A stretch of 64,000 nt of DNA from Thermodesulfovibrio aggregans (lineage in GTDB: Bacteria > Nitrospirota > Thermodesulfovibrionia > Thermodesulfovibrionales > Thermodesulfovibrionaceae): positions 634,776 to 698,775 of the forward strand of contig NZ_BCNO01000001.1 in NCBI RefSeq assembly GCF_001514535.1, read 5' to 3'. Below, piece by piece: positions 1-64,000 of this stretch. The translations under genes were made by a program, and so were the position numbers. The notes under the pieces were generated by a model. It made no database searches. It saw nothing but the letters and a program-made list of their open reading frames with translations, and was not told the DNA's origin. Each line of letters begins with the position of its first letter. The stretch's first letter is position 1.

Positions 1-950
1 AGATTAACATGCCCAGACTAAGAGAGACAGGTTTTCAAAGTAAGATAATTCCCAGATACATAAGAAGGCAAAGCCAGATAGATGAGATACTAAAGCAGAT
101 ATTTATTTATGGAGCATCAACACGACTTACAGCTAAAGCCTTAAAACCACTTATTGGAGAAGTATCAGCTCAAACAATATCAAACATAGCAAAAAGTCTT
201 GATGAGGATGTAAAGAAATTTCATCGGAGAGAAATTACTGAAAAGTATATGTATCTATTTTTAGATGCCATAGTTCTTAAGATTAAGACAGGTATAGGTT
301 CTAAGAGCAGGGCTGTTTTAGCGGCATATGGAGTAACAGTGCAGGGGATAAGACAGATAATAGACTTCAGGGTAGTAGATACAGAAAGCGAGAACAAGTG
401 GACAGGATTTTTACAGAATCTTCAGACAAGGGGATTAACAGATGATACATTAAGTCTGATAGTAACGGATGGGAGCAAAGCTCTTGAGAATGCAGTAGAT
501 AATGTATTTCCTCTTGTATTGAGGCAGAGATGCTGGGCACATAAAATGAGGAATGTAGCGAACTATCTTAGAAAGAAAGATGAAAAGGAATGTCTTTTTG
601 AAGCTAAGAAAATATATAGTGCAGAGAATTTAAGAGAGGCAAAGAGAAACTTTCAGTTATGGGAGAGCAAGTGGGGTAGACTTTATCCTAAAGCAGTAGA
701 GTGTATAAGGAAGAACTGGGAGCAATTGACAGCTTTTTACAAGACTCCGAAGAGTTTATGGAAGAAGTTAAGAACAACAAACATAATAGAGAGGGCATTT
801 AGGGAAGTAAGGCGAAGAACGAGAACTATGAGTTGTTTTAATAATGTTGAAAGTATTGAAAGAATAATTTTTGCAGTGATAAGCCATTTAAACGAAAAAT
901 GGAGGAATACACCTATTTATGAATTTACACAAAATTATTGACATTACCAG
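1..950 (+). mobile_element. IS256-family insertion sequence, right part only
   Basis: The left end of the element lies outside the window. The right end is placed near 950 because the bases after the transposase stop (ACACAAAATTATTGACATTA) look like the terminal inverted repeat of IS256-type elements, which usually lies just beyond the stop codon. The missing left end would be needed to confirm the repeat and the target duplication. The element sits inside the 5' part of the ATPase gene that follows. Confidence 0.75.
9..941 (+). CDS. IS256 (mutator-type) transposase, N-terminus cut by window edge
   Basis: This is a DDE transposase that moves the surrounding insertion sequence. The visible 310 residues carry the first catalytic Asp in YLFLDAIVLK (about residue 86), the second in VTDGSKAL (about 155), the C/H segment QRCWAHKMRNV and the glutamate in TNIIERAFREVRRRTR near the C-terminus. 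Family members are about 400 aa. Homology to the usual N-terminal 80-90 residues is missing and the frame is open back to base 1, so the true start is probably upstream of the window and the ATG at 9 is internal. The C-terminus is complete. No frameshift is seen, so the element may be intact. Confidence 0.88.
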   Translation: MPRLRETGFQSKIIPRYIRRQSQIDEILKQIFIYGASTRLTAKALKPLIGEVSAQTISNIAKSLDEDVKKFHRREITEKYMYLFLDAIVLKIKTGIGSKSRAVLAAYGVTVQGIRQIIDFRVVDTESENKWTGFLQNLQTRGLTDDTLSLIVTDGSKALENAVDNVFPLVLRQRCWAHKMRNVANYLRKKDEKECLFEAKKIYSAENLREAKRNFQLWESKWGRLYPKAVECIRKNWEQLTAFYKTPKSLWKKLRTTNIIERAFREVRRRTRTMSCFNNVESIERIIFAVISHLNEKWRNTPIYEFTQNY

Positions 951-2097
951 AACGCAGGAGTTTATTGACAAAAGAAAGTTTCTTTATTTTAATCATGCTA
1001 ACTGGGAGTTTTACATAAAGGAAAATGATCTTGCAGTCTCATATAATGCTAATTTAACAGATGAAGAATTGAGAGATAATCTGATTAAACTTGTCAATTT
1101 TGTCAACTCCTACTGGGAGTTTGCAGTTTACAAAGACAGAGAGGTTCTTAAGAGAGTTTTTGAGGCAATACTTTTTGCCTTTACCTCTCCTTTTGTCTAT
1201 TTAATAAGAAAGTCAGTGAAGAAAAACAAAGGGGATGAAAAACTTGCAGAGATCCCAATAGTTTTAATTCTTGGCGGACTTGCAAACACAGGGAAAACAA
1301 AGCTTCTTTTGTTTATTAACAAACTTCTCGGTAACAACTTTGAAGTTTTCAACTACAAAGACATCTACACAAAAACACAGAGAATTCTGTACGATCTTTT
1401 CTATACAAACAATGTCTTTCCCATCCTGGTTGATGAGATATATGACAACTTCTTCAGAGGCGAAGGTGAGAGACTTATAAAAACTCTTACAAATACCATT
1501 ACTGATCCTCATCCATGCCTTATTGGAACCTCTAATGTGGGATTCAGTGCAGAAAGTCAGGTAATAAGGCGCATTTACTACTTACACTTTGGCTCACCTT
1601 TTTCCGAAGACAAAAAAATAAAAGAAAAGGCTGAGAGATACTTTGAAGAAAAGGTAGGCATCGTTGATGATAGCCTATTCAGATATTTTTTAGGAGAGTT
1701 TGCAAAGAGAATGACTGAAGAAGAGTTTTTCAAAATAGAAGATCCCCTTTCAATGTCAAGAAAGATATTCATTAATATGTTTGAAAAAGCCGGAGTTGAT
1801 GTTCCTGATTTTATAAGCCAGAGCCCCTGCGGAGACTACTACAAAATCGGAAGTCAGGAGTGGCAGGCTCTTTATCTTACAAGAAGAAAAGAGTTCAAAG
1901 AGATGAAAGACGAGGGAGAGAAGTATTTTGTGATTGATCTTAAAAGCATCTATGAGCCAAAAGATGCAGAACAGCTTAAAAATAAGCTCCCCCCAAGTGT
2001 TGTAAAATCATCGGGCACTCCTTTAATTCTTCATAAGGAAAGATTCCTTCAATTCATAGGACAGAAACAGGGATTTTTGAAAAGATTTTTTGCATGA
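919..2097 (+). CDS. P-loop ATPase, 5' part replaced by the IS element
   Basis: The reading frame has a Walker A motif GGLANTGKTKLL (about residues 118-129), a Walker B-like FPILVDEIYD (about 165-174) and a polar sensor-like CLIGTSNV, which together suggest an AAA/SF3-like NTPase. The first about 11 codons lie inside the IS256 end, so the ATG at 919 is supplied by the insertion and the original start was upstream. The genuine gene sequence begins near 951. I do not recognise the family precisely. Helicase-like proteins of phages, plasmids and defence loci have this arrangement. The stop overlaps the next small ORF (ATGA), so the two were probably co-translated. The product is likely a truncated and possibly inactive remnant. 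Confidence 0.6.
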   Translation: MNLHKIIDITRTQEFIDKRKFLYFNHANWEFYIKENDLAVSYNANLTDEELRDNLIKLVNFVNSYWEFAVYKDREVLKRVFEAILFAFTSPFVYLIRKSVKKNKGDEKLAEIPIVLILGGLANTGKTKLLLFINKLLGNNFEVFNYKDIYTKTQRILYDLFYTNNVFPILVDEIYDNFFRGEGERLIKTLTNTITDPHPCLIGTSNVGFSAESQVIRRIYYLHFGSPFSEDKKIKEKAERYFEEKVGIVDDSLFRYFLGEFAKRMTEEEFFKIEDPLSMSRKIFINMFEKAGVDVPDFISQSPCGDYYKIGSQEWQALYLTRRKEFKEMKDEGEKYFVIDLKSIYEPKDAEQLKNKLPPSVVKSSGTPLILHKERFLQFIGQKQGFLKRFFA

Positions 2098-2234
2098 AAG
2101 AGCCTCTTTTATACTATAAAACAAAGGAACAGATTGAGGAATACAGAAAAAAGCCTGTTGAACAAAAACTTATGTGGTTACAGCAGCAGATGGAGTTCTT
2201 TTACTATGCCATGAATGAAAAAGCTAAAAATTGA
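2094..2234 (+). CDS. Small conserved-looking protein, 46 aa
   Basis: ATG at 2094 overlaps the stop of the ATPase gene by four bases (ATGA). The product is charged and ends QQQMEFFYYAMNEKAKN, with a central KPVEQKLMWLQQQ amphipathic helix. I recall similar very short ORFs with 'KLxWLxxQMEFFYxAM' ends beside accessory genes in related bacteria, but cannot name a function. Tight coupling to the ATPase suggests a partner. It precedes the toxin-antitoxin pair by about 50 bases. Confidence 0.5.
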   Translation: MKEPLLYYKTKEQIEEYRKKPVEQKLMWLQQQMEFFYYAMNEKAKN

Positions 2235-2281
2235 CTTGGGTGTAACGGTTGTGTTACAAAAAACTAAAAGGAGGATTGAGA

Positions 2282-2506
2282 ATGCCAGCAAAAAATCCAA
2301 GAATAAATGTAGTTCTGGAAAAATCTCTATATGAATCAATAAAATATCTCGCTCAAAAGGAAGGCGTTTCTCTTTCAATGAAATTGAGAGACCTTGTTAA
2401 AGAAGCTCTTGAAATTGAAGAAGACATTGTACTTGGCAGTTTTGCAGAAAAAAGAGAAAGAAGTTTTCAAAGAGATAGAGCTTTAAATCATGAAGAGGTC
2501 TGGTAG
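2282..2506 (+). CDS. Ribbon-helix-helix antitoxin (CopG type)
   Basis: A 74-residue protein starting at the ATG at 2282, nine bases after a strong GGAGG. An upstream in-frame ATG at 2249 has no ribosome binding site and would add an unlikely leader. The N-terminus PRINVVLEKSLYESIKYLA, followed by a helical SLSMKLRDLVKEALE, fits an MetJ/Arc ribbon-helix-helix DNA-binding fold, and the charged C-terminus would wrap the toxin. It lies directly before a RelE-like gene, the usual antitoxin-then-toxin order. It probably represses its own promoter. Confidence 0.8.
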   Translation: MPAKNPRINVVLEKSLYESIKYLAQKEGVSLSMKLRDLVKEALEIEEDIVLGSFAEKRERSFQRDRALNHEEVW

Positions 2507-2508
2507 TA

Positions 2509-2763
2509 TTGCCATTTGAAATTTTATATCATCCTGATGTCAAATTATATGACCTGCAAAATATTGATAAGAAAACAAGAGAAAAAATAAAAAATGTAAT
2601 AGAAAAACGCCTTAGAGTTGCTCCTCAGCATTATGGAAAGCCTCTAAGAAAAACCCTGAAAGGGTACTGGAAATTAAGGGTTGGAGATTATAGAGTTGTA
2701 TTTAAAATATCAGGTGATGAGATATGGATTTTAGGGATAATTCACAGAAAAGATGTATATTAA
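2509..2763 (+). CDS. RelE/ParE-family toxin
   Basis: 84 residues from a TTG start two bases after the antitoxin stop, with GAAGAGG as ribosome binding site. The C-terminal part GYWKLRVGDYRVVFKI and the closing IIHRKDVY are typical of the RelE/ParE fold, whose RelE members cleave mRNA on the ribosome. The frame is intact, in contrast to the broken RelE gene at 36801. It forms an operon with the preceding antitoxin. Confidence 0.85.
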   Translation: MPFEILYHPDVKLYDLQNIDKKTREKIKNVIEKRLRVAPQHYGKPLRKTLKGYWKLRVGDYRVVFKISGDEIWILGIIHRKDVY

Positions 2764-2787
2764 ACAAGGACAGAATAGGAGGAAGTT

Positions 2788-3561
2788 GTGGAAGAACTTA
2801 TTAAAGCAATTATACTTGGAGTTATTCAGGGAATTACCGAGTTTTTGCCAGTAAGTAGCACTGCACATCTTGTTATTACACCGTGGATTTTTGGATGGAA
2901 TGGAACTGTTAATTCTCTGAGCTTTGACATAGCTGTTCATGTGGGCACCCTTTTTTCACTTTTTTATTGCTTCTGGAAGGACTTGATTGATATATTTGTA
3001 AGGAATAGAAAAATGCTTTTTTATCTCATTATCGGAACAATACCAGCAGGACTGGCAGGTGTAGCTTTTCATGATTTGATAGAGAATGAACTTAGAAATC
3101 CCCTGATTATTGTTTTTACCCTTGTATTTGTCGGTTTTTTAATGCTTATTGCTGAAAAATTAGGTAAAAGACAAAGAGATTCTGTAACTTTTTCGGATGC
3201 ATTAGTAATAGGGACAGCTCAGGCAATAGCTTTAATTCCTGGTGTGTCCCGTTCAGGGATTACGATTACTGCAGGATTATTCAAAGGGCTTGATAGAGCC
3301 TATGCAGCAAAGTTTTCATTTCTGCTTTCAATTCCTGCGATTGGTGGTGCTGCATTTTTTGATTTTTATAAATCCATGAAAATTGGTTATGCCCATGATT
3401 ACTCTCTCTTTTTTATTGGATTAATTTCAGCTGCATTTACAGGTATACTGGCAATAAAGTTTCTTCTCAATTTTCTTAAAAAGTATCCTCTTAATCTCTT
3501 CATTTATTACAGATGGGTTTTAGCAGGAGTTATTTTTCTGTTATATTTTTTTAGAAACTGA
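2788..3561 (+). CDS. uppP: Undecaprenyl-diphosphatase
   Basis: Integral membrane enzyme that dephosphorylates undecaprenyl diphosphate, recycling the lipid carrier for peptidoglycan and other envelope polymers. The 257-aa length is normal. The first signature GVIQGITEFLPVSSTAHL sits at about residues 11-28 and the second, PGVSRSGITI, at about 151-160; these hold the catalytic Glu, Ser and Arg residues of the BacA/UppP family. The rest is hydrophobic with about eight membrane segments. It starts at GTG 2788 behind AGGAGG. The stop overlaps the ftsK start (TGATG), so the two genes are translationally coupled. Confidence 0.95.
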   Translation: MEELIKAIILGVIQGITEFLPVSSTAHLVITPWIFGWNGTVNSLSFDIAVHVGTLFSLFYCFWKDLIDIFVRNRKMLFYLIIGTIPAGLAGVAFHDLIENELRNPLIIVFTLVFVGFLMLIAEKLGKRQRDSVTFSDALVIGTAQAIALIPGVSRSGITITAGLFKGLDRAYAAKFSFLLSIPAIGGAAFFDFYKSMKIGYAHDYSLFFIGLISAAFTGILAIKFLLNFLKKYPLNLFIYYRWVLAGVIFLLYFFRN

Positions 3562-5672
3562 TGCGACAGAAGCTGGTTTATAGAAAACCTGCAGTAAAAG
3601 CTATTGAAAAAAAGCCTGAGAATATTAAAAAACTCTCAGCATCAGATGTTTTTAAAACCATCTTATTAATCGCTCTTGCAGCTTATATTGCTGTAAGTCT
3701 TGTAAGTTATAATTTTTTAGATCCATCACCATTTACTTATACAAAATCAAAACCATCAAACTATGGTGGCATTGTTGGTTCATATATTGCAGAGCTTTTA
3801 TTTAGTATTTTCGGTATTGCCACATTTTTAATCCCGCTATTTTTAGTTTTTTTAGCAATAAAAAAGTTTTTTGGTAAACAGACAAACACATGGAAAATAC
3901 CCTGGTTCACAACTTTTTTATTCTCTCTATCTGTTATGCTTGAACCGCTGAGGAAAACTGTTGAGGCTTACAAGAAACTTCCTGAAGGCATCTCATGGAT
4001 AGCCTTTCATTTAACCGAAAGATTCCTTTCAATTGCAGGAACCTATATTCTCTGGTTATCTATCTTTATTGCATCTGTTATTCTTATTAAGCCAGAATTA
4101 ATAAGGAGAAAAGAAAAAGAGGAGATAAAAGAGCCTTTACCTGAGATTAATGAAGACATAAAGATTGTAAAGGTTTCAAAACCTGAGGAATCTGATAGAA
4201 AAATTGATAGTTCAGGAGTTGAAAGGCAGGTAAAATCAGAAAATATCAAAGAAAAACTGAGTACAGAGTCAGAGAAGAAAGGTTTTATAATTCCACCTAT
4301 TTCTCTTCTTAAAATTGAAAAAAGTGAGGAAAACATATCAAAAGAAGAAATAGTAGCATCTGCACGAAGCATTGAGGCAAGATTTGCCGAATTTAGTATT
4401 CATGGAACAATAAAAGAAGTTCATCCCGGACCTGTTGTTACAATGTATGAGTTTGAACCTGCCAGTGGAATAAAGCTGAGTAAAATTATCACACTTAGTG
4501 ATGAGCTGGCTCTCTCACTTAAAGCCCAGAGTATAAGAATATACCCAATCCCTGGAAGGTCTGCGATAGGCATAGAAGTTCCAAATAAAAAGAGGCAGAT
4601 TGTAAGACTTGGTGAGATTTTGGGATCAGAAAAATTTCAAAATAGCGCTTCCTATTTAACTCTTGCTCTTGGGAAAGACATATATGGAAATCCTGTTATA
4701 ACAGATTTGGCAAAGATGCCACATCTGCTTGTCGCAGGTGCAACTGGTTCAGGTAAAAGTGTATGTTTAAATACGATGATACTAAGTCTTCTTTATAAAA
4801 CAACACCGCATGATGTAAAGCTTCTTCTAATTGATCCAAAACTTCTTGAGCTTTCAATCTATGAAAATATTCCCCATCTCATGGCACCAGTTATAACTGA
4901 TCCGAAAGAAGCATCAGAGGCATTGAAGAAAGTAATAGTTGAGATGGAGCGCCGTTACAAACTTTTTGCATCAAAAGGATTCAGAAACATTGAAAGTTTT
5001 AATAAAACAGTCTCAGCGGATGAAAAAGTCCCATACATTGTTGTATTTATTGATGAGTTTGCAGACTTGATGTTTACTGCACCAACAGAGGTTGAACAAT
5101 CTGTAACCCGAATCGCCCAGATGGCAAGAGCAGCAGGAATCCATCTTGTCGTTGCCACACAGAGACCAAGCGTTGATGTAATAACTGGTATAATAAAAGC
5201 AAATTTCCCCGCAAGAATCGCATTTCAGGTTACATCAAGGGTTGATTCAAGAACGATTCTCGATACACAGGGTGCGGAAAAACTTCTCGGAATGGGTGAT
5301 ATGCTTTTCATGGTTTCAGGTGTAAAAATAATAAGGGTTCATGGTGCCTATGTAAGCGAGGAAGAAGTAAAATCAGTGACTGAATATTTAAGAAATCAGG
5401 GAACTCCCGATTACTCCATTTTTGAATCAATTCAATTGCCACAGAATAAAAAAGAAGATGATAGAACAAATGGTACACAAACAGATGAGCTTTATGAAGA
5501 AGTTATTGAATACGCACGGCAGGTTGGAGAGATATCAATTTCACTTATCCAGAGAAAGTTCAAAATAGGTTATAATCGTGCTGCAAGAATAATGGATTTG
5601 CTTGAACAGGATGGACTTGTAGGTCCTCCACAGGGTGCAGGAAAGCCGAGAAAATTTTTAGGTAATTTTTAG
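3561..5672 (+). CDS. ftsK: DNA translocase FtsK/SpoIIIE
   Basis: Septal DNA pump that clears chromosome termini during division. The N-terminus has about four membrane helices (residues about 30-175), followed by a charged linker (about 180-265), the alpha/beta motor with Walker A GATGSGKS (about 393-400) and Walker B VVFIDEFADL (about 493-502), and a C-terminal winged-helix gamma domain (about 640-703) of the type that reads polar KOPS-like sequences. At 703 aa it is of the compact type. It overlaps uppP by one base and is followed by the 5S rRNA promoter. Confidence 0.95.
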   Translation: MRQKLVYRKPAVKAIEKKPENIKKLSASDVFKTILLIALAAYIAVSLVSYNFLDPSPFTYTKSKPSNYGGIVGSYIAELLFSIFGIATFLIPLFLVFLAIKKFFGKQTNTWKIPWFTTFLFSLSVMLEPLRKTVEAYKKLPEGISWIAFHLTERFLSIAGTYILWLSIFIASVILIKPELIRRKEKEEIKEPLPEINEDIKIVKVSKPEESDRKIDSSGVERQVKSENIKEKLSTESEKKGFIIPPISLLKIEKSEENISKEEIVASARSIEARFAEFSIHGTIKEVHPGPVVTMYEFEPASGIKLSKIITLSDELALSLKAQSIRIYPIPGRSAIGIEVPNKKRQIVRLGEILGSEKFQNSASYLTLALGKDIYGNPVITDLAKMPHLLVAGATGSGKSVCLNTMILSLLYKTTPHDVKLLLIDPKLLELSIYENIPHLMAPVITDPKEASEALKKVIVEMERRYKLFASKGFRNIESFNKTVSADEKVPYIVVFIDEFADLMFTAPTEVEQSVTRIAQMARAAGIHLVVATQRPSVDVITGIIKANFPARIAFQVTSRVDSRTILDTQGAEKLLGMGDMLFMVSGVKIIRVHGAYVSEEEVKSVTEYLRNQGTPDYSIFESIQLPQNKKEDDRTNGTQTDELYEEVIEYARQVGEISISLIQRKFKIGYNRAARIMDLLEQDGLVGPPQGAGKPRKFLGNF

Positions 5673-5673
5673 C

Positions 5674-5703
5674 TTGCATTTTTTATAAACTCTGTGGTAT
5701 TAT
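5674..5703 (+). promoter_or_regulatory. Promoter of the 5S rRNA gene
   Basis: TTGCAT at 5674-5679 and TATTAT at 5698-5703 are separated by 18 bases. The -10 box ends about seven bases before the predicted 5S 5' end, so this copy seems to be transcribed on its own and not as the tail of an rRNA operon. Confidence 0.6.
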
Positions 5704-5709
5704 AAAAAT

Positions 5710-5828
<119 letters not shown>

Positions 5829-5829
5829 A

Positions 5830-6144
5830 TTTTTTTATTTATATCATCTAATCTGCCCAAAATTATCGCCTAAATCACCTATAAACTGACATGATGCTTT
5901 TTTATAACAGATGTCTCAAAGATGAGATTTTTACATTCTTTTTGACAGATTCAGGATAATATTGCCTTTTGTAATCCAGGGTTTTTTCTTCACTTCTGAG
6001 CGGTTTTATACCTTCAGTAAATTTCCACTTAAAATTTTTCTTTACTTTTTTAAACTTTGCATGTTATAAAAGAGTTAGCTTTGCATTTTGCAAGCTTTTA
6101 GTACCTGCCGTAGGTGGGGAGATTAAAAGGAGGTTTTAAGAAGT
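5830..6144. other. Intergenic stretch with a possible gene remnant and the csp leader
   Basis: On the minus strand, 5902 to about 6063 reads as about 54 codons without a stop or a start codon, ending YYPESVKKNVKISSLRHLL. I do not recognise it, and it may be a relic or chance. The right part (about 6055-6144) is the leader of the cold-shock gene, with TTATAAAAG near 6064 as possible -10 and a short TTTGC/GCAAG inverted repeat. Long structured leaders are common for csp genes. Confidence 0.4.
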
Positions 6145-6348
6145 ATGGCTTTTGAAGGACGTGTTAAGTGGTTTAACGAGTCAAAGGGATTCGGGTTTAT
6201 TCAGCAGGATGGCGGACAGGATGTCTTTGTCCATTACACTTCAATTAAAGGTGATGGATTTAAGACTCTGAAACAGGGTGACAGAGTAAAATTTGATGTT
6301 GTTGAAGGAGATCGTGGACCTAAAGCAGTTAATGTAGAAAAAGTCTGA
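6145..6348 (+). CDS. csp: Cold-shock domain protein
   Basis: 67-residue OB-fold RNA/DNA chaperone that melts secondary structure in mRNA. Both RNA-binding motifs are present: KGFGFIQ (RNP1) and VFVHYTSI (RNP2), with the usual [11 protein letters not shown] start and [10 protein letters not shown] end. It begins at ATG 6145, about ten bases after AAAGGAGG. The gene is monocistronic, with its own leader and a strong terminator. Confidence 0.95.
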
Positions 6349-6357
6349 CAACACAGG

Positions 6358-6382
6358 GGACCCCAAAAGGGGTCCTTTCCCA
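6358..6382 (+). terminator. Rho-independent terminator after csp
   Basis: GGACCCC and GGGGTCC arms separated by AAAA, followed by TTTCCC. The next gene starts only about a dozen bases later, so readthrough into lipA is possible. Confidence 0.8.
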
Positions 6383-6394
6383 TAAACCTTTCCG

Positions 6395-7255
6395 ATGCCT
6401 CTTCCAGAATGGGTTAAAACTCAACTTAGAGAAATAAAAAAAACTCAGAAATTTTTAAAAAATCGTAAATTAAATACTGTTTGCGAAACACTGAGATGTC
6501 CAAACAGAGGTGATTGCTATAAAAAATCAGTTGTTACTTTTATGATTCTCGGTAATGTTTGTACAAGAGGTTGTAAATTTTGTAATGCAGACAAAGGGAT
6601 ACCTGAAGCAGTAGATTCTCAAGAACCCTATCGGATTTCTCAAGCAATTCAAGAACTGGAACTAAAGTATGTTGTTATAACTTCACCGACAAGAGATGAT
6701 TTAAAAGATGGTGGAGCAGAACATTTTGCATTAACAGTAAAAGAAATCAAAAAAATTAATCCCCTTGTTTTAGTGGAAGTTCTTGTCCCAGATTTTCAAG
6801 GGGATATAAACTCAGTAAAAAAAGTTTTAAATTCTGATATTGCAGTGTTTGCCCATAATGTAGAGACAGTGCCCTCTCTTTATGGCAATGTGAGACAGGG
6901 TGATTATGGGCGTTCACTAAAAATTCTTGAGTTTGCAAAAATTTATAATCCACAGATAATTACAAAGTCAGGATTTATGGTCGGAGTCGGCGAAAAGATG
7001 GAAGAAATTTTTCAGACAGTAAAAGATTTAAAGAATGCCGGTTGTGACATTATTACAGTGGGGCAGTATCTTCAACCTTCAAAAAAAGCTCTTCCTGTAG
7101 TAGAATATAAAAAAGTGGAAGTTTTTGATGAAATTGCTGATTTTGCCTTGAAAACAGGTATTAAAGTTGTTTTAAGTGCTCCACTGATAAGAAGTTCTAC
7201 AAGAGCTTATGAAGCATATAAAGCAGTAAAGGAGGGAATATATGGAAAACTTTGA
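6395..7255 (+). CDS. lipA: Lipoyl synthase
   Basis: Radical-SAM enzyme that inserts two sulfur atoms into octanoyl groups on lipoyl carrier proteins. The N-terminal auxiliary cluster cysteines are seen as CETLRCPNRGDC (C30, C35, C41), the SAM cluster as CTRGCKFC (C56, C60, C63), and the C-terminal RSS serine motif as LIRSSTRA. At 286 aa it is at the short end for the family. It overlaps the alcohol dehydrogenase gene by 14 bases, so the two are probably cotranscribed. Lipoyl groups would serve 2-oxoacid dehydrogenases or the glycine cleavage system, which are not encoded here. Confidence 0.95.
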   Translation: MPLPEWVKTQLREIKKTQKFLKNRKLNTVCETLRCPNRGDCYKKSVVTFMILGNVCTRGCKFCNADKGIPEAVDSQEPYRISQAIQELELKYVVITSPTRDDLKDGGAEHFALTVKEIKKINPLVLVEVLVPDFQGDINSVKKVLNSDIAVFAHNVETVPSLYGNVRQGDYGRSLKILEFAKIYNPQIITKSGFMVGVGEKMEEIFQTVKDLKNAGCDIITVGQYLQPSKKALPVVEYKKVEVFDEIADFALKTGIKVVLSAPLIRSSTRAYEAYKAVKEGIYGKL

Positions 7256-8393
7256 ATTTTTTAATCCTACGAGAATAGTTTTTGGTAAAGATACGGAGAA
7301 TAAAATTGGCGATATTCTGAAAAAAGACAGAATTAAAAAAGTTCTCTTTGTTTATGGAAAAGAATCAATAAAAAAGATTGGGCTCTATGATAGGGTTGTC
7401 ATGGCATTAAAGGAAAGAGGTATAGAGTTTATTGAACATGGTGGAGTAAAGCCAAATCCTGTGCTTGGTCATGCAAGACAGGGAATTGAAAAAGCCAAAA
7501 AAGAAAAAGTAGATGCCATACTTGCAGTTGGTGGAGGCTCTGTTATTGATGAAGGGAAAACAATTGCGGTAGGCGCTAAAACTAAGAAAGATGTTTGGAG
7601 ATTTTTTAAAAGACAGGATGAGATTAAGGGAGCTCTCCCTGTTTATACGATTTTAACTGTGGCTGCAACAGGAACAGAGATGAATGAGAATGCTGTAATT
7701 ACAAATGAAGAAACTAAAGAGAAACTCTCAATCTCTTCCCATCATATATATCCTAAGGTGTCTATTCTCAATCCTGAATTAACCTTCAGTGTTTCTTCCC
7801 AATATCAGGCATATGCTGCGGTAGATGCAATTGCTCATGTAATAGAGTATTATTTTAGTGGTTCCTATTGTCCTATGATTCAAAATAGATTTATTGAAGG
7901 ATTAATTAAAACAGTAATGGATACTACAGAGAGCATCCTTAAAGAACCTGACAACTACAATGCCAGGGCAGAATTTATGTGGGCTGCCACTCTTGCTTTA
8001 AATGGTCTTGCAAAGTTAGGTATAAAAGGAGGTAGTTTTCCAAATCATATGATTGCCCATGCATTGGGTGGTCTTTATGACCTTGCCCACGGAGCTTGCT
8101 TGAGTATTGTTATTCCTGCATGGATGAGATGGTATAAAGATAAAAATCCTGCCCAGTTTGAGAGATTTGCAAAAGAATTATTTGATAAAAATAAAGCTGA
8201 GGAAGGAATTTTAGAGCTTAAGACATGGTTTAAAAAAATTGGTGCACCCGTTAATTTACAGGATGCGGGGATATCGGAGTCAGATATACCAAAAATTGTT
8301 GACAACGCCTATAATATTGCTGAAGTATGGAATATGAAAGATATTTACACAAAGGATGTATTGACAGAAATATTAAAAAATGCAAATTATTAA
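7242..8393 (+). CDS. Iron-containing (group III) alcohol dehydrogenase
   Basis: 383-aa NAD(P)-dependent oxidoreductase of the YqhD/BDH type. Visible motifs are the dinucleotide-binding GGGSVIDEGKTIA (about residues 97-109), the metal-site segments DAIAHVIEYYFS and PNHMIAHALGG, and HGACLSIVIPAW. The likely metal ligands are one Asp and three His in these segments. The substrate cannot be read from the sequence; butanol- or aldehyde-type activity is common in the family. It starts at ATG 7242 inside the 3' end of lipA with GGAGG in front. Confidence 0.9.
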   Translation: MENFEFFNPTRIVFGKDTENKIGDILKKDRIKKVLFVYGKESIKKIGLYDRVVMALKERGIEFIEHGGVKPNPVLGHARQGIEKAKKEKVDAILAVGGGSVIDEGKTIAVGAKTKKDVWRFFKRQDEIKGALPVYTILTVAATGTEMNENAVITNEETKEKLSISSHHIYPKVSILNPELTFSVSSQYQAYAAVDAIAHVIEYYFSGSYCPMIQNRFIEGLIKTVMDTTESILKEPDNYNARAEFMWAATLALNGLAKLGIKGGSFPNHMIAHALGGLYDLAHGACLSIVIPAWMRWYKDKNPAQFERFAKELFDKNKAEEGILELKTWFKKIGAPVNLQDAGISESDIPKIVDNAYNIAEVWNMKDIYTKDVLTEILKNANY

Positions 8394-8415
8394 ATAAAAA
8401 ACTGGAGGATTAAAA

Positions 8416-9624
8416 ATGTTTGAATTTCCAAGAATTAAAAGACTGCCTCCTTATGTTTTTGCAGTTGTAAATCAGTTAAAAACTGAGTTAAGGAGAAAGG
8501 GTGAGGATATTATAGATCTTGGGATGGGAAATCCTGATTTGCCAACTCCAAAACATATTGTAGAAAAACTGTGTGAAGCAGCAAAGATTCCAAAGAATCA
8601 CCGATATTCAGCAAGCAGAGGTATCACACAACTCAGATGTGCCATATCAGAATGGTATAAAAGAAGATTTGATGTTGACATAGATCCTGAAACAGAGGCA
8701 GTAGTTACAATCGGGTCAAAAGAAGGATTAAGTCATCTGTTGTTAGCAGCAGTACAACCAGGTGATGTAGTTCTTACTCCTTCTCCAGCTTATCCAATTC
8801 ACCCCTATGGAGCAATAATCGCAGGTGGAGATGTAAGAACATTTAACATTTGTCCTTGCATGGATTTCTTCGAAGAACTTGAAAGAGCCTATAAAAATTC
8901 ATGGCCAAGACCGAAGATTTTGATAATAAACTTTCCTCACAATCCAACAACAGCAGTGGTAGAGGATCTTGATTTCTTTAGAAAAGTGGTTGATTTTGCA
9001 AAGGAAAACAATATTATGGTCATACACGATTTTGCTTATGCTGATCTGGTCTTTGACGACTACAAGGCACCAAGCTTTCTTCAGGTTCCAGGAGCAAAGG
9101 ATGTGGGAGTTGAGTTTTTCTCAATGACTAAAAGTTATTCAATGGCTGGTTGGAGAGTTGGTTTCTGTGTTGGTAATAAAGAAATAGTAGGCGCTCTTAC
9201 AAAGATAAAGAGTTATCTTGATTATGGAATGTTTCAGCCAATTCAGATTGCCTCAATTGTGGCATTAAGAGGACCTCAAGACTGTGTTGAGGAAATAAGA
9301 AAAACCTATGAAAGAAGAAGAGATGTTCTTATCAAAGGACTGAATCAAGCAGGCTGGAGGGTTGACCCACCCAAGGCAACTATGTTTGTGTGGGCAGAAA
9401 TTCCAGAACCTTTCAAAAAGATGGGTTCTTTAGAGTTTGCAAAATTTTTAATAAACGAGGCAAAAGTTGCTGTATCTCCGGGCATAGGTTTTGGTGAAGG
9501 AGGAGAGGGTTTTGTTAGATTTGCCTTAGTTGAGAACGAGCACAGAATAAGACAGGCATGTAGAGGTATTAAAAAAGCATTAAATCTTATGCCTCAAGTT
9601 AAAAAAATTAGAAAAGCAGGATAA
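8416..9624 (+). CDS. alaC: PLP-dependent class I aminotransferase, alanine transaminase (AlaC)-like
   Basis: 402 aa, fold type I. The N-terminus reads [14 protein letters not shown], the substrate-binding NFPHNPT lies near residue 175, and the PLP lysine is in [15 protein letters not shown] (about 238-252). The closest family by memory is the AlaC/YfdZ group, which converts pyruvate and glutamate to alanine and often sits next to hom. LL-diaminopimelate or aspartate aminotransferase are alternatives. The gene lies 22 bases after the dehydrogenase and 10 bases before hom, with a good ribosome binding site. Confidence 0.8.
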
Positions 9625-9633
9625 GGAGGCAGA

Positions 9634-10914
9634 ATGAAAAAAATCAATATTGGTATTATCGGTTTTGGAACTGTTGGCACAGGAACAGTAAAGATACTTC
9701 TTAATCAGAGAGATTTAATTAAAAAGAGAACAGGTTTAGATTTAGTTTTAAAAAAAGTTGCAGATAGAGACCTTGAAAGACCAAGAGATATATCTCTACC
9801 GAAGGAACTCTTAACTAAAGATGCATGGGAAATAATTAAGGATCCTGAAATTGATGTGGTTGTTGAACTTGTAGGAGGCACTACTATAGCAAAAGAGTTT
9901 ATTCTTGAGGCTTTAAGAAATGGAAAACATGTTGTTACAGCAAATAAAGCTTTACTGGCAGAGCACGGTAATGAAATATTCAAAGAAGCTCTGCAGAGAG
10001 GTTTAAAAATAGGCTTTGAAGCTTCTGTCGGAGGAGGAATTCCGATTATAAAAGTGATAAAAGAAGGGCTTGTGGCAAATAAGATGCTTGCTATTTATGG
10101 AATAATCAATGGAACAACTAACTTCATACTTACGAAGATGACATATGAGGGAATTGATTTTCAGGATGCCTTAAGAGAGGCACAAACTCTCGGTTATGCT
10201 GAGGCAGATCCAACACTTGATATTGAAGGAATTGACTCAGCCCATAAAATAACAATACTGGCTTCTTTAGCCTATGGAATTCCCTTTAGCTTTAATAGTG
10301 TATACTGTGAAGGCATTACAAAAATAACTGCACAGGATATAGCGTTTGCAAAGGAGTTTGGCTATAAAATTAAGCTTCTTGCAATAACTAAAATTCTTGA
10401 TGGAGAGATTGAGCTTAGAGTTCATCCTACAATGGTTCCAGAACATTATCTGATTTCAAAGGTTGATGGTGTTTTTAATGCCATATATGTGGAAGGGGAT
10501 TGTGTTGGCTCAACTCTTTATTATGGGAGAGGAGCAGGAAGTATGCCTACAGGAAGTGCTGTTGTAGCTGATATTGTTGATATTGCAAAAGGTATAAATA
10601 CAATGCCTGTTGATTTTTCAGAAAAATATACAATAAAACCAATGCAAGAAATAGAAAGCATGTATTATTTCAGATTTAATGCTCTTGATCGTCCTGGAGT
10701 TCTTTCAAAGATTTCAGGAGTTTTTGGAGAGCATAATATAAGCATTGCCTCAGTAATTCAGAAAGGAAGATCAAAGGCTGGTGCTGTTCCTCTGGTAATC
10801 TTGACTCATAAAGCTAAGGAAAAGGATGTTCTCAGAGCACTGGAAGAGATTGATAAACTGCCGGTGGTTTCTGATAAAAGTGTATTCATAAGAGTAGAGG
10901 GAGAAGAGAGTTAG
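9634..10914 (+). CDS. hom: Homoserine dehydrogenase
   Basis: Reduces aspartate semialdehyde to homoserine, the branch point to threonine and methionine. The N-terminal Rossmann motif is GIIGFGTVGTGTV (residues 8-20). The catalytic domain includes GGGIPIIKVIKEGL and the segment DIEGIDSAHK, and a C-terminal ACT domain (about 347-426), beginning RFNALDRPGVLSKIS, suggests feedback regulation by threonine. Length 426 is standard. The stop overlaps the GTG of the E1-like gene, so the two are translationally coupled. Confidence 0.95.
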   Translation: MKKINIGIIGFGTVGTGTVKILLNQRDLIKKRTGLDLVLKKVADRDLERPRDISLPKELLTKDAWEIIKDPEIDVVVELVGGTTIAKEFILEALRNGKHVVTANKALLAEHGNEIFKEALQRGLKIGFEASVGGGIPIIKVIKEGLVANKMLAIYGIINGTTNFILTKMTYEGIDFQDALREAQTLGYAEADPTLDIEGIDSAHKITILASLAYGIPFSFNSVYCEGITKITAQDIAFAKEFGYKIKLLAITKILDGEIELRVHPTMVPEHYLISKVDGVFNAIYVEGDCVGSTLYYGRGAGSMPTGSAVVADIVDIAKGINTMPVDFSEKYTIKPMQEIESMYYFRFNALDRPGVLSKISGVFGEHNISIASVIQKGRSKAGAVPLVILTHKAKEKDVLRALEEIDKLPVVSDKSVFIRVEGEES

Positions 10915-11678
10915 TGCAGTATGCAACCATATCAGAGCGAGGTAAGTCAGATAGTGAGCCCTTCAGTTTGTCAAGATATGACCGACAGATTATTCTTCAC
11001 CAAATTGGAGTAGAAGGGCAGAGAAAACTAAAAGATTCAAAAGTTTTAGTAGTTGGTGCTGGAGGACTTGGAAGTGTTGTATGTTATTATCTTGCCTGTT
11101 CTGGTATTGGATATATTGGAGTTGTTGATCCCGATATAGTTCAGTTAAGTAATCTTCAGCGACAGATTCTTCATAATGAAGAACACATTGAAATGCCTAA
11201 AGTTATTTCAGCAATGATAAATCTCAAAAAAATTAATAGTGAAGTAGAGATACTTCCCTATCCAGATGAGATTAATAAAAAAAATGTCTTTGATTATTTA
11301 AAATTTTATGATCTGGTGGTTGCATGTCCTGACAAATTTGAAACACGGAAAATTCTCAATAAAGCCTGTTTCAGGTTAAACAAACCTCTTATAGTGGGAG
11401 CAGTATCAGAATTTGAAGGGCAGGTTTTTGATGTAATTCCTCCTTATGGACCATGCTATGGCTGTCTTTTTGAGGAGGCGGTTGATGATACTACTACAAG
11501 AGGAATTTTAGCGTCAGTTGCAGGAGTAATTGGTTCAATTCAGGCAACAGAAGTAATAAAGCTTTTAATTGGTTTTGGAAAGCCCTTACATGGCAGGATG
11601 ATTATCTATAATGCATTGGATGGAGTTTTTAGAGAGGTTAAACTTTCAAAAGATCCATCCTGTAGAATCTGTGAATGA
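10914..11678 (+). CDS. E1-like adenylyltransferase (ThiF/MoeB/HcyF family)
   Basis: 254 aa from a GTG that overlaps the hom stop. It has the nucleotide-binding GAGGLGS (about residues 47-53), the family segment VDPDIVQLSNLQRQILH, and two Zn-binding pairs, CYGC (about C181/C184) and CRIC near the C-terminus. Such enzymes adenylate the C-terminal glycine of ThiS/MoaD-like sulfur carriers. The neighbours, hom before and a JAMM protease after, resemble the HcyF/HcyD pair described for thiocarboxylate-dependent homocysteine synthesis in Wolinella. Thiamine or molybdopterin synthesis are the alternatives. No carrier protein gene is seen here. Confidence 0.85.
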   Translation: MQYATISERGKSDSEPFSLSRYDRQIILHQIGVEGQRKLKDSKVLVVGAGGLGSVVCYYLACSGIGYIGVVDPDIVQLSNLQRQILHNEEHIEMPKVISAMINLKKINSEVEILPYPDEINKKNVFDYLKFYDLVVACPDKFETRKILNKACFRLNKPLIVGAVSEFEGQVFDVIPPYGPCYGCLFEEAVDDTTTRGILASVAGVIGSIQATEVIKLLIGFGKPLHGRMIIYNALDGVFREVKLSKDPSCRICE

Positions 11679-12076
11679 GAATTAAAAAAGAAATCTTCCT
11701 TGAGATGATAGAACATTGTAAGGGTTGTTTTCCTTATGAAGCCTGTGGAATTCTCGGAGGAAAAGACAGTATTGCAACAGAAATTTATAAAATAAAAAAT
11801 ATTGAGACCTCTTCAGTGAGTTATTTTATGGATCCAGTGGAGCAATTAAAGGCAATGAAGGATATGAAAAATAAAGGGATTGAAATGATAGGTATATTCC
11901 ACAGTCATCCCTATGGTTTTGCTTATCCATCAAATAAAGACATAGAACTGTCTTTTTATGATGTCTGCCATGTTATAATCTCTTTAAATCCTGAGCAGGA
12001 AAATCTTAATTTTGAAGCCAGAGCATTCAAGATAAAAGATGGAAAAGTTTACGAGGAAGAATTAGTCATTGAATAA
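11675..12076 (+). CDS. JAMM/MPN+ metalloprotease (Mov34 family)
   Basis: 133 aa. The catalytic JAMM signature is complete: GIFHSHPYG followed by PSNKD (His76, His78, Ser and Asp about 12 residues on), with Glu in the N-terminal strand. Bacterial JAMM proteins trim the C-terminus of ubiquitin-like sulfur carriers to expose Gly-Gly. It overlaps the E1-like gene by four bases (ATGA) and the PBP gene by one base, so the three genes are co-translated. The pairing with the E1 implies a shared sulfur-carrier substrate. Confidence 0.88.
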   Translation: MRIKKEIFLEMIEHCKGCFPYEACGILGGKDSIATEIYKIKNIETSSVSYFMDPVEQLKAMKDMKNKGIEMIGIFHSHPYGFAYPSNKDIELSFYDVCHVIISLNPEQENLNFEARAFKIKDGKVYEEELVIE

Positions 12077-13857
12077 TGAAGACAAAAATAATATATGCCA
12101 TAGTTTTTTTCATTCTTTTTCTTATTGGTGCCTTTGCAGGTTACATATACTGGCTCTTTTCAACTTTGCCAGATGTAAAGTCATTAGAAAGTTATAGACC
12201 CTATGAATCATCGATTGTATATTCTTCTGATGGTCATGTTCTTACGGAATTTTTTTATGAGAGAAGAAAATTCGTTCCATATTATGAGATTCCTGACCTT
12301 ATAAAAAAAGCTTTTGTTGCTGCCGAGGATGTTAGATTCTATAAACATCCTGGGGTTGATATTATTGGTATTATGCGGGCTCTTTACAAGGATATAAAGG
12401 CAGGCAGTATCGTTGAAGGAGGAAGCACGATTACACAGCAACTTGCAAAGATGTTATTTTTAAAGCCTGAAAAAAGCATTACAAGAAAGATTAAAGAAGC
12501 ACTACTTTCTGTACAGATTGAAAAGCGATATACAAAGGATGAGATAATAGGACTTTATCTAAATCAAGCTTATTTTGGCAATAGAGCTTATGGAATTGCA
12601 GCAGCAGCAGAGACTTATTTTGGAAAGTCTTATAAAGAGTTGAAAGTTTCTGAGATTGCATTACTTGCAGCTTTACCTAAAGCTCCATCATCTTTTAATC
12701 CGTTTAAAAGACCTGATATTGCAATAAAAAGAAGAAATATCGTTTTACAGAAAATGTTTGAAGAGGGATTTATCACAAAAGAACAGTACACTGAAGCAAT
12801 CAATGAACCTCTTCCACAACATCCACATTGGAGGCGTTTTGAAGCACCTTATTTTGTTGAAACTCTAAGACAGGAACTCGAAGCAAAGTATGGAGATAGG
12901 CTTTACAGAGATGGATTAAGAATTTACTCTACCATTGACTATAATCTTCAAAAAAAAGCAGAAGAAGCTGTAAGTAAGGGTATTGCAGAGATTCATAAGA
13001 GAGCAAAGCCACCAGTACAGGCAGCATTGATTGCTATTGACCTTAAAACAGGTTATGTAAGAGCTTTGGTAGGAGGAAGTGATTTTTGGGAAACCCAGTA
13101 TAACAGAGTATTTTCTCTGCGACAGCCAGGAAGTGCTTTTAAGCCATTTGTTTATGCTGTTGCTCTTATAGAGGGATGGAGCCCTGATGATACAATTCTT
13201 GATGCTCCCGTAAGCTTTCCAGGGGCTGTACAGGGAAAAAGTTGGAGTCCGAGAAACTATAACAACGAGTATTATGGTGAAGTTCCACTTCGTAAGGCTA
13301 TTGCTCTCTCATTAAACTCTGCTACAGTCAGGCTTGCTTCTCAGGTTGGAATTAAAAAAGTTGTGGAATTCGCTAAAGAGTGTGGTCTTACTTCAAAAAT
13401 CCATCCATATCTTTCAACTGCACTGGGAGCTTCTGATGTAAAACTAATAGAGTTGACAGCAGCCTACTCAGTTTTTGCAACAGGTAAGAAAATAAAACCG
13501 ATTTTTTATGAAAAATTAACTGATCACAATGGTGTAACTATTGAAGAAAATAAACCAGAGATAGAAACAATACTTCCTGAGGAAATTGTTGAGCAGATGA
13601 GAGAACTTTTAAGAGAAGTTGTTCTCTCAGGAACAGCGCAGAGAGCAAAGGAACTCAAAAAAGAGGTATATGGAAAAACAGGAACAACAAATGATTTTTC
13701 AGATGCATGGTTTGTAGGATTTGACGATAACTTATTAGTTGGTGTATGGGTAGGACGAGATAATCATAAGCCTATAGGACCAAAAGAAGCGGGTGCAAGA
13801 GCAGCTCTACCAATATGGATTGATTTCATGACAGATACAGTTCAAATGTTAAAATAA
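12076..13857 (+). CDS. Class A penicillin-binding protein (PBP1A type)
   Basis: Bifunctional peptidoglycan synthase anchored by one N-terminal membrane helix (about residues 4-27). The GT51 domain shows AAEDVRFYKHPGVD (catalytic Glu about 84) and GGSTITQQLAK. The transpeptidase domain shows GSAFK (Ser353 of SxxK), SLNS near 411 and KTG near 534. Length 593 is on the short side because the C-terminus ends soon after the KTG domain. It starts at the A of the JAMM stop, so translation is coupled. Confidence 0.93.
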   Translation: MKTKIIYAIVFFILFLIGAFAGYIYWLFSTLPDVKSLESYRPYESSIVYSSDGHVLTEFFYERRKFVPYYEIPDLIKKAFVAAEDVRFYKHPGVDIIGIMRALYKDIKAGSIVEGGSTITQQLAKMLFLKPEKSITRKIKEALLSVQIEKRYTKDEIIGLYLNQAYFGNRAYGIAAAAETYFGKSYKELKVSEIALLAALPKAPSSFNPFKRPDIAIKRRNIVLQKMFEEGFITKEQYTEAINEPLPQHPHWRRFEAPYFVETLRQELEAKYGDRLYRDGLRIYSTIDYNLQKKAEEAVSKGIAEIHKRAKPPVQAALIAIDLKTGYVRALVGGSDFWETQYNRVFSLRQPGSAFKPFVYAVALIEGWSPDDTILDAPVSFPGAVQGKSWSPRNYNNEYYGEVPLRKAIALSLNSATVRLASQVGIKKVVEFAKECGLTSKIHPYLSTALGASDVKLIELTAAYSVFATGKKIKPIFYEKLTDHNGVTIEENKPEIETILPEEIVEQMRELLREVVLSGTAQRAKELKKEVYGKTGTTNDFSDAWFVGFDDNLLVGVWVGRDNHKPIGPKEAGARAALPIWIDFMTDTVQMLK

Positions 13858-13860
13858 AAA

Positions 13861-14631
13861 ATGGGTAAAATAATAGCAATTGTCAATCAAAAGGGAGGGG
13901 TTGGAAAAACTACCACAGCTTTAAATTTAGGTGCCTGTCTTAGTATTGAAGGTAAAAAAGTCCTTCTGGTAGATTCAGACCCTCAGGGAAATCTTACAAC
14001 AGGTATAGGAATAGAAAGAAATAAACTTAATTCAAGTTTATATGACCTCTATATTAATGCTTATTCTCCAGAGAGCGTAAAAATAAGCACAGCCTTTGAA
14101 AATCTCTGGATAATTCCATCAACAATAGACCTTGTTGGAGTTGAAGTAGAGCTTGTTCAGAAACCAAATAGAGAGTTTATATTAAAAAATATTTTATTTT
14201 CGATGATTTCAGATTTTGATTATATTTTTATCGATGCACCTCCCTCACTTGGCTTGCTTACACTTAACTGTCTTGTGGCAGCTCATTCTCTTTTAATTCC
14301 TGTTCAATGTGAATACTATGCTCTTGAAGGTCTTGGACTTCTAATGAGAACTTTTGAGTTGGTTAAAACTAAGCTTAATCCAGCGCTTAAAATTGAAGGG
14401 ATTCTTCTGACAATGTTTGATGTGAGAAACAGTCTTTCCCGTCAGGTTGCTGAAGAAGTGAGACGTTTTTTTGGTAAAAAGGTTTATAATACAGTAATAC
14501 CAAGAAATGTAACACTGGCAGAAGCTCCAAGTTATGGAAAACCTGCCGTGTTTTATGATATAAAATCTAAGGGGTCGCAGAGTTATTTAACTTTTGCTAT
14601 GGAGTTTTTAAATGAAGAAAGCGCTTGGTAA
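13861..14631 (+). CDS. parA: Chromosome-partitioning ATPase ParA/Soj
   Basis: 256 aa with the deviant Walker [10 protein letters not shown] (about residues 10-18), Walker A' [10 protein letters not shown] and FIDAPPSLG. It forms dynamic nucleoid-bound gradients that position ParB-parS complexes. It overlaps parB by 20 bases. The pair is chromosomal in context, lying between cell-wall and SMC genes, and differs from the plasmid-like ParB at 52275. Confidence 0.95.
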
Positions 14632-15457
14632 AGGGCTTGATGCTTTAATACCCAAAAAAGAGGAATCACTTCTTGAAATTGAGATAGAGCGAATTGTTCC
14701 GGGACAGGCTCAACCAAGAACAGATTTTAACGAAGAATCTCTAAAAGAACTTGCCCAATCAATTAAGGAAAAGGGAATTATTCAACCAATTGTTGTATCT
14801 CGTGTTGGAGATGGTAGTTTCAGAATAATTGCCGGGGAAAGGAGATGGAGAGCAGCAAAGATTGCTGGGCTAGATAAAGTTCCTGCAGTTGTAAAAGATG
14901 TTTCACCTGCTGAGGCTGTTGAGATTGCTCTCATTGAAAACATTCAGAGAGAAGATCTTGATCCTGTTGAAACAGCTTTAGCTTTTGATAGACTTCTCAG
15001 AGAGTTCAATATAACACAAGAGGAACTTTCAAAAAGAGTTGGTAAAGACAGAGCTACAATTTCAAATTACCTTAGAATTCTCAGGCTTACTGATGAAGTA
15101 AAACAATATCTTAAAGATGGAACACTAACAATGGGGCATGCTAAAGCGATCCTATCAGTCGAAGACCCTCAAATACAGATAGAAATTGCTAATATGATAA
15201 TAAAAAAATCGTTGTCTGTAAGGCAGACTGAGGAGCTTGTTAAAAAATTTTTAAATAAAGTAGATAAACAAAAACCTTCAATCAAAATTATTCCCGAAAT
15301 AGCAGAACTTGAGGATAAATTGACTTCAGAACTTGGCTATAGAGTCAAAATTTTACATAAAGGCAAAAAAGGAAAACTTGAAATATTTTATAACTCCCTT
15401 GATGAGCTTGAAGGAATACTTCAGAAAATCTTTAAAAAATCTTTCCTGGATTCATAA
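14612..15457 (+). CDS. parB: Chromosome-partitioning protein ParB
   Basis: 281 aa, the parS-binding CTPase. It contains the N-terminal CTP-binding segments QPIVVSR and [21 protein letters not shown], a helix-turn-helix around [19 protein letters not shown], and a C-terminal dimerisation domain. The N-terminus [14 protein letters not shown] matches the ParA-activating peptide of chromosomal ParBs. Its 3' end runs 26 bases into the convergent glcD gene. Confidence 0.95.
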
Positions 15458-16790
15458 ATCCTTTAGGATCAAAAACTCTTTTTATAGCCTGCATCAGTTC
15501 AATCTGTTTTCTTCCTAACTGAATATCAATATAAGGTTTTTTTGTTATTCCAATTCCGTGTTCTCCTGAAATAGCTCCGCCAATGGTAACAACAAATTCA
15601 AAGATTTTTTTCACAATTTCAAATCCTAATTTTTTCTCTTCTTCATTGTTTTTTTCAACTAAAATGTTTACATGAATATTACCATCTCCAGCATGTCCGA
15701 AAGAGACAATAGGGATATTTGATTCTTTTGAAATTTGATTTAATCTTACAAGTGTTTTTGAAAGATTATCTATGGGAACAGAAATATCAATGTTTATTTT
15801 TTCCCTGTCTATTATTTTAAGAAGACATGGTGAGATGCTTCTACGGGCTTTCCATAAATTTTCTCTTGAGTAGTAGTCTGTGGCAACCTGGGTTTCTCCT
15901 TTAAATTTCCGGGCAATCTCAACAATTTTTTCGCCCTGTCTCTTGATGGAAGTTAGTTCTCCATCGAGTTCAACAAGAAGCATTGCTTCAACCTGAGTTG
16001 GAAGACCAAGTTCATAGTTTTTTTCAATTAAACTTAAACAGGAACTGTCAAGAAATTCAAGGGTTCTTGGAGTTATTCCAGAACCAATGATTTTTGGGAC
16101 AGTCTTTCCAGCAGACTCAATTGAGTCAAAAGTTATAAGAAGGGTGATAATATCTTCTGGTTGAGGTAAAACTCTTAAAGTGATATTGGATATAATTCCA
16201 AGTGTCCCCTCTGAACCAATTAAAAGTTCTTTTATTTCATATCCAGTAACCCTTTTAAAACTTTTATTTCCAAAAGTAACAACTGTTCCAGTTGAAAGAA
16301 CAACTTCAAGAGCTAAACAGTAGTTTCTTGTAACTCCATATTTTATTGCCCGGGGACCACCAGCATTTGTTGCTACATTGCCTCCTATTGTGCAGTAATC
16401 AAGGGATGCAGGATCTGGTGGATAAAAAAGTTCGTAAATCATGAGCTCCTTCTGAAGTTCTCCATTTATTACACCTGGCTGAACAGTGGTAGTAAAATTT
16501 TCTGGATTAATCTCAAGAACTTCTCTCATTCTTTCAAGGCTAATCACAACTGTTCTTGTACCAACAGGCACAGCCCCACCTGCCATCCCTGTTCCAGCAC
16601 CTCTTGGAACTATTTTTAATCCTTTAGCTGTTGCCCATTTAACTACTCTTACTATCTCTTCAGTGTTTTTGGGCCAGGCAACAAACTCTGGAATAGAACC
16701 CTTTGCATATGAGGCATCATAGCTGTAGCATATAAGATCTTCTTTTTCGTCTGATATTTCTATACCTTCAAGTAGTTTTAAATTTTTCAT
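15432..16790 (-). CDS. glcD: FAD-linked oxidase, glycolate/lactate oxidase subunit GlcD type
   Basis: 452 aa. The FAD_binding_4 domain shows PRGAGTGMAGGAVP (about residues 60-73) and TIGGNVATNAGGPRAIKYG, and the C-terminal FAD-oxidase domain ends with SGEHGIGITKKPY. It oxidises 2-hydroxy acids such as glycolate or D-lactate, passing electrons to an iron-sulfur partner (GlcF type) not encoded here. It starts inside the smc stop (ATGA overlap), so it is expressed from the smc transcript. The 3' end overlaps parB convergently. Confidence 0.9.
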   Translation of the reverse strand: MKNLKLLEGIEISDEKEDLICYSYDASYAKGSIPEFVAWPKNTEEIVRVVKWATAKGLKIVPRGAGTGMAGGAVPVGTRTVVISLERMREVLEINPENFTTTVQPGVINGELQKELMIYELFYPPDPASLDYCTIGGNVATNAGGPRAIKYGVTRNYCLALEVVLSTGTVVTFGNKSFKRVTGYEIKELLIGSEGTLGIISNITLRVLPQPEDIITLLITFDSIESAGKTVPKIIGSGITPRTLEFLDSSCLSLIEKNYELGLPTQVEAMLLVELDGELTSIKRQGEKIVEIARKFKGETQVATDYYSRENLWKARRSISPCLLKIIDREKINIDISVPIDNLSKTLVRLNQISKESNIPIVSFGHAGDGNIHVNILVEKNNEEEKKLGFEIVKKIFEFVVTIGGAISGEHGIGITKKPYIDIQLGRKQIELMQAIKRVFDPKGFMNPGKIF

Positions 16791-19700
16791 GCATATACCT
16801 CGGCTTCTTTTAGCTCTAAAGAAATTACTGATGATACTCCCTCCTCCTGCATTGTAACGCCATAAATGTAATCGGCAATTTCCATCATGAGCTTGTTGTG
16901 AGTTATGATTAGAAATTGTGTATTCTTGCTTAACTCTCTTATTAATTTTCTTAGCCTTAGAGTATTTACATCATCAAGTGGAGCATCAACCTCATCAAGG
17001 ATACATATAGCAGATGGACGAATACTAAAACAGGCAAAAACAAAAGCTAAAGCAGTTAGAGTTTTCTCCCCTCCTGAAAGAAGGTTTATATTTCCTGTTT
17101 TTTTACCTGGTGGTTGAACTCTTATTTCTATTTCAGAGTCAAGTATGTTATTTTCATCAGTTAGCATAATTTCAGCTTTGCCTCCTTCAAATAGCTCAAT
17201 AAATAGATTTTTGAATCTCTCCTGTAGCAGATTGAATGTTTCTCTTAGTTTTCTTTTTGTTAGAGAATTAATTTTTTTTATTGCTTCTTGAAGTTCCTCT
17301 ATGGATGTTACGATATCCTGTCTCTGTTTGATTAGAAACTCATATCTTTCCTTAACTTCTTCGTATTCTTTCAAAATCTCTATATCAACTGCTCCGATAT
17401 CTTTAAGCTGATTTTTAAGTTTAGCTATCTGAGGTTTAAAGGTATCAGGTTCCTCAACTGTTTCTATTTCTTCTTTAATTATGTCAATCCCGTAAATGTT
17501 GTAAATTTCTTGCCATAGATTTTCAAGTTTGATTTTTCTTTCTCCTTCAAGAGTTTTTTTATCTCCAATTTCTGCTGTGATTTGCTGTAGTTTTTCATTT
17601 ATGCTTTGATAATTTTTTTCCATTTCTGTTAGATCTTCTCTTTCTTTCTGAAGTGTTGCATAGAGTTCATCTCTTTGTTTTTTTATCTTTTCTATTTCAA
17701 AAGAAAGTGTTTCAATTTTTCTAAGTATATCTGTTTTTTCCTTTTCAATCTGGGATACTCTTATTAGACTCTGTTCGATTTCTTTCTCATTTTTCTGTTT
17801 TTTCATAAAGAGCTTTTTACTTTCTTCATTCAGTCTGTTTATTTCTTTTGTTTTATTATGCTGTCTTTCTTTTAATGTGGAAAGCATGATTTTTTTATTA
17901 GAGAGTTCTTCCTTTTGAACTTCATTTTTCTGAAAAACTTCTTTCTGTTTATTTTTTAAATTTTCAATTTTACTTTCTAATTCATCAATTCCAGAGTTAA
18001 GCTCTTCAATCTCAAAACGGGTTTTTTCGAGTAGTTTTGTACTGTTAGATATTTCATTTTGGATAAACTTTTCTTCATTTTCCAGATACTTTAATCTCTG
18101 TTTTGTTTGTTCAAGTTCCCTATTAATGCCTTTATATTTCTCCTCCGCTTTAAAAACTTCCTTTTGAATTTGAGAGATCTTTGATCTCATATTTTCCAGC
18201 TCTTCTTTAAGTTGTTGTTTTAAATTTTGCATTTTGTCAATTTCTCGCTGTAAAGATTCAATCTGTTTTGATATTTCAATTTTCTCTCTATTTAAATCTT
18301 CAAACATCCTTTTCTTCTTAAGCAGATCCAGAGTTTTACCTGTTTTTATAAATCCATCCTGAAACAAGACAACACCATCTTTTGTTACAAATATGGAATT
18401 TGGAAACTCTTTTTTAATCTGGATTGCTTCTTCAAGATTTTTTACAATATAAACATTATCAAATATTTCTTCAGGAATTCCTGGCTCTTTAATTTTTATG
18501 AAATCTTTAACTTTTTGAGCATTCTGAGGTCCTTCATGGTCGTTATTGATTGTTTGTAAATTTATATTATTTTTCAAAAGAAACCAGCTTTTACTTTTGT
18601 AATTTCTAATCACTTCAATGTTTTCTATTACTGAAGCTTTAAGTTTTTCCTCAAGTAAAGCCTCAATCAATTCTTCAACTTCGGCGCTTACATCAATGCA
18701 TTCAAAAAGGAGTTTATAATTTTTGTTTTCCTGCCATATTTCTGCAGAAAGAGCTTCAATTTTTCCACTTATTGCCGCTTCTTTTTTCTTTTTTTCAATT
18801 ATTAGCTGAGTTTTTATTTCTATTTCTTTTTCTAACTGGGAAAGTTGATTTTGAACAGTATTTTTTCTTTGATTCTCGGAATGTAATTTTTCCTGTAGCT
18901 TTTTTATATCGTACTGAATTTTTTGAATGTCCATTTCCAGTTGATTTATTTTTTCATTTATCTCTTTTTTTCTCATATTTATTGAGTTAAACCTGTTTTG
19001 AGTGTTTTCAAGAGATTTTTTGATTGAATGGTAATAGTTTTTCTTATTTGCCAGTTCAGTGGTGAGATTAAATAGAATTTTTCTATTTTTTTCAAGCTCT
19101 TTTTCGATATCATTTATCTCTTTATAAAAGTCAATAAGTGCTTTTTCTCTTTCAGAGATTTCTTTTTCAAGGCTAGAAATATTTTCTTCGTTCTCAGCAT
19201 ATTCGACAGAAGCCTTCTTTAAATCATCGGTGATTTTTTCTATTTCCTTGTCCAGTGTGGAAGTTTCTTGTTGAAGTTTATTTATCAATTCCTCCCTATT
19301 CTTTTTTTCCTGAATAAGGAGAGCCTGTTGGTTTTCTGATTTTGCTTTTTCCATCTCTTTTTGTTTAAGTTGTTTTTCTTCTTCCTGTATGGAAGTTTCA
19401 ATATGGAAAATTTTATTTTTCTGGTCTTTGATTTTGTTTAAGACTTTCGTATTTTCTTCTTTCAATTCTGATTGTTTGTTTTCAAGAACTTGAATATCTT
19501 CCTGAATTTTCTTGATTTCTTCAAGAAGAGTCAAGCTTTCGGTTTTAGAAACCTTCAATTCCAGATTTTTTAATTCTTCCATGATTTTTTTAAACTTTTC
19601 AGCTTTTTTAGCCTGCCTTTCAAGTAAAGAATACTGTCTTTTCAGTTCATTGATTATATCTTCTATTCTTTGTAAATTTTCCTGAGCTAATTGAAGTTTC

Positions 19701-20242
19701 CCTTCAGATTCTGTTTTCTTAAGTTTATATAGTGAAATTCCAGCACATTCCTCTAAAAGAGACTTTCTCTGGGAAGGCTTTGATAAAATTTCACTAATTT
19801 TAATCTGGTCAATTATTGAGTATGTCCTTATGTCAACTCCCTGTGAAAGGAATATTTCTTTTATATCTTTAAGTCTTGCCTGTTTTCCATTAATTATGAA
19901 AAAAGATTCTCCTGTCCTGTAAAATCTTCTTTTTATTTCAATTAATTCAGCCTCTGGTTGTCCTCCATTTTCTGATTCCTTTAGAGATTTCACGAGAATT
20001 GTTACTTCAGCAATGCCTTTTTCTTTCTTGGTTTGAGAGCCCTGAAAGATGACTTCTTCCATTTTTTCGCCTCTCAGGATGCGGGGATTGTGCTCTCCAA
20101 GTACCCATCTGAAGGCATCAACAATATTGCTCTTGCCTGCTCCATTTGGACCAACAAAGCAGGTTATTCCTTCATTAAGTTCTATTCTTGTTTTTTCAGG
20201 GAAAGATTTAAATCCGTTTAGTTCAACCCATTTAATCTGCAT
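16787..20242 (-). CDS. smc: Chromosome segregation protein SMC
   Basis: 1151-aa condensin ATPase that folds and separates chromosomes. The N-terminal head has Walker A GPNGAGKS (about residues 32-39). Two long coiled coils (about 165-500 and 640-990) flank a hinge (about 510-630). The C-terminal head carries the ABC signature LLSGGEKTLTALAF (about 1054-1067) and Walker B ICILDEVDAPLDDVN. Length is normal. It is divergent from dsrA, with about 150 bases between them, and overlaps glcD. ScpA/ScpB are not in the window. Confidence 0.95.
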   Translation of the reverse strand: MQIKWVELNGFKSFPEKTRIELNEGITCFVGPNGAGKSNIVDAFRWVLGEHNPRILRGEKMEEVIFQGSQTKKEKGIAEVTILVKSLKESENGGQPEAELIEIKRRFYRTGESFFIINGKQARLKDIKEIFLSQGVDIRTYSIIDQIKISEILSKPSQRKSLLEECAGISLYKLKKTESEGKLQLAQENLQRIEDIINELKRQYSLLERQAKKAEKFKKIMEELKNLELKVSKTESLTLLEEIKKIQEDIQVLENKQSELKEENTKVLNKIKDQKNKIFHIETSIQEEEKQLKQKEMEKAKSENQQALLIQEKKNREELINKLQQETSTLDKEIEKITDDLKKASVEYAENEENISSLEKEISEREKALIDFYKEINDIEKELEKNRKILFNLTTELANKKNYYHSIKKSLENTQNRFNSINMRKKEINEKINQLEMDIQKIQYDIKKLQEKLHSENQRKNTVQNQLSQLEKEIEIKTQLIIEKKKKEAAISGKIEALSAEIWQENKNYKLLFECIDVSAEVEELIEALLEEKLKASVIENIEVIRNYKSKSWFLLKNNINLQTINNDHEGPQNAQKVKDFIKIKEPGIPEEIFDNVYIVKNLEEAIQIKKEFPNSIFVTKDGVVLFQDGFIKTGKTLDLLKKKRMFEDLNREKIEISKQIESLQREIDKMQNLKQQLKEELENMRSKISQIQKEVFKAEEKYKGINRELEQTKQRLKYLENEEKFIQNEISNSTKLLEKTRFEIEELNSGIDELESKIENLKNKQKEVFQKNEVQKEELSNKKIMLSTLKERQHNKTKEINRLNEESKKLFMKKQKNEKEIEQSLIRVSQIEKEKTDILRKIETLSFEIEKIKKQRDELYATLQKEREDLTEMEKNYQSINEKLQQITAEIGDKKTLEGERKIKLENLWQEIYNIYGIDIIKEEIETVEEPDTFKPQIAKLKNQLKDIGAVDIEILKEYEEVKERYEFLIKQRQDIVTSIEELQEAIKKINSLTKRKLRETFNLLQERFKNLFIELFEGGKAEIMLTDENNILDSEIEIRVQPPGKKTGNINLLSGGEKTLTALAFVFACFSIRPSAICILDEVDAPLDDVNTLRLRKLIRELSKNTQFLIITHNKLMMEIADYIYGVTMQEEGVSSVISLELKEAEVYA

Positions 20243-20331
20243 TAGAATATTTTAGCTTATTTTGCTTTTAAAAGCTTTAATGTAAGCATAAATTTTTTTT
20301 ATTTGACCAAATAGGCATAACTATTTTACTG

Positions 20332-20360
20332 TTGATAGACACGAATTTTTATGCTATAAT
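20332..20360 (+). promoter_or_regulatory. Promoter of dsrAB
   Basis: TTGATA at 20332-20337 and a perfect TATAAT at 20355-20360 are separated by 17 bases. The ATG of dsrA follows 30 bases later behind AGGAGG. This is the best sigma-70 type promoter in the window and fits the high expression expected for sulfite reductase. Confidence 0.75.
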
Positions 20361-20389
20361 TTCAAAAAATCTTAAAGCAGGAGGAAACT

Positions 20390-21598
20390 ATGACGAAGAA
20401 GTATGACACACCTTTATTGGATGAGCTTGAAAAGGGTCCTTTCCCGAGCTTTGTTACGGAAATCAAGAAAGCAGCTGCTAAAAATCCTATGGCTGCTGAT
20501 GAGCTTGGTCAGTTAGAAAAAAGTATGAGAGACAAAGTAACTTACTGGAAACATGGTGGAATCGTTGGTGTAAGAGGATACGGAGGAGGTGTTATTGGAA
20601 GATATTCCCAGTTAGCTGATGAGTTTCCAGGTGTTGCTCACTTCCACACAGTTCGTGTTAATCAACCAGCAGGATTATTTTATACCTCTGAAACAATCAG
20701 ATTTATTTGTGACCTCTGGGACAAATATGGAAGTGGATTAACAAACTTCCATGGTTCTACAGGTGATATGGTCTTATTAGGAACTGTAACAGATAATCTT
20801 GAGCCTCTTGCAACAATTCTTAGCTTGAATGGATTTGATCTTGGTGGTTCTGGTTCCGCAATGAGAACGCCAAGCTGTTGCGTTGGACCAGCAAGATGTG
20901 AATGGTCAATGATTGACACCCTTGATATTACCTATGATTTAACTCAGGAATTTCAGGATGAACTTCACAGACCACAGTTCCCATATAAATTCAAAATTAA
21001 AACAGTTGGCTGTCCAGTTGACTGTAATGCCTCAATTGCCCGTGCAGATCTTTCAATAATCGGAACATGGAAAGGTCCAATAGAGATTGATCAGGACAGA
21101 GTTAGAGACTATGCAAAGAAAGGTGTTAACATTCAGGAAGAGATAGTTAATTTCTGTCCTGGAAAGTGCATAACATGGGATGGAAACAATCTTGCAATAA
21201 ACAATAGTGATTGTTTACATTGCATGCACTGTATCACAAAACTTGCAGGTGCTTTAAAGCCAACACCACCATTTGGTGCAGTAATTCTGATCGGTGCAAA
21301 AGCACCATTTGTTATAGGTGCAACTCTTTCATGGGTAATTGTTCCATTTATGGAGTTGAAACCACCTTATCAGGAACTTAAAGATATGATTAGAAATATG
21401 TGGGATTGGTGGAATGAATATGGAAAGAACAGAGAGAGGATTGGTGAGCTCATAATTCGTCGTGGTATGAGAGAGTTCCTTGAAGTATGCGGACTTGAGC
21501 CAACACCTGAGATGGTCAAAGAGCCAAGAAATGATCCATTCTGGTTCTGGAAAGAAGAGGATCTTGAAAAGAAACCTTGGGAAGAATTTTTAAAATAA
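20390..21598 (+). CDS. dsrA: Dissimilatory sulfite reductase subunit alpha
   Basis: 402-aa subunit of the siroheme enzyme that reduces sulfite in the cytoplasm, the last step of sulfate respiration. The siroheme/4Fe-4S ligands are in CCVGPARC (about residues 163-169) and GCPVDC (about 208-212). A ferredoxin-like insert follows with CPGKC and CLHCMHC (about 255-285). Sequences around CCVGPARCEWS are diagnostic for DsrA. It is the first gene of dsrABD, spaced 24 bases before dsrB. Confidence 0.97.
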   Translation: MTKKYDTPLLDELEKGPFPSFVTEIKKAAAKNPMAADELGQLEKSMRDKVTYWKHGGIVGVRGYGGGVIGRYSQLADEFPGVAHFHTVRVNQPAGLFYTSETIRFICDLWDKYGSGLTNFHGSTGDMVLLGTVTDNLEPLATILSLNGFDLGGSGSAMRTPSCCVGPARCEWSMIDTLDITYDLTQEFQDELHRPQFPYKFKIKTVGCPVDCNASIARADLSIIGTWKGPIEIDQDRVRDYAKKGVNIQEEIVNFCPGKCITWDGNNLAINNSDCLHCMHCITKLAGALKPTPPFGAVILIGAKAPFVIGATLSWVIVPFMELKPPYQELKDMIRNMWDWWNEYGKNRERIGELIIRRGMREFLEVCGLEPTPEMVKEPRNDPFWFWKEEDLEKKPWEEFLK

Positions 21599-21622
21599 AA
21601 CAATAAAATAAGGAGGTTAAAA

Positions 21623-22738
21623 ATGGGTGAAATTCCGGAGAAATTCTTTATACCTGATGTAGTAGATGTAAAACAGAGGAAAACAGATATAGGACCGCCT
21701 CATTACAGCAATTTTTTACCACCTGTAATTAAGAAAAACTATGGTAACTGGAAAACTCATGAAATTTTGAGCCCTGGTTTAATGGTTCATATAGCAAACT
21801 CTGGTGATAAAATCTGGACAGTAAGAGTAGCCTCTCCAAGGCTTCTTAGTACAGATACATTAAGAGAGATTGCTGACATTGCAGATAAATACTGTGATGG
21901 ATATTTCAGATTTACAACAAGAAACAACATTGAGTTTCTTGTTTCTGATGAGTCAAAAGTACAGCCATTGATTGATGAACTCAATGCAAAGAAATTCATG
22001 ATTGGTGGTATTGGCTCTAGAGTAAGTAATATTGTTCATACACAGGGATGGATTCACTGCCATTCGGCAGCCGTTGATGCATCTGCTCTTGTTAAAGCGA
22101 TAATGGATGAATTTGCTGACTACTTCACAACAAAAGAAACTCCTAACAAGGTAAGATTTGCTGTTGCTTGTTGTACAAACATGTGTGGTGCAGTTCACTG
22201 TTCAGATATAGCCTATGTTGGAATTCACAGAAAACTTCCAAGAATTGACCATGATAATTTCAAAAACGTCTGTGAGCTTCCAACAACAATGGCTGCTTGT
22301 CCAACTGCGGCAATAACTCCTGATCCAGCAAAGAAATCAATAAAGATTAATCCAGAAAAATGCATGTATTGTGGTAACTGCTTCTCAGTCTGTCCAGCAC
22401 TTCCCATTGCAGACCCAGAGAATGACGGTGTTGCAATAGTTGTTGGTGGAAAGGTTGGTAACCTTAGAAAGCCACCAATGTTCTCAAAACTTGCAGTTGC
22501 CTATCTGCCAAACAATCCACCAAGATGGCCTGAAGTAGTAAAGGCAACAAGAAAAATCTTTGATGCCTATATAGCTGGTGCAAAGAAGCATGAAAGAGTA
22601 GGTGAATGGATTGAAAGAATAGGCTGGGAAAAATTCTTTGCAGTGACAGGCTTGCCATTCACATTCCAGCACATTGACGACTGGACATATGCATTTAAGA
22701 CCTTCAGAACTACAACACAGTTTAAGTGGACTAAGTAA
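21623..22738 (+). CDS. dsrB: Dissimilatory sulfite reductase subunit beta
   Basis: 371-aa partner of DsrA that holds the catalytic siroheme in the heterotetramer. The cluster ligands appear in CCTNMCGAVHC (about residues 182-192) and CPTAAI. The ferredoxin domain shows CMYCGNCFSVCPALP (about 247-261). It starts at ATG 21623 behind GGAGG and is followed by a hairpin before dsrD. Confidence 0.97.
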   Translation: MGEIPEKFFIPDVVDVKQRKTDIGPPHYSNFLPPVIKKNYGNWKTHEILSPGLMVHIANSGDKIWTVRVASPRLLSTDTLREIADIADKYCDGYFRFTTRNNIEFLVSDESKVQPLIDELNAKKFMIGGIGSRVSNIVHTQGWIHCHSAAVDASALVKAIMDEFADYFTTKETPNKVRFAVACCTNMCGAVHCSDIAYVGIHRKLPRIDHDNFKNVCELPTTMAACPTAAITPDPAKKSIKINPEKCMYCGNCFSVCPALPIADPENDGVAIVVGGKVGNLRKPPMFSKLAVAYLPNNPPRWPEVVKATRKIFDAYIAGAKKHERVGEWIERIGWEKFFAVTGLPFTFQHIDDWTYAFKTFRTTTQFKWTK

Positions 22739-22745
22739 ACAAATA

Positions 22746-22774
22746 GGGGAGGCTTTTGCCTCCCTTATTATTTT
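22746..22774 (+). terminator. Hairpin between dsrB and dsrD
   Basis: GGGGAGGC and GCCTCCC arms around a TTTT loop, followed by TTATTATTTTT. It probably attenuates transcription so that dsrD is made at a different level from dsrAB. Confidence 0.75.
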
Positions 22775-22796
22775 TATTGAAAGGAGTGTGATTTAA

Positions 22797-23021
22797 ATGG
22801 ACAAAGAGGAACTCAAAAAAGCAATTTATCAACTTATTGAACAATCAGCAGGTAAAAAGAAATATAAACAGGCAGATGTAATAAAGCATTTTAGGCAGCA
22901 GGGCATTCCAGATGCTGAAACAAAAGCAGCAATAAGAGAACTTATTGATGCAGGAGATTTAATTTACACATACTTTGGTGGAAGCTATATAGAACTTGGA
23001 GAAAAACGTAAGGGAGCATAA
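22797..23021 (+). CDS. dsrD: DsrD
   Basis: 74-residue winged-helix protein typical of sulfate-reducing (not sulfur-oxidising) dsr loci. The sequence QADVIKHFRQQGIP and the closing YTYFGGSYIEL match the family. DsrD has been reported to stimulate sulfite reductase activity. Its presence supports the reductive direction of the pathway. ATG 22797 is preceded by AAAGGAG. Confidence 0.95.
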   Translation: MDKEELKKAIYQLIEQSAGKKKYKQADVIKHFRQQGIPDAETKAAIRELIDAGDLIYTYFGGSYIELGEKRKGA

Positions 23022-23050
23022 TCAAATCATTTAATAAAAAATTTTTTAAA

Positions 23051-23077
23051 GGAGGGAGAAGTCCCTCCTTTTTTATT
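23051..23077 (+). terminator. Terminator after dsrD
   Basis: GGAGGGA and TCCCTCC arms around a short GAAG loop with a following TTTTTTA tract, ending the dsr transcript ten bases before the next start codon. Confidence 0.85.
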
Positions 23078-23085
23078 TATGTGTC

Positions 23086-23556
23086 ATGAATTATTTAACT
23101 TCTATTTCAATTGAAGTTCTTAAAAAACTTTCCATAGCTGAAAAAACCCTTTCAACTGCTGAATCCTGTACAGGTGGTCTTATAGCATCTACTATTACCG
23201 ATGTCCCGGGCGCAAGTAAAGTTTTTGTTGGTGGAGTTGTTGTATATGCTACAGAAATGAAGCATAAACTTCTTGGAATTTCAGATAAAGTTTTCAATTA
23301 TGGAGTAATCTCTGCAGAGATGGCTGAAGCTATGTCTGTGGCAGTTAGATCTCTTACAGGTTCGGATTATTCCATTGCAACAACAGGGAATCTTGGTCCT
23401 GATACAATGGAGGGAAAACCAAGAGGATTAATTTACATTGCTGTTGCAACACCTGAAAAAGTTTATGTAAAAGAACTTCATCTTCAAGGTGATAGACTAT
23501 CAAACAAAATCGAAGCAACTTTTGAGGCCTTGAAACTTCTTATAGAAGTGTTATAA
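23086..23556 (+). CDS. CinA C-terminal type nicotinamide-nucleotide amidase
   Basis: 156 aa matching the stand-alone CinA amidase domain (PncC), which deamidates NMN to NaMN. The signature STAESCTGGLIAS (residues about 20-32) holds the catalytic Ser and Thr, and the central part has ATTGNLGPDTMEGKPRG. There is no ribosome binding site of note between the terminator and the ATG. The N-terminal molybdopterin-like domain of full CinA is absent, which is normal for PncC. Confidence 0.88.
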   Translation: MNYLTSISIEVLKKLSIAEKTLSTAESCTGGLIASTITDVPGASKVFVGGVVVYATEMKHKLLGISDKVFNYGVISAEMAEAMSVAVRSLTGSDYSIATTGNLGPDTMEGKPRGLIYIAVATPEKVYVKELHLQGDRLSNKIEATFEALKLLIEVL

Positions 23557-23659
23557 TTAAAATAAAAATTTAGTTCTGTCACAGTAAACAAAAAGTAAAG
23601 CTTGAAGTGATTATTCCAATCCTGGTTTGATAAAAATTTATCAGAGACGGAGGTTTTAA

Positions 23660-25672
<2,013 letters not shown>

Positions 25673-25675
25673 GAG

Positions 25676-26116
25676 TTGTATAAATTTAGAATTATATATC
25701 CGGGAAGAACAAAAGCTAAATTCATAAAAGAAGGAATTGAGCACTATATTAAACTTTTAAGTCCCTATGCAAAGGTTGAGCTAATTGAGCTAAGAGAAGG
25801 ACAGGGAAACAAAGACAGGATAATTTACGAAGAATCAAAGCAGATTCTTAATTCAGTAAAAGAGAGATTTATACTTTTACACATACAGGGACAACTGCTT
25901 GATTCTTTAGAATTTGCAAATTTAATAAGAGACAGAGCATTACATGAATTTGTTATCGGTGGAGTTTATGGAGTAAGTGATAAAGTTGTAGACTCAGCAT
26001 TTTTTAAACTTTCTCTTTCTCCTCTGACTTTTACACACGAACTAAGTAGACTCGTTCTTTTTGAGCAGCTTTACAGAGCGATTACAATAATTTACGGCAA
26101 AAGTTATCACTACTGA
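25676..26116 (+). CDS. rlmH: 23S rRNA pseudouridine1915 N3-methyltransferase
   Basis: 146-aa SPOUT methyltransferase. The C-terminal knot region FVIGGVYGVSD and the end LSRLVLFEQLYRAITIIYGKSYHY are diagnostic. It starts at TTG 25676, three bases after the ligA stop, with GAG overlapping as a weak ribosome binding site; coupling to ligA is likely. Confidence 0.93.
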   Translation: MYKFRIIYPGRTKAKFIKEGIEHYIKLLSPYAKVELIELREGQGNKDRIIYEESKQILNSVKERFILLHIQGQLLDSLEFANLIRDRALHEFVIGGVYGVSDKVVDSAFFKLSLSPLTFTHELSRLVLFEQLYRAITIIYGKSYHY

Positions 26117-26117
26117 G

Positions 26118-26201
26118 TTATTTACCATAAAAGCCAAATATTGCGATAAGAATGCTTATAAAAGTAATTTTTCCCCATAGCCTCGTTTCTAATTCAGGCA
26201 T
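26118..26201 (-). CDS. Possible 27-aa membrane peptide
   Basis: An ATG seven bases after the Trm112-like stop opens 27 codons: a short polar start (MPELETRLWGK) and then a hydrophobic stretch ITFISILIAIFGFYG suited to one membrane helix. No clear ribosome binding site is visible, so it would depend on the upstream gene. It could be chance, and conservation in related genomes would decide. Confidence 0.3.
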   Translation of the reverse strand: MPELETRLWGKITFISILIAIFGFYGK

Positions 26202-26207
26202 GAAAAA

Positions 26208-26393
26208 TTATAACTTAGTTTCTTTTTCAATAGGAATAGCCTCTTCAATTAATAAAATCGGTATATCTTCTCTAATTGGATAATAGACAGAACATTTCTG
26301 ACAGATAAGTCTCTGTTTGTCTTCCTCATAAATTAGCTCACTCTTACATTTAGGACAAACTATTATCTCAAGTAACTCTTTACTCAAAGTCAT
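26208..26393 (-). CDS. Trm112-family zinc-ribbon protein
   Basis: 61 aa with CPKC and CQKC pairs (about residues 13-16 and 31-34) and the typical LLEIIVCPKCKSEL start and YPIREDIPILL segment. Bacterial Trm112/YcaR-like proteins are thought to be small partners or stabilisers of methyltransferases. The start overlaps the 3' end of gltX by 14 bases, so the two form one transcript. Confidence 0.85.
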   Translation of the reverse strand: MTLSKELLEIIVCPKCKSELIYEEDKQRLICQKCSVYYPIREDIPILLIEEAIPIEKETKL

Positions 26394-27780
26394 TCAGAAT
26401 CCTCCTTAGTCTTTTAAGTGTTTTGTCTTTACCAACAATTTCAAGAACCTCGTATATTCCGGGACTTACAGTGTTACCAGTTATTGCTACTCTTACAGGC
26501 TGTGCTACTTGACCAAGTTTCAATCCCTTTTCGTTAACAATATTCATGAATATTTTCTCTATGTTATCCTGCGTAAAGTCCTCAAGTTCAGCGAGTTTAG
26601 CTGTGACTTCTTTAAGTATTGGAATAGTGTCAGAGGTTATATGTTTTTCTTTTGCCTTCGGATCAATGTCCACATAATCTAAGAAATAATATCTCATTGC
26701 ATTGGCAAGTTCTTTAAGAGTTCTACATCTTTCCTTAAGTGATTTTATAGCTTTACAGACCCATTCTAAATCAATAGTTTCATTTTCTTTGAGATATCCC
26801 TCTTTTATAAGAAAAGGCTTTACAAGTTCAAAAAGCTTTTCCTCTGGAGTTAATTTTATATATTCACTGTTTAACCATAAAAGTTTTTCTGAATCGAAAA
26901 CAGCATTTGCCTTTCCTACATGTTCTAAATCGAAATATTTTATTAATTCTTCCCTTGTAAAAATCTCTTGATCTCCATGAGACCAACCAAGACGGGCAAG
27001 ATAATTAACAACCGCATCTGAGATATATCCCTCATCTCTGTAGGCAAGAACACTTGTGGCACCGTGCCTTTTACTTAAGCGGGATCTGTCTTTCCCAAGA
27101 ATCATTGGAATATGGGCAAACTCTGGTGGATTAATCCCAAGAGCACGGTAAATATGAATCTGCTTTGGAGTATTATTTAGATGATCTTCACCTCTTATGA
27201 CATGCGTAATTTCCATCTCATAGTCATCAACTACAACGCAGAAATTGTATGTAGGAGTTCCATCACTTCTAAGTATTACAAGATCTTCAAGCTCGCTATT
27301 TTTAAATGTAACAGTTCCTTTAACAATATCATTAATTACTGTTTCGCCTTCCAGTGGCATTTTAAACCGAATTGCAAATGGTTTATCAAGAGGTTCTACA
27401 ATTTCTCTACAACGTCTGTCATATCTTGGAGGTTTTCCTTCTTTCATAGCCTTTTGCCTTCTTTCTTCCAATTCCTCAGGACTGCAATAGCACCTGTAGG
27501 CTTTACCTTCTTCAAGAAGCTTATAAGCATATTTTTTATAAATTTCCATTCTGTCAGTTTGTCTGAAAGGACCTTCATCCCAGTTAAGTCCAAGCCATTT
27601 TAATGCCTCAATGATTGATTCAATGTATTCTTCAGTAGAACGTGACCTGTCAGTGTCTTCAATTCTTAGGATGAATTTTCCATTATGATGTCTTGCAAAA
27701 AGCCAGTTAAAAAGAGCTGTTCTTGCTCCTCCAATATGAAGATGTCCTGTTGGAGAAGGTGCAAATCTAACTCTTACCAT
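26380..27780 (-). CDS. gltX: Glutamate--tRNA ligase
   Basis: 466-aa class I synthetase charging tRNA-Glu (and possibly tRNA-Gln in organisms lacking glnS). The HIGH motif appears as PSPTGHLHIGGAR (about residues 8-20) and the KMSKS motif as RSRLSKRHG (about 230-238), with the anticodon-binding helical domain at the C-terminus. It is divergent from pilB and starts behind AGGAGG. Confidence 0.96.
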   Translation of the reverse strand: MVRVRFAPSPTGHLHIGGARTALFNWLFARHHNGKFILRIEDTDRSRSTEEYIESIIEALKWLGLNWDEGPFRQTDRMEIYKKYAYKLLEEGKAYRCYCSPEELEERRQKAMKEGKPPRYDRRCREIVEPLDKPFAIRFKMPLEGETVINDIVKGTVTFKNSELEDLVILRSDGTPTYNFCVVVDDYEMEITHVIRGEDHLNNTPKQIHIYRALGINPPEFAHIPMILGKDRSRLSKRHGATSVLAYRDEGYISDAVVNYLARLGWSHGDQEIFTREELIKYFDLEHVGKANAVFDSEKLLWLNSEYIKLTPEEKLFELVKPFLIKEGYLKENETIDLEWVCKAIKSLKERCRTLKELANAMRYYFLDYVDIDPKAKEKHITSDTIPILKEVTAKLAELEDFTQDNIEKIFMNIVNEKGLKLGQVAQPVRVAITGNTVSPGIYEVLEIVGKDKTLKRLRRILNDFE

Positions 27781-27859
27781 TTATCCTCCTAATTTAAGCT
27801 TTGTAATAAATTAGTATACACTTTGGTATAATTTTTATGCTATATTACCACAATAAATT

Positions 27860-29569
27860 ATGAAGTCTCTCACAGGAAAAATACCAATCGGTGCCTTCCT
27901 TTTGAAAAAAGGAAAGATTACAGAGAAACAACTACTTGATGCTCAGGCTCTTCAAAAAATTGAAGGTATAAAAATCGGTGCTGCTTTAATAAAGTTAGGC
28001 TACATAACAGAGGATGAACTTGTAAATGCAATGAGTGAACTTTATGGTTTTCCTGTTTTTAGAATGAATTTACACAAGGTTGATCCAGCAGTCATCAAGC
28101 TTCTTCCAGAGGATTTAATAAAAAAATACAAAATATTACCCTTTTACAGAGAAGGAAACATAGTAAAAGTCCTTACAACTGATCCTGCCAATGAAATAGC
28201 GTTAGAACAGCTTAAGTTTTTTCTAAGTGGCTTTAGAATAATGTTCTATGTTGGGAAGGATTCGGATTTTAAAATTCTGATGAATCAATTTTTTGGTGAA
28301 GAGGAATCGGAGTTTTATACTTCTCAGAATATCAGTGAACTCGTTGAGGTGGTTAGTAAAGAGACTCCTGTAACTGAGAAGGTAGAGGATGTTCGTTTAG
28401 AACAGGAAGGTCCTTTAGTAAAATTTGTTAATCAGATAATTTTAAGTGCCATTTCAAAAAGGGCAAGTGATATTCATATAGAGCCTTTTGAAGACAATAT
28501 ATATGTAAGATACAGGATAGATGGAGTGCTACATGATGTTTTAACTTTACCTTCAAATTTAAAGGGAAAACTAACAACAAGAATTAAGATTATGTCAAAT
28601 CTTGATATATCAGAAAAAAGACTTCCTCAAGATGGAAGAATAAAAGTTAAAATCGGTAAGAGAGAGGTTGATTTCAGGGTCTCCACTCTTCCATCAATAT
28701 ATGGTGAAAAAATTGTCTTAAGAATTCTTGAAAAAGGTTCTCTTCAACTTGACCTAACCCGTCTTGGTTTTGAAGAAGAGTCTCTTAACTATTTTCTTGA
28801 TGCCCTTAGTAAACCTTATGGAATGATACTTGTTACAGGTCCAACTGGTTCGGGAAAAACTACAACTCTTTACTCTGCTTTAATGAGACTAAATAAACCA
28901 GAAGTCAATATCATGACAGTTGAAGATCCTGTTGAATATACTCTCCCAAGAATTACACAGGTTCAGGTTCATGAAGAAATAGGAAGGACATTTGCTCAGG
29001 TACTACGAGCTTTTCTAAGACAGGACCCTGATATAATAATGGTTGGTGAGATAAGAGATTTTGAAACTGCTGAGATTGCTGTAAAGGCAGCTCTTACAGG
29101 ACATCTAGTTCTGAGCACCCTTCATACAAATGATGCACCAAGTACTATTACAAGGTTAGTAAACATGGGGATAGAACCTTTTTTAATATCCTCATCTGTA
29201 ATTTTGATTGTTGCTCAAAGGCTTGCAAGAAAACTATGTGAAAACTGTAAAAAAGAACAGAAATATTCAAAAGATTATTTAATAAAACTTGGTTTTCCTG
29301 AAAGCAGTCTTGATAGATTAAAAATTTATGAGCCAAAGGGATGTCCTGAATGCAATCAAACAGGCTATCGTGGAAGAATAGGACTTTACGAAGTAATGCC
29401 AATAAAAGAAGAAATCAAAGAGTTGATTCTCACAGGTGCCTCTGCTAATGAAATTAAAAAAGAAGCTATAAGAGTTGGTATGATAACTTTGAGGCAGTCA
29501 GGTATTAGAAAAATAATGGCGGGGATAACAAGCATAGAAGAGGTTTTAAGAGTTACTGTGGAGGATTGA
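27860..29569 (+). CDS. pilB: Type IV pilus/type II secretion assembly ATPase (PilB/GspE)
   Basis: 569 aa. The N-terminal T2SSE_N domain (about 5-150) is followed by the hexameric ATPase with Walker A GPTGSGKTT (about 328-336), an Asp box, Walker B MVGEIRDFETAE and the His box LSTLHTNDA. A CxxC zinc site (CENCKKEQ and CPEC) sits near 460 and 495. It powers pilus or pseudopilus assembly at the inner membrane. It heads a run of signalling genes and overlaps the next one (TGATG). TATAAT at 27827 is a likely -10. No pilin or PilC gene follows. Confidence 0.92.
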   Translation: MKSLTGKIPIGAFLLKKGKITEKQLLDAQALQKIEGIKIGAALIKLGYITEDELVNAMSELYGFPVFRMNLHKVDPAVIKLLPEDLIKKYKILPFYREGNIVKVLTTDPANEIALEQLKFFLSGFRIMFYVGKDSDFKILMNQFFGEEESEFYTSQNISELVEVVSKETPVTEKVEDVRLEQEGPLVKFVNQIILSAISKRASDIHIEPFEDNIYVRYRIDGVLHDVLTLPSNLKGKLTTRIKIMSNLDISEKRLPQDGRIKVKIGKREVDFRVSTLPSIYGEKIVLRILEKGSLQLDLTRLGFEEESLNYFLDALSKPYGMILVTGPTGSGKTTTLYSALMRLNKPEVNIMTVEDPVEYTLPRITQVQVHEEIGRTFAQVLRAFLRQDPDIIMVGEIRDFETAEIAVKAALTGHLVLSTLHTNDAPSTITRLVNMGIEPFLISSSVILIVAQRLARKLCENCKKEQKYSKDYLIKLGFPESSLDRLKIYEPKGCPECNQTGYRGRIGLYEVMPIKEEIKELILTGASANEIKKEAIRVGMITLRQSGIRKIMAGITSIEEVLRVTVED

Positions 29570-30645
29570 TGGACAAGCTTGAGATTTTACTTAAAGCTGC
29601 TCCAAAAATAACAAGAGAAAAAAATTTGAATAATCTCATTGAGATTCTTTCTAATCTTGCTAAGGACATGATAGAAGTTGACCGCTGTAGTCTCTTTATT
29701 ATAGATGAACAGAAAAAGGAACTCTATACTATATTTGCTCATGGAGTAAATGAGATTAGAATTCCAATGAATTCTGGCATTGCAGGACATGTAGCAAAAA
29801 CAGGTAAAACTTATGTTACAGAAAATGCTTATAGAAGTAAATTTTTTAATAAGGAAGTTGACAAAATTTTAGGATATAAAACAAGAAATCTTCTTGCTGT
29901 TCCAATTTTTGATTCAAAAGGTAAAGTAATAGGCGTTTATCAGGCAGTAAATAAATCCAGTAAATTCAAAAGCTCAGATATTAAACTGATGAAACTTATT
30001 GCAGAGTTTGCTGCAGCAGCAATTGAAAACATGATGCTTTATGAAAAAATAAAAGAGTTACATAAAAAGTCTCTTATAAAACTATCAAAGGCAGCAGAAT
30101 ATAAGGATCCTGAACCTCCGAACCACTTTATACGAATAGGGTTCATTTCAAGATTAGTTGCAGAAAAACTTGGACTTGATGAAGAAAAATGCGAAATACT
30201 CTTGTTAGCATCAACGATGCATGATATTGGAAAAATTGGAATTCCAGACAGAATTCTTAAAAAATCTGGTAGACTCGAACCTGATGAATGGGAAATAATG
30301 AAAAAACATCCGATTATTGGATATGAACTTCTTTATGATGAAGAAAGTGAACTATTTCAGATAGCAGCTATAATAGCGCTTGAGCATCATGAAAGATGGG
30401 ATGGAAAGGGCTATCCCTTTGGTAAAAAAGAAACAGAAATATCTTTATGGGCAAGAATTGTAAGTATCGTTGACAACTTTGATACTCTTATCACCGAAAA
30501 AGATGAAGGAGAGCCATGGAGTTTAGATATGGCAGTTAATTACATGGAAGCTATGAAAGAAAAAGCATTTGATCCAGAAATTGTTAATATTTTTCTTGGG
30601 AATATGGATAAAGTAATCGAAATATGGGAAAAATACAAGGATTAA
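29569..30645 (+). CDS. GAF-HD-GYP protein, putative cyclic-di-GMP phosphodiesterase
   Basis: ATG 29569 overlaps the pilB stop; a TTG at 29566 is also in frame. The GAF sensor domain covers about residues 20-155. The HD-GYP domain (about 165-358) has the metal ligands in MHDIGKIGIP and HHERWDGKGYPFG. The usual 'DRPYR' stretch after the GYP motif is replaced by EKDEGEPWS, a divergence that may alter substrate or activity. Hydrolysis of c-di-GMP is the family function. The ligand of GAF is unknown. Confidence 0.88.
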   Translation: MDKLEILLKAAPKITREKNLNNLIEILSNLAKDMIEVDRCSLFIIDEQKKELYTIFAHGVNEIRIPMNSGIAGHVAKTGKTYVTENAYRSKFFNKEVDKILGYKTRNLLAVPIFDSKGKVIGVYQAVNKSSKFKSSDIKLMKLIAEFAAAAIENMMLYEKIKELHKKSLIKLSKAAEYKDPEPPNHFIRIGFISRLVAEKLGLDEEKCEILLLASTMHDIGKIGIPDRILKKSGRLEPDEWEIMKKHPIIGYELLYDEESELFQIAAIIALEHHERWDGKGYPFGKKETEISLWARIVSIVDNFDTLITEKDEGEPWSLDMAVNYMEAMKEKAFDPEIVNIFLGNMDKVIEIWEKYKD

Positions 30646-31727
30646 TGAACAAGGATATAGTTTCAGAACATTTAAGAGAACTTCTTAAGTTTTCTGCAAT
30701 TATTAATTCATCCCTTGAGATTGAAGAAATAAGAAAAAGAGCCTGTGAAGCCATCATGAATCTTGTAAATTGCGAAGCAGCCAGTCTATTGCTTTTTGAT
30801 GAACAAACTCAAGAACTTTATTTTGATGTTGCTTTAGGGCAGAAAGCAGATAAGATAAAAACGATAAGACTTAAATTGGGGCAGGGTATTGCTGGATGGG
30901 TTGCAGAAAAAAGACAGGCAGTTATAATAAACGATGTTCAAAGTGATCCAAGATTTTTTAAGAGTGCCGATGAGAAGTCAGGATTTGTAACAAAAACCAT
31001 GGTTTGTTTACCTGTCATGATTAAAGATAGACTTCTCGGAGTAATTCAGGCGATAAATAAAAGAAATACTGTATTTGATGAATATGATCTTGAACTACTT
31101 AATGCACTGAGTAGTCAAATTGCTGTAGCCATAGAAAATGCAAGACTCTACGATGAACTTAAACAGACCTTTTATGAAATAGTGCTTGCTCTTGCAGATA
31201 CAATTGAAAAGAGAGATCCCTATACAGCTGGTCATACAAAGAGAGTTATGGAATACTCTGTTAAAACAGGTATAGAGTTAGGACTTGAAAAAGAGGATCT
31301 TGAGAAACTTCAACTTGCAGCAATACTTCATGATATAGGTAAAATTGGGATAAGAGATGCGATTTTACTTAAGGAGGAAAAACTTTCAGATGAAGAGTTT
31401 AAAATTATACAGAATCATTCAATCTATGGAGCGGAAATTTTACAGCACGTAAGACAGCTTAAAGACATTATTCCAGGAGTTAAATATCATCATGAAAAAT
31501 TTGATGGCAGAGGATATCCTTTTGGATTAAAAGGAAAAGAAATTCCGATAATAGCAAGAATCATAGCAGTTGCAGATACTTTTGATGCGATGACCACAGA
31601 TAGACCATATAGAAAAGGAATGAGTAGGGAAGATGCAATAGAAGAATTGAAAAATAAAGCTGGCAGTCAATTTGATCCTGAGATAGTTGAGGCATTTTTG
31701 AAAGTATTAAATAAATATGAGAGGTGA
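30645..31727 (+). CDS. GAF-HD-GYP protein, canonical cyclic-di-GMP phosphodiesterase
   Basis: The ATG at 30645 shares a base with the previous stop and has AAGG in front; an in-frame ATG at 30624 would lengthen it by 7 codons. GAF occupies about residues 15-165 and HD-GYP about 180-355, with HTKRVMEYS, LHDIGKIGIRD, HHEKFDGRGYPFGL and TFDAMTTDRPYRKG all conserved. It is a paralogue of the preceding protein, with the complete signature. Both sit downstream of pilB, which suggests local c-di-GMP control of pili or secretion. Confidence 0.92.
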   Translation: MNKDIVSEHLRELLKFSAIINSSLEIEEIRKRACEAIMNLVNCEAASLLLFDEQTQELYFDVALGQKADKIKTIRLKLGQGIAGWVAEKRQAVIINDVQSDPRFFKSADEKSGFVTKTMVCLPVMIKDRLLGVIQAINKRNTVFDEYDLELLNALSSQIAVAIENARLYDELKQTFYEIVLALADTIEKRDPYTAGHTKRVMEYSVKTGIELGLEKEDLEKLQLAAILHDIGKIGIRDAILLKEEKLSDEEFKIIQNHSIYGAEILQHVRQLKDIIPGVKYHHEKFDGRGYPFGLKGKEIPIIARIIAVADTFDAMTTDRPYRKGMSREDAIEELKNKAGSQFDPEIVEAFLKVLNKYER

Positions 31728-31730
31728 GCT

Positions 31731-32495
31731 TTGATTATAAAAGTTCTTGGAGCTTCTGGCTCAGATGTGGCAGGATATCATCTTTCCTCTTTTCTTTTAA
31801 ACAGCAAAATACTTTTTGATGCCGGTGGAGTTACAGGTTCTTTAAGTTTTAGAGCTCAGCATAAAATAGAGCATATATTTATAACTCATGCCCATCTTGA
31901 CCACATTAGAGATATTCCATTTCTCGCTGATAATTTAATTGTAAGTGGTAAATCAAAAACTATAAAAATTTACTCCATAAAGGAAGTAATTGATGACATA
32001 AAAAAACATCTTCTCAATCAAAGGTTATGGCCAGATTTTACAGTAATTCCAGATGTTAAAAACTCAATTTTAAAATTAGAGATAATTCAGGAAAAAGCCC
32101 CCTTTTTAATAGATGAATATAAGATAACTGCTTACAGAATGAATCACACAGTACCATCTGTTGGCTATCTTATTGAAAAAAATGATAAATCTCTCTTTTA
32201 TACGGGAGATACAGGACCTGTAAAGAATCTGTGGGAGAATTTTTCGGATAAAAAATTGAACGTATTAATTATTGAGGTATCTTTCCCCAATAAAATGAAA
32301 GAACTTGCGATAAAGACAGGACATTTAACTGCAGAGCTATTTTTTGAAGATTTAAAATTTCTTAATCAAAGACCTGAAAAAATTTTCATAACTCACATAA
32401 AACCATTTTATAGAAAGCAGATTGAAAGAGAGCTCAAAAGATACTCAGGATATAAAATAAAAATTCTTCAAGGAGGGGAGATAATAAGGATTTAA
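31731..32495 (+). CDS. Metallo-beta-lactamase-fold hydrolase, class II cyclic-nucleotide phosphodiesterase-like
   Basis: 254 aa from TTG 31731. The metal site HAHLDHIRDIP (about residues 53-63) and further ligands in YTGDTGP and ITHIKPFY are present. The N-terminus VLGASGSDVAGYHLSSFLL resembles the class II (PDE1/CpdP) cyclic AMP phosphodiesterases, so a cyclic-nucleotide substrate is likely but not proven. It is the last gene of the pilB-HD-GYP-HD-GYP run. Confidence 0.78.
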   Translation: MIIKVLGASGSDVAGYHLSSFLLNSKILFDAGGVTGSLSFRAQHKIEHIFITHAHLDHIRDIPFLADNLIVSGKSKTIKIYSIKEVIDDIKKHLLNQRLWPDFTVIPDVKNSILKLEIIQEKAPFLIDEYKITAYRMNHTVPSVGYLIEKNDKSLFYTGDTGPVKNLWENFSDKKLNVLIIEVSFPNKMKELAIKTGHLTAELFFEDLKFLNQRPEKIFITHIKPFYRKQIERELKRYSGYKIKILQGGEIIRI

Positions 32496-32561
32496 ACTTG
32501 CAGAGTTTTTTTGTTTAACCTCTTTTATATAATTCAAAATATTAGGATTTTTCTTGTTTTC

Positions 32562-32590
32562 TTGACAAATCTCTAAGTATTATAGTAATT
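32562..32590 (+). promoter_or_regulatory. Candidate promoter of the tRNA pair
   Basis: A consensus TTGACA lies at 32562-32567, 34 bases before tRNA-Val. The -10 is less clear: TATAGTAATT at 32581-32590 is the best candidate. Confidence 0.45.
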
Positions 32591-32600
32591 TTAAAAATAC

Positions 32601-32673
32601 GGGCGGATAGCTCAGATGGGAGAGCGCAGCCCTTACAAGGCTGAGGTCACAGGTTCGAAACCTGTTCCGCCCA
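32601..32673 (+). tRNA. tRNA-Val (anticodon TAC)
   Basis: The acceptor stem GGGCGGA pairs with TCCGCCC, the D arm is GCTC/GAGC, and the anticodon stem CAGCC/GGCTG frames the loop CTTACAA. The T loop TTCGAAA is conserved. The discriminator is A and CCA is not encoded. Confidence 0.97.
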
Positions 32674-32683
32674 TGTGCTAATT

Positions 32684-32761
32684 GGGGTGGTAGTTCAGCA
32701 CGGTTAGAACGCTTGCCTGTCACGCAAGAGGCCGCGGGTTCAAGTCCCGTCCACCCCGCCA
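32684..32761 (+). tRNA. tRNA-Asp (anticodon GTC), CCA encoded
   Basis: The acceptor stem GGGGTGG pairs with CCACCCC (32751-32757), the discriminator is G and CCA follows at 32759-32761. The anticodon loop is CTGTCAC. It lies ten bases after tRNA-Val. The convergent integrase gene begins its 3' end 28 bases downstream, which makes this tRNA 3' end the likely chromosomal attachment site of the accessory block. Confidence 0.97.
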
Positions 32762-32788
32762 ATAAAATCAAGGGTTTTCAAAAACTGC

Positions 32789-33860
32789 TTATCCCTCACT
32801 GTAGTAAAATGTAGTAAAATTGTAGTAATGTAGTTTTTCAAGTACCTTAACTGCCTCTCTCTTATGAGCCTGTGATAGATGAGCGTATCTGAGTGTCATG
32901 GTTAAACTTTTGTGCCCTAAAAGTTCCTGCACTGTTTTAAGATCAACTCCATTCATTACAAGCTGGCTCGCATAAGTGTGTCTGAGATCGTGGAAGTGGA
33001 AGTCCTTGATACCTGCTTTCCTGCAAGCAGTGGCAAAACTTCTTTTTATGTATGTGTAATTTTTGCCTGTATCAGGGTTAACGAAAACATAGTCAGTATC
33101 AAGTCTTCTTTGAGAGTGCAACTGTAGTAAAACCTGTTTAAGTGCTTTATTAATTGGAATTTCTCTTCTTTCGCAGTTTTTTGTTTTATCGAGCAATATG
33201 AGATCGTTTTTAAGATCAATCATGTCCCATTTGAGGTTGAGGATCTCCCCTTTTCTCATGCCTGTATGAAGGGCGATAAAAACAATCGGGTATAAGTGCT
33301 TATCGCAAACATCAAGTAATCTCTGGATTTCTTCAGAGTTAAGATATCTGAGTCGCTTATTTTCACCCTTAAGAGGTTTTACTTTTCTGATTGATTTTAA
33401 TTTTTTCTCGCTTATCAGTTCCCATTCGTACGCCTTTGTCATACTAGCTTTTAAAATTGAAATATATCTGTTACAGGTAGCAGTTGAGTATTGTTGTTTA
33501 ATAAAATAAGACTGTAACATTTCAACTTCTTTATTATTTATATCAACCAGTCTTAACTTTTTAAACCACTCTGGCAAGACTTTGAGATAGTATTTTTTTT
33601 GTATGATAATAGTTTTGTCTTTTATAACACCATGGCAAATAGTGTTCTCTGTAAAAGGATTCAAAAGTAAGCATACTTTCTTGATTTGTCTCTGTCTGCC
33701 AAGTAACAGTTTTCGATTCCTGATTATCAAGTTTAAGTAATACCTTTGCGTAAATTTGTTCAGCAATTTTTCTATCACTGGTCTTTGTAGAAAAGCATTT
33801 TTGCTTGCCATCAATAGTAATGGCAATCCACCAGATTTTGCTTCTTTTATACAAGCCCAT
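32789..33860 (-). pseudogene. Tyrosine integrase with a one-base frameshift in an A8 tract
   Basis: The N-terminal part starts at ATG 33860 behind GGAGG (MGLYKRSKIWWIAI, an SAM-like/Arm-binding start) and runs in one frame to the T8 tract at 33593-33600. The core and catalytic part continues in another frame to 32789. The catalytic residues are all present: Arg in TGMRKGEIL, Lys in LDKTKN, HDLRHTYAS, GHKSLT and the Tyr in TLRYAHLSQ. Removing one A from the minus-strand A8 would restore a single 357-residue protein. This is either a decayed gene, a sequencing error, or slippage-based expression. It sits next to tRNA-Asp in the orientation of an integrative element. Confidence 0.8.
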
Positions 33861-33949
33861 ATATAACCTCCATACAGGCTTGCATACCTGACTTGTCAAA
33901 GAACAGAGATACAATAGAATAAGAAATAGGAAACATAAGAGTCAAATAT

Positions 33950-34183
33950 TTACGAATTAATTTTTGAAAGGATTTCATCAACAACTTCGTCAACGGTTTC
34001 ATCAACTCCATCAGGATTAACAAGATTTTTTTCGATAAATTCCTGAATGTCAACTGGTCTAAATCTTATGAGTTTATTGTTAATTTTTATGTGTGGAATT
34101 TGTTTCCTTTCAACCCAGTAATAAATAGTTCTTTTATTAACTTTAAGCATTCTCGCAACATCATCTGTTGTTAAAAGTTCCAT
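33950..34183 (-). CDS. Excisionase-like helix-turn-helix protein, copy A
   Basis: 77 aa. The N-terminal half LLTTDDVARMLKVNKRTIYYWVERKQIPHIKI is a MerR/AlpA-type winged helix (HTH_17) used by excisionases and element regulators. The acidic tail (GVDETVDEVVDEILSKI) is unusual. It lies directly upstream of the integrase with the start behind AAGGAGG, the normal xis-int order. It probably controls directionality or expression of integration. Confidence 0.8.
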   Translation of the reverse strand: MELLTTDDVARMLKVNKRTIYYWVERKQIPHIKINNKLIRFRPVDIQEFIEKNLVNPDGVDETVDEVVDEILSKINS

Positions 34184-34505
34184 AAATTTTACCTCCTTCT
34201 TTTATATAACATATTGACTGTTTTTCAAATTTTTTGATTTCAATTAAATTTTTTATAAATTCGGCTTCAAGCCAACGAGGAGTTTGGCTCTGGATATTGC
34301 TTGATATCAGGGCTCTATCGCAAGATGATCTGTAAGGCTTATCGATCATTAATGCTGAATAGATATCTGCCAATGATAAAATTTTATTTGCGATAGAAAA
34401 TTTTTCTCTGGTAAGTACTTTATGGTCTCTAGGTCCATCATGACTTTCATATTGGTGTTCAACAACGCTATATGTACTATGTAAACAAACCCTGTAAATC
34501 TTCAT
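34161..34505 (-). pseudogene. HD-GYP domain fragment, copy A
   Basis: The reading frame contains a degenerate second half of an HD-GYP domain: HQYESHDGPRDHK in place of HHExxDGxGYP, followed by ANKILSLADIYSALMIDKPYRSS. The first half with the HD motif is missing and the GYP is altered, so no phosphodiesterase activity is expected. A one-base difference from copy B (five versus four T near 34216) moves its C-terminus into the excisionase start. It may be cargo captured by the element. Confidence 0.6.
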
Positions 34506-34580
34506 AATAAATATTATTTTTTAGGCATAAAATTTCTTTATTTGTAAAAGTTGCAACAAGTAACAGTTGCATGAAAGGAC

Positions 34581-34603
34581 CCTGTTGCAACAGTTGCAAC
34601 AGG
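34581..34603. promoter_or_regulatory. 23-bp perfect palindrome, copy A
   Basis: Arms CCTGTTGCAAC and GTTGCAACAGG around one central base. A partial version (TTGCAACAAGTAACAGTTGCA) lies about 25 bases to the left. It is upstream of the minus-strand HD-GYP fragment and excisionase and is duplicated intact at 38043. It is probably the binding site of an element-encoded regulator. Confidence 0.6.
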
Positions 34604-34695
34604 TAGAGTATGGTTTTGAGAAGAAATTATAGATTGAAGATTGAAAAAGATTTTTTCGGTTTTTTAGTAAAGGTGGTTATCCTAAACCTATCAAA

Positions 34696-35008
34696 TAGTG
34701 GACACGATAAGTTCGTAGAGCTTAAACTTTTTCAGCAGAACAGAAAAAATCAGGAGAGAGGGGTATAAATGAAAAAAGAAAATGGTTTGACAGTATGGCT
34801 TGGGATTGAACAAATATTTACATTTTAAGACAATCCGAAGGGGAATGCCGACACTGAAAGAATAATGAGCACAATTAAAGAGGAATTAATCTGGCTTAAT
34901 GAGCTTAAAAACTTTGAAGAAGCAAAAGTAAAGGATAAGTGAAATATTGCTTAAAGCTCTACAAACTGAAAGGCTAAAAAGTGTCCTCAAAATTGGGGTG
35001 CAGTACAG
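34696..35008 (+). mobile_element. Internally deleted IS3-type remnant
   Basis: Starts with TAGTGGACACGATAAG just after copy A. A short plus-strand frame includes NPKGNADTERIMSTIKEEL, matching the rve catalytic region of IS3-family OrfB (N/D...E spacing). It ends near CTCAAAATTGGGGTGCAGTA. The last string recurs at 59358, so it is probably an IS terminus. Most of the transposase is gone. Confidence 0.55.
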
Positions 35009-35041
35009 AGCTAACTCCCGCTTTTTTGCAAAGACAGAATA

Positions 35042-35098
35042 ATTGTCTATTGACAATTTTATATACTTTTAGTAGCATATAGTATCATATTGATACTA
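35042..35098 (+). promoter_or_regulatory. mqsRA promoter with two operator-like palindromes
   Basis: TTGACA at 35050-35055 is the -35 candidate and lies inside ATTGTCTATTGACAAT (35042-35057). A second perfect inverted repeat, TAGTATCA-TAT-TGATACTA, covers 35080-35098 over the -10/start region. Type II antitoxins such as MqsA repress through palindromes of this kind; the actual operator is not proven. Confidence 0.55.
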
Positions 35099-35137
35099 TT
35101 TTTAATAGAGGAATTGAGATATGTTATTATTATTTAA

Positions 35138-35485
35138 ATGGCAACGAGGAAAAAACCTGCACCCAAGAAAAAGCCTCATTATGATCTTTGCAAATTTAAA
35201 AATTTATTTTCAAATCCTGGGAAGAGATGTATTACAAATACTGCATTTAAGGGAGCAGGTGAACTGGGTTATATGGACGAAGATGAAATTACAGATGTTA
35301 TTGAAAAATTATCAAACAAAAATTTTTACAAATCAATGCCTTCAGATAGATTTCCTGAACTATGGCAGGATGTCTACATTTTTAAAGATGATGAAAACGA
35401 CATTGAAATTTATATAAAAATTCAAATTTTTGAAAATAAAGCAATTTTAGTTCAATTTAAAGAATATAAAAAGGAGGAAATATAA
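35138..35485 (+). CDS. mqsR: MqsR-family mRNA interferase toxin
   Basis: 115 aa. The core AFKGAGELGYMDEDEITDVIEKL, followed by NFYKSMPSDRFPELWQDVY, fits the MqsR family (RelE fold, cleaving mRNA at GCU in the E. coli enzyme). Toxin precedes antitoxin, as is typical for mqsRA. The frame is intact and ends two bases before mqsA. The leading KPAPKKKPHYDL segment is basic. Confidence 0.8.
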   Translation: MATRKKPAPKKKPHYDLCKFKNLFSNPGKRCITNTAFKGAGELGYMDEDEITDVIEKLSNKNFYKSMPSDRFPELWQDVYIFKDDENDIEIYIKIQIFENKAILVQFKEYKKEEI

Positions 35486-35486
35486 A

Positions 35487-35972
35487 ATGCAAGAGTTTAA
35501 AAAATGTCCTTTTTGTGGAAAGGGTAAGTTGGTTAAAAAAGTTACAGAAGAAGTTTTTAATTACAAAGGTAAAACAATCACAATACCTGATTATGTAATT
35601 CATGAATGCAATGTATGTGGTGAATCCATTGTTGACAGAAAAACCTTGAAATCAGCGGGCAAGAAATTAAAAGAATTCAAAAGACAGGTTGAAGGATTAC
35701 TTACACCTGAAGAAATAAGGAATATCAGGAAAAAATTTGGACTTTCTCAGGAGAAAATGGGAGAAATTCTTGGTGGAGGGAAAAAGAGTTTTGCAAGATA
35801 CGAAACAGGGCAATTGTGTCAGAGCAGACCCATGGATAATCTTTTAAGGATTCTTGATGCTTATCCTTTTGTTATTCAAATTTTGATAAAGGATAAAATT
35901 AAGCAGGTTGAAAAACAGAGCCGAAAAATTAAGGATTTAGAATTACAAAAAAGTTTACAAAGTAGTGAGTGA
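35487..35972 (+). CDS. mqsA: MqsA-family antitoxin with C-terminal extension
   Basis: 161 aa. The N-terminal zinc domain shows CPFCGKG and CNVCGES. The C-terminal HTH has LTPEEIRNIRKKFGLSQEKMGEILGGGKKSFARYETGQ, both diagnostic of MqsA. The protein continues about 35 residues past the HTH with a charged tail ending KSLQSSE. In toxin-antitoxin-chaperone systems, such tails are chaperone-addiction segments recognised by SecB, and the broken SecB-like gene follows directly. Confidence 0.85.
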   Translation: MQEFKKCPFCGKGKLVKKVTEEVFNYKGKTITIPDYVIHECNVCGESIVDRKTLKSAGKKLKEFKRQVEGLLTPEEIRNIRKKFGLSQEKMGEILGGGKKSFARYETGQLCQSRPMDNLLRILDAYPFVIQILIKDKIKQVEKQSRKIKDLELQKSLQSSE

Positions 35973-36019
35973 CAAAAACTTAAAATAAAAAACCATTCAT
36001 AATACAGAAGGACTGGAAA

Positions 36020-36440
36020 TTGCAATCTAAATTTAAAATAGAAAATATCAGACAGATTGAATGTTTCTCTGCTCTGAATCCTGTTTCCAAACCTGAAAAA
36101 ACAGGCGGTATCAGATTGATTTAAGTCTGAAAATATCATTTCACAAAAAAGGTAAGAGGGTAAAGGTACCCCTAATTTTTTCTCTGAAAAAAAAGAACAG
36201 CCTTTTGTTCTCAGGGTTGTTTTTGAAGGAATATTTGTTTTTGATAGTATACCAAAGAAAGAAGAACTTGAAAGAATTGTTCATATCAACTGTTCGTCAA
36301 TTATATTTCCATTTATCAGGGAATCCGTAGCAGATTTAACAAGAAAAGCAGGTCTTCCACTTAATATTGATCCTGTAAATTTTGTTGCTTTATACGAATT
36401 GTCAAAAGAAAAAGCAAAGAATGTAAATAAAAAAAATTGA
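36020..36440 (+). pseudogene. SecB-like chaperone of a TAC system, broken
   Basis: A TTG at 36020 behind AAGGA opens LQSKFKIENIRQIECFSALNPVSKPE, the start of SecB-like proteins, but two stops and frame changes follow around 36120-36180. From about 36186 another frame gives PFVLRVVFEGIFVFDSIPKKEEL, then INCSSIIFPFIRESVADLTRKAG and INFVALYE-like sequence (here DPVNFVALYE) to a stop at 36440. The conserved FPFIRExxADLTRxAG motif makes the SecB assignment firm. With mqsR and mqsA it forms the three-gene toxin-antitoxin-chaperone order, with the chaperone inactivated. Confidence 0.8.
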
Positions 36441-36606
36441 AGAAAACAAAAAATAGAGATTTAAAGAAAAAGATTGATTCACGAGAGGGAATTAAAAAGT
36501 AAAAATATGGATATCTTGGTTCAGGCAGTGGTGCTAATTACAAATCCTGAGAGTGTTTGGTGACAGGGTCGAAAGGTTTATGATACAACAAAATTTAGAG
36601 GTTTAA

Positions 36607-36804
36607 ATGGAACCTGTTGAAAAAGAGGAACTTTTTAAAATGATTAAAATGGCAGTTAGAGAAGCACTTGAAGAGGAATTTTTAGAAAGATTTTTAAATA
36701 ATGTACCAGATGTTTCTGATGAAGAAATGAGAGATATTATACAAATATATGGGGCTCCTTCCCGAGAAAAAAAGCCTGTTTATAGTGAAACAATTGATCT
36801 ATGA
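36607..36804 (+). CDS. Small acidic protein, probable antitoxin
   Basis: 65 aa starting behind GAGG, ending with a stop that overlaps the ATG of a RelE-like pseudogene (ATGA). The composition is helical and acidic (VREALEEEFLERFLNN). Position and coupling to a RelE frame indicate an antitoxin, but I recognise no DNA-binding fold in it. Confidence 0.55.
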   Translation: MEPVEKEELFKMIKMAVREALEEEFLERFLNNVPDVSDEEMRDIIQIYGAPSREKKPVYSETIDL

Positions 36805-37068
36805 AATGGATAATTCAGTATTCCAATGAAGCCTTAGATTTTATTGAGAGAGAAAAAATATCCGACGAAATTAAAAATGAAATAAAAAAAATTGATTTTG
36901 AAGGTTAAGCGAGAGAACATAAAACTTGATATATAAAAACTAAAAGGAGAATGGAAAGGTTATTACAGAATAAGAAAAGGAAAATTGAGAATAATATTTA
37001 CAATTGAAAAAGAAAAAAGAGTAATTTTCATTGACAAAACTGATTATAGAGGAGAAGTTTACAAATAA
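36801..37068 (+). pseudogene. RelE-family toxin, frameshifted
   Basis: ATG 36801 starts MKWIIQYSNEALDFIERE and stops at 36907. In the next frame an in-frame TAA interrupts, then KLKGEWKGYYRIRKGKLRI and IDKTDYRGEVYK follow, the typical RelE/ParE C-terminal half. One frameshift and one nonsense change have silenced the toxin while its antitoxin frame remains. Confidence 0.75.
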
Positions 37069-37147
37069 AAAAGGATTAAAAGAATCAATAAAGGATTTTT
37101 CAACTCTATCCGAACTCTATCCGAATCAAAAATAAAATGCAATAAAA

Positions 37148-37324
37148 TCAATAAGTTACAATCTGTTGACGCGGGTTCGATTCCTGATTATCAAGTTTAA
37201 GTAATACCTTTGCGTAAATTTGTTCAGCAATTTTTCTATCACTGGTCTTTGTAGAAAAGCATTTTTGCTTGCCATCAATAGTAATGGCAATCCACCAGAT
37301 TTTGCCTCTTTTATACAAGCCCAT
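37148..37324 (-). pseudogene. Integrase 5' fragment, copy B
   Basis: Begins MGLYKRGKIWWIAITI like copy A and continues identically to LKLDNQES before leaving the repeat and ending at 37148. It contains only the N-terminal arm-binding part and no catalytic residues, so it cannot recombine DNA. Confidence 0.75.
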
Positions 37325-37416
37325 ATATAACCTCCATACAGGCTTGCATACCTGACTTGTCAAAGAACAGAGATACAATAGAATCAGAAATAGGAAACAT
37401 AAGAGTCAAATATTTA

Positions 37417-37647
37417 CTAATTGATTTTTGAAAGGATTTCATCAACGACTTCGTCAACGGTTTCATCAACTCCATCAGGATTAACAAGATTTTTCTCGAT
37501 AAATTCCTGAATGTCAACTGGTCTAAATCTTATGAGTTTATTGTTAATTTTTATGTGTGGAATTTGTTTCCTTTCAACCCAGTAATAAATAGTTCTTTTA
37601 TTAACTTTAAGCATTCTTGCAACATCATCTGTTGTTAAAAGTTCCAT
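37417..37647 (-). CDS. Excisionase-like helix-turn-helix protein, copy B
   Basis: 76 aa, almost identical to the protein at 33950-34183, including the HTH (DDVARMLKVNKRTIYYW) and the acidic tail. It ends one residue earlier. The start is behind AAGGAGG. If expressed, it could still act on the element although its integrase is gone. Confidence 0.75.
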   Translation of the reverse strand: MELLTTDDVARMLKVNKRTIYYWVERKQIPHIKINNKLIRFRPVDIQEFIEKNLVNPDGVDETVDEVVDEILSKIN

Positions 37648-37665
37648 AAATTTTACCTCCTTCTT

Positions 37666-37968
37666 TTATATAACATATTGACTGTTTTCAAATTTTTTGA
37701 TTTCAATTAAATTTTTTATAAATTCGGCTTCAAGCCAACGAGGAGTTTGGTTCTGGATATTGCTTGATAAAAGGGCTCTATCGCAAGATGATCTGTAAGG
37801 CTTATCGATCATTAATGCTGAATAGATATCTGCCAATGATAAAATTTTATTTGCGATAGAAAATTTTTCTCTGGTAAGTACTTTATGGTCTCTAGGTCCA
37901 TCATGACTTTCATATTGGTGTTCAACAACGCTATATGTACTATGTAAACAAACCCTGTAAATCTTCAT
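37666..37968 (-). pseudogene. HD-GYP domain fragment, copy B
   Basis: 100 codons with the same degenerate half HD-GYP domain as copy A. It stops upstream of the excisionase start because of a one-base difference near 37689. Confidence 0.55.
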
Positions 37969-38042
37969 AATAAATATTATTTTTTAGGCATAAAATTTCT
38001 TTATTTGTAAAAATTGCAACAAGCAATAGTTGCATGAAGGAC

Positions 38043-38065
38043 CCTGTTGCAACAGTTGCAACAGG
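38043..38065. promoter_or_regulatory. 23-bp perfect palindrome, copy B
   Basis: Same CCTGTTGCAAC/GTTGCAACAGG arms as at 34581, conserved while nearby bases differ slightly between the copies. Confidence 0.6.
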
Positions 38066-38263
38066 TAGAGTGTGGTTTTGAGAAGACATTATAGATTGAA
38101 GATTGAAAAAGATTTTTTCGGTTTTTTAGTAAAGGTGGTTATCCTAAACCTATCAAACTTTCTTTGTGTGATTTTTGGTTAATTTAATGGAGGCTACACC
38201 CTCATTTATTGTTCTGTCAATTTTACACATAAAAAATTTTACACTGCCGGGATAGCAATATGC

Positions 38264-38292
38264 TTGATTTTTTGACATTTGTTACCTATAAT
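38264..38292 (+). promoter_or_regulatory. Candidate promoter of the lyase operon
   Basis: TTGATT at 38264-38269 and TATAAT at 38287-38292 with 17 bases between them, about 110 bases before the first gene. A TTGACA inside the spacer is too close to serve the same -10. Confidence 0.5.
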
Positions 38293-38405
38293 AATCATAG
38301 CAGAATGACAGAAGAGAGGTAATTTAAAATTAAACAGTCTTGCAAGGTTTTGATTTTCAAAAAATTGCGAGTCTTTGAAGAGTATTTATAAAAAAGGAGG
38401 GGAAT

Positions 38406-38696
38406 ATGAGAAAAGTAGCTTTATTGATAAATCAGGTTGATAATGTTGTTACGGCTTTAACAGATTTATCTGCTGGCGACGAGGTGTCTATCAATGTTAG
38501 TGGTAAGGACGTGAAGATTAAATTGTTGTCAAACATAAGATTCGGACATAAATTTGCTATAGCTGATATAAAAAAAGGTGAGAATGTCATTAAATATGGT
38601 GAAGTTATAGGCAGGGCTATTACTGATATCAAAAAAGGAGAACATGTTCATGTTCATAACATTGAAAGTTTAAGAGGCCGCGGAGACTGGCAATAG
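38406..38696 (+). CDS. UxaA/SuyA-type lyase small subunit (SAF domain)
   Basis: 96 aa. The sequence AGDEVSINVSGKDVKIKLLSNIRFGHKFAIADIKKGENVIKYGEVIGRA fits the SAF domain found in the small subunits of altronate dehydratase-like enzymes and of sulfolactate sulfo-lyase (SuyA). It ends HVHVHNIESLRGRGD, with the VHVHN motif common to the family. AAAGGAGG precedes the ATG. It pairs with the large subunit 29 bases downstream. Confidence 0.82.
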   Translation: MRKVALLINQVDNVVTALTDLSAGDEVSINVSGKDVKIKLLSNIRFGHKFAIADIKKGENVIKYGEVIGRAITDIKKGEHVHVHNIESLRGRGDWQ

Positions 38697-38725
38697 CCTT
38701 AAAAAGTACAATCAGGAGGTAAAAA

Positions 38726-39883
38726 ATGAAAATCAGAGGATTTATTAGACCTGATGGAGGAGTAGGTATAAGAAATCATTTACTGATAATACCTACGGTT
38801 GTTTGCGCCTCAACCGTGGCTGAACGAATAGCATCTTTTGTGGAAGGAGCAATATCACTTGCTAATCAGCATGGTTGTTGTCAGATTGGTGCAGATTTAG
38901 CTTTGACTGAAAATGTATTGATAGGATTGGGTAAAAATCCCAATGTAGGAGCAGTGCTGGTTGTTTCTCTTGAATGCGGAGGTGTTTCTGGAGAAAGAAT
39001 GGTTGAAGAAATTTCAAAAACCGGCAAGCCTGTTGAATACGTAGGAATTCAGAAAGCGGGAGGATCATTAAAAGCTATAGATAATGGAACGAGATTGGCT
39101 CAAAAATTAGCTCAGGAGTTGTTAAAAATGGAAAGAGAGGATGCCGATATATCTGAAATAATTTTATCTGTAGAATGCGGTGGCTCTGATACAACCTCAG
39201 GATTGGCTTCAAATCCTGTTGCAGGATATGTTGTAGATAAAATTATTGAGCTTGGTGCAACAGGGATGTTTTCTGAAACTACAGAGGTTATAGGAGCTGA
39301 ACACCTTCTGGCTAAAAGAGCTGTATCTAAAGAAGTAGCTGAAAAATTAATTGAGATGGTTAAAAAAGTTGAAGAAAAAGCCAAGACATTAGGTGTAGAC
39401 ATACGCGGTGGTCAACCTACTCCAGGAAACATAGAAGGAGGAATCAGTACAATAGAGGAAAAATCCTTAGGAGCTATCTATAAAGGTGGAACTAAACCAT
39501 TACAGGGAGTTCTGGATTACGGAGAAAAACCTTTTGGAAAAGGATTGTACTTCATGGATACGCCAGGCCAGGACATTGAATCTATAACTGGTATGACTGC
39601 TGGTGGTTCACAGGTTGTTATTTTTACCACAGGAAGAGGCACACCCACAGGTTCTCCTATTGCTCCTGTTATTAAAATAACTGGTAATCCTGAAACTTAT
39701 AAATTGATGGAAGACAATATTGATTTTTATTGTGGCACCATAATAGAAGGAATAGAGAGCATAGAAGAAGCAGGAGAAAGATTGTTTAAACTTATGATAG
39801 AGGTTATAAATGGGAGATTAACAAAGGCAGAGGCTTTAAAACATAGAGAATTTGGTATGTTTAAGCTGGTTTCTACCTTTTAA
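38726..39883 (+). CDS. UxaA/SuyB-type lyase large subunit
   Basis: 385 aa of the UxaA C-terminal family: GFIRPDGGVGIRNHLLIIPTVVCAS at the start, QHGCCQIGADL near residue 50, LSVECGGSDTTSGLASNPV near 150 and GGSQVVIFTTGRGTPTGSP near 290. Members are iron-dependent dehydratases of sugar acids or, when split into 90- and 390-aa subunits, sulfolactate lyases that release sulfite. In a sulfite-reducing organism the second is attractive, but sequence alone cannot decide. A truncated TrpF-like ORF follows. Confidence 0.82.
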   Translation: MKIRGFIRPDGGVGIRNHLLIIPTVVCASTVAERIASFVEGAISLANQHGCCQIGADLALTENVLIGLGKNPNVGAVLVVSLECGGVSGERMVEEISKTGKPVEYVGIQKAGGSLKAIDNGTRLAQKLAQELLKMEREDADISEIILSVECGGSDTTSGLASNPVAGYVVDKIIELGATGMFSETTEVIGAEHLLAKRAVSKEVAEKLIEMVKKVEEKAKTLGVDIRGGQPTPGNIEGGISTIEEKSLGAIYKGGTKPLQGVLDYGEKPFGKGLYFMDTPGQDIESITGMTAGGSQVVIFTTGRGTPTGSPIAPVIKITGNPETYKLMEDNIDFYCGTIIEGIESIEEAGERLFKLMIEVINGRLTKAEALKHREFGMFKLVSTF

Positions 39884-39903
39884 ATTTTAACCTTTTTCCG
39901 ACT

Positions 39904-40098
39904 TTGACTTCTGTTTTTCTTGCAGGAGGTATTACCCCTGAAAATATAAAGCAGACAATAGAGGGCGTTCCCCCCTATGGAGTGGATGTAAACACATGCA
40001 CAAAAGAAAGCAATGGCTTTAAAGACCCTGAAAAATTAAGACTGTTCATAAGGAACGCTAAAGAAGTAGGCAGCCGTTGTCATGCCTATGCTCAATAA
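39904..40098 (+). pseudogene. TrpF-like (phosphoribosylanthranilate isomerase) C-terminal fragment
   Basis: TTG 39904 opens VFLAGGITPENIKQTIEGVPPYGVDV, followed by GFKDPEKLRLFIRNAKEVG, the typical C-terminal quarter of the TrpF barrel. The other three quarters are absent and the upstream junction lies about 20 bases after the lyase stop, so a deletion has joined unrelated sequences. A TrpF-like aldolase or racemase of the lyase pathway is also conceivable. Confidence 0.55.
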
Positions 40099-40482
40099 TT
40101 GAAGCTTAAACCTTGAACTTTGAATCTTGAATAGCCAGCAGGGCGTTTGAATTGCCAAGGGCGGATGCCAAAGGCTGTGGACTGTTGATTTCAAAGTTGC
40201 AGCAATGCTTTGCTATCTGGCAAAATTCATAGCTACCAAACTCTATCTCAAACCTGCTTTTCTGGAGGGATAGTTGATAATTTTTGATTTATAAGCCTAC
40301 TGTTGAGGAATTAATACTAACATAGCCATCGTTATTGTGGACATCCTTAAAATTGATTTTAGAGGGTTGTTTTCTTTTGTTGAGCCTGTAATAGAATTTT
40401 TGTTCCTTCTGTTGGCACCGTTTACTGCAAAAAATCCTTAAAACCAAAACTGGCTGTGAAGATTTCCTTGCCGCAATTTTTG

Positions 40483-40577
40483 AAAATTCTCACTTGAAAT
40501 TGACCCATTTTTCTCATGAAAATTGATCCACCCTTCTATTAAAATAACCCCTAAAACAGTGGGAAAGGGTAATAAGC
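40483..40577 (+). mobile_element. IS21-like left terminus
   Basis: Contains several copies of a TGAAAATTGACCCA-like string followed by CTTCTATTAAAATAACCCC. Multiple terminal repeats are typical of IS21-family ends. Related pieces occur near 47215, 48043, 55020 (inverted) and 59303, so this is a dispersed family of relic termini. Confidence 0.6.
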
Positions 40578-40712
40578 ATGGAGGATTGGGCAACAATAAG
40601 GAATCTTAAGAAGAAAAATCCAGAGCATGGCACAAGAGCAATTGCTAAGCTTCTTGGGGGATACTCAGCCTGCAATTTCAGAAAAAAGCTGCTCAATTTT
40701 TGTTATAGATAA
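40578..40712 (+). pseudogene. IS21-type IstA N-terminal fragment
   Basis: ATG 40578 starts MEDWATIRNLKKKNPEHGTR followed by AIAKLLG, the N-terminal HTH of IS21 IstA transposases. It leaves the family after about 27 residues and ends at 40712 inside the 39-bp repeat. Only the tip of the gene remains. Confidence 0.65.
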
Positions 40713-40736
40713 TGACTGTTTGAAAAAACCTGTAAT
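40698..40736. repeat. 39-bp direct repeat with a recombination half-site, left copy
   Basis: Identical to 51005-51043. It begins with TTTTGTTATAGATAATGACT, the right arm of the lox-like palindrome next to the small tyrosine recombinase, then shares a further about 20 bases. The left arm is missing here. The two copies bracket 10.3 kb, consistent with a past recombinase-driven rearrangement. Confidence 0.7.
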
Positions 40737-40782
40737 CTGGTAAATAATATATAGCAAAAATAATTTTTAAAGGGGACTTTAT

Positions 40783-40953
40783 TTGAATAAAGAAATTTAC
40801 TTTACAGTAAAAATTCCACTTAATGTAGAAATAAGAACTACTCATAATTACTGGAAATACCTGATTACCATAAAACATCCTGTGATGAAAGATAAAGAAG
40901 ATATTGTAAAATCTGTATTGCAGTTTCCAGATGAAATAAGACAGGTTTTTTAA
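40783..40953 (+). pseudogene. Partner of DUF2283 protein, internally deleted
   Basis: TTG 40783 gives 56 codons starting NKEIYFTVKIPLNVEIRTTHNYW and ending KSVLQFPDEIRQVF. Families of this type normally continue with a YLYY core and end in TAYPTEKIKEGE. The matching tail (ITAYPTEKVKEGE) is present just downstream in another frame (about 40950-40990), so a central segment was deleted. It precedes the DUF2283 gene, its usual neighbour. Confidence 0.5.
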
Positions 40954-40996
40954 TAACTGCTTATCCTACCGAAAAAGTAAAGGAGGGTGAACTAAT

Positions 40997-41209
40997 ATGG
41001 GTAAAATAAATATTCACTACAACAGGGAATCAGATACACTTGATATATGGTTCGGTAATCCTCTGGATGAAGCAATATGTGAAGAGGCAGGGGAGGGAAT
41101 TATTTTCAAAAAGGATAAAAAAGGTAACATTATTGGTATAGAAAAACTCTACATAAGCAAAACATTGAAAGTCAGTAATTCCATGCCTGTTGAAATAGTT
41201 GTAGAATGA
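40997..41209 (+). CDS. DUF2283 protein, possible antitoxin
   Basis: 70 aa beginning INIHYNRESDTLDIWFGNP, with EGIIFKKDKKGNIIGIEKLYIS, the DUF2283 pattern. Such proteins are often paired with a toxin-like protein encoded just upstream, and the pair here has lost its partner. Strong ribosome binding site AAAGGAGGG. The function is not established. Confidence 0.75.
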   Translation: MGKINIHYNRESDTLDIWFGNPLDEAICEEAGEGIIFKKDKKGNIIGIEKLYISKTLKVSNSMPVEIVVE

Positions 41210-41251
41210 TAATAGAAAAAATACATTCCACATCACTATAACACTTCAATA

Positions 41252-41284
41252 ACCCTTATGGCAACATTGCCATAAGGGGTTTTA
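41252..41284 (+). terminator. Terminator after DUF2283
   Basis: AACCCTTATGGCA and TGCCATAAGGGGTT arms around ACAT, followed by TTACCTT. A stable hairpin without a long T tract. Confidence 0.7.
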
Positions 41285-41392
41285 CCTTAAATTTTTCTGA
41301 ACCGTGCTTTAACTGTCCTGACATGACATCTCAGGACGGGTAAAGGTAGGGTAAGGACTTTTTCATCATGTGATTTTGATGTTGCATATAGA

Positions 41393-41775
41393 GACTTGTC
41401 AAGAAAATTGTGTCTCCCCAAAAAATTTAGCATTAAACATCTGTCTTAACTCATAAAGAGCAGGATTTTACCAGAGGCATAGGATTTTTCCATTTTGTCT
41501 GTTCTATTCTGCTCAATGTAACATATATCGCAACTTCAGCTGTCCTCACTGATTGAAAATCCCCTCCTGTATTCATTCGTACAAGTTCTAATCTGCTGTT
41601 TATGTTTTCCACTATATTTGTTGTTTAGATGTGTTGTTTCCTTACTGCCTCTGGACAGTTCTTCATAAAAAGCCTTAACGTCCTGTTTTGACATGTTTTC
41701 TTCCTAATTTTTTTTGCATATGAATGAAACAGAGTTGGTGGTCATTTTTTGGAAAAAGGGCTTTTATGGCAGAGC
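41393..41775 (-). pseudogene. Transposase C-terminal remnant (mutator/IS256-like)
   Basis: Minus-strand reading gives LFMKNCPEAVRKQHI, a stop, then TTNIVENINSRLELVRMNTGG and FQSVRTAEVAIYVTLSRIEQTKWKNPMP, which holds the region of the third catalytic Glu of a DDE transposase. Beyond the 3' end, GACTTGTCAAGAAAATTGTG at 41393 resembles the IS256-type terminal repeat seen at 920-950. Stops and the missing 5' part make it a relic. Confidence 0.6.
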
Positions 41776-41786
41776 TAAGTCAATGA

Positions 41787-42026
41787 CTATCTGACAATGT
41801 TAACATTACTTTTTATGGGAACGACTTGATTGAGGATGTATAGATAACGATAGATGGAACGCTCACTTACTTCACAGATTTGAGCAAGCTCTTTTACTGT
41901 GGGATGCTTGTCCTGTTCATTGAGATTGAGTATCTTGAGGATGTTGATTACCTTTTCAGCAACACCCTGAGGTTTCTCTTTCCTTTGTTTAGTGCTTCCT
42001 TTTTTATACTCGGTTTCTTTGGCATT
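41787..42026 (-). pseudogene. HTH-domain gene fragment
   Basis: Minus-strand frame VINILKILNLNEQDKHPTV continues KELAQICEVSERSIYRYLYIL, a good HTH_11-type winged helix, ending at a stop at 41787. The only ATG (42026, MPKKPS) is in a different frame, so an indel separates start and body. It may be the N-terminus of a WYL-type regulator cut by the neighbouring IS relic. Confidence 0.5.
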
Positions 42027-42045
42027 TTATATATTATATCAGTTT

Positions 42046-42600
42046 AATCAAGACAGCATTATCTCAGAGATTTTTGAATTTGTAGAATTGGTCAAAACAA
42101 GGATAGCGATTATAAATTAATCAGATATTTAAAACCTCAGGAGTAAAAATCCCGCCATTAATCCTCAGAGTAGTTGTAGTGGAGTAAACAGGACAGGTCG
42201 CCCTAACATATTGAAAATAAAGAATTTTAAATTTTTAACTGTCAAAGTCAGGCAGAGCGTGTAAAGGAGATAACAAAGGGCAAACAGACCCCGGTCAACA
42301 CAAAACCGGTAACCGTGCCAAACTTTCCAGTGGCGATGAAGTGAGGAGGATACAAATAATGATAAACAAAACAATAGTATTTTTGATAGTGTATAATTAA
42401 TTATGTCATTATATTTCAAGTCAATGATACAAGAAATAATGCTAAGTGAAAGAGAAAAATACTTGAAAGAACACTCATAAAAAAGGATGAGACTTTTAAT
42501 GGATAAAAATGCTTCAAGGGTAACGGTTGACACAATTAAGTTGACATTACCATGGTTCTTCATCTACAGACCTTTGCGAAATTATAGTTCTTTTTAGGTT
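42046..42600. other. Intergenic stretch without recognisable genes
   Basis: A 132-codon minus-strand frame (42165-42563) is rich in Leu/Ser/Phe without a family pattern or ribosome binding site and is not accepted as a gene. GGGTCAATTTTC-like IS ends are not found here. I see nothing else. Confidence 0.4.
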
Positions 42601-42604
42601 TCTT

Positions 42605-42661
42605 GTAGCCGCAACCCACAGGTTGCCCTAAAAAGATCGCAGGCTAAAGCCTGCGGCTACC
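42605..42661. repeat. Small inverted-repeat element with GTAGCCGCA ends
   Basis: 57 bases starting GTAGCCGCAACC and ending GCCTGCGGCTAC. The 9-bp ends are inverted repeats and an inner CGCAGGCTAAAGCCTGCG hairpin is present. This matches the look of dispersed REP/MITE-like elements; no second copy lies in this window. Confidence 0.6.
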
Positions 42662-42711
42662 TGATAGTGAGATTTTTTGCAGGCGAAACTCTATGATGAT
42701 TAAAAATAGAA

Positions 42712-42743
42712 AAGCCCGGGGAAGTCCCCGGGCTTTTCTACTC
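42712..42743. terminator. Strong terminator after the autotransporter gene
   Basis: AAAAGCCCGGGGA and TCCCCGGGCTTTT arms around AG: a 13-bp GC-rich stem with A and T tracts on both sides, able to act in both directions. It lies just past the stop of the minus-strand autotransporter gene. Confidence 0.9.
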
Positions 42744-42755
42744 AAAAACTAAACC

Positions 42756-45700
42756 TTAGAAACTATACCTCAAAATCGCCTTTCCAGTGTAAGAGCTGTA
42801 GTCGGAGTTAAAGTCTGCCGAACCAGAGACCTCAAAATTCCATCTCTTATTGTAAATGTAATTCAACCCCACATTCACTCCATAGGTAGTATCACCAATG
42901 CTTCTCTTGACCTTGGTTGTAGTATCAGCCACAGTCACTAAGGCCTCAACATCGTTGTCAGATATAGCCTGCTCAACCTTTGCCCCAAGGTAGTATCTTA
43001 CAAGGCCCGTTCCTGCTTCTGTCTCACCTACCACACTCAAAAGCCCCTTAACCTTCCACACATCTAAATCATCCGCGTTGAGCTTTCTGCTGAGGGAAGG
43101 ATTGTCAGGGACCTTTGTCCAGAAACTATCCGTTTTGTGATAACTATAGCTCAATCCAATCTGAGGCACAAGCTTTACCTTTTGACCAAAAACATATCCT
43201 CCCATAGCCTCAACTCTGTATCCGTTAGAGTCGAAAGAAGCTGTTTCTTTCAAATCATAATTAAGACCAGTCTTTCCGCTGTAGTCATTGTTTGCCTTGT
43301 AGGCAAGGCCTGATAACCTGAAGATATAGGGTTTTGGATTGTAGATAAAGTTAAATCCTCCAAACCAGTTGTCCTGATCAAGGTTATCTGCCACTCTAAC
43401 AGTGTAGTTAAGATCATTCTTAAGGTAGCCACCAAAGACCTCAAGTCCTGCCCCCTGAGTGAGCTTTAAACCAAGCCCCATGGCAAGCCCGTAGGAGTTG
43501 CCTTTGAATCCAAGGTCTTTGGCCTCAATTCTTGTATAAAGAGGCATGAGCCAGAAAATTCCCTTCTGCCCAGCCATTGAGCCTCCAAGGCTTGCATAGC
43601 CAGCATCACTAAAGGCGCTTGAAGCAAGCATAACCGGTCTTTCTCCCTTAACAAAGAAGTTAAAAAAAGGTGATGCATCCATAAGCATAGCACCAACAAC
43701 AGAGGTTGTGCCAATATCATTAGCTACCACTGAACCTACAATCGGTGCTAAATCTTGCTGAGGTGTAGCCTGATAGGTAAAGATTACAGCAGAATCTGCA
43801 CCCAGGGAAGTGGCATTATACCAGTTGACCAGTATAGATGGATTGGAATAGCCCCTCTCAAGGCCTCCCCATTGCCCGGTCACATTTCCACTTTCCTCTT
43901 TTTGAATTAAATAATAAGGAACATTAAGTTTGAGATTTCTACTATCCATTCTTGCAATAAGTGTAGCATTATTGAGATCCAGAGTAGAATTACTCCCAAC
44001 ATAGATTGGTCTTGTATCAGGATTAACACCAGGTGCACCAAAGGTGATGGCAAATTTATCACTTAAAGTAACCTGAGATGAGTTAGTAATGTAAAGGGTT
44101 CTCAAATTAGAACCTGCCACATTGCTTTCAACCCAGGTATTGCCATAGTTAGAGATAGTAGCATTGGAATTTTCAATCCAGAAGACAGCTGCATTGACAT
44201 TGGTCGTATCTGCATTGGAAGGCAGATTAAGAACAACCTTCATGGTTCCATTATTGACTATATTTGCATTGGAACTATCAGAAATTTTAAGGACAGCTGC
44301 ATTAATAGTTGCGCTCTGATAATTGCTATTTACATTAACCTCTATATGACCTGTGTTATTAAAGTTACCTATACTGTATGCATACACTCCATATGCCTCT
44401 GCATTCCCACCTCTTGCATTGACTGTTATATCCCCGCTATTCGTAAAATTACCTATATTATTCCATGCCCACACTCCATACGCATAGGCCTCCCCATCTG
44501 TTGCATTGGCTGTAACGGTGATTGACCCACCCTCGGTGTTAACAAAACTATCATTTATACTGCCGGCACTCACTCCATATGCCTCTGCATTCCCACCTGT
44601 TGTATTTGCTGATGCCGTAATATTTCCGCTATTCCTAAAATTACCTATACCATTTTCCACAAACACTCCATCTACATAGGCATTACCACTTGTTGCATTA
44701 CCGCTTACTTCTATCTTACCTGTATTAACAAACTCTTCTATTGAACCACCATATACAAAAACCCCTGCCACTCCTGGATAATCTTCATTGAAATTATACA
44801 CATACTGACCTGTTGCACTGACTGTTATATCCCCGCTATTCGTAAAATTACCTATATTATCCCATGTCTCAACTCCATAGGCACTTGCCCAACTATTAGA
44901 AATAGCCCTTACCGATATGGTACCACCCGATTCATTACTAAAACTAGTTATGCCACTTTCCACAAACACTCCATCTACATAGGCATCACCACTTGTTGCA
45001 TTACCGCTTACTTCTATCTTACCTGTATTAACAAACTCTTCTATTGAATCACCATGTACAAAAACCCCTGCCACTCCTGGATAATAATAATAATAATCAT
45101 ACTCATCATATAAATAATTACCCACGGCTGATACTTTAATAGTCCCGTTATTCGTAAAATTACCTATACTGCTTGCATACACTCCATAGGCATAGGCATC
45201 TCCATCTGCTGCATCAGCTGTAACGGTGATTGACCCACTCTCGTTGTTAACAAAACTTTCATCTATACTGTATGCATACACTCCATAGGCCTCTGCATAT
45301 CCACCTGTTGCTGTTACAGTTATATTGCCGCTATTCTCAAAATTACCTACTTGATTTTCTGCATACACTCCATAGGCATAGGCATAGGCCTCCCCATCTG
45401 TTGCAGTTGCTATTGATTCTGCTTTTATATTGCCGCTATTCTCAAAATTATCTACTTGATTTTCTGCATACACTCCATAGGCATAGGCATCTCCATCTGC
45501 TGCATCAGCTGTAACGGTGATTGACCCACCCTCGTTGTTAACAAAACTTTCATCTATACTGTATGCATACACTCCATAGGCCTCTGCATATCCACCTGTC
45601 GCTGTTACACTTATATCCCCGCCTGATGTAATTGTTAAATTATTAAGAGGTCTCGCCATCTGATAATCTTCTACATTAAAATAAATTCCGTAAGCCCTAC

Positions 45701-46004
45701 CATCTTCACTCGTATTGTTAAACGTTGCATTAAGGGAAGCACCAATGGTAAGTGACTCAAAAGGAGTAGGCGGAGTATCTGTATCCTTGTCTACATAAAT
45801 TCCTGCAACTGTATATGTGTCACTATTAATGGACAAGTCAGATGAAAGCGTATATGTAGTTTCATCAGAATCTAAATATACACCAACCTCCCAAGTTTCA
45901 CTGTCGGGACCTGTTATTCGCTCGGATGCCTCTGAATTCATCGCAAAACCTAAAAAAATAAGAAAACTTAACACAAGGAACAAAAATGGACTTTTTAGTC
46001 TCAT
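42756..46004 (-). CDS. Autotransporter with repetitive beta-helix passenger (1082 aa)
   Basis: Residues 1-26 form a signal peptide ending ASERITG. The passenger (about 30-780) is made of repeated units of about 20-45 residues built on GDISVTATGGYAEAYGVYA and SIGNFTNSG patterns, rich in Ala, Gly, Asn, Tyr and without Cys, as expected for a beta-helix. The C-terminal 290 residues are an outer-membrane beta barrel (autotransporter domain) with alternating hydrophobic strands and a terminal Phe (GKAILRYSF). The protein would be displayed on the cell surface, perhaps as adhesin. DNA repeats in the passenger are nearly identical (for example 45181-45311 and 45472-45602, 291 bp apart). It is the last gene of a secreted cluster. 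Confidence 0.85.
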   Translation of the reverse strand: MRLKSPFLFLVLSFLIFLGFAMNSEASERITGPDSETWEVGVYLDSDETTYTLSSDLSINSDTYTVAGIYVDKDTDTPPTPFESLTIGASLNATFNNTSEDGRAYGIYFNVEDYQMARPLNNLTITSGGDISVTATGGYAEAYGVYAYSIDESFVNNEGGSITVTADAADGDAYAYGVYAENQVDNFENSGNIKAESIATATDGEAYAYAYGVYAENQVGNFENSGNITVTATGGYAEAYGVYAYSIDESFVNNESGSITVTADAADGDAYAYGVYASSIGNFTNNGTIKVSAVGNYLYDEYDYYYYYPGVAGVFVHGDSIEEFVNTGKIEVSGNATSGDAYVDGVFVESGITSFSNESGGTISVRAISNSWASAYGVETWDNIGNFTNSGDITVSATGQYVYNFNEDYPGVAGVFVYGGSIEEFVNTGKIEVSGNATSGNAYVDGVFVENGIGNFRNSGNITASANTTGGNAEAYGVSAGSINDSFVNTEGGSITVTANATDGEAYAYGVWAWNNIGNFTNSGDITVNARGGNAEAYGVYAYSIGNFNNTGHIEVNVNSNYQSATINAAVLKISDSSNANIVNNGTMKVVLNLPSNADTTNVNAAVFWIENSNATISNYGNTWVESNVAGSNLRTLYITNSSQVTLSDKFAITFGAPGVNPDTRPIYVGSNSTLDLNNATLIARMDSRNLKLNVPYYLIQKEESGNVTGQWGGLERGYSNPSILVNWYNATSLGADSAVIFTYQATPQQDLAPIVGSVVANDIGTTSVVGAMLMDASPFFNFFVKGERPVMLASSAFSDAGYASLGGSMAGQKGIFWLMPLYTRIEAKDLGFKGNSYGLAMGLGLKLTQGAGLEVFGGYLKNDLNYTVRVADNLDQDNWFGGFNFIYNPKPYIFRLSGLAYKANNDYSGKTGLNYDLKETASFDSNGYRVEAMGGYVFGQKVKLVPQIGLSYSYHKTDSFWTKVPDNPSLSRKLNADDLDVWKVKGLLSVVGETEAGTGLVRYYLGAKVEQAISDNDVEALVTVADTTTKVKRSIGDTTYGVNVGLNYIYNKRWNFEVSGSADFNSDYSSYTGKAILRYSF

Positions 46005-46048
46005 ACTTGCCTCCTTACCTCTATTTAACTCTCTTTTATTTTCCTTTT

Positions 46049-46576
46049 TTATGGCTTTTCTCCTTTCCTTATTTTTCTCAACTTTTCTCTCTGCTCAGCA
46101 TTTAATACCCTGTCTATCTCACGCCCCGCCTTTATTTCCTCTATCACCACTTCTGCCCTTGACTGAAAAAGCTCTTTGACTTTCTTTTCTATTTCCTTTA
46201 TCTCTCCGTTTTCCTCAAGCGATTTTCTTATCTCTCCATCAAGCAACCTCATCTTCTCAGATATCTCCCGCTCCCTCTTCTGAAATCCCTCAATAATCTT
46301 CTTAATTCTCTCCTCCTGATCTCGGGTTAACTTGAGCTCCTCCTTGAAATCAAGAACAGTCTTCCTCTGAACTTGTGGCTGAACCTGAGGCTGAGCATGA
46401 GGCTGAACTTGGGGATTTGCCTCTTTCTTTGGCTGGGATTCTCCATAAACCACAGAAATACTAAAAATATAACAGACAATGGAAAAAAGGAGAATTGTAA
46501 AAACCTTTGCAGAGTATTTCAATATAATACGCCTACGGTTTTTATTCTTGTACCGCACTAACAATAACCCATGCAC
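46049..46576 (-). CDS. Spy/CpxP-like periplasmic protein
   Basis: 175 aa. A hydrophobic segment (VFTILLFSIVCYIFSISVVYG) near residues 27-47 is a signal sequence. A QVQPHAQPQVQPQVQ spacer follows, and then a helical domain with two LTxxQ-like motifs, LKLTRDQEERIKKI and LNAEQREKLRKI, as in Spy/CpxP and zinc-resistance proteins that act as periplasmic chaperones. The start at 46576 overlaps the upstream gene by 35 bases, and a later GTG or TTG start is possible. Lying just before the autotransporter, it may protect it in the periplasm. Confidence 0.72.
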   Translation of the reverse strand: MHGLLLVRYKNKNRRRIILKYSAKVFTILLFSIVCYIFSISVVYGESQPKKEANPQVQPHAQPQVQPQVQRKTVLDFKEELKLTRDQEERIKKIIEGFQKREREISEKMRLLDGEIRKSLEENGEIKEIEKKVKELFQSRAEVVIEEIKAGREIDRVLNAEQREKLRKIRKGEKP

Positions 46577-46976
46577 GGTTACTTAACTTTCTAAACTTTG
46601 CGTCTTTACAGTAACAACTTAAAGTCGTTCCGGTCATTTTACAGCAAAAACATGTGGCTGTATATGAACTGACAGGAAGGTTGATCCCTGTACAATCAAG
46701 TGAACCATCACAGTTTGAAATATCGCCTTTATTGTCTACACATTGCTTTGCATTATTCACGTAAGTATACTTCCAAGATCCGTCTATTTTTTGGCAGTAT
46801 GCACTGGTTATTCTGTCATCGCTTGCATTGTATTGGATTTTTTTACATGTTTTTTTATAACTTCCTGGTGGGGAAACATCAGCTGCAACTTCATAGACTA
46901 AAAAAAACATAAACACAATAGAGAAAAGACAAAACAATTGAGCAAATCTTTTAATTCTACTTTCCACTTTTTTCAT
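46542..46976 (-). CDS. Secreted cyanovirin-N homology (CVNH) domain protein
   Basis: 144 aa with a signal peptide (about 10-33). The mature part starts PPGSYKKTCKKIQYNASDD and includes TSAYCQKIDGSWKYTYVNN and ISNCDGSLDC, closely following the CVNH pattern 'GSYxxTCxxI...LxAxCxxxDGSW...C.gdIxNxdGxLxC'. CVNH proteins bind high-mannose glycans. A Cys-rich C-terminal extension (CFCCKMTGTTLSCYC) is added. Ten or so cysteines point to an oxidising compartment. First gene of the secreted minus-strand cluster, behind AGGAGG. Confidence 0.65.
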   Translation of the reverse strand: MKKVESRIKRFAQLFCLFSIVFMFFLVYEVAADVSPPGSYKKTCKKIQYNASDDRITSAYCQKIDGSWKYTYVNNAKQCVDNKGDISNCDGSLDCTGINLPVSSYTATCFCCKMTGTTLSCYCKDAKFRKLSNRAWVIVSAVQE

Positions 46977-47035
46977 AAGACACCTCCTAATTTTTTGCTT
47001 GAGAATATCATTTTTTTTTCAATTGTCAACCCTCC

Positions 47036-47215
47036 GCTCTGCCTTTCATAATCCAATAACCAAGTATATGTCTATATCCCAATGAATCAAATCCTGCTGC
47101 TACATAAATAGTTATCTTAACCATTTTGCCTTCATCTCTTACCTCGGTGTGATAGCATCAATGAATACAGTAAACTCTGTGCAAGAGGTCTTGTTTTGAA
47201 GTATTCAAGTTTCTC
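47036..47215 (-). pseudogene. Transposase fragment
   Basis: Minus-strand sequence gives KMVKITIYVAAGFDSLGYRH and ILGYWIMKG, matching the segment before the second catalytic Asp of mutator-type transposases. Only a few dozen codons remain. It could be another piece of the element relic at 41393. Confidence 0.5.
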
Positions 47216-47277
47216 TGCTGAAAATTCTCATTGAAAATTGACCCACCCTTCTATTAAAATAACCCCTAAAACAGTGG
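47215..47277 (+). mobile_element. IS21-like left terminus, second copy
   Basis: Nearly the same string as at 40483-40560 (GAAAATTGACCCACCC then CTTCTATTAAAATAACCCC) with no transposase after it. A solo IS end. Confidence 0.6.
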
Positions 47278-47331
47278 TGAAAACTTGAGATAATCTTATA
47301 TTGTAGTGTATTGTAATAAAGGAGGTGAAAC

Positions 47332-47550
47332 ATAAGGTCCGTTATTTCAGTTAGTTTATCTAAGGAGATTTTAAAGGGACTCAATGAATTTGCAAAAAAG
47401 ACAGGAAGGAATAAGAGTGATATTGTTAAAGAATCTTTAAGTCTTTTTCTGTGGGAAATGAAACTCAGAGATCTCCAAAAGAGGATGGGTTCAAAGGCAA
47501 AAAAACTTGGTATTGTTACAGAAGAAGATGTCTTTAAGAAAATATCGTGA
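47332..47550 (+). CDS. Ribbon-helix-helix antitoxin with ATA in place of the start codon
   Basis: A 73-codon frame gives RSVISVSLSKEILKGLNEFA and KKTGRNKSDIVKESLSLFLW, a CopG/Arc-type ribbon-helix-helix, then RMGSKAKKLGIVTEEDVFKKIS. The ribosome binding site GGAGGTG sits five bases before ATA (47332), where an ATG is expected, so either ATA is used weakly or the start was lost by one substitution. The stop overlaps the GTG of a broken PIN gene. Confidence 0.6.
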   Translation: MRSVISVSLSKEILKGLNEFAKKTGRNKSDIVKESLSLFLWEMKLRDLQKRMGSKAKKLGIVTEEDVFKKIS

Positions 47551-47857
47551 GAGTTGTTTTTGATACAAATGTTTATATAGCAGCACTCGTTACAGAAGGT
47601 CTATGTTCAAGGATTCTCAGGAGGGCGAGGTAAATTCATCAACAGATATAATCAATGAAGCAGTTACTGACGTAATTCAAGACAGTCTAACTATTTCAGG
47701 AATCTGTAAGGATAAAGATGATGACAATATAATTGCCTGTGCAGTGGCAAGCAATGCTGATTATATAGTGACAGGTGATACTGAATTGCTTTCTGTTAAA
47801 AAATACAAAAGAATCAGAATTTTATCTCCGAGGGATTTTGAATTGTTATTTGATTGA
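47547..47857 (+). pseudogene. PIN-domain toxin, internally deleted
   Basis: GTG 47547 begins VRVVFDTNVYIAALVTEG, the first PIN motif with its catalytic Asp, and stops at 47633. In another frame DIINEAVTDVIQDSL, KDKDDDNIIACAVASNADYI and VTGDTELLSVKKYK follow, the C-terminal PIN half with its Asp residues. The middle (about 50 codons) is deleted. It formed a pair with the preceding antitoxin (COG1569-type). Confidence 0.7.
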
Positions 47858-48158
47858 ATATGAGCATGCATATACTTAAAGTTTATTAGTCAAGATTTAC
47901 TCTGACTTTTCGTTTGTTTATGCCAGTATCTCATGATCATAACCAATCACCTGAGTTTATCAATTAAATTTTATAACTCATTGAAAATATTGGATTTTAT
48001 TTTTGAAAATATAAATTTTTTGTACAACAGAAATAGGGTGAGTTAATTTTCGCGATAAAACCAGGGTCAATTTTCATGAAAATTTATAACAATCATAAGG
48101 ATTTATCCAAGAGAGGAATTTACATTGATTTTTTTATTCTATTTTTTTAACTTTATAT
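47858..48158. other. Intergenic stretch with a partial IS21-like end
   Basis: AT-rich, no gene. At 48043-48085 GTCAATTTTCATGAAAATT resembles the IS21-like termini described above. Confidence 0.45.
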
Positions 48159-48377
48159 ATGAAACTTACCATAGTTATAGAGAAAGACTCTTCAGGATAT
48201 TTTGCTTACTGTCCTGAACTTGAAGGGTGCATAAGTCAAGGTGATACTCTCGAAGAAGCAATTGCAAACATCAAAGAAGCGGTGGAACTTTATCTTGAGA
48301 CGTTAACTTCTGAAGAATTTGAAGAAATTAAAAGAAAAAAGGTGTTTACTTCAACCATAGAGGTTCAGGTTGCCTGA
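48159..48377 (+). CDS. HicB-family antitoxin-like protein, solitary
   Basis: 72 aa starting MKLTIVIEKDSSGYFAYCPELEGC followed by SQGDTLEEAIANIKEAVELYLE, a textbook HicB RNase H-like fold. The partner toxin HicA (about 60-80 aa, usually directly upstream or downstream) is absent. HicB here lacks a clear DNA-binding tail. It may be an orphan antitoxin left after loss of HicA. Confidence 0.82.
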   Translation: MKLTIVIEKDSSGYFAYCPELEGCISQGDTLEEAIANIKEAVELYLETLTSEEFEEIKRKKVFTSTIEVQVA

Positions 48378-48452
48378 ACAACCAAAAGTAAAGTCTCTTT
48401 GATAAATGTAAGACTTATTGATAATATTTAGTAAAACAGTTTATATTAAGAT

Positions 48453-49496
48453 ATGCTTTTCAGTATAGAAATCATTGAAGAATTAGAGAAACTTGAACCT
48501 GCCCTTAGGTCAAGTCTTATTAAGATACTTAAGAGTCTGGATAAGACGATCGGGGAGATGGTAAAAAAAGAGGATTTTTTGGCCCTGAAGGCTGAAATAA
48601 GGGAACTGGCAATAATAGTTAAAGAGCTAGCTGAGGCACAGAAAAAGACTGAACAGACAGTTGCAGAGCTAGCTGAGGCACAGAAAAAGACTGAACAAAC
48701 AGTTGCAGAGCTAGCCGAGGCACAGAAGAAATCTGAAGAAAGACTTACAAGACTTGAACAAACAGTTGCAGAGCTAATTGAGGCACATAATAAATCTGAA
48801 GAGAGACTTACAAGACTTGAGCAGACAGTTGCAGAGCTAATTGAGGCACATAATAAATCTGAAGAGAGACTTACAAGACTTGAACAAACAGTTGCAGAGC
48901 TAATTGAGGCACAGAAGAAGACTGAACAGAGATTGAATGAGCTAGCCGAAGCACAGAAGAAATTTGAAGAGAGACTCACAAGACTTGAAAAGACTGTTGC
49001 TGAACTTGCAGAAGCCCAGAAACGAACAGAAGAAGAAATAAGGAAGCTTGCTTCAGAGCATAGAGAAACAAGGAAAATGCTTGGAAACCTTGCAGACACA
49101 GTAGGCTATGGTCTTGAAGATAAGATAATTCCACTGATGAAGAAGTTTGCGGAGGATGAATACGGAATAAAGGTAAAGAACTTTGGTAGAAAAAACATAG
49201 TATATCCTGATGGAAAATTTGATGAACTTAACATCTATGTTGAAGGTAAGAGAGATGGGAAGACAGTATATCTCATAGGAGAATGCAAGGCTCATTTAGG
49301 TAAAAGAGATATAGAAAAATTCAGTCGTATTATTGAAAGGGTAAGACAATATCTAAGAGGTGAAGTGCAAGGATTTGTGGTGAGTTACACAATACAACCT
49401 GATGTGGAGGAGTATTTAAAGAAGTTTTATCCAGAGATAAAGTTTTATTACAGCTACTACTTTGACCTGAAATATAGGTATGGAGAGACGATTTAG
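48453..49496 (+). CDS. Coiled-coil protein with PD-(D/E)XK nuclease-like C-terminus (DUF3782 type)
   Basis: 347 aa. Residues about 45-205 are heptad repeats in two sizes, TEQTVAELAEAQKK (14 residues, 42 nt) and SEERLTRLEQTVAELIEAHNK (21 residues, 63 nt, about three copies), so unit sizes keep the heptad phase. The C-terminal about 130 residues contain KFDELNIYVEG and VYLIGECKAHL, the D...ExK pattern of the PD-(D/E)XK fold. I recall such proteins as DUF3782. A DNA role is plausible but unproven. It lies alone, with ATG 48453 and no strong ribosome binding site. Confidence 0.7.
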   Translation: MLFSIEIIEELEKLEPALRSSLIKILKSLDKTIGEMVKKEDFLALKAEIRELAIIVKELAEAQKKTEQTVAELAEAQKKTEQTVAELAEAQKKSEERLTRLEQTVAELIEAHNKSEERLTRLEQTVAELIEAHNKSEERLTRLEQTVAELIEAQKKTEQRLNELAEAQKKFEERLTRLEKTVAELAEAQKRTEEEIRKLASEHRETRKMLGNLADTVGYGLEDKIIPLMKKFAEDEYGIKVKNFGRKNIVYPDGKFDELNIYVEGKRDGKTVYLIGECKAHLGKRDIEKFSRIIERVRQYLRGEVQGFVVSYTIQPDVEEYLKKFYPEIKFYYSYYFDLKYRYGETI

Positions 49497-49862
49497 AGCA
49501 CAGGAAGCCCTGTTTTACGAATTTCTTATCTAATTCGGCGAGTATTGGTGATAGCTAAAGCTCATATTTTCGTGAAATTGATGATGGTTTCATTGCAAAG
49601 ATTACCCATCTAATCATTGCCAGATTTACTACAATCTGTTAATTGTGTTGAGTAACGAATTTGTTCATTACAATAAGCGTCCGATTTGGTCCTTGCAGGG
49701 AGTATCTATTTTGTAAATATAAGAAGCATCCAATCAGGTCAATGCGAGGAGCGTGAGCGACGAAGAAATTTTGATTTTTTCTAATTTTTCTTCTGTAAAA
49801 AAATGTATTTCTCTTTTTTAAAGAATTTTTATTGATCAGATTTAGCATCAATCCTTTCTGGG
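49497..49862. other. Intergenic stretch with a MITE-like remnant
   Basis: GTCAATGCGAGGAGCGTGAG followed by CGACGAAG (49739-49767) matches the core of a widely dispersed bacterial repeat recalled as GCGAGGAGCGTAAGCGACG-type. No genes seen. Confidence 0.4.
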
Positions 49863-50258
49863 TTATCTTTTTTGATTATTCAATTCTTCTGATGAATCTT
49901 TTTTGTTTTCTATATTTTCTATAACATTTTTTTCAACATCTGGTTGACTTTCTTTCTTTTTGCATGTGCATCCACTCTTGATCAGTCTTTCAATAGATAT
50001 TCCCTCTGGAGTGAAATTATAATCTCTGGATAAAATTTTTAAAGGTATAATTAAAATGCTTAACGCATCAAGGAATGTTTCAACAGCACTTCTTGAGGAT
50101 GGACACACGCATTTATAATCATCTGTTTCATATAAACTTGGAGAGTTCTGCTGACTTTCCTGTTCACATCCCCCCGCTATACAAGCAGGATCCATAGCAA
50201 AAGTAGTTGTTGTTAAATAAACAACGACAAGAATTGGAATTAATAGTTTCATTAACAT
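49863..50258 (-). CDS. Secreted Cys-rich protein of unknown function
   Basis: 131 aa with a signal peptide (MLMKLLIPILVVVYLTTTTFA). The mature part has CIAGGC, CVCPSS and CTCKKK cysteine clusters, a hydrophobic segment FLDALSILIIPLKIL and a charged low-complexity tail. I do not recognise it. Good ribosome binding site GGAGG. It follows the recombinase gene on the same strand, 25 bases downstream, and could be its passenger. Confidence 0.55.
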   Translation of the reverse strand: MLMKLLIPILVVVYLTTTTFAMDPACIAGGCEQESQQNSPSLYETDDYKCVCPSSRSAVETFLDALSILIIPLKILSRDYNFTPEGISIERLIKSGCTCKKKESQPDVEKNVIENIENKKDSSEELNNQKR

Positions 50259-50283
50259 AAAAAAACCTCCTCCACTTCACTGT

Positions 50284-50904
50284 TTAAATTAACCCTTTTG
50301 TCTTTAATATTTCTTGAATTTCAATATTACTGTATCTGAGATACATTGCAGTAGTATTTAGTGATGCATGCCCAAGCAGTTGTTGAACTGCGGTTACAGG
50401 AATTCCTGCACGGAGAAGTTCTATTGCACGGGTGTGTCTTAAAACATGTGGATGGGAAATATTTTCTGGGATGTTAGCTTTTTTACAAATTTCTCTGAAG
50501 ACAACAAAAAAATTGTTTCTTTTGACTTTAAAAACCTTACCTTCCAGTATGGGGTAAAGCTTTGTAAATCTCAGATACTCAGAAATAACTCTGTCGGGAA
50601 CAGGAACAATTCTGTATTGATTCTTTTTTCTGGCACTTCTTTTAAGAGTGATGAGTCTAACTGTAGATGCTCTGAAATCTATATCTCTTGTTTCATCTAT
50701 ATTCAGAACTTCAGAAATTCTTGCCCCTGTATAACGAAGCAAAAGAAAAATCAGCCAGTATCTACCCCTTAAAACACTTCGTTTTTCATCAAACCATTTC
50801 TGAAACTCAAAGGTGAGCCTGTTAAGTTCATCTTCTGTAAGATGATAAATTTCTTCCTGTACAGGAACAGAATTGATAAAGTTTCCTTTTTTGGGTACAA
50901 GCAT
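50284..50904 (-). CDS. Small tyrosine recombinase (XerC/D-like catalytic domain)
   Basis: 206 aa, shorter than XerC/D (about 300) and with only a minimal N-terminal domain. All catalytic residues are visible: Arg in TGARISEVL, Lys in TLKRSARKK, HVLRHTRAI, LLGHASLN and Tyr in TTAMYLRYS. Recombinases of this size resolve plasmids, invert segments or move cassettes. A palindrome with loxP geometry lies about 80 bases upstream, and another inverted repeat overlaps the start codon, suggesting autoregulation. Confidence 0.85.
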   Translation of the reverse strand: MLVPKKGNFINSVPVQEEIYHLTEDELNRLTFEFQKWFDEKRSVLRGRYWLIFLLLRYTGARISEVLNIDETRDIDFRASTVRLITLKRSARKKNQYRIVPVPDRVISEYLRFTKLYPILEGKVFKVKRNNFFVVFREICKKANIPENISHPHVLRHTRAIELLRAGIPVTAVQQLLGHASLNTTAMYLRYSNIEIQEILKTKGLI

Positions 50905-50929
50905 AACATTATGCTAAAGGAAATGTTAT
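50903..50929. promoter_or_regulatory. Inverted repeat over the recombinase start codon
   Basis: ATAACATT (50903-50910) and AATGTTAT (50922-50929) flank 11 bases that include the start region. The right arm continues AGATAAG, the same TGTTATAGATAA half-site as at 51009 and 40702. Binding by the recombinase could repress its own gene. Confidence 0.45.
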
Positions 50930-50984
50930 AGATAAGTCAACAAAAAATAAAAAATCAAGGGATAAAATGATATAAAACAGATGC

Positions 50985-51018
50985 TATCTATAACAAAATA
51001 GAAATTTTGTTATAGATA
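50985..51018. other. lox-like recombination site candidate (13-8-13)
   Basis: TATCTATAACAAA and TTTGTTATAGATA are perfect 13-bp inverted arms around the 8-bp spacer ATAGAAAT, the geometry of loxP and related tyrosine-recombinase core sites. There is no T tract after it, so a terminator is unlikely. It is 80 bases from the small tyrosine recombinase. Confidence 0.6.
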
Positions 51019-51043
51019 ATGACTGTTTGAAAAAACCTGTAAT
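51005..51043. repeat. 39-bp direct repeat, right copy
   Basis: Identical to 40698-40736. Here it is joined to the complete lox-like palindrome, whereas the left copy has only the right arm. Confidence 0.7.
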
Positions 51044-51120
51044 AGTGTTAAGAAATCAAGGGGTTTTTATATGTTAAAAAAATCGCCTTTCATCCCCGCC
51101 CTTACTGACGGGGTCTCCCC

Positions 51121-51429
51121 GATGGTGAAGATGAATTTGTTTCATTTGAAACTATTAATATCTCTACTATTCCTGCAATAGCAAATACTGCTTTATTGCA
51201 TTATACAAATTCTTATTCTGACTATATAAAATTTCTTGCGTCAAGAACAATAGAATATGTAGCTAAAATAACAAACTGCAAAAATAATAAGGCTACAAAA
51301 ATTTTAATAGAAATAGTGAAACTTCATAAGGAAAACAAATCAATAGAAGAAATTTCCCGCTTAACAAAGATAGACATCAAACACATAAAAAATATTCTGC
51401 AAGCAGTAGATGATATAAGATTTGGGTGA
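51121..51429 (+). CDS. HTH-like protein fragment of unknown function
   Basis: The frame is open from about 51121 (DEFVSFETINISTIPAIANTA) but has no ATG; the first usable start is TTG 51196, giving 77 aa. The C-terminus KATKILIEIVKLHKENKSIEEI, then SRLTKIDIKHIKNILQAV, looks like a helix-turn-helix. The N-terminal part may have been lost at a junction near 51110. It lies just before the repeat array. Confidence 0.4.
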   Translation, partial: DGEDEFVSFETINISTIPAIANTALLHYTNSYSDYIKFLASRTIEYVAKITNCKNNKATKILIEIVKLHKENKSIEEISRLTKIDIKHIKNILQAVDDIRFG

Positions 51430-51450
51430 TTTATTGTTCTTTGCAAAAAA

Positions 51451-51550
51451 GCAACAGAAAGTTGTAGCAAATTGGTTTGCAACAGAAAGTTGTTGCAAAT
51501 GGGTTTGAGACAAAAAGTTGTAGCAAGTGAGTTTGCGACAAAAAGTTGTA
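51451..51550. repeat. Iteron-like array, 28-bp units
   Basis: Three complete and one partial unit start at 51451, 51479, 51507 and 51535, spaced exactly 28 bp. The consensus core is CAACAGAAAGTTGTAGCAAA. An inverted copy of the core (TACAACTTTTTGT, 51565-51577) follows and can pair with 51538-51550. Direct repeats in front of plasmid maintenance genes act as replication origins or centromeres; this one precedes the ParB-like operon. Confidence 0.75.
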
Positions 51551-51624
51551 TTTTTTTTAAAAGATACAACTTTTTGTAAATAGTGAGCGATTTGTAATTT
51601 AAAAAAATATTGTTATATTATAAA

Positions 51625-52260
51625 ATGATGACAGAAACACAAATAGAAAAAATACAAGCAGAAAAATTTTTAAAGGAAGCGTATGGCAATCGTTATGCAA
51701 AACAATTCGTTAACAATCTTCCCCCAGAATGCATAACAATGCTTTTGCGTTTTAGAGAGCCTAATTTTTTAAAAAAAGTTATTAAATTAAGATGGTTAAT
51801 TCTTATCGCTTCGTTACCTTCTGATGACATCAAAATCACTGCACTTATTAATGTTATAGAAAACATTGTAAAAAATCCTAAAGGATACAAATATAGACAT
51901 GTAAAAAGACTTTGCGAAGAATTGAAATTACAAAAAATTATCATTAAACCTGATTGTGTTTTAAAATCTCGTGCGGAAAAAAGAAAACTAACAAAAAAAT
52001 ATTTAGAATATATTGCACAAATATATGGTGTTGAAAACATAATCTTTTTTAGGGACAAAAAATTAAAATTAATAAATTTGATGACCAGATTAACTTTAGA
52101 AGATGAAAAAGCCGCAAAAATGTTTTATATTCTCAATTTCAAAGATTTATTACCTCTTTTAAACCTCACAATAGAGAGTGTTATGCGTATGGATAAATTA
52201 ACCTTGCACGATAGATGTGAAGAGGCAAGAAAGGAATTAATGAAAAAAAATAAACTTTAA
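51625..52260 (+). CDS. Unknown plasmid-type protein
   Basis: 211 aa from the first of two adjacent ATGs (51625/51628), a basic and largely helical protein with segments such as KYRHVKRLCEELKLQKIII and RAEKRKLTKKYLEYIAQIYG. I recognise no family. It lies 75 bases after the 28-bp repeats and 14 bases before the ParB-like gene, so a role in partition or replication is inferred from place only. A TTG at 51610 is also in frame. Confidence 0.55.
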   Translation: MMTETQIEKIQAEKFLKEAYGNRYAKQFVNNLPPECITMLLRFREPNFLKKVIKLRWLILIASLPSDDIKITALINVIENIVKNPKGYKYRHVKRLCEELKLQKIIIKPDCVLKSRAEKRKLTKKYLEYIAQIYGVENIIFFRDKKLKLINLMTRLTLEDEKAAKMFYILNFKDLLPLLNLTIESVMRMDKLTLHDRCEEARKELMKKNKL

Positions 52261-52274
52261 AGGAGGAGACAAGA

Positions 52275-53322
52275 ATGACAAAATACCAAGAAGGACAAAT
52301 AGTTTTTTTGAATCCAGAAACTCTTGAACCACATCCTGCGTTGAAAATTTTAGAAGAAAATCAAATCTTTGCTGTTACTGAAGAAGACATACAAAAGTTG
52401 ATGATTTCAATAGCAGAGATGAATATTTTGCAACCGATTTTGGTTACAGAGGAAAATGGAAAGATTTATCGTATTGCAGGAAACCGACGAAGAAGAAATT
52501 GTCCAAGCATGGATTGCTGAAAACTTTTCCAGAAAAAATTACACAAGTACTGAACAAATTGCAATTTTAGAAAAAATAGACCATATCTTTTTTAAAAAGA
52601 ATGAAATTCTCCCTTATCTTTCTGAAATTGCCCAAAAACTAAATCTACCTGAAGAAAAATTAAAGCATTTACAAAATTTTCCTGAGTTAATAGAAAAAAT
52701 AAAAGAACTTTTAGAGCAAAAAGAGAATGTACAAGTTGAAGTCGTAAAAGAAATCATAGAAAAAAAAGTGGTTGACGAAAAATTAATTCAAGAAAAAAAA
52801 GAACTTGAATATCAAATAAGTTCTATTTTAAAAGAAAAAGAAAATTTAAACAACCAGCTCAATGAAACAAAAAAACAACTTGAAATTCTTAAAGAAAAAA
52901 TTGAACAAAAAGAATTAGAGCTTAAAAATTTCAAGCCAGACGAAGAATTAAAAAAAGAGGTAGAAGAACTTAAAAACCAAATCAAAATTCTATCTCATAA
53001 CAAAGAACTTTTAGAAAAAAATCTTAAGGATAAAGATGCTATCATTGCTGAAAAGGAAAGAGAAAAATTGAAACTTTATGAAGAACTTTCTGAAAAAATT
53101 GAAATGGTTAATAATCAGATGTTTGAATACACTGTTACAATTATTAAATCTCTTTTAACAGATGTAGAAGAGACTTTAACAAAGTTTGAGAATTGTTTTT
53201 CTGCAATAAAAGATAAAGAAAACATGCTTGTGATTCATGATCACTTCCAGAAAATCAAGGATATTATTATTAATAAACTCAACAAAGTAGAGGAATCAAT
53301 TATAGAGAAATTTCCGGATTAA
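52275..53322 (+). pseudogene. ParB-like protein with C-terminal coiled coil, split by an internal deletion
   Basis: The first frame (52275-52520) holds the ParB N-terminal segments LEPHPAL, SIAEMNILQPILVTEENG and IAGNRR, then ends. The second frame (open from about 52470 to 53322) resumes with DEEEIVQAWIAENFSRKNYTS, an HTH-like LSEIAQKLNLPEEKLKHL, then a long coiled coil (residues about 80-230). The about 20 residues normally between the GNRR and the EN-motif are missing and the frame shifts there, so a deletion between similar GAAACCGACGAAG-type sequences is likely. The second part could be expressed alone from ATG 52456. Confidence 0.65.
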
Positions 53323-53380
53323 CCTGTTCTGAATTTTTCTGCTTTCCCTTAAAGGGAAAGCATATCTCAGGGTAAAAAGT

Positions 53381-53412
53381 AAAAAAAGAGGGGGATTTCC
53401 TCCTCTTTTTTT
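53381..53412 (+). terminator. Terminator after the ParB-like gene
   Basis: AAAAAGAGG and CCTCTTTTT arms around a short GGGATTTCCT stretch, with T tract. It ends the plus-strand partition-like operon. Confidence 0.8.
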
Positions 53413-53535
53413 TATTTGCTTTACAAAGATTTTTTTGCTTGAGGTAGTTTTTGTTTTTAACAAAGGGGAAGAAGGGTTTATTTGAGTTTTTCCCTATGTA
53501 AAAAACTTTCATTTTTTATGTTTTTTTTAAGGGGG

Positions 53536-53569
53536 GCAACTCCCTGTCGGAGGGAAAACAGGGAGTTGC
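53536..53569. other. Perfect 12-bp inverted repeat
   Basis: GCAACTCCCTGT and ACAGGGAGTTGC separated by CGGAGGGAAA. There is no T tract, so it is more likely a structured origin or regulatory element than a terminator. Confidence 0.5.
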
Positions 53570-53639
53570 AAGGAAAGGCTAAGAGAAGTATTTTGCCTCT
53601 AATAAATATTAAGAACCAATCACAATAAAATAGTTTTGT

Positions 53640-53840
53640 CAAAAAAAGAGTGTTCCACTAGTGAAATTAGAACTAAACCAAAAAAATAAGTCTTTTACTA
53701 ATTCTTTGTAGGACAAATTTATACCTAGGTTAAAGAATAACTAAGGTTATTATTATAACCCCTATATATATAATATATGCGAAATTGAGATACCCCCCTG
53801 CATAACTTATATTACTAGGGTTATATATATACCCTAATCT
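53640..53840. other. AT-rich stretch beside the 21-bp repeats
   Basis: Very AT-rich, with TAGGGT/ACCCTA inverted arms around TATATATAT (53815-53835) and further short palindromes such as ACCTAGGT. This is the look of a DNA-unwinding region of a plasmid origin. Confidence 0.5.
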
Positions 53841-53846
53841 TGGCGA

Positions 53847-53929
53847 CCGTATCATAACATGTCGCTCACCGTACCATAACATGTCGCCACCGTATCATAA
53901 CATGTCATACTCCGTATCATAATATGTCG
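53847..53929. repeat. Iteron-like array, four 18-bp units at 21-22 bp spacing
   Basis: Units start at 53847, 53869, 53890 and 53912, all close to CCGTATCATAACATGTCG. Spacing of two helical turns puts all units on one face of the DNA, as in replication iterons or ParR-binding centromeres. The neighbours are an AT-rich segment on the left and the 3' end of the Rep-like gene on the right. Confidence 0.85.
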
Positions 53930-54139
53930 TTTTCTTTATTTTTCAAGGCTTTATGTTACTTACATTTAAGTTATTGAAAAATAAGCAAAAAATACATATC
54001 AAAGACAACATTTTATGAAATGCTTGATTTTACTTGATTTGAGCGTTATAAGGATATTTGTTTATGATTTAGCAATTAGCTAAGGCAAAAATAAATGGTT
54101 AGTGTTCTTTATAGAGTGAGTTTAGTTGAATTGGATTAT

Positions 54140-54970
54140 TTATTCAGGCAAAAAAACTGATAAATTGCTTTTGTAGAAAATTGTGATTTGATTTTTTTCT
54201 TGTTTGACGATGATATTGAAATTTTCTTCAAGATAATTTTTGTATTTTAAGATTTCTGCTTTTAATCTTTGCTTATGTCGTTCTGATATATTTTCGTAGC
54301 CAAGATAATACATTATGTCTTCAAGTTTCATATTGCATTGCTGATGACTCATGCAGAACCTTATAACTGATTTAACAAAATCGCTACTAACATCCACGAT
54401 GGCTTTTATAGTTTGTTTATCGAGATAGATAACAGTATCGTGTTCGTAAAGTTTTGTGAATTCTTCTGAGAAAACCACAACATAGTAACAACCTTCTCCA
54501 AATGTTCCTTCTTTTATATTTTCTTTTTTAAATTTCTCTGAATATCCAAATTTGTTGATGATGTTAGAGTGAATTTTATAGATTCTATCGTTTTTAGTGT
54601 ATTGAAGTTTGATTATTGTTGACATCATGTCATCAAGTTTTTGAGATAACCACTTATGATGTGTTATTTTTTTGTGTCCAAGAAATTTTAAGACTTCCCG
54701 AATGTCAAAAACAATGAACATTCTTCCTTCTAAAGTTTTGCCTTTTTTGATAGAACAGGTTGCCATAGCATCAAGAATATCCTTGTGCGTTTGGCTTAAT
54801 TCTTTTGAAAGCTCTATATTTCCAAATATAGTTTCAAACTTTGTTTTTTTACAAAACAAAGGGAGACGCTGTTGATGAACAGTAGAAACAGGTTTTTTAG
54901 GAACTTTTGGTTTCATATTAAATATTATATTTTTAGAAGGACATTCCATCTTTATTAGTAATCCAAGCAC
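54140..54970 (-). CDS. Putative plasmid replication initiator (Rep)
   Basis: 276 aa from GTG 54970, with later ATGs at 54949 and 54916 possible. The segments ELSQTHKDILDAMATCSIKK, VFDIREVLKFLGH and WLSQKLDDMMSTIIKLQ suggest a first winged helix, and KAIVDVSSDFVKSVIRFCMSH with DIMYYLGYENISERHKQRLK a second, as in Rep_3/TrfA-like initiators. The assignment rests on this pattern plus the nearby iterons. Transcription runs towards the iterons. An IS21-like end sits just upstream. Confidence 0.55.
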   Translation of the reverse strand: MLGLLIKMECPSKNIIFNMKPKVPKKPVSTVHQQRLPLFCKKTKFETIFGNIELSKELSQTHKDILDAMATCSIKKGKTLEGRMFIVFDIREVLKFLGHKKITHHKWLSQKLDDMMSTIIKLQYTKNDRIYKIHSNIINKFGYSEKFKKENIKEGTFGEGCYYVVVFSEEFTKLYEHDTVIYLDKQTIKAIVDVSSDFVKSVIRFCMSHQQCNMKLEDIMYYLGYENISERHKQRLKAEILKYKNYLEENFNIIVKQEKNQITIFYKSNLSVFLPE

Positions 54971-55019
54971 TATCTGAACACTGCCAATTTTTCATGCTTA
55001 TCACCATCTCCTTTTCCTC

Positions 55020-55097
55020 TGTTTTAGGGGTTATTTTAATAGAGGGGTGGATCAATTTTCATGAGAAAAGTGGGTCAAATTTCATGAGAATTTTCAA
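55020..55097 (-). mobile_element. IS21-like terminus, inverted copy
   Basis: On the minus strand it reads TGAAATTTGACCCACTTTTC, then ATTGATCCACCCCTCTATTA and AATAACCCC, the same string as at 40483. It separates the Rep gene from a transposase relic. Confidence 0.6.
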
Positions 55098-55366
55098 GCC
55101 CTTTTCTTTTCTGTCACAGAGTTGAAAAATTCATCAAGACTCAATCTATCCCAGAGTTTCTTTATAAGACAATGTCCATAGTTGAGTATTCTTCCCTCTG
55201 AGATGTTTCTAAGTTCTAGCTTTTGTTCTTTCTGCCCCAATGCTCTCTTTGCAAGTTTTTTAAATGACTCTGTGTTCAGGAAATCATCAAGCCTGCCAAG
55301 ACTGAACAGATACCTGTGCCTTGTTTTTCCAGTTTCATCTCTGTTCGTGAAAGCAGGTAAATTAAG
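55098..55366 (-). pseudogene. IS1634/IS4-type transposase N-terminal fragment
   Basis: Minus-strand frame of about 90 codons: GKTRHRYLFSLGRLDDFLN, LGQKEQKLELRNISEGRIL and KKLWDRLSLDEFFNSVTEKK. This matches the N-terminal part of IS1634-like transposases, which repeat a 'vkSLGklDel' and 'lwerLgl' pattern. It ends where the IS21-like terminus starts, so one IS has probably cut another. Confidence 0.55.
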
Positions 55367-55386
55367 AATTTATTTTTTAAAGGATT

Positions 55387-56004
55387 TTAATTTTTCTTTT
55401 TTGACATGTAGCAATAAACCATAAAAGCGTTATGTGAGATATTTCTTCTGATAGGTTTTACATAAAAATACAAAACAGGAAACATAAAACTAACTAAAGT
55501 TACAACATGTAAAAGCAGAGAATACCAGTTGGATATGTAGCCTGTTTTCATATCTGTATATATGTCCCATAATAATTTAGCTTTTTTATCGTCTAAAAAA
55601 TTTTTGTAAGTTAATCCAAAATTATCAAAAAAAGCATTAAATGTCCTATCTATCCATTCTGGCATTTTTAAGAAAATGTATAAAAATCTTTTTGGTGAAA
55701 AAGTGCTTTCAGTTATTTTGCAAAAGACTTTTTCAAGAATAAAACCAAATATTACTCCAAAAATAAACAGTACTCCTAAGTTAATCGCTATCCAGAAACC
55801 TACAATGTGAGCAATGGTATTAATATCGAGATTTAAAAGATGTGTCCCTAATTCAGGAAAAAATTTTTTGACTGAATCCCAAAAATATATTATTCCAGTA
55901 ATAAACAAAGCAATTACTAAGAAAAAGGCAAATGACACATCTTCTGATTTGGTTTGAATATCTTTATAAGTTAAATTAACCTTGTTTTCATTTTTTTGGT
56001 TCAT
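55387..56004 (-). CDS. Membrane protein of unknown function
   Basis: 205 aa with about four hydrophobic segments (VSFAFFLVIALFITGIIYFW; IAHIVGFWIAINLGVLFIFG; LLLHVVTLVSFMFPVLYFYV and a weaker one). No family recognised. It follows the ParR-ParM fusion gene on the same strand, about 150 bases downstream, and may belong to the same plasmid-type operon. Confidence 0.6.
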   Translation of the reverse strand: MNQKNENKVNLTYKDIQTKSEDVSFAFFLVIALFITGIIYFWDSVKKFFPELGTHLLNLDINTIAHIVGFWIAINLGVLFIFGVIFGFILEKVFCKITESTFSPKRFLYIFLKMPEWIDRTFNAFFDNFGLTYKNFLDDKKAKLLWDIYTDMKTGYISNWYSLLLHVVTLVSFMFPVLYFYVKPIRRNISHNAFMVYCYMSKKKN

Positions 56005-56154
56005 AATTAACCTTTATTCTTTATATGTAATTATATAAAAAAGCCAAAAGAAATTTTTTTAAATTGAGAAAACATAGACAAACAAGAAAGAAAAGGAATT
56101 CTAATGAAAACTTTCCAACATTCTTTTGTAAACTCTGAATATATCCAAGGTTTT

Positions 56155-57396
56155 TTATTTTCGTTCAACATATTCAACATATATTTTATATCCTCTTGCA
56201 TTTGCAAATTGAGGATTATCTGATATATATACTCCATCAACTTTATCATTCAAATAAACTGCACCACCACCAGTTAAAAGTACTTGATCAATTTTATATC
56301 CATTGTTTTTTAGTTCTATCACATAATCTTTAAGTCTGCTCTCTATTTCTGGTAAATAAAATCTACTAATATATTCTTGAACATCAAACTTATATTCTTT
56401 TCCAAAATATGTAAATTTACCATCTTTTAAAAGCAAATCTACATAAACATCATTAATAAAATCGCTATATTTAACTGTGAACTCATCAATTATTTTGTTA
56501 TATAAAATTTCCATTCCTGCTGGATAACTTCTAGACATTTTAGAAATATATACACCATCTTTAATGTAAACCATATCAAGAGTATAGTAGCCAATATCAA
56601 TAACAATTGTATCTTTTCTGGCTATATCACTGTATTTCCATGCAAAATCAATATATGCTCCTAATCCTTGAGGCAAAAATTCAATTTTTTCAGGGATTTC
56701 AATTTTATTTCCATTTGTTTTTATTTCCAATGTCTTCAACTGATACTTTAAAAGAGATATTTTTTTAGAATCATACACAGAAGGTGGTAACCCTAATCCT
56801 ATTCCTTTTATTGCTATCCCTTGTTTGACTAACTTATTGATACAATATCCTATAATTGCGAAGTAAGGTTCTGTCCCTACAAAATCTTCAGTCAATTTTC
56901 TTCTCGGTGAAGCATCAGGACCTACTAAATAATTATTGCCATTAACACTAATAACAGAAAAACGATCATTAAAGACTTTTTCAGTATGAATATAAGGCTC
57001 AACCAAAGTCTTAAAACAAAAATCCTTATCATTTAGAGAAATTTTGGTATAAAGAGAACCTATGTCAATACCCACATATTCTCCCTCTTTATCGTTAAGA
57101 TTATCTTGTTTTTCTTCTTTGATTTCTAAAGCTTCTGAAGTATTAAGAAACCTTTTATCATTGAGATTTAAATTTTTTTCTGGTGAACTTTGACTATTTA
57201 TTAGCTCTGTTGAGATTCGACTTTTTATTGTCTTTCTTAAGTTTTCATCTTTACTTATAATTTCTTCATAAGCATAATGACTTCTTATAACATCTACTAT
57301 AAATTTACCTCGCAATGTTTGGGGAATTAAATCTAAAATTTCAATTACATCGTTGTGCATTTCTGAATTCAGAATAAAAAAATATAATTTTCTCAT
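56155..57396 (-). CDS. Actin-like plasmid segregation ATPase with fused N-terminal ribbon-helix-helix (ParR-ParM fusion)
   Basis: 413 aa, about 100 more than ParM-type actins. Residues 1-45 read RKLYFFILNSEMHNDVIEIL then DLIPQTLRGKFIVDVIRSHY, the strand-helix-helix pattern of ParR/StbB centromere-binding proteins. A charged linker (about 46-105) follows, then the actin fold: phosphate-1 YVGIDIGSLYTKISL (about 107-121), phosphate-2 IVIDIGYYTLDMVYI (about 262-276) and adenosine motif VLLTGGGAVYL (about 373-383). No separate parR gene is next to it. ParM filaments push plasmid copies apart while ParR links them to the centromere; here both functions would be in one chain. ATG behind AGGAGG. Confidence 0.75.
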   Translation of the reverse strand: MRKLYFFILNSEMHNDVIEILDLIPQTLRGKFIVDVIRSHYAYEEIISKDENLRKTIKSRISTELINSQSSPEKNLNLNDKRFLNTSEALEIKEEKQDNLNDKEGEYVGIDIGSLYTKISLNDKDFCFKTLVEPYIHTEKVFNDRFSVISVNGNNYLVGPDASPRRKLTEDFVGTEPYFAIIGYCINKLVKQGIAIKGIGLGLPPSVYDSKKISLLKYQLKTLEIKTNGNKIEIPEKIEFLPQGLGAYIDFAWKYSDIARKDTIVIDIGYYTLDMVYIKDGVYISKMSRSYPAGMEILYNKIIDEFTVKYSDFINDVYVDLLLKDGKFTYFGKEYKFDVQEYISRFYLPEIESRLKDYVIELKNNGYKIDQVLLTGGGAVYLNDKVDGVYISDNPQFANARGYKIYVEYVERK

Positions 57397-57668
57397 GTTA
57401 ATTCCTCCTTTATGTCTTTATAATAAATATTAAAATTAAACCTTGGTAATTTATCGTCAAGTGCTAAAATTTGCGCTCATAATGTTTGTAATATTTAAAT
57501 TAATTTTCTACTACAAAGTAGGCTAGGAAATGAAAAATCTTAATCAAAGTTTTTTCATATCCCTAAATGAGGTTTTAAGACATTTATAGGCTCTGTAAAC
57601 TTTACAAAAAGGCAGTTGATTAAAAAAAATAAGAGATTTAGTTTTTGACTCAACAACTTAACTATGTC
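57397..57668. other. Upstream region of the fusion gene
   Basis: A type II partition centromere would be expected here, but I see no clear tandem repeats. A CTAC/GTAG inverted repeat (57519-57532) and several AT-rich stretches are the only structure. Confidence 0.4.
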
Positions 57669-57669
57669 T

Positions 57670-57707
57670 AAAAAGAGAAAGGGAGAAAATCTCCCTTTCT
57701 CTTTTTT
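57670..57707. terminator. Strong bidirectional terminator
   Basis: AAAAGAGAAAGGGAGA and TCTCCCTTTCTCTTTT arms around AAA, with A and T tracts on both sides. It isolates the fusion gene from the small-protein gene to the right. Confidence 0.9.
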
Positions 57708-57878
57708 AATTTATTATTTCATTGTTTTCTTAACATCCTAAATCATTATTAAAGTTTCTTTAGCCTTTTTTAAGCTTCCTCTAATGCTTTTTTCATGAAA
57801 TATTCGCCAGTCTCTCTCATCTGCTGGATTAAAATTTCCGTTATTTTCTTTATAATTTCTTCAATCTATCTTTTCCTA

Positions 57879-58127
57879 TCATTGTTCATAAGTCCTCTCT
57901 TTCTTTATTTTTCTATATCTTTCTATATCTATTATGCTACATGTATAGTTAATTGGAGATGTTAAAATCATCTTTCTTACTATGCTCATTATTTCTTTTT
58001 TCTCATCACCCTCTATTTTTCTGCCATCTCCTGCATATAGCTCAGATTCATCGGTATCAGACCATATATTCAAAAGTTCTGCAAGGTCATGTCCCTGTAA
58101 ATTATTTTTATTAGTTTTTGCCCTCAT
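57879..58127 (-). CDS. Small acidic protein, paralogue 1
   Basis: 82 aa, ATG behind AAGGAGG. The central LAELLNIWSDTDESELYAGD, then GRKIEGDEKKEIMSIVRKMIL aligns with the protein at 58370-58558 (LADFLLAW..., ...GERRKKIMEFIKDQVL). The family is unknown to me. The acidic, helical character and tight own regulation suggest a regulator, antitoxin or anti-host-factor protein. Confidence 0.65.
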   Translation of the reverse strand: MRAKTNKNNLQGHDLAELLNIWSDTDESELYAGDGRKIEGDEKKEIMSIVRKMILTSPINYTCSIIDIERYRKIKKERTYEQ

Positions 58128-58307
58128 TGCAACCTCCTTCTTTTGTATTGTTTATTTTATTGCCTTTTTTCTTCTTGTCAAAGATCAAATATATTAGTTT
58201 TAGTATAAAAAATAGGTTTTTAATTTTTTTCTCAATTAAAATTAACCTTTTTTACGAAACTTCAAAAACCCTTTAAAAAAGTGATTAAATTAGTATTTAA
58301 TACCAAC

Positions 58308-58357
58308 AAACCTTCTAACAAAGGATTCCCTGTTTAGAGTTTCCCTTGTTAGAAGGT
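58308..58357. terminator. Long hairpin between the two small paralogues
   Basis: AACCTTCTAACAA and TTGTTAGAAGGTT arms with 24 bases between them, followed by T8 on the plus strand. It lies just past the stop of paralogue 2 (minus strand). Its T tract suits plus-strand termination, but the stem could act on both. Confidence 0.7.
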
Positions 58358-58369
58358 TTTTTTTATCTT

Positions 58370-58558
58370 CTACGCATCATATCTTAATCTGCTATTCAAC
58401 ACTTGGTCTTTTATGAATTCCATTATCTTTTTTCTTCTTTCTCCTGTAATTAATTCTCCATTCTCATCTACAATCTCTATATCAGGATTATCAGGGTCCC
58501 AAGCTAACAGGAAATCGGCTAACTCATCATCAATATTCCCCATGTTGTTTTTACTCAT
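58370..58558 (-). CDS. Small acidic protein, paralogue 2
   Basis: 62 aa, pI clearly acidic (DPDNPDIEIVDENGELITG). Shares the pattern LAxxLxxW, acidic run, GxxIxGxxxKxIM with paralogue 1. Start behind GGAGG. A perfect palindrome lies in the leader, so the gene is probably repressed by a DNA-binding protein of the element. Confidence 0.65.
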   Translation of the reverse strand: MSKNNMGNIDDELADFLLAWDPDNPDIEIVDENGELITGERRKKIMEFIKDQVLNSRLRYDA

Positions 58559-58581
58559 CCATTCCTCCTTTTTTGTTGATT

Positions 58582-58600
58582 AATTTGCCTAAGGCAAATT
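58582..58600. promoter_or_regulatory. Operator-like palindrome upstream of paralogue 2
   Basis: AATTTGCCT and AGGCAAATT arms around a single A, between a minus-strand TATACT -10 candidate and the ribosome binding site. Confidence 0.55.
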
Positions 58601-58774
58601 CCTATAAATTAGTATAACCTCATTGTCTTTTATTTTTTTCCCGATTAACTGTATCCTGATATGCCGGATAAGGAATATTTTTTTATCATTTTTTGTTAAA
58701 AGGGTAAATATAAATATTATTTTTCTGAAAAGTATTTTTTGGCACTTTTTTGCAAAAAAATTTTTTATTCGCAG

Positions 58775-58893
58775 TATGCAAAATGAAATTGTCATTTTAC
58801 ATATAGTATTGCAAAATGAAATTCAACATTTCGTATTTTCAAAGGTTTGTATAATATTTTTTATATGCAAAATGAGCATATTCATTTTGCATA
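58775..58893. promoter_or_regulatory. Three tandem operator-like palindromes
   Basis: Boxes at 58775-58803, 58807-58836 and 58862-58893 share GCAAAATGA plus its inverse. The third is the most perfect (ATGCAAAATGA and TCATTTTGCAT around GCATAT). The start codon of the next gene is about 40 bases after the last box. Stepwise palindromes like these are typical of phage or plasmid repressor-controlled promoters. Confidence 0.65.
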
Positions 58894-58929
58894 TAGTAGA
58901 TAATAAAATGAAATGGAGGATGAAAAAAA

Positions 58930-59301
58930 ATGAAAAATTTTAGAATTCTTACTACTGAACTTGAGGCTATTAAGCATCAGATGGAACAACTCTGTAACTT
59001 GTTTAGAGCTGAATTTGGAGGTGATGGATTAAAGAATAACAAGTTAGTGCTTAAACTTGCTAATTGTGCAAATAAGAAATGTCCTTATTGTCCTCATGGT
59101 CCTTATTGGTATAGAGCATTCTTTAATACTCGTACACGCAAGTTTATGTTTAAATACATTGGTTCATCATTAAAGAAGAGCATGTTAAAAGGGAATGAAA
59201 TGCAACATTGGGATAGGCTTAAGTTTTATGATAATGAGATAAAAAGGCTGAAAAAGGAAAAGCAACTTATTATAAAAGAACTCAAGAAGTTAGAAAAGTG
59301 A
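58930..59301 (+). CDS. DUF6788-like small Cys-containing protein
   Basis: 123 aa. The central CANKKCPYCPHGPYWYRAFFN, then KYIGSSLKK and a basic coiled C-terminus fit a small family I recall as DUF6788, with a CxxxxCxxCxxGPYxY zinc-like motif, common near mobile or CRISPR-poor archaeal and bacterial loci. Function unknown. It is controlled by three palindromes. TGGAGGA precedes the ATG. Confidence 0.6.
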   Translation: MKNFRILTTELEAIKHQMEQLCNLFRAEFGGDGLKNNKLVLKLANCANKKCPYCPHGPYWYRAFFNTRTRKFMFKYIGSSLKKSMLKGNEMQHWDRLKFYDNEIKRLKKEKQLIIKELKKLEK

Positions 59302-59302
59302 A

Positions 59303-59541
59303 AATTCTCACTGAAAATTGACCCACTTTTACAAATTAAAGGGGTAAGAATTTTTCTCAAAATTGGGGTGCAGTACAGGTGTCGAATGAACTTAAGAAGA
59401 AGGAGATATTTATTTCCTTTTGTAAATTTCTTGTGGACAATACTTTACTCTATCAGTAAAGAAAAATCAACGGGTTGTAGCCACACCACATAATCAAAGA
59501 ATGCTTGACAATCAATTATTTCTAATGTTATTGTTTTAAAT
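59303..59541. mobile_element. Junction of two IS remnants
   Basis: AAAATTCTCACTGAAAATTG followed by ACCCAC (IS21-like end) is followed at 59355 by TTCTCAAAATTGGGGTGCAG (the string also found at 34985). No transposase genes. This marks the right limit of the accessory block. Confidence 0.55.
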
Positions 59542-60123
59542 ATGAACAAAATAGATTTTTCAGATGAAATATCAATGCGTATTCTTGAACATATTCATGA
59601 AAACCCAACAATTACTCAAAGAGACCTTGCATCAAAGCTTGGCATAGCTCTTGGACTTACAAACTCATACATAAAACGACTTTACAAAAAAGGCTGTATA
59701 AAGATTAAGAATCTCGATGGGAAAAGATTAAAATATATCCTCACACCAAAGGGATTTGTTGAAAAGGCACGTCTTACCTGTAATTACATGGCAAGGTCAT
59801 TTAACTATTTCAGAGAAATTAAACAAAAAATAGACCAGACATACAACGCTATGATTGAATCAGGAATAAACAAAATCGTTCTATGGGGTGATGGAGAGCT
59901 TGCCGAAGTCTGCATAGTTTCATTAAAGGGACTTCCTATCACCATTTCTGGAATAGTCGGATTTAACGAAGACAGGAAAAAGATTTTCAACTACACAGTC
60001 TATACAAAGGATGAAATAAAAAACATAGAATTTGATGCAGTTCTTGTAGCAACCTTTGATGAACGCGAGATTGCTCAATTAAAAGACATCGATAAAAAGG
60101 TTTACTATCTATGGCAGAGCTGA
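59542..60123 (+). CDS. Winged-helix regulator of a polysaccharide locus
   Basis: 193 aa. The N-terminal 75 residues form a MarR/HTH_24-type winged helix (ILEHIHENPTITQRDLASKL followed by GIALGLTNSYIKRLYKKGCI). The C-terminal part (VLWGDGELAEVCIVSLKGLP) resembles a nucleotide-sugar or oligomerisation module that accompanies EPS-associated regulators. It overlaps the NusG-like gene by 13 bases. It probably controls the downstream sugar genes. Confidence 0.8.
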   Translation: MNKIDFSDEISMRILEHIHENPTITQRDLASKLGIALGLTNSYIKRLYKKGCIKIKNLDGKRLKYILTPKGFVEKARLTCNYMARSFNYFREIKQKIDQTYNAMIESGINKIVLWGDGELAEVCIVSLKGLPITISGIVGFNEDRKKIFNYTVYTKDEIKNIEFDAVLVATFDEREIAQLKDIDKKVYYLWQS

Positions 60124-60620
60124 CATTAAGCTGGTACTGTATATATGTAAAGTCAAGGCATGAGTTTAAGGTATCTGAGAGGCTTTCAAAATTGGGGATA
60201 GAGGTCTTTTTACCTGCTGTTGAAAAGCTTAGAAAATGGAAGGACAGAAAAAAGCTTGTCAAATTCCCGCTTTTTCCTGGATATCTCTTTGTTAACATTG
60301 AAAAAAGCTATGAATTAATACTCAGGGTGTTAAAGACACCAGGGGTTGTATGTTTCATAAAGAATGCCCTTGGAGAGCCTGAACCTGTTCCTGAGGAGCA
60401 GATAATACCGTTGAAAAAAGCAATAGAAAACAAAGTGGAAATAGACCCATATCCATACTTAAAGGAAGGGCAGAAAGTAAGAATAAAGAGTGGAGCTCTA
60501 CAGGGAGTAACAGGGATACTCAAGAGCAAAGAGAAAAAGCATTATCTTATTTTAGCGATAGATATACTTCAGAGGTCAGTAAGTGTTAGAATAGATGCCT
60601 CTGAAGTAGAACTGGTTTAA
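60111..60620 (+). CDS. NusG/RfaH-like antiterminator (UpxY type)
   Basis: 169 aa with the NGN domain (SWYCIYVKSRHEFKVSERLS, FLPAVEKLRKW, LFPGYLFVNI) and a C-terminal KOW domain (EGQKVRIKSGALQGVTGIL). It is a specialised NusG paralogue placed first in a polysaccharide operon, where such proteins let RNA polymerase read through the long leader and operon. Confidence 0.88.
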   Translation: MAELTLSWYCIYVKSRHEFKVSERLSKLGIEVFLPAVEKLRKWKDRKKLVKFPLFPGYLFVNIEKSYELILRVLKTPGVVCFIKNALGEPEPVPEEQIIPLKKAIENKVEIDPYPYLKEGQKVRIKSGALQGVTGILKSKEKKHYLILAIDILQRSVSVRIDASEVELV

Positions 60621-60984
60621 TTTTTTGCCCTGCTCGGTTACATTTGCATTTTTGCCAATGTAACTGAGGAGGCGGAGCATTGAAAAAAGCCTGAAAATTA
60701 TTGATAATATCTGCAAAAACTCTTTTATAAGAAGCATATCTTTTGAAATAAATTGATAAGCGGAGTTGAAAGAAAAGACTAAGAGGAAACAAAGCGAGAA
60801 TAAAATAAGACAATTTATTGTGCCTTTACGGTTAAAGTTTCCAAACTATATTAATGTTTTATGAAATTCTTCCACAATAAAACACTTGAAATAAAAACAG
60901 AGCACAATATGAAAAAATCACTAATAACAGGCATTGCAGGACATGATGGTCTATATCATATCTCAGGAAAGGAGAAGAATCCTT
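60621..60984 (+). promoter_or_regulatory. Operon leader with hairpin and ops-like sequence
   Basis: At 60632-60684 CTCGGTTACATT pairs with AATGTAACTGAG, and GAGGCGGAGCAT follows, similar to the ops element GGCGGTAG recognised by RfaH. The remaining leader has no gene; an in-frame extension from ATG 60934 of the next gene lacks a ribosome binding site. Function as a recruitment site is inference. Confidence 0.5.
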
Positions 60985-62283
60985 ATGAAGCTTATCAATA
61001 AAATTAAAACAAAACAGGCAAAAATCGGCATAATTGGTCTTGGATATGTGGGTTTACCTCTTGTAATAGAGTTCTGCAAGGCAGGTTTTCAAGTTTATGG
61101 GTTTGATATAGACGAGAGAAAAATAAATCTTCTTTTAGAGGGTAAAAGCTACATTAAGCATATTAATAATTCATCAATTTCTGAAATACTTCCTAATTTT
61201 ACTCCTACTACTGATTTTTCAAGAATTTCTGAGGTGGATTGTGTGATAATATGTGTTCCTACTCCGTTAAATAAATATAGAGAACCTGATTTAAGCTATG
61301 TCTTCAACACAGGTGAAGTCATCGCAAAATATATGAAGAAAGGACAACTCATTGTGCTTGAGTCCACCACATATCCAGGAACAACAGATGAAGACCTTAG
61401 AAAAATTCTTGAAAAATCAGGACTGAAAGCAGGAGTAGATTTTTATCTTGCCTATTCACCAGAAAGAGAAGACCCCGGGAACAAAGAGTTCAGCACATCA
61501 AAAATACCAAAGGTTGTAGGTGGATTTAGTTCTTCATGTCTTGAAGTAGCAAAAGCTCTCTATGATCAGATAGTTGTCAGAACAGTTCCAGTATCAAGTA
61601 CAAAGGTTGCTGAATCAGTTAAACTTCTTGAAAATATATATCGGGCTGTGAATATAGCTCTTGTAAATGAATTAAAAATACTCTTTGACCGTATGGGAAT
61701 AGATGTCTGGGAAGTCATAGAAGCAGCTAAAACAAAACCTTTTGGATTTCAGGCATTTTATCCGGGCCCTGGACTTGGTGGCCATTGTATTCCTATAGAC
61801 CCATTTTACCTAACATGGAAAGCCCGTGAGTATGACTTTCATACACGATTTATAGAGCTTGCTGGCGAAATAAATACCCAAGTAACGTATTATGTCTTAG
61901 AGAAAATAATTCAAGCTTTAAATGAGAATAAAACATCCATAAAAGGAGCAAGAATCCTAATATTAGGAGTTGCTTATAAAAAAGATGTAGATGATATGAG
62001 AGAATCCCCTGCTCTTAAGCTTATGGATCTTCTTGAAAAGAGAGGTGCTCTGGTGGATTACAATGACCCTTACATACCTGAACTTCCTGAAACAAGGAAG
62101 TATAAGAAAAAAAAGAAATCAGTGGAACTTACGCCAGATAATTTATCATTATATGATTGCGTTGTGATAACTACTGATCACAGTCTGTACGACCCTGATT
62201 TCATTGCTAAAAATTCAAAGCTAATAATAGATACTCGTAATCTTATAAAATCAAAAACCTATCAAAATGTTTTAAAGGCATAG
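60985..62283 (+). CDS. wbpA: UDP-N-acetylglucosamine 6-dehydrogenase (WbpA/UDP-sugar dehydrogenase family)
   Basis: 432 aa from ATG 60985 behind AGGAGAAG. Oxidises UDP-GlcNAc (or a similar UDP-hexose) at C6 in two NAD-dependent steps. The Rossmann motif GIIGLGYVGLPLV is at about residues 14-26, catalytic Cys in GLGGHCIPIDPFYL at about 269, and the C-terminal UDP-binding domain starts near KGARILILGVAYK. The next gene combines the two following steps, which supports the UDP-GlcNAc pathway. Confidence 0.88.
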   Translation: MKLINKIKTKQAKIGIIGLGYVGLPLVIEFCKAGFQVYGFDIDERKINLLLEGKSYIKHINNSSISEILPNFTPTTDFSRISEVDCVIICVPTPLNKYREPDLSYVFNTGEVIAKYMKKGQLIVLESTTYPGTTDEDLRKILEKSGLKAGVDFYLAYSPEREDPGNKEFSTSKIPKVVGGFSSSCLEVAKALYDQIVVRTVPVSSTKVAESVKLLENIYRAVNIALVNELKILFDRMGIDVWEVIEAAKTKPFGFQAFYPGPGLGGHCIPIDPFYLTWKAREYDFHTRFIELAGEINTQVTYYVLEKIIQALNENKTSIKGARILILGVAYKKDVDDMRESPALKLMDLLEKRGALVDYNDPYIPELPETRKYKKKKKSVELTPDNLSLYDCVVITTDHSLYDPDFIAKNSKLIIDTRNLIKSKTYQNVLKA

Positions 62284-62297
62284 AATAAGGAGAAAAC

Positions 62298-63884
62298 ATG
62301 AAGAAAAGATTTATCGGACACATAGGACTTGGATATTGGGGAAAAAACATCTTTAGAAATCTCTATGAACTTGAAGTATTGCATACTGCCTGCGATGTTT
62401 CAGAAGAAGTGCTCAATGAATACAGGAAAAAATTCCGTGATGTAAACTTTACTATGGATTATAACGAAATCCTTAGAAATCCTGAACTAAAAGCCGTAAC
62501 CATAGCAACGCCTGCAGCTACTCACTATGAATTTGTTAAAAAAGCCTTGCTTGCTGACAAAGATGTCTTTGTAGAAAAGCCACTTGCCCTAAAAACTACT
62601 GAAGCTAAAGAATTAATTAAAATTGCTGAAGACAATAAAAAAATACTCATGGTAGGTCATATCCTGAGATATCATCCTGCAGTTATCAAGCTCAAAGAAA
62701 TTATATCATCTGGAACCTTAGGAAAAATTCAATACATTTATTCAAATCGTCTCAATATTGGTAAACTTCGCACAGAGGAAAACATACTCTGGAGTTTTGC
62801 ACCCCATGATATATCGGTAATACTGATGCTTTTAGACGAGGAACCTATTAAAGTAAGTGCCTTTGGCGGAGACTATTTAAATAAAGGGATATACGATATA
62901 ACACTTACAACTCTTGAATTTCCTAATAATATAAAAGCCCACATATTCGTAAGCTGGCTTCATCCTTACAAAGAACAAAAATTGATAGTGGTTGGTTCAA
63001 AAGCTATGGCTGTTTTTGATGATGTAAGTAAAGAAAAATTATTTCTGTATCCACATAAAATAGAATGGAAAGAAGGCAAAATTCCTGTTGCCCACAAAGC
63101 CCAGTATGAAGTTATTCCATTTGAAGATGGTGAACCTCTTAAACTTGAACTTATTCACTTTACTGAATGTATAAACAATAGACAAACACCGTTAACAGAT
63201 GGTTATGAAGGATTAAGAGTTCTTAAAATCCTTGAACTGGCAGAAAAATCTTTAAGAGGTAGTTCAGGTGAGGAAATCTCAAGAGATAAAAATTACTATG
63301 CCCATGAAACTGCGGTTATAGATGAAGGAGTTGAGATTGGTGAAGGGACAAAAATATGGCATTTTTCCCATATACTCAAAGGTTCAAAAATAGGAAAAAA
63401 CTGCATAATTGGACAAAATGTAATGATAGGTCCTGATGTTACAATTGGAAACCGCTGTAAAATCCAGAACAACGTCTCCATCTATAAAGGTGTTACACTT
63501 GAGGATGAAGTATTCTGTGGTCCATCCTGTGTATTTACAAATGTTTATAATCCAAGAGCATTTATAGAAAGAAAAAATGAATTTCTACCAACAATAGTAA
63601 AAAAGGGAGCAACAATAGGAGCAAATGCCACAATTGTCTGTGGAGTTACGATAGGCAAATATGCAATGATTGGTGCTGGAGCAGTGGTAAAAAAAGATGT
63701 CCCTGACCATGCAATTGTAGCGGGTGTTCCAGCAAAGCAGATTGGATGGGCATGTAAATGTGGAGTTACTTTGAAATTTAATAATCAGAGAGCAACTTGT
63801 AACTACTGCGGTAATGAATATATATTGAAAGAAGGCAAAATCGAACTTCTAAAGGAGGGTGGAAGTAATGAAAGTAAAAGCTAA
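62298..63884 (+). CDS. Fused Gfo/Idh/MocA oxidoreductase and left-handed beta-helix acetyltransferase (WbpB-WbpD type)
   Basis: 528 aa. Residues 1-330 are a Gfo/Idh/MocA oxidoreductase: HIGLGYWGKNIFRN near the start, EKPLALKTTEAKEL (Lys of the EKP motif) near 95. Residues about 335-490 are hexapeptide repeats (IGEGTKIWHFSHILKGSKIG and IGANATIVCGVTIGKYAMIG) as in WbpD/WlbB N-acetyltransferases. The C-terminal 40 residues add a four-Cys zinc ribbon (CKCG and CNYCG). Together they would turn a UDP-GlcNAcA keto step into an N-acetylated diamino-uronic acid, except that the aminotransferase (WbpE) is not in view. Confidence 0.88.
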   Translation: MKKRFIGHIGLGYWGKNIFRNLYELEVLHTACDVSEEVLNEYRKKFRDVNFTMDYNEILRNPELKAVTIATPAATHYEFVKKALLADKDVFVEKPLALKTTEAKELIKIAEDNKKILMVGHILRYHPAVIKLKEIISSGTLGKIQYIYSNRLNIGKLRTEENILWSFAPHDISVILMLLDEEPIKVSAFGGDYLNKGIYDITLTTLEFPNNIKAHIFVSWLHPYKEQKLIVVGSKAMAVFDDVSKEKLFLYPHKIEWKEGKIPVAHKAQYEVIPFEDGEPLKLELIHFTECINNRQTPLTDGYEGLRVLKILELAEKSLRGSSGEEISRDKNYYAHETAVIDEGVEIGEGTKIWHFSHILKGSKIGKNCIIGQNVMIGPDVTIGNRCKIQNNVSIYKGVTLEDEVFCGPSCVFTNVYNPRAFIERKNEFLPTIVKKGATIGANATIVCGVTIGKYAMIGAGAVVKKDVPDHAIVAGVPAKQIGWACKCGVTLKFNNQRATCNYCGNEYILKEGKIELLKEGGSNESKS

Positions 63885-64000
63885 AAAGGTTAAGGATGGC
63901 TATTTAATTCCAAACATTAAAGAATTTGGAGACCTTGAAGAGATAGAAATTGAAATAAAATTTTCACCCGGTGTTATTGATGCCGGGGAAAGAAGGTTTT
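63868..64000 (+). CDS. Start of a small protein, cut by window edge
   Basis: ATG 63868, behind AAAGGAGGGTGG, overlaps the end of the fusion gene by 17 bases. The visible 44 residues (MKVKAKKVKDGYLIPNIKEF followed by a charged EIEIEIKF run) resemble the N-terminus of AbrB/AF2212-type antitoxins, but the C-terminus is outside the window. Confidence 0.45.
   Translation, partial: MKVKAKKVKDGYLIPNIKEFGDLEEIEIEIKFSPGVIDAGERRF

Follow-up and report, generated by a model that had tools for sequence, protein, structure and literature searches.

A probable natural fusion of ParR-like and ParM-like domains encoded on the chromosome of Thermodesulfovibrio aggregans

In the ParMRC partition system of plasmid R1, ParR contacts ParM with its final 17 residues, and ParRC attaches to a single end of the filament. 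This end-specific binding through the C-terminal residues of ParR underlies the R1 spindle model (PMC3794156). For the chromosome-encoded ParMs Dh-cParM1 and Cb-cParM, ParR is found upstream, found downstream, or missing (PMC12270681), and the relevant sections of that paper on chromosomal ParMs do not mention a fusion. The open-access literature searched yielded no account of a natural fusion between ParR and ParM; this absence is no proof, and subscription papers were outside the scope. In the HTH-ParA ATPases, such as P1 ParA, a partition NTPase likewise carries a fused DNA-binding domain. P1 ParA is a Walker-type ATPase and not an actin, and a separate ParB is still present.

The window analyzed here is a stretch of 64,000 nucleotides from contig NZ_BCNO01000001.1 of Thermodesulfovibrio aggregans. 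The original prediction, made from the sequence alone, described, without naming a strand, a single-chain ParR-ParM at 56155-57396, with an actin fold from about residue 107 and a ParR-like strand-helix-helix pattern with an IPQ turn in residues 1-45; these three claims held. The fused gene (56155..57396, minus strand) is a single uninterrupted ORF of 413 aa with an ATG start, preceded by a good ribosome-binding site, AAAGGAGG. Residues 1-43 (57268..57396, minus) constitute a ParR-like ribbon-helix-helix (RHH) domain, as indicated by hhalign, a PDB profile search, and the AF2 topology; the second helix possibly extends to about residue 69. Residues 71-105 (57082..57186, minus) are a predicted disordered linker, based on a pLDDT of about 40 and the comparison with separate ParRs. 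Residues 106-413 (56158..57081, minus) correspond to a ParM-like actin-fold ATPase, as indicated by Pfam, PHROG, AlphaFold/Foldseek, and sequence motifs. The identification is upheld by four lines of evidence: separate orthologues, a profile match to two solved ParRs, an RHH-like topology, and the ParM fold. There is little doubt that ParR-like and ParM-like domains are fused here.

The start of the actin fold is near residues 106-109. Pfam ALP_N matches residues 109-246 (1.4e-12) and MreB-like_C matches residues 265-387 (4.9e-11), both above the cut-off, and PHROG 691 "partition protein" matches residues 107-408 (3e-35). AlphaFold modelled the full-length chain with a mean pLDDT of 82 and values above 90 over the greater part of the actin domain, and the first matches in a Foldseek search of this model against the PDB were pCBH ParM, pSK41 ParM, and Ta0583. 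Four motifs (phosphate-1, connect-1, phosphate-2, and adenosine) were checked in the actin part, and the nucleotide motifs of the window copy are all intact: DIGSLYTK, PQGLG, DIGYYTLD, and TGGGA. The protein missed the curated cut-off of NCBIfam ParM PRK13917 (41.2 bits vs 417); it is a relative of this ParM, outside that equivalog. A phmmer search of the PDB with the full protein gave Dh-cParM1 as the sole match (E 0.14). The identity as PRTRC system protein D was rejected, with TIGR03739 giving 72.8 bits against a cut-off of 214.8. It is likely that the window copy forms ATP-driven filaments, although this is inferred without polymerisation data.

The Pfam and NCBIfam scans assigned no named family to the N-terminal domain alone (about residues 1-48), because the domain is too short, and therefore, the case for it rests on relatives. 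In a genome of the same genus (G001), ParM is 310 aa long, is 53% identical, and starts exactly at the start of the actin part of the fusion, and a separate 112-aa ParR matches residues 1-109 of the fusion. The reading is not a product of chance, since an independent congeneric genome has this N-terminal sequence as a gene of its own beside ParM. An unrelated ORF of 243 aa, which has no family match, separates parR from parM in G001 (L002 2442-3173, minus). Two genomes of the same order, G209 and G399, encode ParR-family proteins of 82 and 75 aa, respectively, immediately upstream of ParM, and a more diverged separate parR lies directly upstream of parM in G181, of the same class. In other relatives, a small ParR-like gene was found downstream of parM.

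The comparison of the two fused N-termini with the separate ParRs by hhalign gave a probability of 98.8 over 41 columns; because only two profiles were compared, the E-value lacks calibration on a database. The PDB profile searches covered 177,635 sequences. With a profile built only from the separate ParRs, the top two matches were 2jd3 (1.9e-4) and 2q2k (0.0042), which we take to be StbB, the ParR of pB171, and the ParR of pSK41, respectively. When the fused sequences were added, the order was the same and the scores were weaker (7.4e-4 and 0.084), and the two fused N-termini alone found no ParR in the PDB, only weak unrelated matches. A more distant member of the family, encoded on a Syntrophorhabdus contig (L044), is matched at 4.7e-8 by the NCBIfam ParR model PRK13916. 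P25 and R29 are invariant in the RHH alignment.

AlphaFold predicts an extended segment at residues 1-13, a helix at 15-22, a turn at 23-25 (IPQ), a helix at 26-69, and disorder at 71-105, with block-mean pLDDT of 83-96 across residues 1-60. This predicted topology follows the path that the chain takes in an RHH monomer. Foldseek with the N-terminal model alone (residues 1-105) returned nothing usable and no RHH protein; therefore, the support for the RHH domain consists of sequence profiles and predicted topology, without a fold match. The ParR ancestry of the N-terminus rests on more than the appearance of the domain, namely the separate neighbouring genes in relatives and the PDB profile match.

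The original prediction had called for a fold search of residues 1-105 and 106-413, and for a search for the fusion in other genomes; the fold search with residues 1-105 was uninformative, and the one with the whole-protein model supported the ParM fold. It would have been refuted by another fold in residues 1-45 or by a separate parR on the same replicon; the structure prediction gave no other fold and no such gene was found. Its claim that no parR ORF is adjacent also held, and a profile search of the window genome revealed no second parR beside the fusion or elsewhere.

Two more fusions were found, both of 382 aa, in G014 and G004. The window and G014 copies are about 41% identical. The fusions are thus present in three of the 16 genomes of the family, all in one genus, and in no further genome among the 176 searched in the order or the 396 in the phylum. 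Recurrence in three genomes, with an identity of about 41%, rules out a sequencing artefact. In the ParM tree, the three fused proteins are grouped (82/85) with the unfused G001 protein as their sister (99/100), and they are nested inside unfused relatives. A single fusion event is likely on the basis of the tree, but it is not proven. The scan of the genome collection with P0001 alone and the viral scans yielded no relative. From plasmids, 1,295 records match, and among the 40 best listed, two matches reach into residues 1-45. One of them, NZ_CP100354 (residues 4-403), was rejected as a fusion, as its annotated ParM starts later; the match of the other, NZ_CP115724, spans residues 24-403. Large frames of 420-442 aa in G256, G400, G360, and G296 are not evident fusions, their N-terminal extensions being un-ParR-like by eye, and RHH-like ORFs are found downstream of the large frames in G360 and G296.

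The separate ParRs end in an aromatic/amphipathic tail (RLNISKLFGGF, GLDFKDAFSF, and NLDFGSFFK), whereas no tail-like motif was found in the linker of the fused proteins. Iteron arrays resembling parC are located upstream of parR in G001 (11-bp) and G209 (20-bp), each reached by 0/200 shuffles and the former also detected by TRF, while upstream of the window and G014 fusions no periodic repeat was above the shuffles. The strand face presumed to contact DNA carries R/K and S/T/G/Y at two positions in all the rest of the family, but F6 and I8 in the window copy; R6 and S8 are kept in G014 and G004. The contacts at residues 6 and 8 are assumed from general RHH knowledge, not from a model. Residues 1-45 carry a net charge of -2 in the window copy and of +1 to +5 in the other members. 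The window copy may or may not bind DNA sequence-specifically, the two being about equally likely in the absence of binding data. The losses in G014 and G004 (L012 and L013) are in the actin part: the connect-1 Gln of PQG is replaced with I or T (PIG/PTG), and the phosphate-2 T..D is lost (DIGYFYVN vs DIGYYTLD in the window copy). These fused proteins might be an ATPase-dead actin, as inferred from the lost catalytic residues. Each lineage damaged a different half of the fusion, a pattern that may fit either new roles or slow decay.

Between the window and G014 copies, the differences at the second codon position are 0.27 versus 0.49 at position 3 in the RHH domain, and 0.34 versus 0.57 in the actin part. 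The second position is the most conserved in both domains, and past selection is the likely interpretation. G014 and G004 differ at few sites (3 synonymous and 5 non-synonymous), and purifying selection is not evident between them.

The gene resides on a chromosomal contig of 1.28 Mb, not on a plasmid. The GC content drops to 27-31% at 50-60 kb in the window, compared with about 35% around. A tyrosine recombinase is encoded at 50284..50904 (minus; Phage_integrase), and a plasmid-type protein, probably a replication initiator (Rep-like), at 54140..54970 (minus). The Rep-like protein has plasmid relatives in Leptospirillum, Sulfurimonas, Nitrosophilus, Campylobacter, and Sulfuricurvum, and its gene is found in none of the 15 remaining family genomes. 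Four iterons, CCGTAYCATAAYATGTC, with a spacing of 22/21/22 bp (53843..53928, plus), are the only such cluster in the genome; they are located some 210 bp beyond the Rep-like gene, beside AT-rich DNA and 2.2 kb from the fusion. Because of the proximity to the Rep-like gene and AT-rich DNA, they may be the Rep origin rather than parC; the replication origin of an integrated plasmid is the likely identity, and a displaced parC remains possible. The Rep-like gene, the iterons, the recombinase, and the GC drop indicate that the neighbourhood is likely a plasmid-derived island.

Several other features of the window were observed. A ParB-like gene (52275-53322, plus) is apparently frame-broken: 52275-52520 encodes the ParB N-terminus (PHROG ParB, 1e-4), and the continuation, with a long coiled coil, is read in a different frame at 52456-53322. 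Upstream of the fusion, two tiny ORFs (57879-58127 and 58370-58558, both minus) look by eye like mutual paralogues, without a convincing family match. The par loci of G001 (L050) and the window (56155-60620) are about 13-14 kb and 2.7 kb, respectively, from a common NusG-like gene beside an exopolysaccharide region, which might reflect a shared insertion hot spot or an ancestral position. Two near-identical ORFs at 34161-34505 and 37666-37968 (both minus), 3.5 kb apart and resembling an HD-domain fragment by eye, are interpreted as a recent duplication. A gene similar by eye to UxaA/altronate dehydratase (38726-39883, plus) is found in no other searched genome of the genus and was likely acquired. 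The ORF at 42756-46004 (minus) encodes a secreted repeat protein of 1,082 aa, autotransporter-like by eye.

The best explanation is a natural single-chain fusion of the proteins of a type II (ParMRC) operon, with a covalent-tether mechanism, to which we assign a probability of roughly 0.62. The ancestral parR-parM operon lost the stop between its genes, so that a linker now connects the RHH domain with a ParM-fold ATPase, and the fused protein no longer has the tail with which a free ParR would grip ParM; these parts are shown by the sequence. The mechanism is inferred. RHH domains dimerise in order to fold. The RHH part would dimerise and thereby pair two actin domains, and the actin part would polymerise with ATP. 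The cargo DNA would be held on the filament by a covalent tether and not by a ParR ring clasping one end of it, and this tether would therefore fix the adaptor:motor ratio at 1:1 along the filament. The DNA moved, if any, would be the plasmid-derived island holding the gene, with the Rep-like gene, the iterons, and the integrase nearby.

Polymerisation, DNA binding, and segregation are shown by nothing so far. Because of F6 in the window copy and the lost catalytic residues in G014 and G004, the function is possibly altered or decaying. Present-day DNA segregation, without segregation or plasmid-stability data, is an inference that we lean slightly against. A functional DNA-binding domain on every filament subunit, the further claim of the original prediction, has not been demonstrated: the basic strand residue is absent, no iterons are adjacent, and a GTG at codon 108 could yield an RHH-free ParM. 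A bolder reading, a working single-chain DNA-segregating actin with this domain on every subunit, is rather unlikely but remains possible; if true, DNA would be carried along the filament lattice, not at a ParR-capped end, a partition geometry without a described counterpart.

The alternative that survives best is a diverged or decaying remnant, and it remains possible. In this case, the fusion would have arisen in a plasmid partition locus caught in the chromosome, and half of the function would since have disappeared in each lineage: the DNA-contact residues in the window copy and the ATPase site in G014 and G004. What is left would be an actin-like protein that dimerises with itself and has a different role or no role at all. 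It is supported by these complementary losses (F6/I8 against PIG/PTG and DIGYFYVN), by the lack of upstream iterons in both fusions examined, by the chromosomal location, by the frame-broken ParB-like gene nearby, and by the precedent of FcmB/FcmC, two plasmid partition proteins that took on a cell-shape role once integrated (PMC12645912). Against it, all three fused ORFs are intact, the second codon position is the most conserved at about 41% identity, as expected under selection, and the window copy keeps every nucleotide motif.

The second alternative, which is unlikely, is that two products are made and the full-length ParR-ParM caps or anchors filaments consisting mostly of RHH-free ParM translated from codon 108. 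Only a fraction of subunits would then carry the DNA-binding domain, and the usual end-bound geometry would be kept. In its favour, the in-frame GTG (57073..57075, minus) is located 5 nt after GAGGGAG, exactly at the ancestral parM start of the window copy. However, a start there would truncate the first actin strand (MGIDIG) at its N-terminal end, and the feature is not conserved in G014, in which codons 46-116 contain no in-frame start. GAGGGAG is equally explicable as a leftover ribosome-binding site from the ancestral parM, and while both a relic and a working internal start are possible, the relic is preferred. The third alternative, that the N-terminus is another kind of RHH protein (an antitoxin or CopG-like regulator) without ParR history and joined by chance, is suggested by residues 1-43 alone matching no named family and by the two fused sequences alone missing ParR in the PDB, but it is very unlikely and largely refuted by the operon evidence: the same sequence is a separate gene with a ParR-like aromatic tail beside ParM in G001, G209, and G399, iterons precede it in G001 and G209, and the best PDB matches of the separate ParRs are solved ParRs.

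The preferred reading, the single-chain fusion, places adaptor and motor in one chain and breaks the usual rule that the adaptor is only at the filament end, although DNA movement is not shown. A natural fusion without the ParM-binding tail tests the need for end-specific capture, and the clade offers comparisons between fused and unfused orthologues in one genus, with or without iterons and catalytic residues. With the ParMRC systems of R1, pB171, and pSK41, the fusion shares a ParM-fold ATPase and an RHH adaptor matching the ParRs 2jd3 and 2q2k; it differs from them in being one chain and chromosomal, without the ParM-binding C-terminal tail or an adjacent iteron array. Dh-cParM1 and Cb-cParM are similar in being chromosomal ParM-like proteins. 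FcmB/FcmC (PMC12645912) are similarly a ParM/ParR-like pair integrated in the chromosome, but they are separate proteins with a role in cell shape, and the FcmB model scores the window protein at 15.3 bits (cut-off 300). The unfused operons of G001, G209, G399, and G181 have orthologous domains and the common order of parR followed by parM, but they encode two proteins and their ParR retains the aromatic tail, with iterons upstream in G001 and G209.
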